DNA from: a virus
IMG/VR virus record: IMGVR_UViG_3300033151_000656
Location: 1 to 29,284 of that record
Length of the DNA: 29,284 bases
Strand: one strand, 5' to 3'
Shown here: piece by piece, positions 1-29,284 of the stretch
How the letters are laid out: the number at the start of each line of letters is the position of its first letter
Numbering within the stretch: the first letter of the stretch is position 1
Made by a program: the position numbers and the translations under genes
The notes under the pieces: generated by a model
What the model was told of the DNA's origin: nothing
What the model saw: only the letters and a program-made list of their open reading frames with translations
Databases searched by the model: none

Positions 1-50
1 TGTGACCAACCGTGCAAAAAGCTACCAAAAGCCGCGCAAACCACTACCAT
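1..50 (-). CDS. partial tail-region gene, cut by left edge
   Basis: An ATG at 50-48 lies one base after the TAG stop of the preceding gene (54-52), with a GGGG stretch a few bases upstream as a possible ribosome binding site. The frame stays open for 16 codons to the window edge and starts MVVVCAAFGSFLHGW. The tight spacing matches the rest of the tail operon, so another tail-tip or assembly gene is likely, but too little is present to name it. Confidence 0.35.
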   Translation of the reverse strand, partial: MVVVCAAFGSFLHGWS

Positions 51-51
51 A

Positions 52-372
52 CTACCCCACCAAAATCTGCACCACAAAAGACTGCCGAAGCTGCCCAGGT
101 CCAGTATCCTCGATACGAGGAGCCCCCCAGACCACAGCAGGCCGCATCTCCCCCATGTACATCACCGGCATGACCCAACCCTCCTGAATTGCCCTGTGAC
201 CGTCAGTCGTAATTGTCGCAGGTACCAGCGTATAAGCACAGGCTGCTGAGTCAGGATTTTGCAATGCATCACTGGCCATCTGATCCAGCACGGCCTTGCT
301 ACCAACCAACGGGGCCGCGATATCCGGTGCCGGGCGGTCACCAGCCCCTGTCTTTGCTGTACTCTCCATCAT
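52..372 (-). CDS. small tail-region protein, unknown
   Basis: A protein of about 106 residues. I start it at the ATG at 372 because that ATGATG overlaps the TGA stop of the upstream gene (371-369), the coupling used throughout this operon; the frame is open further up to 411, but only inside the neighbour. No domain is recognised. It has no signal peptide, membrane segment or cysteine cluster (one Cys only). Its position at the far end of the tail module suggests a tail-tip or fibre-associated protein. Confidence 0.6.
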   Translation of the reverse strand: MMESTAKTGAGDRPAPDIAAPLVGSKAVLDQMASDALQNPDSAACAYTLVPATITTDGHRAIQEGWVMPVMYMGEMRPAVVWGAPRIEDTGPGQLRQSFVVQILVG

Positions 373-926
373 GGAACTCTCTTGTAGAAGATAGTGAAGG
401 CTACTGGCCATACCACTGAACTATCCTCAAAATCAGTTGACGGCGGATAATAAGGGTATTGATTAAATGTAGCATTGTATTCAATCATGGCCTGGCAAGG
501 CTTTCCAAAGTTATCAATGTCAACCGTAACCTTTCGCCCTGATGTCGTCTTGGGCGGGGTACCAGCCTCGTTGAAACCCTTGGTGCTTGGTGGATCAAAC
601 CACCAGAATCCACTAACCAGCCCGGTAGGGATAAATTTGAGATCGTACGTGTTTGCCCCTGAATAAAACGTATTGCGCTCTGATTGCGCCCTGGTGACAG
701 GTTTAGGGCTTTGGGTGCTCCCCATCGAACCGGTTGAAGGAACGATCCTTGTCACCTGGATAGAAGGGTCATGCTGCACTATCAGGTATGCAGTGGCGTT
801 TTGCAGCAGGTCGTCATTTCTGTTGAACTGACTGGCAACCTCATCAATAGCTGCAAACGTAAACAGGCTACTATCCGATTGCTCGTCAGTCTCGGCTGTC
901 CATGTCGCACTCGGACTCTCAGACAT
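369..926 (-). CDS. tail-region protein, unknown
   Basis: About 185 residues. The ATG at 926 (MSESPS) is preferred because a GAGG lies six bases upstream and it overlaps the TGA stop of the large hub protein by 8 bases; an in-frame ATG three codons earlier is possible. The C-terminal half is rich in Tyr, Pro and Phe and looks like a beta-structured virion protein. No family is recognised. The gene sits between the 846-residue lectin/hub protein and a small unknown gene, so a role in the distal tail is inferred from place only. Confidence 0.65.
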   Translation of the reverse strand: MSESPSATWTAETDEQSDSSLFTFAAIDEVASQFNRNDDLLQNATAYLIVQHDPSIQVTRIVPSTGSMGSTQSPKPVTRAQSERNTFYSGANTYDLKFIPTGLVSGFWWFDPPSTKGFNEAGTPPKTTSGRKVTVDIDNFGKPCQAMIEYNATFNQYPYYPPSTDFEDSSVVWPVAFTIFYKRVP

Positions 927-3459
927 GATCCTCATCTCTCAGTTTGAATTTAAGATCATCAGGTCGCCCGTTATAAGCAGTCACTAAAAAGTTCCTACGG
1001 CGCACCTTGCAGGTTACCTCGCCTGCGCTCCAACCACTCACAGCGGCCTGTAACGCCCCGTCTCCTGATGCTTTGATCGTACCTAACGAACGATTACAGC
1101 CCCAATCAACAGAAATAAACTCATAAATTGGCAGGGGGAACGAAATCTTACCCTCATCAAACTCAAGGCTCTTCGTAACCTCAATAATCTCCTCAGAGCC
1201 GCCTGGAATCTGAACATTACCACACTCAGTATTGCATGTAATCAGCTCGAACGGAACCCACGGGTACCGGTACCCGCGTATAATGGCCTTGCTCGGGTCA
1301 TCCTCATCCTGTATAATCTCCGGGGCTGGAAATATCACGGACTCTGACTCGGCAACGTTACGTACTGTCACGGCGTTGTACAGCGGCGTGGTCGGGTAGT
1401 CCTGCTGGATATCTATCGCGTACTCGGACTCCGGAATAATCAGGTCGTAATCGTCAAATCCAGGAACAAGTAGTTCATCCCAGTTTTTTGCCAGCTTTGG
1501 ACGGATCAGCAGGTTACCATCGATGTCCGGGCCGATCCACGCCAGTGGATACAACTCGTTGATTATCTCAATCGGGTACCGCTGGCCACCGTCCAAATCC
1601 TGAAGGAGGGGGTAATCACCATACTCCAGTGTATACGGCAGGTAGGGCAGGCAGAGGTCATCAAGCACCTCATGGGTAAGAGTACCCGCAGGCCAGACGG
1701 TAGTAACCGGGTTTGACCCATATGCAAATTCACTATCTCCCACCGCCTCCGGAAGGCGGCCTAGCTGAGCAGTCGGGCTTACCAGATCAAGAGTGACCGT
1801 CCGCACGTCGCCTTGATCCGTAGCTGAAGCAGAAAATGATGCTTGTTTATAAATCAGCTGAATTTCCTTGTTCACCACCGGGACTATCATGCCACCCTGA
1901 AGGCGGGATGAATACCATGTTAAAGTTGCTATCCCACCGAGGCCAAGGGTAGTGAATCTTTGGTCGTTAGGAACCTGCACCTGGAACTGGTTGTAATATC
2001 CATTGCGACCACCAGCGGTATTGATACAGTCCAGCTGAACGCTGTCTACAACTGTAGACAGTCCAGCTTTAACAGAAAAATTATCAATCAGGCCATTGAG
2101 CCATAGGGAATAATGCTCCTCATATAGCTCGTTGCCCCTGAAAAACAGGTTAAACAGGTAATCCCGCTCAATGAATACCTGCCCCGCTCGAACTGCAAAA
2201 TCATAAATCGCCTGATACAGTTCATAGGCGATCAGGTCAAAATTATAATCGGTCTCAAATTGCTTTGCACGCTCCAGGTTAAATGGATAACCAGTTTCAT
2301 ATTTTATGGCGGGTCGAACCTGAAAATTATACGCCGCCTGGGCTACTGGGGCTGGTATTGTGCGGTAGCTGTAAAATTGCTCAGTTAAGTTGCTCAATAA
2401 AAAGGAGTAATCACTCTCTGTGGATATAATAATATCCCACAGTATAAGATTATCGCCCAGCCCATTATGATATACTTCTGACCATGCCTCGGTCTTCAAC
2501 CCTGAAAGAAATTGAACATCATCAAAGATACCCTCCCAGAGATCACCGACCGTAGCGCCGTCGTATTCTTGCCCGATAGAAATCTGGTCACCTGCTGCAT
2601 TGCCTATCCCTGCCGCTCCATCTGTCCACTGAAGTACTCCATCAAGATGAAATGATAATACCCCAGTGAATCTGTTATACGATAAAACAAGCGTATGGAA
2701 TTCCCCGTCCCGTACAGCATCATCGCTGGCACGATCTGTTAATGATGAGCCAGAGGCATTAAACGCTATGATTCGCTGGTTAGATTCGTTGCGATTATAC
2801 ACTAGCATGACATTACCACCGCTAGCGGTATTTATAGATATCTGCGCAGTGTTACGCGATACATTGTTGTATTCAAGACGAGTTGCAATGGTCCAGTCAG
2901 CCAGTAGGTCTCCAGCTACGCCGCTTATGTCGGCCCATGATGCCCCGTCCAACTCTATCCCACCGCTGCCAGTGTCGGTAATGGCGCTGGTTATCGCCCC
3001 TGATACTGCTCCGTTGTATCCGTTGAAAGATGAATCAATTAATGCAGATGCAGGATCCTCATCGGTGCATCGTAAAACTAGAGCTGCCATTTCATCTTGC
3101 GCCGAGGCAGCGGCCAAAGAACCAGGAGTTCCGACATATTCGGTATTATCAGGCTGCGTTGCGTCCCAGTACAGAGTAATGTAGTTATCTCCGATACTGG
3201 TTTGCGGTACTTTTATTTGCAGCACAGCAAACTCAGCATTGGCATCCCACTGCGGTTCTTCTATGTATAATTGGCTGCCAGATCCTTCAAGTTCAGCGGC
3301 AATTTTGAGATTATTAGCCCCGATATCAGTAAAAATAGCGGTCATGTCTATGTTGTTTTGCCCGCACTCTGCTGATAAAAAAACTGCTATATTAATGTTA
3401 TATAATACTTCTGTCGTCGAAAAAGAAAATCTCTTTGAATTTGCCCAACCAGCAATCAT
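919..3459 (-). CDS. LamG-domain tail-tip / hub-like protein
   Basis: An 846-residue protein, the second largest in the window. Residues about 25-105 resemble the DUF2341 beta domain. Residues about 125-335 look like a concanavalin A/LamG-type fold, with the usual pattern DSSFNGYNG, W..AT.L, FHTLVLSY, LDGV and IFDDVQFLSG. Residues about 349-449 hold a tandem repeat of Y-x-F-x-L/V units. From about residue 600 the protein resembles siphophage tail-hub proteins (VLDDLC, then IEIINELYPLAWIGPDIDGN and LLIRPKLA). It starts at an ATGA overlap with the zinc-ribbon gene. The lectin-like part suggests surface glycan binding; this is inferred from the fold, not shown. Confidence 0.75.
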   Translation of the reverse strand: MIAGWANSKRFSFSTTEVLYNINIAVFLSAECGQNNIDMTAIFTDIGANNLKIAAELEGSGSQLYIEEPQWDANAEFAVLQIKVPQTSIGDNYITLYWDATQPDNTEYVGTPGSLAAASAQDEMAALVLRCTDEDPASALIDSSFNGYNGAVSGAITSAITDTGSGGIELDGASWADISGVAGDLLADWTIATRLEYNNVSRNTAQISINTASGGNVMLVYNRNESNQRIIAFNASGSSLTDRASDDAVRDGEFHTLVLSYNRFTGVLSFHLDGVLQWTDGAAGIGNAAGDQISIGQEYDGATVGDLWEGIFDDVQFLSGLKTEAWSEVYHNGLGDNLILWDIIISTESDYSFLLSNLTEQFYSYRTIPAPVAQAAYNFQVRPAIKYETGYPFNLERAKQFETDYNFDLIAYELYQAIYDFAVRAGQVFIERDYLFNLFFRGNELYEEHYSLWLNGLIDNFSVKAGLSTVVDSVQLDCINTAGGRNGYYNQFQVQVPNDQRFTTLGLGGIATLTWYSSRLQGGMIVPVVNKEIQLIYKQASFSASATDQGDVRTVTLDLVSPTAQLGRLPEAVGDSEFAYGSNPVTTVWPAGTLTHEVLDDLCLPYLPYTLEYGDYPLLQDLDGGQRYPIEIINELYPLAWIGPDIDGNLLIRPKLAKNWDELLVPGFDDYDLIIPESEYAIDIQQDYPTTPLYNAVTVRNVAESESVIFPAPEIIQDEDDPSKAIIRGYRYPWVPFELITCNTECGNVQIPGGSEEIIEVTKSLEFDEGKISFPLPIYEFISVDWGCNRSLGTIKASGDGALQAAVSGWSAGEVTCKVRRRNFLVTAYNGRPDDLKFKLRDEDHV

Positions 3460-3722
3460 CGCCCAAATCTCTTAAGCCGTTGCCAGTTTGGTTTGTATTG
3501 ATGATCACAAGCCGGGCACCGCCTTGCCTTACAGCCTAGCGGATCCGTCTTGCCCCCACAAACAGAGCACTTAATTATAGTGGCTCTCCGTGGTACAGGA
3601 GGTGTATAATTTTTCAGCATGACAATAGCTGCTGGAATACTAGGTACCATCCCCTGTTCCATTATTTCTAGCAGTGCAATAGCATTGCCTATATCACGCC
3701 CACTAAACATTGCCAAATTCAT
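3456..3722 (-). CDS. small zinc-ribbon protein
   Basis: An 88-residue protein. I choose the ATG at 3722 (MNLAMFSG) because it overlaps the TGA of the upstream Cys-rich gene and has AGG just ahead; the frame is open 13 codons further. The C-terminal half carries KCSVCGG, then CKARRCPAC, a four-cysteine zinc ribbon with an extra Cys. The N-terminal half is hydrophobic and helical. It sits between two tail genes and is translationally coupled to both. An assembly factor or structural zinc protein fits; no named family is recognised. Confidence 0.65.
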   Translation of the reverse strand: MNLAMFSGRDIGNAIALLEIMEQGMVPSIPAAIVMLKNYTPPVPRRATIIKCSVCGGKTDPLGCKARRCPACDHQYKPNWQRLKRFGR

Positions 3723-5509
3723 CCTGGACACCTCGGTTCTTGTTTGATGTTGCCTTCGCACGAATCTACATTATCCGGAAAATTTGATGGTTTATCGCAG
3801 TGAAACGTACCTGTACCTGTGCAGGTATTTGGATCACTGGCGCAATAATCATCCCACCATCTATATCCGTCGATAATACACGGACCAGCCCAGGTTGATG
3901 GATCGTCTTGCATTGTATCCAGCACGGTGAACCACACGGAATTAGTTGACCGTATCCTGCCTGTATCATTATTATTACAAGCGTCTGATATCTTTACCTC
4001 ACACGCCCCGCAACTATTACGAGCAAAAATAGTTATACTTTCACTTTCTAATCCCTCTATTTCCTGCACATCCTCTGTTGCCGACAAATAAAAACCTGTA
4101 CCAGCGAGGTCAACCGTGTAGGGTTCGATCCCCCCCGTCCAATAAATAGTTACCTGATAACCTTCAGCAACTATATCGGGAGACCTCTCCTTATCGTAAA
4201 CAATGGATGCAACCCCAGCACAACAATCATCTCCAGGTGCCAAGAACTTATTAGTAATCGTTCCGCACGGCCCTCCATCCTCGGTAGGTACAAAATTAAA
4301 GATAACCTCGTTTTTAGGATAGCGATTACGCCAATAGTCACGACTGGGTAGCACCTGCGTTGTACCGTTATAAGTCCGGTACATCAACTTGCAGGTCAGG
4401 CAGCCTAAACCCTTTACCTCTTCGCAGCACGCGTCTTTATACTCAGAGGCTGACCATTTTGCGGACGCTGGAGTCTCGGCGGTTGTGTAGGTTACCTCAG
4501 GATATGGCCGCACCTTATTAGGACATGAAGTTGGTTCGTATCGTACTCCATAATCAACGATTTTATTGGTACACCTGTTACGTTGCTCCCAGTTGATCCG
4601 TTCTTGACATGGTTTCGGGTCGCCCGAGACACCTGACAGGTCACCGGGCTCTATCGGATCATCAATCCCATCACAGAGCTGGCAGTCGCTACCCTCTGCT
4701 GGATCCTCCTGTTCGTCTTCCAGTGCGACCTGCGCAGGCGATGAAAGTGACTCTTCAAAAGCGTATGCTGTTGCTGTGTAATTGCGCTTACCCGCAATTA
4801 CCGTACCTGGGACGGAGACCACCAATATATCGTACTTGATAGGGATCTGTACAACCAGCCGCCCGGAAACAGGCTCTGACAATACAACACGCCCGTTGCT
4901 CCAGCTGACTCCTATCGTATCGGGGTCGACCCGTGTTCTACCGATTAATACGTCCCCGTCCCCAAGCCACGCAGGAGGCTCTTCCCTCCAGAGGTTGAGG
5001 ACTTCTTTACGTTCTGCAAATCGATAGACTGGCACCTCACCCGCGTCGGAAAAATCAATAATGACCTGGATTACGCTCTCCGCTGGGCTCGGCCTTGAAG
5101 GGCTGATATCCGAGGAACAGCGAAACGTGTATCTATCCCTGAGGTATTGTGACGAGCAGTGTACGTAAACATTGAATTTCTTGGTGGACCCAGCCCTAGT
5201 AAGGGGATTGCATTGCTGGTTCATTGCCAGCAGATCAGCAGCCTCATAGCAGCCCCCGCCGGTCAGAGCAGCCTGAAGCCGCTGTTCGGTACTGTCGGCA
5301 GGGTCTCCAGGAACATATGCGTCCTCGGATTTGAGACCACGGCATGGATCAGTGACCCCGTAGGCAGAGTTGAGCCATTGAGCGAGCTGCTTCTTCGTAA
5401 TCTGATTCTGCTTTTCTGACGGATCAAGGGTCATTTTGATCCATGCCAGGCTCGCAGCCGTGCTAACAGGATCAGAGCCGGATATACTGATTTCTAAATT
5501 TTCAGACAT
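3719..5509 (-). CDS. cysteine-rich tail protein
   Basis: A 596-residue protein with 26 cysteines by my count, several as pairs (DACCEE, DDCCAG) or CxxC motifs (CQLC, CLTC, CGAC). The sequence is otherwise beta-rich with Ig-like stretches (IEPYTVDLAGTGFYLSA; VRVxx-type strands around residues 230-260). There is no signal peptide, so it is made in the cytoplasm. It starts at 5509, overlapping the preceding gene by 16 bases. Place in the operon suggests a tail-tip or fibre protein stabilised by metal sites or by late disulfides. No family is recognised. Confidence 0.7.
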   Translation of the reverse strand: MSENLEISISGSDPVSTAASLAWIKMTLDPSEKQNQITKKQLAQWLNSAYGVTDPCRGLKSEDAYVPGDPADSTEQRLQAALTGGGCYEAADLLAMNQQCNPLTRAGSTKKFNVYVHCSSQYLRDRYTFRCSSDISPSRPSPAESVIQVIIDFSDAGEVPVYRFAERKEVLNLWREEPPAWLGDGDVLIGRTRVDPDTIGVSWSNGRVVLSEPVSGRLVVQIPIKYDILVVSVPGTVIAGKRNYTATAYAFEESLSSPAQVALEDEQEDPAEGSDCQLCDGIDDPIEPGDLSGVSGDPKPCQERINWEQRNRCTNKIVDYGVRYEPTSCPNKVRPYPEVTYTTAETPASAKWSASEYKDACCEEVKGLGCLTCKLMYRTYNGTTQVLPSRDYWRNRYPKNEVIFNFVPTEDGGPCGTITNKFLAPGDDCCAGVASIVYDKERSPDIVAEGYQVTIYWTGGIEPYTVDLAGTGFYLSATEDVQEIEGLESESITIFARNSCGACEVKISDACNNNDTGRIRSTNSVWFTVLDTMQDDPSTWAGPCIIDGYRWWDDYCASDPNTCTGTGTFHCDKPSNFPDNVDSCEGNIKQEPRCPG

Positions 5510-6390
5510 AACTTGCAGTCATTTGGTGGGTCAGTGTTAGGGGTTTTGCCAATAACCTCATGATTGCATTTATCCACGTCCAGATGGACAGGCGGAAAAA
5601 AGCCAGATGTTTCAGCGGGATTCCCTGCTTCTTCAATGCTTTCCTGGCACCGTTCGATTTCGTACTTAACGCACTCCGGAATAAAAAGCTCCTCGGTTAC
5701 TCTTTGTTGATCCTTACGAGGCACACCTACGGGCCAGTAGGCGGTTGTGTACAGGTCACCGGTCCAACTTGTCCCTCCCTGCTGACCGATTGACACCGTA
5801 TACTTGTCACAGTCAGCAACCCCGTCAACCCGTAAGGAACCGACAACAGCATCACCCTTTAGATAGATGAAACCGTCATCCTGCTCTACTTCTGGCTGCT
5901 CAAGAGGGTTCAGGATCCTCCGTGCCGTTGCTGTGTTAAAGACGATTTCCCAGCGAGTTCGAATATTTCCCAAAAAAGGTCGCCAACCAAGTTGCTGCGT
6001 CTTGTTCTTGTCAATCACCCAGCTCTTTCCTTTTTTGAGTCGTCCTTGTGCGGGGCCTTGGTGGTCTAATATTTCACCGCCCTGGGTGACCTCAATCTCA
6101 TACTTGATCGACTCGCTACGGTGAACGTAAAAAACTAGACGATAGGTCACCAGTTTGCGCCCCTCTGCGTTTGCGCCGAACTGTACCGGACATTGCCCCG
6201 TAAACGCTGTTTCAGCGGGGTGACCCGCCTCTAGCTGCCGGATCCCGGCTTCCAAGTCCTGCACTGTGGCAACCTGCTGGGCCTCTGGGATCTTTGCTTG
6301 CTCAATGATCAGCCAGTTACTTTGACCGGATGAGTCTTCAGAGTCACCTGCTGCTGAGATTTGAGATTGGATATTATCAGGATTAATCAT
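5494..6390 (-). CDS. tail-region protein, unknown
   Basis: A 298-residue protein if begun at the ATG at 6390 (MINPDN), which overlaps the preceding gene's TAA by 8 bases and has GGAACG upstream. The frame is open further, to 6534, inside the preceding gene, so a longer start or a frameshift join to that gene cannot be excluded. Central strands such as KYEIEVTQGGEI and the cysteine-bearing C-terminus (CDKY, CVKYEIERC, CNHEV, CKLC) resemble the neighbouring Cys-rich gene in style. No domain is recognised. Confidence 0.65.
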   Translation of the reverse strand: MINPDNIQSQISAAGDSEDSSGQSNWLIIEQAKIPEAQQVATVQDLEAGIRQLEAGHPAETAFTGQCPVQFGANAEGRKLVTYRLVFYVHRSESIKYEIEVTQGGEILDHQGPAQGRLKKGKSWVIDKNKTQQLGWRPFLGNIRTRWEIVFNTATARRILNPLEQPEVEQDDGFIYLKGDAVVGSLRVDGVADCDKYTVSIGQQGGTSWTGDLYTTAYWPVGVPRKDQQRVTEELFIPECVKYEIERCQESIEEAGNPAETSGFFPPVHLDVDKCNHEVIGKTPNTDPPNDCKLCLKI

Positions 6391-7339
6391 CACCGTTCCA
6401 GTGCTTTGAGTAACATTGGGTTGACCTGCGCTCTTGTTTTTCCAGTTTGATACCAGGATAGTACACCGGGCCATTTCCAGGAACATCTGCAAAAGCGTTT
6501 GTGGTTTGCTGGTCAGCTGCTTCGTGCAGTCCACACTCTATCCAGCTGTAATTAACGTCTTTTTTCTTTGAGTAATTCGGGGGCTCAGTGCTTTCTACGT
6601 CACCTGGATAACCATTTTCTTCCCACCACGCCCGCTGGAAACACTCGGGTACTTTAATCTCAAAATTTGAGACCTGACCACAGGTAGACACAATCCACAG
6701 GCTAAGCTCATAGTTGCCCGCTTGTGCATCTTCACGGGGCGAGCTTGTGGCGACCTGGAGCTGCCCTGAAACCGTATAAGCGACAGAGATATTACCAACG
6801 ACAGGTTTGCGGGTCAAAAGATTATCCCCAGAGATGGTCAAGGGTGATCCGCTTTGGTAAATCACTTTGCTATCCGCCCCAAAAAGCCTACCGGGCGATA
6901 TAGCAGACCGGATAAGATCAATCTCCAACTCGATCTTTGCGTTGACCTTCATAGCCAGGTCAGTCTTGTACGGGTTCACCTCGTTTCCGGAGGGTGAAAA
7001 ATCTCCCAAGGAAAGATTAATGCTCACGGTGCCGTTCTTGGTGAATACCTCAGGCTCGGAAAGTTCGCCGTGGCTTAGGGCGAGAGAGTTGTTCCATCCG
7101 GTACGATTCTGCGTGAGGATCGGCATGGTGAACACATCCGTAGCCTCGTCCCCACGATCAGTGATGGAGAGCCCTGCCCGCGTCCGGATCGCGTCAATTA
7201 ATGCGCTCTGCCCACTAGGACAGCGTTTGCGCTTGATGGCGTCCTGATGCACTAGATTACAGCGCACGTCAATCTCTCCGCCGTCTACTGGATCGTTAGC
7301 AGCAGAGATTTTGACGATTATCAGGGACGGGGGGATCAT
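6383..7339 (-). CDS. tail-region protein, unknown
   Basis: A 318-residue protein that starts with ATGA overlap at 7339. It is soluble and beta-rich in the middle (SVAYTVSGQLQVAT, NYELSLWIVSTCGQVSNF) and has a Trp/Tyr-rich stretch near residues 230-270. It lies between two other unassigned tail genes. The last 45 residues overlap an open reading frame in another frame that leads into the next gene. A distal tail role is inferred only from position. Confidence 0.65.
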   Translation of the reverse strand: MIPPSLIIVKISAANDPVDGGEIDVRCNLVHQDAIKRKRCPSGQSALIDAIRTRAGLSITDRGDEATDVFTMPILTQNRTGWNNSLALSHGELSEPEVFTKNGTVSINLSLGDFSPSGNEVNPYKTDLAMKVNAKIELEIDLIRSAISPGRLFGADSKVIYQSGSPLTISGDNLLTRKPVVGNISVAYTVSGQLQVATSSPREDAQAGNYELSLWIVSTCGQVSNFEIKVPECFQRAWWEENGYPGDVESTEPPNYSKKKDVNYSWIECGLHEAADQQTTNAFADVPGNGPVYYPGIKLEKQERRSTQCYSKHWNGDD

Positions 7340-8412
7340 ACTTCTGTGCCTTGCTCTGCCGATGCAGAGAAGTCCAAGGATGAATCAGTGATGCCTGAAC
7401 TGGCTGGTTTAGTCAGTATTACCCACTGCCCTACACCTTGCTGGTGTCCGGAAAAGCTCAACTGCTTGCCGCTTGCGACAGTGCCAGCAATCGCGCCTGC
7501 TTTTATCGTCACAGATTTTTCCGTGAAATACGGGTCTGACGTGTTTGTTAGCTCATAGTCAGAACCAATGTTCCCAGTCCCAGAATAGACGCCGAACTCC
7601 TGACTCGTGACCGTGTACGCCGTGGCACTGCTAAAATTTACAATAAACTCGTCACGCCACGCAAAGTGCCGGTTACCCTCAACAAGGTCAAAATTGACCG
7701 TGACTCCCGTGGCCGAGGAAATATCAAGGTTGTCAAAGTAGGGACCATAGTCCTCTTTATCAGGGAAGCTCTGTACTTTGACCGGAACAGCACCACCAAC
7801 CGTATACGAGTTATCAAGAGGCGCGTCCAGGGTAATAACTACTGTCCAAGTGCCGTCTCCGAGTAGAGCAGGGGTGCCAAGGCTGAACCCAACAGCTTCT
7901 TCCGTGGGTGACGTGTCCGTACTATTACCAACGGCCCGTGAATCAATATGTAAATTATCGGTTATTGTAGCGCCGTCAGCGTGCAGGACAGGGGTGGCCC
8001 CGTCAATCATCTCACGGCTCTTATACCTGACCGTAAGAGTGGGGTCACCCGCCGTGTAATCCTGATGCAGCCACCCTACGCCGTAGTGCAGGCGGTTGCC
8101 CATATCAGCGACAAGATCGGCCTCTGTCTCAGCCTGGTCAGCAGCAAGGATAAATGTTGAATACTGGAGCCCCTTGTCAAGATCTGGTAGATCAAATTGG
8201 AGCACTCTACCCAGGAGTGCCGACTTTCCTGCGTCGGTTGTCCATGCCAAGTTAACCTTGCGATACACTATCTCTTCCACCGCATCGCTGGCGCTCGTGA
8301 ACGTCTTAAAGGTACCTGTCTGGGGTGCCTTAACAGGGATTGGGTAACCGCCGTTTTCGGCAGGAGTTGCGTTGTTTTTTGTTGATCTCCAGACATCAAG
8401 AGTGAGTGGCAT
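7336..8412 (-). CDS. tail-region beta-rich protein
   Basis: A 358-residue protein with many Thr/Ser/Gly-rich strands that look like stacked Ig-like domains, for example the stretch LGDGTWTVVITLDAPLD and the C-terminal part with FSGHQQGVGQWVILTKP. No signal peptide or membrane segment is seen. It stands between a 152-residue gene and the 318-residue gene and is coupled to the latter by ATGA. A tail-tip or distal-tail structural protein is likely; no family is recognised. Confidence 0.65.
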   Translation of the reverse strand: MPLTLDVWRSTKNNATPAENGGYPIPVKAPQTGTFKTFTSASDAVEEIVYRKVNLAWTTDAGKSALLGRVLQFDLPDLDKGLQYSTFILAADQAETEADLVADMGNRLHYGVGWLHQDYTAGDPTLTVRYKSREMIDGATPVLHADGATITDNLHIDSRAVGNSTDTSPTEEAVGFSLGTPALLGDGTWTVVITLDAPLDNSYTVGGAVPVKVQSFPDKEDYGPYFDNLDISSATGVTVNFDLVEGNRHFAWRDEFIVNFSSATAYTVTSQEFGVYSGTGNIGSDYELTNTSDPYFTEKSVTIKAGAIAGTVASGKQLSFSGHQQGVGQWVILTKPASSGITDSSLDFSASAEQGTEV

Positions 8413-8413
8413 G

Positions 8414-8872
8414 TCAATTAGTCCTTATAAAGTTTAAGACTCCGTACCAGCACAGGAGCAAGTCTGTTCTTGGATAAACTGAATCAACCGCAGGGTTGAT
8501 CGGCTCGCCCATCCCATTGGGGTCGTAAAAAGTCAGATTATCCAGGGATGTTTTATCAAATTTTGCTGTAACATCCGTTTCGCCCAGGGCGACGAGGCGA
8601 GAATGGGAAAAAGATTGATGGGTGTTAGGCATGGCCCGAAGCGCAAGGATGTCCGCCCACCGAATAACGCCCATCAGCTTATCTTCCGTCCCGGTGGAAT
8701 CCAGAGTTGCGGAGAGAGTAAACGGTTGCCCCTTAATCACTGAAGCATACGTGCGGAACCCTCCGGAGAGAAATTGCTGACTTGTAAACCGGTCTTTGCC
8801 GGAATCAAGGCCCTTTGGTATCAAATCAGGCGAGGTGAACGCGTGGGAACCGAAAATAATATCACTCATCAT
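8414..8872 (-). CDS. tail-region protein, unknown
   Basis: A 152-residue protein beginning ATGATG at 8872, overlapping the stop of the preceding gene. It is soluble with no cysteine cluster (one Cys near the C-terminus) and contains SGGFRTYASVIKGQPFTLSA, a mixed alpha/beta pattern. It is the second gene after the tape measure, where siphophages place distal-tail adaptors, but no such family is recognised here. Confidence 0.65.
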   Translation of the reverse strand: MMSDIIFGSHAFTSPDLIPKGLDSGKDRFTSQQFLSGGFRTYASVIKGQPFTLSATLDSTGTEDKLMGVIRWADILALRAMPNTHQSFSHSRLVALGETDVTAKFDKTSLDNLTFYDPNGMGEPINPAVDSVYPRTDLLLCWYGVLNFIRTN

Positions 8873-9180
8873 CGACTTCCTTGACCGTGTCTCTTGCGGG
8901 GCGGTACTGGCATTTCCATATCAAGTGGGATGCATTGTTTTTTATATAATTCTACCCAGGATGATCGAGACCGGATCTTACTATCAAGGATCTTTCCAGC
9001 AAAAAATTCTGAGCGGCCTATCCTTTCCACTTCCACGCCGGATAATGCTTCTGCTTTTTTTATTGCGAGAACCAGCGCCTTGGTCGAATCTGGATGTGCA
9101 CCAGGGGGGCGCTCTAATTCTACAATACCGGACGAATCGTCTGTATAGTGAACCGTGTATGTATATGATGTTTTACTCAT
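8869..9180 (-). CDS. small protein after tape measure
   Basis: A 103-residue protein. The start at 9180 forms a TGATG junction with the tape measure stop, and AAGGAGGG lies directly upstream; an in-frame GTG one codon earlier is the alternative. The N-terminal half has a beta pattern (YTYTVHYTDDSSGIVELE), and the C-terminus is basic and Pro-rich. It is translationally coupled to the tape measure. Function unknown. Confidence 0.6.
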   Translation of the reverse strand: MSKTSYTYTVHYTDDSSGIVELERPPGAHPDSTKALVLAIKKAEALSGVEVERIGRSEFFAGKILDSKIRSRSSWVELYKKQCIPLDMEMPVPPRKRHGQGSR

Positions 9181-12100
9181 CACCGCCCTCCTTGGCCGTG
9201 GAGTTTAATTGAGGGGTCATCCAGAAACGCCGCCAGCTTTGGCGCATCCTGTGGTTTTGCGTAAACCGGGAACCTGTCGCCTGTCCGGTCGTTTTGCAGA
9301 ATAATTGTGCCCAACTTCGGGAATTCATGCCCGCCGCCTGCGCCCGGCTGAACCGGTGCAAGTGTTGGCATATCCGGAGGCGGGGCCATCATCACCATAT
9401 CATGGGCAGGTGGTACCAGGTAGTTAGAGAGTATCTCCCTGGTCTGGCTTGGGCCAAGGTATGCAGCGATACCCTGCATAGCCTTATCGTAATGCCCATC
9501 ATTGATCGGGCGCATAACCCGGTTATATCCCAATTCACGCACCCGCTTTCCTTTAGTAACAGCCTCGCCGCCAGCAAGCACGGCATACACACTATCGTAT
9601 TCCGGAGGCCCGTTGACCTGCGCCCCTGCCCGCATATCAGTTGCGCTGCGGATCTGGCCGCCGTGAAACGCCGCCTGAATAGTTTTTTCGGTGATCGTGA
9701 AGGTTACAGTCCTTGGTTTTTCCAGGTCGTCAAGGCCCGAATCTATCTCTGCGATATCTTTGAGTGAGGAATCTTTTGCCGCAGTCATGGACTCAGCAAG
9801 TGGAGCACCAACGCCTACCGCCTTATCAATGAGCGCCTGTAGTTTTTCTTCTGCTTCGGAGAACTTAAAGGCCTCATCAATGGCACTGCCCGCGCTTTTG
9901 GCTTCAGCTGCCACCTGACCTTGTATGTCAATAGCGAGCTTCCCAGCAGCTTCAACGCCCTTCATGGCCTCTTCTAATGCTTCTTTTTCACCAACAAGAG
10001 CCTTTTCGTTCTCTTTTACTTCCTTTTTCAGTTCTTTTATTTCTTTCCGGGCAGCTCTGATGTTTTTCTTTTCATCCTTACTAATTACCCCATCCTTTCT
10101 TGCATCTTTTTTAAGTGTCTTGTAGTCCTTGAGTGCATCCTTGAGCTGCTCCTTGCTTCTATCAAGGTCTGATGCTGCCGACCGGACATCCCCAGCAAAG
10201 TCTTTATAGGCATCAGCCGCCGCATCTGCTGACTTAAGTGCGCCTTCCAAGTCACCAGCTTCCTGCAATGCCTTTGCAGAAACAAGGGCATTCTCTGCCT
10301 CAGCCTTGATGGCCTTGTGCGCATCAGCCACGGACATTCCAGAGCGGGCCATTTCATCGAGTTCCGCCTTAAGGTTGCTTTCTCGATCAAGGATATCATC
10401 CTGAACATCCTTAACGGTTTCGCGGTAATCTTCCCATATTTTCTTTGCAGCGGAGCGAGCGGCCTTATCCTCTTTTATTACTTCGTTGATTGCATCGACC
10501 GCCGCCTTTGCTGTTGCTTTGAGCGCGGATTGTTTGTCCTGCTCGGCGGAAATAAATTTGCCAGTATTCTCGTCCTGTCGAAGTAGCCCCCTGGCAAGGG
10601 CTACTTCAACATCCTCCATAGATTTGACGGTAACCCCGGTCTCCTTTGAGATCTTTTTAAACTCATCGTTCAGGTTATTCGCCATGTCTGCCGCCCACTT
10701 CTGCGACTCACCTAGCTCTTTGCTGTTTACAGCAATCTTCTTATAAGCATCACTAGCATCGGAAAATAGCTCTCCGGAGGCTCCAAACGCAGCATCTACA
10801 TCACGACCGGCCTCTTTCGCAGCATCGCTGGTTAATCCTAGCGTGTCCGTCAGAAAGCCAGCTCCCTGCCTAATTAGCTGCACCCCACCGTACCCGGCCA
10901 TCAGCGCCGCTTGGAATCCTTTGACCGGGCCGATTATAAAATGCACAGAAGTACTGAGATGGTGCGCCCCCTCAGCAAGCAGCTGCACTAAAGGTATTAA
11001 CGGTTCTATACCCTCCAGCGCTGCAACTTGAGCCTCACTTGCAATCGCACGTAGGGAACCACCAATGCCCTCGTGCATGATATCAGAGACTTCTTGAGCC
11101 GTACCGGCTGCATCTCGCAGGGCTTCTTCGTAATCTCTGATTGCCTCTTCGCCAATTGCGACGAGAGCGGCCATACCTGGACCAGCCTCTTGCCCCCATA
11201 GCTGTACCTGCTGGCGTGGTGTCAGGGTTGCCTCTCCAACATCTCCAATTATTTCAGCAAAATCCTTGAATTGCCCGTTAACTTTGAACACTTCGAGGTT
11301 AATATCTGCAATAACATCTTTTGCATCACCAGCCGGGTTGATTAAGCGGGCCAGGCCCCCACCAAGGGCCGTACCACCCCGCCCACCCTCAAGGCCAGCA
11401 GCAGCTAGGGCAGTGATTAGACTGCCTGTCTGTTCCAGGTCATAGCCGATAGAGTTGGCAACAGAGCCGACATAGCTCATCGCTTCACCAAAATCTCCAG
11501 CGGTCTGAGTAGCAGACAGCGACGCTTCAACGATAACATCAACGACCCGGGATGCGTCGCCAACATCAAGCTGAAACTGCGCCATTGCTTTGCTGACGTA
11601 TCCAGCAGACTCAGCAAAATTCAGCTCAGAATCAGCGGCCAGGTTGGCAACGGATGCGGTGGTTCGCAACATATCGTTTGCGCTCTGGCCAGCCTGGGCC
11701 AGGGCCACCATTCCCTCCGCAACTTCTCTCGGGGTTTGGGCCGGTCGCCTGCCAATATCTATGGCAAGTTGTTCAAGTTGTTTAAATTCTTCAGCGGTGG
11801 ACTTACTGAACGCCTTGACCTTGCGGAGTTCGTCATCAAACGCCGCAAAGAACTTGATACCCTCAAGAGCGGCCTGAAATGACACGGCAGCACTGAGTAC
11901 TCCTAATAGCTGGCTTTTTAGGTCGCCGAAGCCGTCCCCATCTATATCAGAGGCAGCATTATCAATATCGTCAAGCTCTGATTCCAGCCGATTAAGCTCC
12001 CGGTTCAACAATCGGGCCGCGCGGGCAATATCCTCAAGAGATTCCTCACCGGAATTTTCCATCCGGTGGAAATCATCTTGGAGATCGTTCATCTCCTGCG

Positions 12101-12314
12101 CAATTTCCTGCGTTGACCGCATCACCAAGCGGGCAGCATCACGGATCCCTTCACCAGCAGCTTCTGCGGCGTTTTCTGCATCGCCCAGGCCCTGACTTAA
12201 ATTATCAACAGAATCGGCTGAGTCATCGACAGAGGTGTTCATCTCATTGAAATCAGCAATGGCAGCCGCCATCTCTGTTCTGACTATCAGTGCAAGGTCT
12301 GCCGTCGTTGACAT
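9180..12314 (-). CDS. tail tape measure protein
   Basis: A 1044-residue protein, the longest in the window. The N-terminus (to about residue 130) is a charged coiled coil. Residues about 170-410 match the TP901-type tape-measure core, with alternating Ala-rich helices such as EGMVALAQAGQS and GSLITALAAAGLEGG. Hydrophobic helices follow near 455-490, and a long Lys/Glu coiled coil spans about 610-830. The C-terminus is Pro-rich. The protein sets tail length inside the tube. It lies right after the G/GT chaperone pair, the conserved order for long-tailed phages. The length fits a long flexible tail. Confidence 0.95.
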   Translation of the reverse strand: MSTTADLALIVRTEMAAAIADFNEMNTSVDDSADSVDNLSQGLGDAENAAEAAGEGIRDAARLVMRSTQEIAQEMNDLQDDFHRMENSGEESLEDIARAARLLNRELNRLESELDDIDNAASDIDGDGFGDLKSQLLGVLSAAVSFQAALEGIKFFAAFDDELRKVKAFSKSTAEEFKQLEQLAIDIGRRPAQTPREVAEGMVALAQAGQSANDMLRTTASVANLAADSELNFAESAGYVSKAMAQFQLDVGDASRVVDVIVEASLSATQTAGDFGEAMSYVGSVANSIGYDLEQTGSLITALAAAGLEGGRGGTALGGGLARLINPAGDAKDVIADINLEVFKVNGQFKDFAEIIGDVGEATLTPRQQVQLWGQEAGPGMAALVAIGEEAIRDYEEALRDAAGTAQEVSDIMHEGIGGSLRAIASEAQVAALEGIEPLIPLVQLLAEGAHHLSTSVHFIIGPVKGFQAALMAGYGGVQLIRQGAGFLTDTLGLTSDAAKEAGRDVDAAFGASGELFSDASDAYKKIAVNSKELGESQKWAADMANNLNDEFKKISKETGVTVKSMEDVEVALARGLLRQDENTGKFISAEQDKQSALKATAKAAVDAINEVIKEDKAARSAAKKIWEDYRETVKDVQDDILDRESNLKAELDEMARSGMSVADAHKAIKAEAENALVSAKALQEAGDLEGALKSADAAADAYKDFAGDVRSAASDLDRSKEQLKDALKDYKTLKKDARKDGVISKDEKKNIRAARKEIKELKKEVKENEKALVGEKEALEEAMKGVEAAGKLAIDIQGQVAAEAKSAGSAIDEAFKFSEAEEKLQALIDKAVGVGAPLAESMTAAKDSSLKDIAEIDSGLDDLEKPRTVTFTITEKTIQAAFHGGQIRSATDMRAGAQVNGPPEYDSVYAVLAGGEAVTKGKRVRELGYNRVMRPINDGHYDKAMQGIAAYLGPSQTREILSNYLVPPAHDMVMMAPPPDMPTLAPVQPGAGGGHEFPKLGTIILQNDRTGDRFPVYAKPQDAPKLAAFLDDPSIKLHGQGGR

Positions 12315-12323
12315 TTAATTATT

Positions 12324-13153
12324 CTATCGATTTGGTTGATTTTTATTACGAGCAGCGTCGGCTTGCTGCTTCCGGATAATTTTCAGATGGTCCTCGTATA
12401 CATCCCAAGAATATTCCCATGCGTTGGCATGCCCGTATGAGGAGACGAGCATACCAATGTTGTGGGTTATTCCGTCTGCAAACTGCCTCCAAGACCTGTT
12501 GGAAGAGTTCCGAAGGTGGCTCCTACCGGTTTTTTGTTCCGCTCCGCGTCCAGAACCACACCCCTCCCTTTGACTGCTTCCCTCATGGCCTTCACTTCTC
12601 CCCTGGCTGCGGCGATCTCCGCTCCTACCTCCGCCCCCAGAGCCTCCTCTGTCTTCGCTGGCCCAGGCGTCTCTTCCTCTGTCACTTGGGCCGGTACTTT
12701 CTCGGGAGCCTTCTTGGCCTTGCCTTGGATCCCCACTCGGCGGCACAGTCGAGTTATCATCGGCCCCACCATCCGCGCGGCTGACCATGATAAAAAATCA
12801 GGATTCACATCCTCCCATGCTTTCAGGAGAGCATCAAGATCGCCTGTATCTTCCGACAGGGGTAATGCACTCATGAGGCCGTCAAGATCTTCAACGGATT
12901 CCAGGAATATATCCTCGTGGATACCGGCATTGACCAGGCGGGCAGACAACAGCTGAACCATGATTTCGTCACTATGCGACAGCGATTGTGTGAAAAAGTC
13001 TTGCACGCTCAGCAGTTCCTTTTCGCTCGCCGTCCCCGTGTTTGCAGATATTTCCTGCATCGCGGCGTACCGCTTGGAGAATGCACCGATCCTCTTTACT
13101 GATAAAGTGCGGATTACTATCTTTTCTTCTCCTACAGAGACGATTTTTATCAT
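12324..13153 (-). CDS. tape-measure chaperone GT (frameshift product)
   Basis: Predicted -1 frameshift fusion. Translation starts at 13153 in the G frame and slips at a run of six A residues (minus strand, 12535-12530; codons AAC AAA AAA CCG). It then continues in the other frame to the TAG at 12326-12324. The added part reads as a real protein (WRQFADGITHNIGMLV, then YGHANAWEYSWDVYEDHL) and has no start of its own in the right place. Lambda G/GT and the tail assembly genes of many phages, Mu included, use the same arrangement. The product would bind the tape measure during tail assembly. Confidence 0.7.
12467..13153 (-). CDS. tape-measure chaperone G
   Basis: A 228-residue unshifted product directly upstream of the tape measure. 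The N-terminal part is an alpha/beta domain (MIKIVSVGEEKIVIRTLSV) like tail assembly chaperones; the C-terminal part from about residue 150 is a low-complexity Glu/Ala/Lys linker. It overlaps the end of the 86-residue gene by 4 bases (ATGA-type). The unshifted protein should be the major form, with a minority of ribosomes making the GT fusion. Confidence 0.75.
   Translation of the reverse strand: MIKIVSVGEEKIVIRTLSVKRIGAFSKRYAAMQEISANTGTASEKELLSVQDFFTQSLSHSDEIMVQLLSARLVNAGIHEDIFLESVEDLDGLMSALPLSEDTGDLDALLKAWEDVNPDFLSWSAARMVGPMITRLCRRVGIQGKAKKAPEKVPAQVTEEETPGPAKTEEALGAEVGAEIAAARGEVKAMREAVKGRGVVLDAERNKKPVGATFGTLPTGLGGSLQTE
12530..12536 (-). other. -1 ribosomal frameshift site
   Basis: On the coding strand the bases read C AAA AAA followed by C. 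The P- and A-site AAA codons can both step back one base, the second with perfect re-pairing. The shift leads into the downstream frame that encodes the T extension. The site is near the end of the G frame (17 codons before its stop), as usual for G/GT pairs. I see no convincing downstream pseudoknot by eye. Confidence 0.6.
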
Positions 13154-13410
13154 GCTATAACCCCATTTTTACGCAACCGGTCAACATGCCGGGCGGAAAA
13201 TATAACTTTTTTATCTGGCTCACCAATCTTATCATACGTCGGCGAGGTAACCTCACTCCCGACACACACTTCTTTCAATATCAGGTGTGCCTCGACCTCC
13301 TTGGCCGCTGTTTTTAATGCCTGCTTGCGGGTCGTATGTGCCCTTGCTGGTTTTGACTTCGTTTTTGCTTTCTCGTCCACATTTGTGGATACTGCTGGAG
13401 TGGTAGGCAT
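13150..13410 (-). CDS. small tail-region protein
   Basis: An 86-residue protein starting ATG at 13410. The first 40 residues are Lys/Thr/Ala-rich and probably disordered; the rest is a compact domain ending FSARHVDRLRKNGVIA. It sits between the tail tube and the chaperone, where Mu relatives carry a small unnamed gene. It has no recognised family and may help tube assembly. Confidence 0.55.
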   Translation of the reverse strand: MPTTPAVSTNVDEKAKTKSKPARAHTTRKQALKTAAKEVEAHLILKEVCVGSEVTSPTYDKIGEPDKKVIFSARHVDRLRKNGVIA

Positions 13411-13467
13411 ATATTTTTATATCCTAATATCGTTAAGTACTTAGAGTGCTTAGTAAGGGACAAGGTA

Positions 13468-14502
13468 TTAATCAAACCACTTCCTCATACGCTCTGTCTC
13501 TTTCGAGTAATCCCAGTTTGCCGGTGTGCCGGGCGGTGGGTTTGCCGGATCAACAAGCTGTGGGGAAACGTCAAAGCCGGTGATTGACACGGCCCTCGAA
13601 CCTGCATCAAGCGCCGTTGTCCCAAATATTTGCGCATTCGGTGCAATGTAGCTGAGGTTCTGCATATCGATTTCATTGTAGCCCGTGACTTTGACGAAAC
13701 CATTTTTACTGTACTCGGTACTAGGCTGATAAAGATCAGAGTCAAGGGCGGCATAATCGTAGCTCGTCAGGATTGGCTCGCTGGTGACCAGGCTACTGCC
13801 GACCATTCTTACATACTCACCATGTTTTGCCGATGAGACTCTGTAATCAGTTAAATCTGAAGCAATAACAAGCCCCATGTCTTGCAGGGTCAAGTCACCA
13901 TCAACGACGGTTGTGCCATCAGCGGGGTATTCTGGTTCAGTTATGCCGGAATCGCCAGTTCCAGAGACGACCTTATAAAAGTGGTCCGTCGCAAGTGGGG
14001 GTGAGGTATTTGTTGTCGGGATAATATAATCTCCAACGGCCCTAGCTGTTTCCGTTACCCATTCAGCAGCGTTGCCGCTATCAGCAACAAGCAAACCATT
14101 GGCTCGCACTACGGAGGATTCTGTTACATTATTATGGCCGTCGGATGCATACCAAAAATCACCCTCAGCAGGCGCATAATCAGCAAGGTCGATTTGCACC
14201 GATGCCGCGACAGAGGAAAGCATTAGATCAGAGTTAAGACCTATAGCAACGGCGGCCTTTGTAGGGTCGTCAAATGTTGCCGACCATCCAGCGCTTGCTA
14301 CACCCTGGTAAAGAGTTTTACGGTTTGCGCCGGGAGGAGCCTCGGATGTTCGATTCACGATACTAAGCTTGGTCGACGTGTCTGCCGCACGCATAAAAGT
14401 GAGGTGGCCACCCATGCGTTTGAAGCCGGTGCCTTCCCAACTGGAGCCATCTTTTAAACGGATTAGAATTTTTACTATCCATACCGCACCTTCATCATAC
14501 AT
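13468..14502 (-). CDS. major tail tube protein (probable)
   Basis: A 344-residue protein starting at 14502 with AAAGG upstream. It lies after the probable tail terminator and before the chaperones and tape measure, which is the tube gene slot. Residues about 156-211 are an inserted module with the pattern GDYIIPTT, HFYKVVSGTGDSG, EPEYP, TVVDGDLTLQ, a unit found in many phage virion proteins and thought to be surface-exposed. The remaining sequence is beta-rich, consistent with a tube fold. No sheath gene accompanies it, which favours a non-contractile tail. Confidence 0.65.
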   Translation of the reverse strand: MYDEGAVWIVKILIRLKDGSSWEGTGFKRMGGHLTFMRAADTSTKLSIVNRTSEAPPGANRKTLYQGVASAGWSATFDDPTKAAVAIGLNSDLMLSSVAASVQIDLADYAPAEGDFWYASDGHNNVTESSVVRANGLLVADSGNAAEWVTETARAVGDYIIPTTNTSPPLATDHFYKVVSGTGDSGITEPEYPADGTTVVDGDLTLQDMGLVIASDLTDYRVSSAKHGEYVRMVGSSLVTSEPILTSYDYAALDSDLYQPSTEYSKNGFVKVTGYNEIDMQNLSYIAPNAQIFGTTALDAGSRAVSITGFDVSPQLVDPANPPPGTPANWDYSKETERMRKWFD

Positions 14503-14503
14503 A

Positions 14504-14920
14504 TTAAGCCTTTAATTTAAATTTATCGCCGTGGACTGTCACCTCGGCGTGAATCATATAAAGAGTCACGCCGCCATCCGCAACGCCCTCCCAAAAATCA
14601 GATTGTATTGAAACTCTACTGCACCCAATACAGGGCATCACCCAACCATTCAGGGCGGCGGTGATCTGCTGCGCCGTAGGGTCAACAGAGGCGTCCTGCT
14701 CGTATTCATAGTCAGGCAGGTATAGCCTGACGTAAACCCCGACAATACGGGAATCTGCATTACTATCAGGCTCAAAGGGTACCGACCCGGCCACCCAAAC
14801 CGTTGCCGCTGGCGGGGCCTCTATCGGCGGACGATCGGGGTTATCATTCACCCTCTCAAGTATATCGAGCGACGTTAATCGGTCGATAAACGTTGATGCC
14901 AGCAGAGTACGGTCAAACAT
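14504..14920 (-). CDS. probable tail terminator / tail completion protein
   Basis: A 138-residue protein starting ATG at 14920, just after the gp36-like gene and two bases before the tube gene ends the junction. It begins FDRTLLASTFIDRLTSLDIL and ends with a beta stretch (VTLYMIHAEVTVHGDKFKL), the alpha-then-beta layout of tail-completion proteins such as Mu gp37-like. Assignment rests mainly on gene order and size; the family match by eye is modest. Confidence 0.5.
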   Translation of the reverse strand: MFDRTLLASTFIDRLTSLDILERVNDNPDRPPIEAPPAATVWVAGSVPFEPDSNADSRIVGVYVRLYLPDYEYEQDASVDPTAQQITAALNGWVMPCIGCSRVSIQSDFWEGVADGGVTLYMIHAEVTVHGDKFKLKA

Positions 14921-14922
14921 CG

Positions 14923-15405
14923 CTAATATCCTTTCATGCTGTCGCGGCTGAATTCTCGCTTATCTACAGAGAATGTAACCGCATTTGGAGATTTAACCAC
15001 AACCGGTGCCGTAATATCCAAATCACCAGAGGCAATTTTATCCAAAAGCGTTTGCATATCGTTGCAGCTCTTTGTTATTGCGTCAACTTGGGTGCTAGTG
15101 GATGCCCCCTGCGCCTTAGTCGCGTAAGGCCTGCGCCTCCACAGGGAACAAATAGTCAGGGTTGCAGAAATCTTGGTAGCCACGCCCGACACGGGATTAA
15201 GGGGGAGCGGGGCGTGTCCGGAAGCGTAGAAATCAATCTGATCGTCAGAATCTTTGATAAGTGCATCAACAATATCCCAGTTGACCAAGGCTTCTTTTTC
15301 TGCATCAGTCATACCCCTTGAGGGCTCTGTACCTGTGGTGGTTAACCGGATAAGTTCCTCTATGCTCATCCGGTCAAGGATATCCTGATGGACAGAATAG
15401 GCCAT
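14923..15405 (-). CDS. gp36-like head-tail connector protein (DUF1320)
   Basis: A 160-residue protein with the signature start of the Mu gp36/DUF1320 family: a short N-terminal YSVHQDILDRMSIEELIRLT, then DIVDALIKDSDDQIDFYASG and the PLPLNPV turn. It overlaps the preceding stop by TAATG at 15405. Family members join head to tail in Mu-like phages. Its place between the FluMu-type gene and the tail completion gene agrees. Confidence 0.8.
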   Translation of the reverse strand: MAYSVHQDILDRMSIEELIRLTTTGTEPSRGMTDAEKEALVNWDIVDALIKDSDDQIDFYASGHAPLPLNPVSGVATKISATLTICSLWRRRPYATKAQGASTSTQVDAITKSCNDMQTLLDKIASGDLDITAPVVVKSPNAVTFSVDKREFSRDSMKGY

Positions 15406-15962
15406 TATTCCTTACCTTCCACCCGCTGTTCATCCAGCAGGGCCATAGCTCTGTCCCGCTCTTGGCCGGTCACTTTCCATCCGACCATAGCGGAAAGAGC
15501 TTTTGTTTTCGGCACTTTTCCCGCAAATTTACTTTCATCCCTTGGCAGTATAGAGATTAAAGATTCACAAGTATCGACCAGCTCATTAAAAGGGTGATCA
15601 TCAGGGGCACCTTCTACTTCGACGGGGGGCGCAAAAAGATTCACAATCTTTTCACGCAGACCATCCTCAGTCCCGTAATCCTCGGCAAACGGCTGGAGCA
15701 CAGCTGTCGCCAAGTCAATCGCTTCCTCCATGTCTAATCCCTCTAGCGGTGAAGGAGGGGTACAAGCCAGGCGATCAACAGCCTCTTCAACCTCACAAAT
15801 GTTAAAGCCGGGATCATCCTCGAACTCCCGGATTTGAGCCGCATTGAAGGTACCAACCGGATAAAGCTTCCGGCCTGCGGTATGTCCGACACCACCACGG
15901 TACCTGCCTCCCGGTACATTGCAGATTACTTCAATAAGTTTTTTTGGAATAACATCACTCAT
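15405..15962 (-). CDS. FluMu-type gp35-like protein
   Basis: A 185-residue protein. Residues about 18-60 (RYRGGVGHTAGRKLYPVGTF, then the IREFEDDPGF motif) match the N-terminal domain typical of Mu-like FluMu gp35/HI1506 proteins. The rest is acidic and probably helical. It follows the major capsid gene and has GGAG seven bases before its ATG at 15962. The exact role in the virion is unknown to me. Confidence 0.7.
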   Translation of the reverse strand: MSDVIPKKLIEVICNVPGGRYRGGVGHTAGRKLYPVGTFNAAQIREFEDDPGFNICEVEEAVDRLACTPPSPLEGLDMEEAIDLATAVLQPFAEDYGTEDGLREKIVNLFAPPVEVEGAPDDHPFNELVDTCESLISILPRDESKFAGKVPKTKALSAMVGWKVTGQERDRAMALLDEQRVEGKE

Positions 15963-15974
15963 GATTATCTCCTA

Positions 15975-16895
15975 TCAACCTGCGCCGGTTGAGCCCACAG
16001 CAAGCTGTGGAAAAGTATATCCTGCGGCCCCACGGCCTTCGTTTCCGTACAGGTACTTGGCCCGTTTAAAGACCTCTTCGGTTTCTGTCCCGATCATCTG
16101 CACAAAGTGTGCTTTTTTACGCTCCTGAAAAACAAAGGGCTTGAAATAGCTGTGGTCAGCCATCAGCATCCACTGAGTTGTCCAACCCAGACGCTTATTG
16201 ACCTTGACCTTAAACATGCCCTTATTAGGGTTCTTGCTCTGGTCGTCCAACTCATCCTGGTTGGCCAACTTAAATGCGGTCTCGCGCAGGGCAGATCCAA
16301 CAACAAGGGTGCCAGCTGCTAGATTGAGAGGTTGCCCCTCAGTATCGGCAAACGTTTCCATCTTGGTAATGGCAGCGCCAATGGAGGCGGAAGCACTAGC
16401 GGCAGTAGTAGCGGACAGAACAGCAGTTATCTTGTTACTATACGTTACTGTTGTTCCAGTCGAATCAATCTGCGGGTGATCCGTATCAAAGAAAAATTGT
16501 CCATCAAAACACAACGCTGTGAACGCAGCCTTGATCACATCTGCAACGAGAATGTCAGGCCACTCCATAGCAGAGATCCCAGCCGCCTTTGATGCATCAG
16601 CGTAATCGCCGTAGATATCATCCTCAATATCATCACGGTCTACTTCGATAGTCGCTTCATACGGCTTATTCTCAAGCTCGTATTTATAGGCGGCTAACGC
16701 CTTGATCATTTTTTCCCCAATCCACAATCGCATGATTGGAAATCGTTGAAACCATCGATAAATCTCTTTTGTTGTCGTAGACTTGCGCAACATAGCGTAG
16801 TCACTCCACTCAGGTACAACACTCTTTGCTCCAAGGCTCCAGTCTACATGGAGCCCCTGAAAGAAAGCACTAAGAGATGCCTTGTTCAATATCAT
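15975..16895 (-). CDS. Mu gpT-like major capsid protein
   Basis: A 306-residue protein of the Mu major head subunit family. Visible marks are the N-terminal LNKASLSAFFQGL, the RWFQRFPIMRLWIGEK segment, YEATIEVDRDDIEDDIYG and FFFDTDHP, all in the expected order for gpT (HK97 fold). The usual family length is about 300. It follows the decoration protein and precedes the gp35-like gene, the Mu order. It would form the icosahedral shell after processing of the scaffold. Confidence 0.93.
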   Translation of the reverse strand: MILNKASLSAFFQGLHVDWSLGAKSVVPEWSDYAMLRKSTTTKEIYRWFQRFPIMRLWIGEKMIKALAAYKYELENKPYEATIEVDRDDIEDDIYGDYADASKAAGISAMEWPDILVADVIKAAFTALCFDGQFFFDTDHPQIDSTGTTVTYSNKITAVLSATTAASASASIGAAITKMETFADTEGQPLNLAAGTLVVGSALRETAFKLANQDELDDQSKNPNKGMFKVKVNKRLGWTTQWMLMADHSYFKPFVFQERKKAHFVQMIGTETEEVFKRAKYLYGNEGRGAAGYTFPQLAVGSTGAG

Positions 16896-16909
16896 ATTAA
16901 CCTCTTAAA

Positions 16910-17323
16910 TTAATCAAACCAAATAAGGACGCCAAAGGTCGCGTCGAGCTGAATTGCTGTACCGGCTATAATGCTGTTTGTACCGGTAGCGCTAGATACT
17001 GTTTCATCATCCTCAATATAGATAGATGCCAGGCCATGCAGATGTGCTTTCGTTACGGCGGCGGTACCGCTATTTGCATACCAAAATGCACGGAGGCGGC
17101 GCAGCTTTACAGTTTTGTCTGCGGCAGCGCCTGCTGAGTTGTCAACGTATTCTTCGATACGTCCAACTACCTTCAGCCCAGCCGCATCGGCTGCCGGAAG
17201 AACATCACCAGCTGCATTGACAGCCCCCATTGCCCCCGCATATAAAGTTTTTGCGGCGGCAACAGTGAGCACAACAACTTCACCATCTTGCATAGAGGTA
17301 TTGCGATCTGCTGATGTAGCCAT
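16910..17323 (-). CDS. head decoration-like protein
   Basis: A 137-residue Ala/Val/Thr-rich protein with no Cys, starting TAATG-coupled to the protease gene at 17323. The layout (short basic N-terminus, AAKTLYAGAMGAVNAAGDVLP, then GRIEEYVDN) resembles capsid cement or decoration proteins that Mu-like phages place between protease and major capsid. It would stabilise the shell from outside. Confidence 0.7.
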   Translation of the reverse strand: MATSADRNTSMQDGEVVVLTVAAAKTLYAGAMGAVNAAGDVLPAADAAGLKVVGRIEEYVDNSAGAAADKTVKLRRLRAFWYANSGTAAVTKAHLHGLASIYIEDDETVSSATGTNSIIAGTAIQLDATFGVLIWFD

Positions 17324-18372
17324 TATTCTTCTGCTCCTTGCCCGTACTCAAGCATTTGTTCTTTTGTGTGGCCAAATTGTTTGGCAACTTGGAGCTGGTA
17401 CTCATCCAAATCGCCGGGGGTTTTCACTTCTTTTTGTTTGTCGGGCAACTTGGCAGGCAGCTGAACCATCATGGATGCAGCTACAATCTCAAAATTTGCC
17501 GGGTCACTGATGGCCATCGACAAAAAGAGGGGTTCGCCCTGGGCGTTTTGCTGTTTGAGCATGTCCGGAGTAAACCGATCCGAAAACTTAGCCATGAGCT
17601 TCTCGGCCTCTTGGCCTGCAAGTTTAGCTTCCAGTACTTCAATGCGCCCCGCTGATTCAGCCTCACCGGTCGCAGCAGCCGTCATAGTGGTCAGCTTTGC
17701 CAACACCAAGGGCTCAGTGACTTCCGGGCTCAATCCCAGCGCCGTGGCCACCTTGGCAGATATCACGGTTGGCTTTACGGCTTCCTTGTCGGCCAGCTCG
17801 GTGAGCTTGGCCGTGATCATAGCGACCGCGTCTTTTTCCGTTGCACCTTCGACCAGACCAAGGCCTGATAGGGCAATAAGTGCTGCAAGTAGGTCCACAT
17901 CCACCTCCTGCTGATCGCTGTAACTTGCAACCAGAGCGTTAATATTATTTGTTTTTGGGTCGTTAGTTAATGCGCAATTATAAATGCGTGTGAGTTCCAG
18001 CTTGCCGTTTATTTTTGCAACGGTGAATACAGGGGAAAAATATCTATATTCCCTTTTGTTCAGGTGCTCTTTAGCAATCTCTGTCCATTCAACCTTTGCC
18101 CAAATCCCTTTATCATCGTATCTCCAGTCCTTAATCCAACCAGAGGCAGGGGCTTTTTTCCCTGTCATCGTCTGGTGTTCGTAGTCAAACACCAGGTCAT
18201 TGCCACGTCGATCAATATGCGCTTTAGCTGAGATCCAGCTTTCTTTCGTTACAGAATACTTAGGACCTCCTTCAAGCTGAGCTTCGCCTTTAGGAAAAAT
18301 AAGGTACCATTTGGGCAGGTCCCCTTCAGGGAGATCAAGCGCAGATACTTTTGCGTAATATTTTCTTTTCAT
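17323..18372 (-). CDS. Mu I-like head protease / scaffold
   Basis: A 349-residue protein of the Mu I family. Residues 1-165 form the protease domain, with LIFPKGEAQ, VFDYEHQT (residues 61-68, carrying the conserved His), ASGWIKDWRYDDKGI and REYRYFSPVF. The C-terminal half is Ala/Glu/Lys-rich and helical, suiting a scaffold that is later cleaved, as in Mu where protease and scaffold share one frame. It lies between the G-like and decoration genes. Confidence 0.9.
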   Translation of the reverse strand: MKRKYYAKVSALDLPEGDLPKWYLIFPKGEAQLEGGPKYSVTKESWISAKAHIDRRGNDLVFDYEHQTMTGKKAPASGWIKDWRYDDKGIWAKVEWTEIAKEHLNKREYRYFSPVFTVAKINGKLELTRIYNCALTNDPKTNNINALVASYSDQQEVDVDLLAALIALSGLGLVEGATEKDAVAMITAKLTELADKEAVKPTVISAKVATALGLSPEVTEPLVLAKLTTMTAAATGEAESAGRIEVLEAKLAGQEAEKLMAKFSDRFTPDMLKQQNAQGEPLFLSMAISDPANFEIVAASMMVQLPAKLPDKQKEVKTPGDLDEYQLQVAKQFGHTKEQMLEYGQGAEE

Positions 18373-18382
18373 CTTTTACTTG

Positions 18383-18904
18383 TTAATCTCCCATAATATG
18401 GCTTTCAGCAGCATCTTCAGCATCATCAATATCTTCTGATTGCAGCATAAGGAAGCGCCGCGCAGGAATTTTTCCAAACGGCGTTTGCATCGTCCGGGTG
18501 TGTGACCGGACGGATACAGTACCGTGTATTGTTACACGAGTATGAGCCCGCACACTTGCCGCAACGGTCCCGAATTCACCTTTATCAGCGCCGAAATTTT
18601 GCAATGCCGCGTAAATCAGGTTGGTACCAAACGACACAGAATCCTCTGCAACATCAAAAATGCTGCCTGGAGCACCAGGGATAAAGCTGGCCTGAAGCCT
18701 ACCGGTGTCTCTCAGTGGTTGCCCATCACGGTGCTTTAGGGCATCCCATGTATTGGGTCGCCCCCCAACATCAAAGTTTGTGCGGACAGATTGTGCCCCA
18801 AGCCTTCCGATGGTATCCAGCATCGGTTTACGGTGCTGAAGCCGGGAGAGGATTCTGTTGATTCTCTCCGCAAGGTCTCCCTCTATCTGTATTGCATCAC
18901 TCAT
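18383..18904 (-). CDS. Mu G-like virion morphogenesis protein
   Basis: A 173-residue protein with marks of the phage virion morphogenesis family: ARG/QSVRTNF at the start, PLRDTGRLQASF, SVSFGTNLIYAALQNFG and IPARRFLML near the end. It is the first gene after terminator/promoter copy B, so it opens the capsid transcription unit. In Mu the G protein is needed for tail joining. An untranslated leader of about 150 bases separates it from the predicted start of transcription. Confidence 0.88.
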   Translation of the reverse strand: MSDAIQIEGDLAERINRILSRLQHRKPMLDTIGRLGAQSVRTNFDVGGRPNTWDALKHRDGQPLRDTGRLQASFIPGAPGSIFDVAEDSVSFGTNLIYAALQNFGADKGEFGTVAASVRAHTRVTIHGTVSVRSHTRTMQTPFGKIPARRFLMLQSEDIDDAEDAAESHIMGD

Positions 18905-19069
18905 AGGGCCGGCAAGGTTTACAGAAACATGTTTAGAGTTAGTTTAGTCGCCTCTGTGTTGCACGATATAGGTATTACCCGAGGCAAAGCACGGCTATCC
19001 CCTTAAATCGCTTACAGCTCAATTTTGGCGCTTAATGGTAATGAGGTGGTGTACTCTTAATCTGTGGGT
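18905..19069 (-). other. 5' leader of the capsid operon, no gene seen
   Basis: Between the -10 of promoter copy B and the G-like start there is no open reading frame of note and no strong hairpin by eye. The part near 18920-18960 is A/T-rich on the coding strand with a palindromic ACATGT. It would be the untranslated leader if the predicted promoter is used. Confidence 0.4.
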
Positions 19070-19118
19070 AATATACTTGGTATCTGACGGGGGCGTAATG
19101 CGCTGGAGGGCGGTATGT
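19070..19118 (-). promoter_or_regulatory. late promoter-like module, copy B
   Basis: On the minus strand a 28-base block (19118-19091) conserved with copy A ends in TTACGC (19098-19093). A 17-base spacer follows, then TATATT (19075-19070), five of six matches to a -10. The spacer differs from that in copy A, yet the -10 is kept at the same distance. The weak -35 and a direct repeat (CATACCGCCC and CATTACGCCC) suggest an activator-dependent late promoter. It would drive the G-like, protease, capsid and tail genes. Confidence 0.6.
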
Positions 19119-19158
19119 GGAAATAATTAAAGGCCGCACCCTACTGGGTACAGCCTTT
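19119..19158 (-). terminator. intrinsic terminator, copy B
   Basis: Stem 19158-19129 with a TACT-type loop at 19142-19145: 13 pairs on the minus-strand RNA including two G-U wobbles, which would be C-A mismatches on the plus strand, so the fold favours leftward transcription. U-rich bases (19128-19119) follow. It lies 27 bases after the stop of the last small cargo gene and would end that operon. Confidence 0.75.
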
Positions 19159-19185
19159 TGGTGGAACTTGATTTGTGCTGGATGA

Positions 19186-19395
19186 CTATTTTTCTTGCTG
19201 GCAGAAGCCCCACGCGGCGGATTGTTCTGCGATAGAACATTTTATAGATCGCCCACTGTCCCTGCATGCAGGGCCTGACTCGGCTAACCGGATAATATTA
19301 TCGAGCACATCAAACGGCATCGAAGGACATTTTGCTGCTGCATCTTCTAACCTTTTGGCCAGGATCATCTCTCTTTCTTCTTCAGTTAATTCCAT
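19186..19395 (-). CDS. small protein, unknown
   Basis: A 69-residue protein starting ATG at 19395 with AGAGGG five bases upstream. It begins with an acidic helix (ELTEEEREMILAKRLEDAA) and has four cysteines (CPSMP, PACRD, IKCSI, GFCQQ). It is the last gene of the small-gene insert and is directly followed by terminator copy B. No family is recognised. Confidence 0.6.
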   Translation of the reverse strand: MELTEEEREMILAKRLEDAAAKCPSMPFDVLDNIIRLAESGPACRDSGRSIKCSIAEQSAAWGFCQQEK

Positions 19396-19422
19396 TTTTC
19401 CCTCTCAAATATTAATGATTGA

Positions 19423-20175
19423 TTAGTATTTTCCATATAAGCGATCTTTCAGAAGCTCTCTCCCCAAATCCAGAAGCCTCTGAGCACCCTGGTAACACGT
19501 CTTGGCATGGCTCATATCCTCGCCGTCATGCATGTCAACAAAATCAGACCAGGATTCAATCTCTCCGCTATCAATCTGATTTGCCGTCATCAGCATCATT
19601 GTCAGCTGTTCCTCCACAAGATTTTCATAAGCCTTCTTTCTCCGGTGCGCCCTTACCAAAGAAAGCTCTTCGCCGCTCAGCTCTTCATTGTCAATGATTG
19701 CCGTATCTTCGGGTGTCATCTTTGCACAAAGTCCTGGGTTAGGGTACCTGCCGATAATCGATAGCCCCTCTAGTGCGTTTGTCAATATTTCAGTCTTGTA
19801 CTGCATGGCGGCAAAATTGATGTCAGAGAACTTAAAGGTGGGCTTTAAGGGCGTGATGGTGTCTAAGGTATTCTCCTCACTGGCCAGCTCATCAATCCAT
19901 GCCCATCGTTCTTCTTCCGTCAATGTGGCAAGGGTTGGGTCAGCTTGCACTTCAAACGATTTATTATCTTCCATTATATCCTCAAGGGTAGATTTCAACA
20001 TAGCAAAGGGGCAGACCTCCGCATGTCCATATCCGGTTATTGATTGCTGACAAGCACCACACCACTCTTCCCTCTCTTCTCCGTCCCGCCCGGTCTCTGC
20101 CCAGAAGTTATAATCGCGGGTGAGCCTGTAGGCGCACAGGATAAGCAGGCTTATCTTTTGGCCTTCCGTTTTCAT
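19423..20175 (-). CDS. protein with N-terminal CCHC zinc-like motif
   Basis: A 250-residue soluble protein, coupled by ATGA to the gene before it. C39, C42, H51 and C55 (WCGACQQSITGYGHAEVCPF) can form a zinc site; the rest is acidic and helical (for example EELSGEELSLVRAHRRKKAYE). It is the largest gene of the insert between the F-like and G-like genes. No family is recognised, so the function is open; a regulatory or host-interaction role is only a guess. Confidence 0.65.
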   Translation of the reverse strand: MKTEGQKISLLILCAYRLTRDYNFWAETGRDGEEREEWCGACQQSITGYGHAEVCPFAMLKSTLEDIMEDNKSFEVQADPTLATLTEEERWAWIDELASEENTLDTITPLKPTFKFSDINFAAMQYKTEILTNALEGLSIIGRYPNPGLCAKMTPEDTAIIDNEELSGEELSLVRAHRRKKAYENLVEEQLTMMLMTANQIDSGEIESWSDFVDMHDGEDMSHAKTCYQGAQRLLDLGRELLKDRLYGKY

Positions 20176-20444
20176 GGTTGCTGGTGGCCTGCGGACTCGT
20201 ATTCGTGACGGATATCGTCGTTAATCCCTGCAATGAAGGCATTAACTATTGTTTCTTCGCAATAATCGTCATTCAATTCTGATGAACTTATCGTCCAATC
20301 ATACTCATACCTTTTTTTATTCAAAGTGCAAACAAAGTATACACTTACGACAAGCGAGCAGTCCTGCTTGCGGATTTCAACAGAGCACTTGCAGTTTATC
20401 CCTTCCTCTATCTTGTAGAGGGTCTTATAGAGAGCTTGCAGCAT
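20172..20444 (-). CDS. small protein, unknown
   Basis: A 90-residue protein joined by TAATG to the preceding gene and by ATGA to the next. The N-terminal half has a beta pattern (CKCSVEIRKQDCSLVVSVYF); the C-terminal half is helical and acidic. Five cysteines are spread without a clear metal motif. Unknown function. Confidence 0.6.
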   Translation of the reverse strand: MLQALYKTLYKIEEGINCKCSVEIRKQDCSLVVSVYFVCTLNKKRYEYDWTISSSELNDDYCEETIVNAFIAGINDDIRHEYESAGHQQP

Positions 20445-20653
20445 TAGTGGTCTTTGCCTCCTTCAGTTTTAACAAATTTAAATTCGCATTGCATGGCAGT
20501 GGTCAGGAACGCCTGAACGGTATCTTCTGGAAGGATTGATCTCATCAATCCAAGATTAAATACTATAGAATCCTGGAGGAAATGAACAAGCTCGTCTCCA
20601 GGTATGCTTTTAACCTGCTTCGTGAAAGCTATCAGATTTTTGTCTCTACTCAT
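20444..20653 (-). CDS. small protein, unknown
   Basis: A 69-residue protein. The ATG at 20653 (MSRDKN) is chosen over the upstream TTG because GAGG lies at good spacing. It is helical, with LVHFLQDSIVFNLGLMRSIL in the middle, and may be a small helical bundle. The start is 5 bases after the stop of the preceding gene. Confidence 0.55.
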   Translation of the reverse strand: MSRDKNLIAFTKQVKSIPGDELVHFLQDSIVFNLGLMRSILPEDTVQAFLTTAMQCEFKFVKTEGGKDH

Positions 20654-20657
20654 AATA

Positions 20658-20849
20658 TTACCTCTTGCCACCAATCTGTGTTTTCCTTTTTGAGGATCGA
20701 TAACACGGTTCTTGCGTTTTCAGCAGAGCCTCTTTAAGTTTTTTTGCCGCCCTCATTGCGTCACTGAATACAGAGGCAGTCGACAGATTTTGCACACGCA
20801 ATTCTCTCAGGATAGCTGCATTCATCTTGTAAGAAACTTTTCTATTCAT
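20658..20849 (-). CDS. small basic protein, unknown
   Basis: A 63-residue, strongly basic protein. The ATG at 20849 (MNRKVSYK) has GGAG at good spacing; an ATG four codons earlier lies inside the U tract of the leader RNA and has no binding site. The C-terminal tail (KRKTQIGGKR) could bind nucleic acid. It is the first gene of the small-gene insert and begins directly after the folded leader. Confidence 0.55.
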   Translation of the reverse strand: MNRKVSYKMNAAILRELRVQNLSTASVFSDAMRAAKKLKEALLKTQEPCYRSSKRKTQIGGKR

Positions 20850-20860
20850 AATTGACTCCA

Positions 20861-20946
20861 TAAAAAAAGGGCAGGCAGCAAGCTGTTAGAAGGCCGGCAA
20901 GATAAAACCGGTAGGCAAAAAAGCCTCAGCATGCAACCTGCCCTTA
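20861..20946 (-). ncRNA. folded leader or small RNA ending in U tract
   Basis: On the minus strand AAGGGCAGG (20945-20937) pairs with CCTGCCCTT (20875-20867), nine pairs. A two-base internal loop and further pairs (GCA/TGC, then GCTG/CAGC) extend it. Two inner hairpins follow: AGGC with GCCT (six-base loop) and ACCGG with a CCGG partner. A run of seven T (20868-20862) follows the outer stem at once. The RNA would begin near 20946, set by the -10 at 20958-20953. It could be an attenuator for the small-gene operon or a free small RNA of about 85 bases. No known family is recognised. Confidence 0.5.
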
Positions 20947-20952
20947 AGGACA

Positions 20953-20958
20953 ATTATA
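20953..20958 (-). promoter_or_regulatory. -10 element of leader RNA
   Basis: A perfect TATAAT on the minus strand, seven bases ahead of the start of the outer stem. The -35 at 17 bases (AAGATA, 20981-20976) is poor, so an activator or weak constitutive use is possible. Confidence 0.45.
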
Positions 20959-21061
20959 TAAGTAAGAGGTAGGGGTATCTTGTTCACTCCGGCTTCTAAA
21001 ACGGAGGCAACCGTTTCGAGCGTTGCAAACAGAGCGTAATCCGCTGCGTGGAGTTTGTCAA

Positions 21062-22078
21062 CTAAAATGTGATGCGTTCGATCACAACCCGGCCAGCGGC
21101 ATCCACAATCACATCAATCCGGCTTGCACCTTTTGCCACGGCCCAGCCGGTATCTGTTGCAACCCAGCGCCCTGTATCAAGTATACCCTGCACCCTACTA
21201 TAATCAGCCGCAGCTGCACCAGCCTCAAGGGCCTCGGTGACCTGCTCCGCCGTGGTTACCACGGCCCGGCTACTTGCCCCGGCAGATGCGAGCACCTCAT
21301 CAGAGGCGGCCGCAACTGGGAAGCTCCCCTTTGGGCGTTCAGACCACAACTCAAAGAATTGACCAGAGACAGAGTCCTCCGTTGATTTACGGGAGGTTGC
21401 TTCGGGCCATGTATTTAATTTTTGTTCGTATTGATCAACGCTTCCGCCATAAACAACTTTTCCGGGATTGACCTCAAAGCCTTCTCCGGGCTGCTCATCC
21501 TTTTGCAGATCCGGCAAACCTTCCTGAACGTCTTCTCCACTCCTTCGCACGGATCCGGCAGTCCTGCCGGTCAAGGAAGAGCGTCATTGGAAATGATTAG
21601 TCGGGGCAATGGTATTGAGAGCAGGATCTTCTCTGCGGAAGGTAAGCCCAGAAAGCCGCTTGCATATTGGCGTTATACGTCCGTCATTGATGGAGCTATA
21701 AGAGACAAAAGGAAACAGGTTGCCAGTGTTTATCTCTGCCCAGTTTCCGGCGCTCAGTGCCCCTTGCATATTGGTGCGGAAAATATTATCAATCCGGTAC
21801 GGCTTTTCTGTGTCCCAACCTCGCCGGGAAAAGACCTCAGCAGCGTCTTTTTTGAATTGTTCGAGAGTCGTGCCCTCTTTGATTGCCCGCTGGATTGCCC
21901 GCTGGACCGTATCAAGCTCGTCCCCCTTGGCTATACTGGCAACAGCAAAGGATTGGACTTTCTCCTCTGCCGTCATTTCCTTGTAGACTTCTGGGCTTAC
22001 GTTTACTTTCTCTTCCCAGTATTCCTCCGCCTTAGTCATGGGCAGGGAAAACGGGCTATCAATGACTAAGCGGGCCAT
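21062..22078 (-). CDS. F: Mu F-like minor head protein, probable selenoprotein
   Basis: Read through one in-frame TGA (21586-21584) the gene encodes 338 residues, the expected size for Mu F/SPP1 gp7-type head morphogenesis proteins. Residues 85-164 hold the conserved core (IFRTNMQGALSAGNWAEI, then SINDGRITPICKRLSG). The family normally continues with a Cys-Arg pair after HF/NxF; here position 165 is TGA followed by CGC (Arg). The downstream half keeps the family motif GFEVNPG at 200-206, so both halves are one gene. A SECIS-like hairpin follows. Without readthrough only a 164-residue fragment is made. It is TAATG-coupled to the portal gene. A plain nonsense mutation is the alternative. Confidence 0.8.
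21555..21570 (-). promoter_or_regulatory. SECIS-like hairpin
   Basis: On the coding strand CCGGCA, loop GGAC, TGCCGG: six G/C-rich pairs starting 13 bases after the TGA. The loop opens at base 23 counted from the U of UGA and begins with GG. The apical ten bases GCAGGACTGC differ at one base from GCAGGTCTGC of the E. coli fdhF SECIS, as I recall that element. Bacterial SECIS elements lie in the coding region just after the UGA and are bound by SelB. Confidence 0.65.
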
Positions 22079-23745
22079 TATTCAGCCTGCTCTTTATCAA
22101 CCTGCACCACTCTCCGACCGTGCAGGTTCGCATTCACCAAGCCTATTTCAACGTTATTGCGCAAGCTTTCCATCTCAAGCCGAGGCCACACCTCAAGCAT
22201 CGCTCCAGCGAGATCCTCAACATCTCCCTGGTAGGAAGCCACGAAAGCCAGCATTGCATCCTCGTTGCTAGAGAGGTCTGTTGCTGCAACCAGGGCCGCA
22301 GCATGGTCTTCAATCGCCTGCTGCTCCGGAGTATACTCTTTTTTTGTCAGGCGAGCCGCTGCCCGGACGAGCTTGGCCGCGATAGCTGTATCTTTCTTAT
22401 CCGTTGCCTTTTCTTCCTCTTTATTATCTTCGGTATCTTCATCAATCTCTCCTTCGTCGGGGGAAACCGGAGAGGAAGTCGGGCCAACCAGGCTGGCAAC
22501 CGTAACATCACCCGATTGCAAGGGCATCAAGCCAAACTGCTCTTCAATCCACGGCACGCTGATTTGCCCCTTAAGCAAGGAAGCCAGTGGGGCGACCCAC
22601 TCAATCTTTGCCTTGAGATCTTCCTGTCGTTTCAGGAGGGCGTTAAATCTAGGAAGTGGCGTGTCCCAGCCGAAGTGAAAACCAACAAGTGGAGCGATCC
22701 ATTGGTCAAGGTCAGTGGCTGTCGTCTCCTGTGCGTCAGCCAGAGTGAGGTCTGCTCGTACCCCTGTTTCTAGGGTATGTAGGGCGTAGGAACCTGATTT
22801 TCCAGCCTCAGAAAAGGCAGCAGATCCGACAAGGGCCTTGCTGATTTCAGCATTGCAAAAATTGACCTGCAGCTCCCACAACTGCGCCCCGCTGACCGAT
22901 TTCGCGGCCTCCATAAACTCGATTTTTGTCGAGGAAGAAATAGTGGCGGCAAAGTCTGTACCGATGCCACGAACTGCGGCCTCTAGCTGTTTGATATCAG
23001 CCGGATCGGTTCCAGGCTCGTAGATGCCGAGTCGGAGGGGGATACCACACAGCTCGGAAAATACCCACCAATCACGCACCGCGAAGTGTTTGAACACCAT
23101 CATCCATGTGACCGGACGGAAAACTCCGGAGCGGGTACCATGTCGACTCAGGCCTCCGTAGGTATGGAGAAATAGCGACCGAGGATGGATCTCTTCGCCT
23201 TTTGGGTGATCATCCGTAACCAGCAGGGGCCAGTCACGGAGGAAGCCGGTTCTTGGGTCCTGAAATATTAATCGCTTATGCTCGATAAAGTTAAAGCTTT
23301 TAACCGTATACGTCTTATGATCCCACTCGGGCGCTAAACCAGCATACCCAAAGCTTACTGCGGACTGTTGCGCTTTTTTGTATTTATCCCAATCATCATG
23401 ATTGAGGACATTTTGTTGGATAAACTCGACAACATCAAGGTCGCGTTGCGAATCAGAAGCGGGGGTTAGCTGCCAATCAAGATATTGGCTCGTTATCGCA
23501 TTGACTCGTTTTTTCTCCTCGGAAACGATGTGTGCATCATGTTCCAACAGCTGCTCAAAGAGCTGGGCCTGCTGGTTCATGTCGCCTTGATCAGCGCGGC
23601 GGAAGATAGGGCCGATCTTTTCCGGGGTTAGTCCATCCGTGATGTACTCACGGTTGCTTTTCGTTAACGGAGCAGCGGGCAGGGGTCGCCGTGGCGGTAA
23701 TGTTGTTGTCCGCATGATGTTGCCGTTTTTATCGTAAATTGGCAT
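22078..23745 (-). CDS. portal protein (Mu gp29-like, DUF935)
   Basis: A 555-residue protein of the Mu gp29 family: N-terminal LTPEKIGPIFRRADQGDMNQ, then EHDAHIVSEEKKRVNAI and DWQLTPASDS, and later the STKIEFMEAA and GSYALHTLETGVRADL stretches. It sits between the large terminase and the F-like gene, the Mu order. An acidic linker lies near residues 430-460 (EGEIDEDTEDNKEEE). It forms the dodecameric DNA entry ring at one head vertex. Start at 23745 with AAGG three bases upstream. Confidence 0.93.
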   Translation of the reverse strand: MPIYDKNGNIMRTTTLPPRRPLPAAPLTKSNREYITDGLTPEKIGPIFRRADQGDMNQQAQLFEQLLEHDAHIVSEEKKRVNAITSQYLDWQLTPASDSQRDLDVVEFIQQNVLNHDDWDKYKKAQQSAVSFGYAGLAPEWDHKTYTVKSFNFIEHKRLIFQDPRTGFLRDWPLLVTDDHPKGEEIHPRSLFLHTYGGLSRHGTRSGVFRPVTWMMVFKHFAVRDWWVFSELCGIPLRLGIYEPGTDPADIKQLEAAVRGIGTDFAATISSSTKIEFMEAAKSVSGAQLWELQVNFCNAEISKALVGSAAFSEAGKSGSYALHTLETGVRADLTLADAQETTATDLDQWIAPLVGFHFGWDTPLPRFNALLKRQEDLKAKIEWVAPLASLLKGQISVPWIEEQFGLMPLQSGDVTVASLVGPTSSPVSPDEGEIDEDTEDNKEEEKATDKKDTAIAAKLVRAAARLTKKEYTPEQQAIEDHAAALVAATDLSSNEDAMLAFVASYQGDVEDLAGAMLEVWPRLEMESLRNNVEIGLVNANLHGRRVVQVDKEQAE

Positions 23746-23747
23746 CC

Positions 23748-25198
23748 TTACAAAGCTCCTGCCCGGCTCTTGAACCGGCGCTTATCGAGTGATTTATATT
23801 CAGGTGTTCCGCCACCGGTCTGCAGGAGACTCACTGCTCCTTCGAGCGCGTCGGGGCCATCATCGTTGATGTTTGCATCTTCCAGATACCACAGCTGCTC
23901 AATCAGCAGGTTTTGGTCGCTATGGTTGCGGCAGAACCTGAGCTTTCCTTGCTGATAGATATAAGATAGAGTGCCAACAATTCTGGCCTCTTTATTTGTA
24001 TTATGACGGACGGCCTTCCAGGGGAGATAACCCTCTCAACCGCTGCTTGACAGGCATTCAGCATGCCGGTAACTGATCCGTGCTGAATCCAGGCGTGCAG
24101 GATGTAGAAAATCATTGCTTTACGATCAAGGCCGATAGTTACAATTGCCTTGAAATCGTTCTTCTTTGCATTTTTTGCAGAGGGGTCGCAGAAAGATGCA
24201 ACTGCTAAATCTTGCGGTAAAGAGAGGTGGTCGTCATAATATTTTACCAAGGCAGATTTAAATTCAGCATCCTCTGACTCGGTACGATTCATGAATTCTT
24301 TAAGAAAAGCTTTAAGTCCAATTTGCTTTATCTTCGCAAGGAGGCGCTTCATGGGCCAAAGTGCAGGCCATAGAGGACGCTCATCGGGTGTATCATGGTC
24401 TATGATTGCAGCAAGAACGCAGGAGTCATATCGCTGATCACCGGCCTCATCTACTTCCGCGACCATTTGCGCGATTGCTGAGCGTGGAGAAAACATATTC
24501 TGCGCATAGACCATCAGGCCGGTGGCACTCATACTGCCGAGCACCGCACTCTTTATCCAATCTACGCGGTTCTGTGTTTGCTTTGGGCTCCTAACTGTCT
24601 GATCATTCTCCAAGTCATCAAGGCATATATAGTCAGGTCGGTGCTGCCGATGCTTCCGCCCTCGGACAGGCTCACCGAATCCTCTTGCCCAGCAGCGGAC
24701 CCCATTCGCGGTCACGAAATTACTGCTTGTCCAGGGCGAGCCTATGAGGTCACCAAAATCATGCCGTATCCTATGGTTTCCCTCTATCTCTGCCTTCAGA
24801 GCCATAACAAAGTCTGTAGCAAGATCGTTAGTGTCAGAACCCAGGATGTTGAACCAACGTTTTGCATAAACAATATTATGGAGAGGTACCCCAAAAGACC
24901 AGAACGTTGATTTGGCATGTTCTCGCGGAACAACAGCAAGAAAAACGTGATTCATTACTTCGGATATTTCTGCCCATTCGCTGTGAAATGGAGCGAAGTC
25001 AACCGTGAAATAATGGGGGAGATACTTCTTGAAAAAATAAAGTTGATCATGCTCAGACCTCGCGATCCGCGCGGTCTGTTTCTCCGGCGTATCATTTTCA
25101 AACGGGGAAACAGACTCTGATACCCACTTGAGAAGCGCAGCGGCCTTGTCGTCATACTGCTTTTCTGTGATGTTTCGCCGCTTTCGCATGGTCGCCAT
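23748..25198 (-). CDS. terL: terminase large subunit, frameshifted
   Basis: ATPase: Walker A at residues 91-98 (PREHAKST), Walker B at 190-195 (YICLDD). The nuclease domain begins with CDPSAKNAKKNDF (first Asp 338). The frame as read stops at 23903 after a nonsense tail. A second frame from about 24031 gives the true family C-terminus (TNKEARIVGTLSYIYQQGKL, later DDGPDALEGAV) and ends at 23748, two bases before the portal start. One base lost in a G run (plus-strand CCC at 24031-24033) would restore AVERGYLPW. In addition about 25-30 residues around the second nuclease acid appear missing between MLNAC and GYLPW. Real damage or an assembly error are both possible. Confidence 0.85.
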
Positions 25199-25719
25199 TA
25201 CTTAAGAGTCGCCTTGAAGTTTTCCGTAATTTGTGGGAGGTGCTCAACTATCAGCTCAATTGCAGCTGGAGCGTATTCTTTTATATTTCTAATGATAAAT
25301 TCGAGATCAGATATAAAAACAGCTGCTTTGTCATATTCTGCAATTTCCTGGGGATCACCCTGTAACTTCATAATCCACTCAGAAGCCTTCCTCTTGTCCT
25401 CCCGCATATTGCGGGCAACCGAGGACCACTTTGCGACAGCATCAGGAATGCCGGTATCCTTGGGGTTCGCCGTGGCCTCTCTAACGAGGGTTTGGATGAG
25501 GCGGGTAATATCACCAAGCAGCTCATACGATTGCTGACGGGACAGGTCCCACCCATCAATCCCTAGGCTCGGGGCCTTAGATTCGCTTTTCCATTTGCGC
25601 AGCGTGTTTTCTGAAACGTCCAATATGTCAGAAATTTCATTAACCCCATAACCAAGGGCGTACAGCTCCTTGGCTTTCGGCTCAAGCTTGGCCTTGACGC
25701 CTTTTACTCCCTTAGCCAT
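25198..25719 (-). CDS. terS: terminase small subunit-like (Mu gp27-type)
   Basis: A 173-residue protein. The ATG at 25719 (MAKGVKG) overlaps the stop of the previous gene by 8 bases; the frame is open 18 codons further inside that gene. Residues about 15-45 form a helix-turn-helix (KELYALGYGVNEISDILDVS, then NTLRKWKS), the usual DNA-binding part of small terminases. The remainder is helical. It is TAATG-coupled to the large terminase. Confidence 0.8.
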   Translation of the reverse strand: MAKGVKGVKAKLEPKAKELYALGYGVNEISDILDVSENTLRKWKSESKAPSLGIDGWDLSRQQSYELLGDITRLIQTLVREATANPKDTGIPDAVAKWSSVARNMREDKRKASEWIMKLQGDPQEIAEYDKAAVFISDLEFIIRNIKEYAPAAIELIVEHLPQITENFKATLK

Positions 25720-25972
25720 AGAGTTCCGCCTCCACGCCGCGCAGCTTGCTCTCCGTCCCTGTGAGGGCGGCAAGCTCTCTCAGTAACGCTCTACTCTCCC
25801 GTGAAATTAACTCGATGGGTAAGGCCGATTCCGTGTCGACAAGGTTGCAGTCAGCTCCGCATATTAGTGTAGCAGAGATCCGTCTAATGTTTGCCCGAGA
25901 ATCTTGAACACTTTTAACGAGGGATCGTTCTCTCGATTCGAGCATAGCCCTGTGGGCGTTAATGTCAGACAT
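25712..25972 (-). CDS. small helical protein, unknown
   Basis: An 86-residue protein. The ATG at 25972 (MSDINAHRA) has AAGGAG upstream and overlaps the preceding stop by 8 bases. It is helical with two cysteines (ICGADCNL). Mu relatives have a small gene of this kind just ahead of the small terminase (gp26 position), with no clear role. Confidence 0.6.
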   Translation of the reverse strand: MSDINAHRAMLESRERSLVKSVQDSRANIRRISATLICGADCNLVDTESALPIELISRESRALLRELAALTGTESKLRGVEAELYG

Positions 25973-26336
25973 CTTTCTCCTTTGCTTCACTGTTGGACTC
26001 CAGCCGTGAGAGCCGTCTTGTTACCCGTTCAACCAGACCGATAACCGTTTTCGTTAGGCTGTCCTGAGACAGCATCAATGTATGATTCTCGTCTCGTTGG
26101 GTCCGAATTTCTGCAATCAGCTCTGAGAACGTTTCCCTGATATCCGACATCTCGCCCCTTAGCGGAACGATCTGCCCAGCAAGGATTTTAATTGCCTTAA
26201 ACCCTAGTATACTGGGGATTATAACAATACCAGCACAGGAGATAAAAAAAGCGACAATAATCGTATCGTTTCCTGCAAGCATTTTCAGCAGACTAACGGC
26301 AGCAGCGAGCCATTGTATTTCTGTCCCTGATATCAC
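25965..26336 (-). CDS. single-membrane-segment protein with coiled coil
   Basis: A 123-residue protein. The GTG at 26336 is chosen because it forms a GTGA overlap with the TraR-like gene and has GGAG upstream; an earlier TTG is the alternative. A hydrophobic stretch (IIVAFFISCAGIVIIPSILG) near residues 26-46 should span the membrane; a charged coiled coil follows (IRETFSELIAEIRTQRDENH). It could be holin-like or a lysis regulator; Mu-like phages keep such genes here. No family is recognised. Confidence 0.55.
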   Translation of the reverse strand: MISGTEIQWLAAAVSLLKMLAGNDTIIVAFFISCAGIVIIPSILGFKAIKILAGQIVPLRGEMSDIRETFSELIAEIRTQRDENHTLMLSQDSLTKTVIGLVERVTRRLSRLESNSEAKEKDV

Positions 26337-26542
26337 ACCCCTCTCCTCTCTGAATTTTTCTGACAATCAATACACATATTGCAGCCAGGAACTGCAAGTC
26401 TTCTGCTATCCGGAATAACCTCTTCGCAAGAGCTACAAAAAAAAGCAGACGGACGGGGCGCACGCAGCGCCCCCTGTATATTTTCGACTGCCATCCTTCT
26501 TATCTGGCTCTCGTTCCTGGTGACTATATCTACAGCATCCAC
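26333..26542 (-). CDS. TraR/DksA-like zinc finger protein
   Basis: A 69-residue protein. The GTG at 26542 is preferred over a TTG two codons earlier because AGAGG sits six bases upstream. C36, C39, C57 and C60 (FCSSCEEVIPDSR, then CNMCIDCQ) form the C4 zinc finger of the TraR/DksA family, with an extra Cys54. Short members of the family bind RNA polymerase through the secondary channel and change promoter response without ppGpp. Mu-like phages often carry one. It could favour the late promoters. Confidence 0.85.
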   Translation of the reverse strand: MDAVDIVTRNESQIRRMAVENIQGALRAPRPSAFFCSSCEEVIPDSRRLAVPGCNMCIDCQKNSERRGV

Positions 26543-26564
26543 AGTCAACCTCTTCAGCTATTTT

Positions 26565-27578
26565 TTAAATCTGTATTCGCTTTACCAATATACCCGAAAA
26601 ACCGCCGGATACATCCATACCCGCAGCCGTAGCGTCTGACGCCTCCATCCAAATATCTGTTAACTCAGGTATCTTTTTGTATGGCAGAAATGCATGCTCG
26701 AAAGTGCTCGATCCTGCCATATTTAGACCACGATATTCGATCGTCTTGCATCCACCTCCGTCAAGCGGAGAGAAGAGCGCCTCTTTCAACGAGATATCAA
26801 CGGCACCCGTTAAATTGACGCTTTTATTAAAAGCAGCATTGTATTGTAATAGAAATAAATCATGCCCAAGCCCAACCGTGTAAATCGCTTGCTTGGAACT
26901 TCCAGTGCCAGCTGTAAGCTTTATGGTAATCGTGCCGTCAACCGCTGCCGTTGCTGTAATATCTCCCTCATTGGTACACCCTGATATGCCTGGGGATCCA
27001 CTAATACTCATGCGGTTTATGCGCCAATACGTGCGTACCGTTGGGACTGCCGTTAGACCGTTAAGGATGACATATTCCTCGACATATTCCATGTCCTGGC
27101 TGAGCCCGAAGATATGCAGGATAGATATGCCTGTTGACCCTGCATTGACAATCCGGTAAGTGTCATTTTCGGTAAAACCTCTGCCCCTATGGGATTGGAT
27201 AATGAGTTCCGTTTCGGAGACAACGCTTATGACGACTCCGTGCTCCAGGTTGGTATCGTTAACAATGGCGTCTCGGAGGGAGACTCCATCTGTTACAAAG
27301 GTCGCAGAACTATCGATAAGGCTGGTCACTCCGCCAGTGTCCACGGTCCCTGTTGATATCAGAGTCCCAGTATCGGTTGCACTTGTCGATACCATGTCAT
27401 GCAATCGAGCCGCAGTCGGAAAGACTATTTTGCCCGTTGGGCTAACTTCCCAGATGGTCACGTGGTCATCTTTAGGGACCGCGTGATTCCTGCCGAACTG
27501 ACTAGCTGGCTTATGCCCATCGATCGCCCCGGCAGAAATCATTAACATGGGGTCACTTGGGTAAATGTATTGTCTCAC
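26565..27578 (-). CDS. phage virion structural protein
   Basis: A 337-residue protein beginning at a GTGA overlap with the lipoprotein gene. The layout resembles a beta-rich structural protein common in podo- and siphophages: VTIWEVSPTGKIVFPTAARL, MEYVEEYVILNG, TYWRINRMSIS, FLPYKKIPELTDIWMEA and a C-terminal SGGFSGILVKRI. Residues about 72-145 are an inserted module (GTVDTGGVTSLIDSSATFVT, later NDTYRIVNAG). It lies ahead of the terminase rather than with the capsid or tail genes. Virion location is unknown. Confidence 0.6.
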   Translation of the reverse strand: MRQYIYPSDPMLMISAGAIDGHKPASQFGRNHAVPKDDHVTIWEVSPTGKIVFPTAARLHDMVSTSATDTGTLISTGTVDTGGVTSLIDSSATFVTDGVSLRDAIVNDTNLEHGVVISVVSETELIIQSHRGRGFTENDTYRIVNAGSTGISILHIFGLSQDMEYVEEYVILNGLTAVPTVRTYWRINRMSISGSPGISGCTNEGDITATAAVDGTITIKLTAGTGSSKQAIYTVGLGHDLFLLQYNAAFNKSVNLTGAVDISLKEALFSPLDGGGCKTIEYRGLNMAGSSTFEHAFLPYKKIPELTDIWMEASDATAAGMDVSGGFSGILVKRIQI

Positions 27579-28432
27579 TCTTCTACACCACTGATTTTAG
27601 TAATTTTAGTGACAGGGGCATATCCGCTTCCGGAATTTGCCCCATCCTGCGAGAGCGCAGACCCGTTGGTCAGGGTGGCCGTTGTATTACCTGCTGCCCC
27701 TGCGATCCCCGCCTTGCCCAGTGATTGTAATCCCCATATTGCCAGCCCGAGAGGTGTCTGCTTTATGGCTTCGAGCCCTAGTGCCGTGGGGTCGAAAGGC
27801 GCAGCCTGGGCAGATTGCTCCTTCAGGATTGCTTGGGTATATCCTGCAACCAGGGCTTGCAGCTGCTTTGTTTTTTCAACAGCAATTTGCCGCTGTGATT
27901 CTGCTTGTTTTTCTGCAAAAATGTATTGCAGGAGAAGGCTTTCGCCTCCTCCTCTTTCTTGTACCTCAGGAACAGGCGTCGTCATCTGTGCCTGCCCTGG
28001 TATCGTTTCCGGAAACACTGCCTTACCGGAGCCAACATCCGGCGCTTTTCCTCCTTCAATACAGGGGGCCTCAGCTGAGCAAATCGCATCTGGATTAGCA
28101 GCATCTGTGAACTCAACCCGACCAGGTACAGCCATTCCTTCATCATCATAGCTAAGGTGGACGACAGCACCAGAAGACGCTTCCGTCCCGCCGCATGATT
28201 CACACGGCGGTAGGGCCTGCTGGTTGGCCTGCTGAACGACAGGGGCGACGGGGTCGGTAATCTGCTGGTTAGGTGCAAAAGCAGCCTGGGCAATACCAAT
28301 AAATCCCGCTGCCGCCTTGGCCACTCTTTCCCCCTCGGCTTGATCACGGGCTGGCTGGGTTTGATAATATTGTTCTGAGGCACACCCTGTGGTCAGCAGC
28401 AGGGATAATAGGAGCAACAGAAGCGATTTCAT
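27575..28432 (-). CDS. phage lipoprotein
   Basis: A 285-residue protein. The ATG at 28432 (MKSLLLLLLSLLLTTGCAS) forms an ATGA overlap and has GGAG upstream. The leucine-rich signal ends in a lipobox with Cys17, so the mature protein is a lipoprotein of the cell envelope. The remainder is Ala/Gln/Pro-rich with a CESCGG motif and a helical AEKQAESQRQIAVEKTKQLQ stretch. In this place it may take part in lysis or in superinfection exclusion; neither is shown. Confidence 0.7.
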   Translation of the reverse strand: MKSLLLLLLSLLLTTGCASEQYYQTQPARDQAEGERVAKAAAGFIGIAQAAFAPNQQITDPVAPVVQQANQQALPPCESCGGTEASSGAVVHLSYDDEGMAVPGRVEFTDAANPDAICSAEAPCIEGGKAPDVGSGKAVFPETIPGQAQMTTPVPEVQERGGGESLLLQYIFAEKQAESQRQIAVEKTKQLQALVAGYTQAILKEQSAQAAPFDPTALGLEAIKQTPLGLAIWGLQSLGKAGIAGAAGNTTATLTNGSALSQDGANSGSGYAPVTKITKISGVEE

Positions 28433-28851
28433 TCTTCGCACTCCAGGTCCGGTAAAAGCTCTGCTACGACCTGCATTATTTCATCGTAGTGCTTGCGGGG
28501 TACCATGATTTCGTCTTCCTGTGATTGTTGATCAATTGTCATTTTTGCTGTGGCATCCCATGTCAAGATGGGGACGAAGAGTGTTCTCCCTCTACCAGCC
28601 AAGGTGACGCTGAATCCTTTATCCTTCAAGAGCATAGGGATACTACCGGTTGTAGTAGGCCAATCAATCCAGGTTTTTCCAACCCTAAAACCAGGGTGGA
28701 ACCTAAGCCGGAGCCATGCCCAAAGCTTCTTGCAAAATTTGGCAAATCCAGCAGCGGAAAATCCGCCGAGCGCGATAAAGAAAAGCGAGGCGACAAGCAT
28801 GCCGAACATTCGCCAGTCCACTCCATTCATAAAAAATTCTTGAGCAGTCAA
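28429..28851 (-). CDS. membrane protein, first gene of packaging operon
   Basis: A 140-residue protein. The start is TTG at 28851, five bases after AGGGGG; the later ATG at 28830 has no binding site. Residues about 12-40 hold a hydrophobic membrane segment (MLVASLFFIALGGFSAAGFA), followed by a basic stretch. The C-terminal domain is soluble and acidic. It is the first gene after terminator/promoter copy A, where Mu has its lysis promoter. Holin-like function is possible but not supported by a family match. Confidence 0.6.
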   Translation of the reverse strand: MTAQEFFMNGVDWRMFGMLVASLFFIALGGFSAAGFAKFCKKLWAWLRLRFHPGFRVGKTWIDWPTTTGSIPMLLKDKGFSVTLAGRGRTLFVPILTWDATAKMTIDQQSQEDEIMVPRKHYDEIMQVVAELLPDLECEE

Positions 28852-28902
28852 GATACCCCCTGTGTTAAATAGTCTTTATTTCGTTATTGCTTAATACAGG
28901 AT
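28852..28902 (-). other. 5' leader of packaging operon, no gene seen
   Basis: The stretch between the -10 of promoter copy A and the TTG start is A/T-rich on the coding strand and holds no open frame and no clear hairpin; only the AGGGGG ribosome binding site stands out. Confidence 0.4.
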
Positions 28903-28951
28903 ACTATACGTGGATTATCGAAAGGGCGTAATGCGCTTGAGGGCGGTATGT
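28903..28951 (-). promoter_or_regulatory. late promoter-like module, copy A
   Basis: The 28-base block at 28951-28924 differs from copy B at one base only. It ends in TTACGC (28931-28926), then a 17-base spacer and TATAGT (28908-28903), five of six to a -10 consensus. It would drive the lysis/packaging genes from 28851 leftward. By place it matches Mu's lys late promoter, which needs the C activator; the activator here is not in the window. Confidence 0.6.
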
Positions 28952-28990
28952 AGACAAAAAGAAAGGCCGCACCCGGATGGGTGCAGCCTT
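28952..28990 (-). terminator. intrinsic terminator, copy A
   Basis: Stem 28990-28963, twelve pairs on the minus-strand RNA with one G-U wobble (a C-A mismatch on the plus strand), loop of four (28975-28978). It is followed by a U-rich tract TTTCTTTTTG ending at about 28953. It begins about 40 bases after the stop of the 65-residue gene and should stop the upstream (early or middle) transcript before promoter copy A. Confidence 0.8.
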
Positions 28991-29031
28991 GAATAAATCT
29001 TGATTTATGATGGATTGATTTTTTTTACTGT

Positions 29032-29229
29032 CTATGTAACTTCTAGGTAATTCTTCATAGCTGCCTTTATGTGCTTGATAGGATCGATAGCCGTGAAGGT
29101 ATCACATGCTTCAAGAACTTTAACAAAAGACTTCAAGTTATGAGCGTTTTTCTCGATGGAATTGGTTAATAATGCTATTTGTTCTCGCTCAATAGCTTGT
29201 AATTGTTGCAATGTATTTTTCTTTCTCAC
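29032..29229 (-). CDS. small helical protein, unknown
   Basis: A 65-residue protein. The GTG at 29229 (MRKKNTLQQL) is chosen because it begins just after the TAA of the upstream frame and has GGAGGG about 11 bases ahead; an upstream TTG at 29265 would overlap that gene. It is helical, with REQIALLTNSIEKNAHNLKS in the middle. Being last before terminator copy A, it may be the end of a middle operon. No family is recognised. Confidence 0.5.
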   Translation of the reverse strand: MRKKNTLQQLQAIEREQIALLTNSIEKNAHNLKSFVKVLEACDTFTAIDPIKHIKAAMKNYLEVT

Positions 29230-29230
29230 T

Positions 29231-29284
29231 TTAATCTTTACCCTCCGTAGAGTATGGAAATTCAAGCTGATCTGCTTTCTTCCA
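29231..29284 (-). CDS. C-terminal end of a cut-off gene
   Basis: The frame from the right edge reads WKKADQLEFPYSTEGKD and stops at a TAA (29233-29231) that sits directly ahead of the next gene's GTG. The tight junction suggests a real gene end, but only 17 residues are visible. Confidence 0.35.
   Translation of the reverse strand, partial: WKKADQLEFPYSTEGKD

Follow-up and report, generated by a model that had tools for sequence, protein, structure and literature searches.

SPP1 gp7 is the best-studied relative of the phage Mu gp30 (protein F), or MuF, family of minor head proteins (PF04233, TIGR01641, phrog_220). It is located in the capsid and binds the portal, each capsid having one to two, or a few, copies (PMC5576092, PMC6316719); assembly proceeds without gp7, efficient infection needs it, and only ~25% of SPP1 virions devoid of it are infectious (PMC6316719). 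The locus presented here also resembles a second class of described systems, the bacterial selenoprotein genes that carry a bSECIS hairpin after their UGA. The published rules for this hairpin specify a loop of 3-9 nt with G in the first two positions (mostly N0-1 G[G/U]), a stem of 4-16 bp, a distance of 16-37 nt after the UGA and an energy of -7.5 kcal/mol or lower (PMC13188914). In E. coli, recoding of UGA to selenocysteine (Sec) reaches an efficiency of 30-40% when selenium suffices (PMC4513850).

The window, by which we mean the whole stretch of DNA that was analysed, 29,284 bases of an IMG/VR virus record, carries a gene encoding the same domain as Mu gp30 and SPP1 gp7. As in Mu and MuF systems, this F gene neighbors a Mu-type portal gene, and the head module that includes both has the same gene order, with G-, I- and T-like genes coming after F. 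The gene is interrupted by an in-frame TGA that very probably encodes selenocysteine. No tRNA genes were found in the window. The features are the following:

22078..23745, minus strand: portal protein gene (Portal_Mu), directly upstream of F, 38% identical to the portal of a related prophage (G523, below)
21062..22078, minus strand: F, MuF / phage Mu gp30-like minor head protein; the read-through product is 338 aa with U165
21575..21913, minus strand: MuF domain (PF04233 match) with a predicted one-His-two-Cys site, C139, H162 and U165
21584..21586, minus strand: in-frame TGA in place of the invariant Cys of the H-x-x-C-R motif, putative selenocysteine codon
21062..21583, minus strand: C-terminal half of F, which would be produced only upon decoding of the TGA
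21555..21570, minus strand: SECIS-like hairpin CCGGCA-GGAC-TGCCGG, loop 19 nt past the TGA
18383..18904, minus strand: gene G-like virion morphogenesis protein, same head module as F
17323..18372, minus strand: Mu I-like protease/scaffold, same head module as F
15975..16895, minus strand: Mu gpT-like major head protein, same head module as F

A single TGA at codon 165 (21586-21584, minus strand) breaks an otherwise intact frame of 338 residues that is closed by TAG, and the residues around it, APTNHFQ before the TGA, RSSLTG directly after it and GEGFEVNPG further on, all lie in one frame. The read-through protein scores 54.9 bits against Pfam Phage_Mu_F (PF04233, curated cut-off 29.6) and 50.4 against TIGR01641 (curated cut-off 39.65), and is matched by phrog_220 (minor head protein and DNA pilot); all three matches span the TGA. 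When the 173 residues after the TGA are searched alone, residues 1-172 align in register with the C-terminal half of Cys-type F proteins, the best match being L254 from a Desulfobulbaceae genome (E 4e-16 in a small local database), indicating that coding continues in the same frame. phrog_220 finds on this half alone a collinear, if weak, continuation. The column of the TGA holds Cys in 9 of 9 aligned phage F proteins, including Mu gp30, and in 234 of 234 domains of a larger set. In accordance with the sequence-only reading that preceded this analysis, one in-frame TGA thus splits an F-like gene whose halves share a single frame in 21062-22078, it stands in place of a conserved Cys, and coding is intact beyond it.

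Two extra ORFs lie between F and G (19423-20444, minus strand), the longer of which has no Pfam or PHROG match; in the G523 prophage, G comes almost directly after F. Elsewhere in the window, a pair of ORFs immediately upstream of the tape-measure gene (12324-13153, minus strand) overlap in different frames, with the run ACAAAAAACC in their overlap near 12530, and look like a tail-chaperone frameshift pair. A tail-region protein (919-3459, minus strand) carries a Laminin_G_3 lectin-like domain (residues 186-324) and possibly serves in host or surface binding.

A question arises, is the TGA a decoded codon or a lesion? Relatives were drawn from IMG/VR and also from genomes of bacteria and archaea, with all three stop codons read through. 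Single-protein scans with F or the portal yielded no confirmed relatives in viral contigs and a first ten-member alignment was too diverse as a search query; alignment queries succeeded. The domains were found by profile and each needed a recognisable motif as its anchor, at which Cys or any stop was accepted, and TGAs elsewhere in the domain would have been retained and counted. Among 371 distinct MuF domains (60,076 codons) we find 20 in-frame TGAs, 13 at C165 and 7 at C167, and no internal TAA or TAG. All 20 therefore fall on two motif-Cys columns out of ~160, a placement that is not due to chance, and the Cys/TGA pairing that had been suggested as a check is found at the same site in further F-like homologues. 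In a tree of 86 domains that includes the first ten Sec genes, with TGA codons masked, the 10 Sec rows require 9 changes between Cys and Sec, at least 7 of them forced by well-supported branches; although this tree cannot separate gain from loss, it points to repeated exchange of Cys and Sec in the MuF family. In one phage F gene (L134, 3980-4591) both motif positions are TGA (NGYNURUTV), and a single hairpin lies 24 and 18 nt past the two codons. In a separate MuF subgroup with the motif CKC (L435, L438, L454, L459), two genes read UKC, the first Cys being replaced, and two others read CKU, the second being replaced. TGAs at +57/+58 in L134, L136 and L138 were considered as Sec codons and rejected, being ordinary stops near the domain end.

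The same evidence bears on the view that a sequencing error, or the nonsense mutation of a prophage in decay, produced the TGA and left F broken, with only a 164-residue fragment possible. A single substitution turns TGC or TGT into TGA, and the contig contains some sequence error or decay, as the terminase large-subunit ORF (23903-25198, minus strand) ends early while a terminase-like C-terminus, NKEARIVGTLSYIYQQG...DDGPDALEGAVSLL, lies in another frame at ~23760-24030, implying a frameshift near 24,000. Yet random decay would scatter stops over all three codons and cannot give the pattern of 20 TGAs on two columns. The same TGA, moreover, occurs in a chromosomal prophage (G523) and recurs across several assemblies of related contigs, L221, L223 and L224 among them, and the half after it is conserved. 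We consider decay or error highly improbable. A split-gene reading of F was rejected, given the TGA-only pattern and the match of the post-TGA half to Cys-type F proteins.

If the TGA encodes selenocysteine, as we believe, a bSECIS may be expected behind it. The window's hairpin, with its GGAC loop, 6 bp stem, spacing of 19 nt and energy of -9.4 kcal/mol (bare stem), conforms to the published bSECIS rules, and our own hairpin score ranks the F TGA among the best 1% of the window's TGAs. The loop region of the hairpin, GCAGGACTGC, is similar to the E. coli fdhF form, GCAGGUCUGC. Across the family, a bSECIS test composed of the published loop core and an uninterrupted stem at or below -7.5 kcal/mol is passed by 10 of 19 Sec genes vs 6 of 344 Cys homologues (Fisher p = 6.6e-11, an optimistic value since the rows are related); random TGAs pass at a rate of ~2.4%. 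The hairpins of L203 (CCACC-GGUC-GGUGG), L221 (CCACA-GGUC-UGUGG) and L236 (CCACA-GGUU-UGUGG) keep the GGU loop while a stem pair shifts from C-G to A-U, and a hairpin of this type is absent in the Cys relatives L207, L235 and L290 despite the same VHR peptide. In the groups with a CGUGA loop, the hairpin overlaps a conserved peptide and the Cys-type sibling L129 has the same hairpin, so the SECIS evidence is weaker there; in another Sec gene, L490, the rules are satisfied only with bulges. The two kinds of gene are alike in mean folding energy past the codon (-10.8 kcal/mol for Sec vs -10.5 kcal/mol for Cys), the folding z-score of the window itself is only -1.15, and an Rfam search gave no SECIS match. 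Sec and Cys genes are thus told apart only by the position- and loop-specific hairpin test, not by average folding.

The hosts were approached via the genome loci of F relatives. The nearest genomic relatives of F are found in Desulfobulbus, Desulfobulbaceae, Desulfocapsa and other Desulfobacterota. One genome, G523, is a Desulfobulbales chromosome and shares its order with Desulfocapsa sp. NORP205. It harbors a prophage with a head module syntenic to that of the window (besides the portal, identities are 43% for G, 40% for I, 46% for gpT and 34% for F) and with a TGA at the same codon of its F, PLNGYNURC. This genome encodes selA (616 bits), selB (369 bits), a tRNA-Sec with a UCA anticodon and a selD (348 bits) with its own TGA. 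Hence selA, selB, selC and selD are all present in G523, which is the host of the related prophage. In a second Desulfobacterota genome (G159), which may be an incomplete assembly, a TGA is located at the motif Cys of a very different MuF protein; selA and selB are present, tRNA-Sec is unconfirmed and no full selD was found. This distant MuF (L360, G159:C20:12000-18500, match at 15095-15460 of the contig) reads DARVCPEC...PVHTFURCCW and adjoins a portal-like gene. Almost all MuF genes in the Desulfobacterota survey are without TGA, so that selenocysteine is the minority form even there.

Pairing of Cys with TGA cannot by itself tell Cys from Sec, and UGA could be read as Cys, whether through a Cys-tRNA whose anticodon is UCA or through misincorporation guided by SelB. 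Cys-carrying opal tRNAs have been reported from some bacteria, which counts in favor of this possibility, as does the best tRNA-Sec-like match in G159, called tRNA-Cys (GCA) by ARAGORN. Opposing it are the SECIS-like hairpins behind the TGAs and the complete set in G523 of selA, selB, tRNA-Sec with a UCA anticodon and TGA-containing selD, and we regard a cysteine reading as very unlikely. The earlier view that the Cys-to-TGA pattern marks a selenoprotein gains support from recurrence, from the hairpin and from the sel genes of the related prophage's host, and the case for selenocysteine is stronger than that reading could see. From these data we infer the actual insertion of selenocysteine, the identity of the host and the chemical role of the site. 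The window would belong to a Mu-like phage with a Sec-coding F, most likely in a Sec-decoding Desulfobacterota host. Host SelB and Sec-tRNA would decode the UGA, aided by the hairpin ~19 nt downstream, yielding a 338-residue F in which Sec replaces the motif's invariant Cys; translation that fails to decode it would stop after 164 residues and lose the C-terminal half.

What might selenocysteine do at this site? At columns 140, 162, 165 and 167 (column 140 being residue 139 of the window), 220 of 234 domains read H-(G, A or D)-C-C and the other 14 read C-H-C-x, with no exceptions; His at 140 goes with a non-His at 162 and Cys at 167, and Cys at 140 goes with His at 162. Both sets thus hold one His and two Cys, arranged as H140/C165/C167 in most relatives and as C139/H162/C165 in the window. 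Because this swap of positions is ligand-like, our preferred guess from the alignment is a metal site in which Sec replaces one of the two Cys; the site may instead have a redox or disulfide (thiol) role. Searches of the PDB by sequence or by fold returned no relative, and hence no solved relative with a metal bound at the motif, and a predicted model cannot show a metal. The AlphaFold model is confident in the motif region (pLDDT about 90-97) and partly ordered in the C-terminal part past the TGA; among viral models, named matches are mostly MuF, head morphogenesis or minor capsid proteins.

F, like other MuF proteins, would be present at very low copy number, on the portal within the head, and at a recoding efficiency of 30-40% it could tolerate partial termination. 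The earlier proposal that head assembly is tied to selenium is too strong, since SPP1 gp7 is dispensable for assembly (PMC6316719). Given the E. coli efficiency (PMC4513850), both a short and a long product are expected in any case, which on the face of it suits a regulated stop, with the 164-residue fragment as the working product and near-cognate read-through giving a minor extended form. The TGA, however, is inside the conserved CxC motif rather than in a linker, so truncation would destroy the motif; other members keep the second Cys right past the TGA, and a read-through switch would need no Cys column. Such a stop appears still less probable than either decay or a cysteine reading. That TGA is a sense codon throughout the phage would account for an in-frame TGA and is nonetheless exceedingly improbable, as TGA is the ordinary stop of 15 of the 32 window genes and F is the only well-supported gene with an internal one.

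If selenocysteine is indeed encoded, F would add a selenoprotein family of bacterial viruses that is structural rather than enzymatic, and a protein of the virus particle would depend on selenium. The dependence of a phage on the selenium supply and SelB of its host becomes testable, as does the chemistry of the long-unexplained Cys motif of MuF. On a broader view, to which we give an even chance of being right, selenocysteine is a recurrent virion building block: many phages of Sec-decoding anaerobes would have repeatedly swapped Cys and Sec in their F-type minor head proteins, at either or both of two ligand positions of the conserved metal or thiol site, coupling virion infectivity to host selenium and confining these phages to Sec-decoding hosts. 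As a practical warning, F genes of phages that infect sulfate reducers and comparable hosts will come out of gene calling split or truncated, and they should not be counted as pseudogenes.

How does this locus stand beside known systems? Known MuF members have Cys at the motif, whereas F of the window very probably has Sec, in the rarer C139/H162/C165 arrangement. Genes for bacterial selenoproteins that carry a bSECIS, such as E. coli fdhF, resemble it in having UGA at a conserved Cys and a GG-initial loop 19 nt downstream, and SelB-type machinery is likewise present in the host of the related prophage. The known bacterial selenoprotein families are mostly cellular enzymes or redox proteins, in contrast to a virion component. 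In the main text of open-access bacterial selenoprotein papers from 2006 to 2026 we find no phage or capsid selenoprotein, and a search of the open-access literature for the combination of phage and selenoprotein found none; the suggestion that surveys list Sec-containing Mu F-like domains has no counterpart in the main text of the open-access surveys. Within this literature, the kind of protein is known and the Sec form, recurrent in many phages, appears to be new. In SaoB, SaoC and UXX-star, Sec was proposed as a metal ligand within a set of metal-ligand-like residues (PMC13188914), as in MuF; these proteins are unrelated to MuF and act in heavy-metal transport and resistance, and metal binding by MuF is suggested by its sequence. 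Basilisk-like Bacillus phages (PMC6145125) likewise link a phage to Sec decoding, yet they carry a tRNA-Sec gene, and the passages on it mention no selenoprotein, whereas the window has a structural gene with a Sec codon and would rely on its host for decoding.
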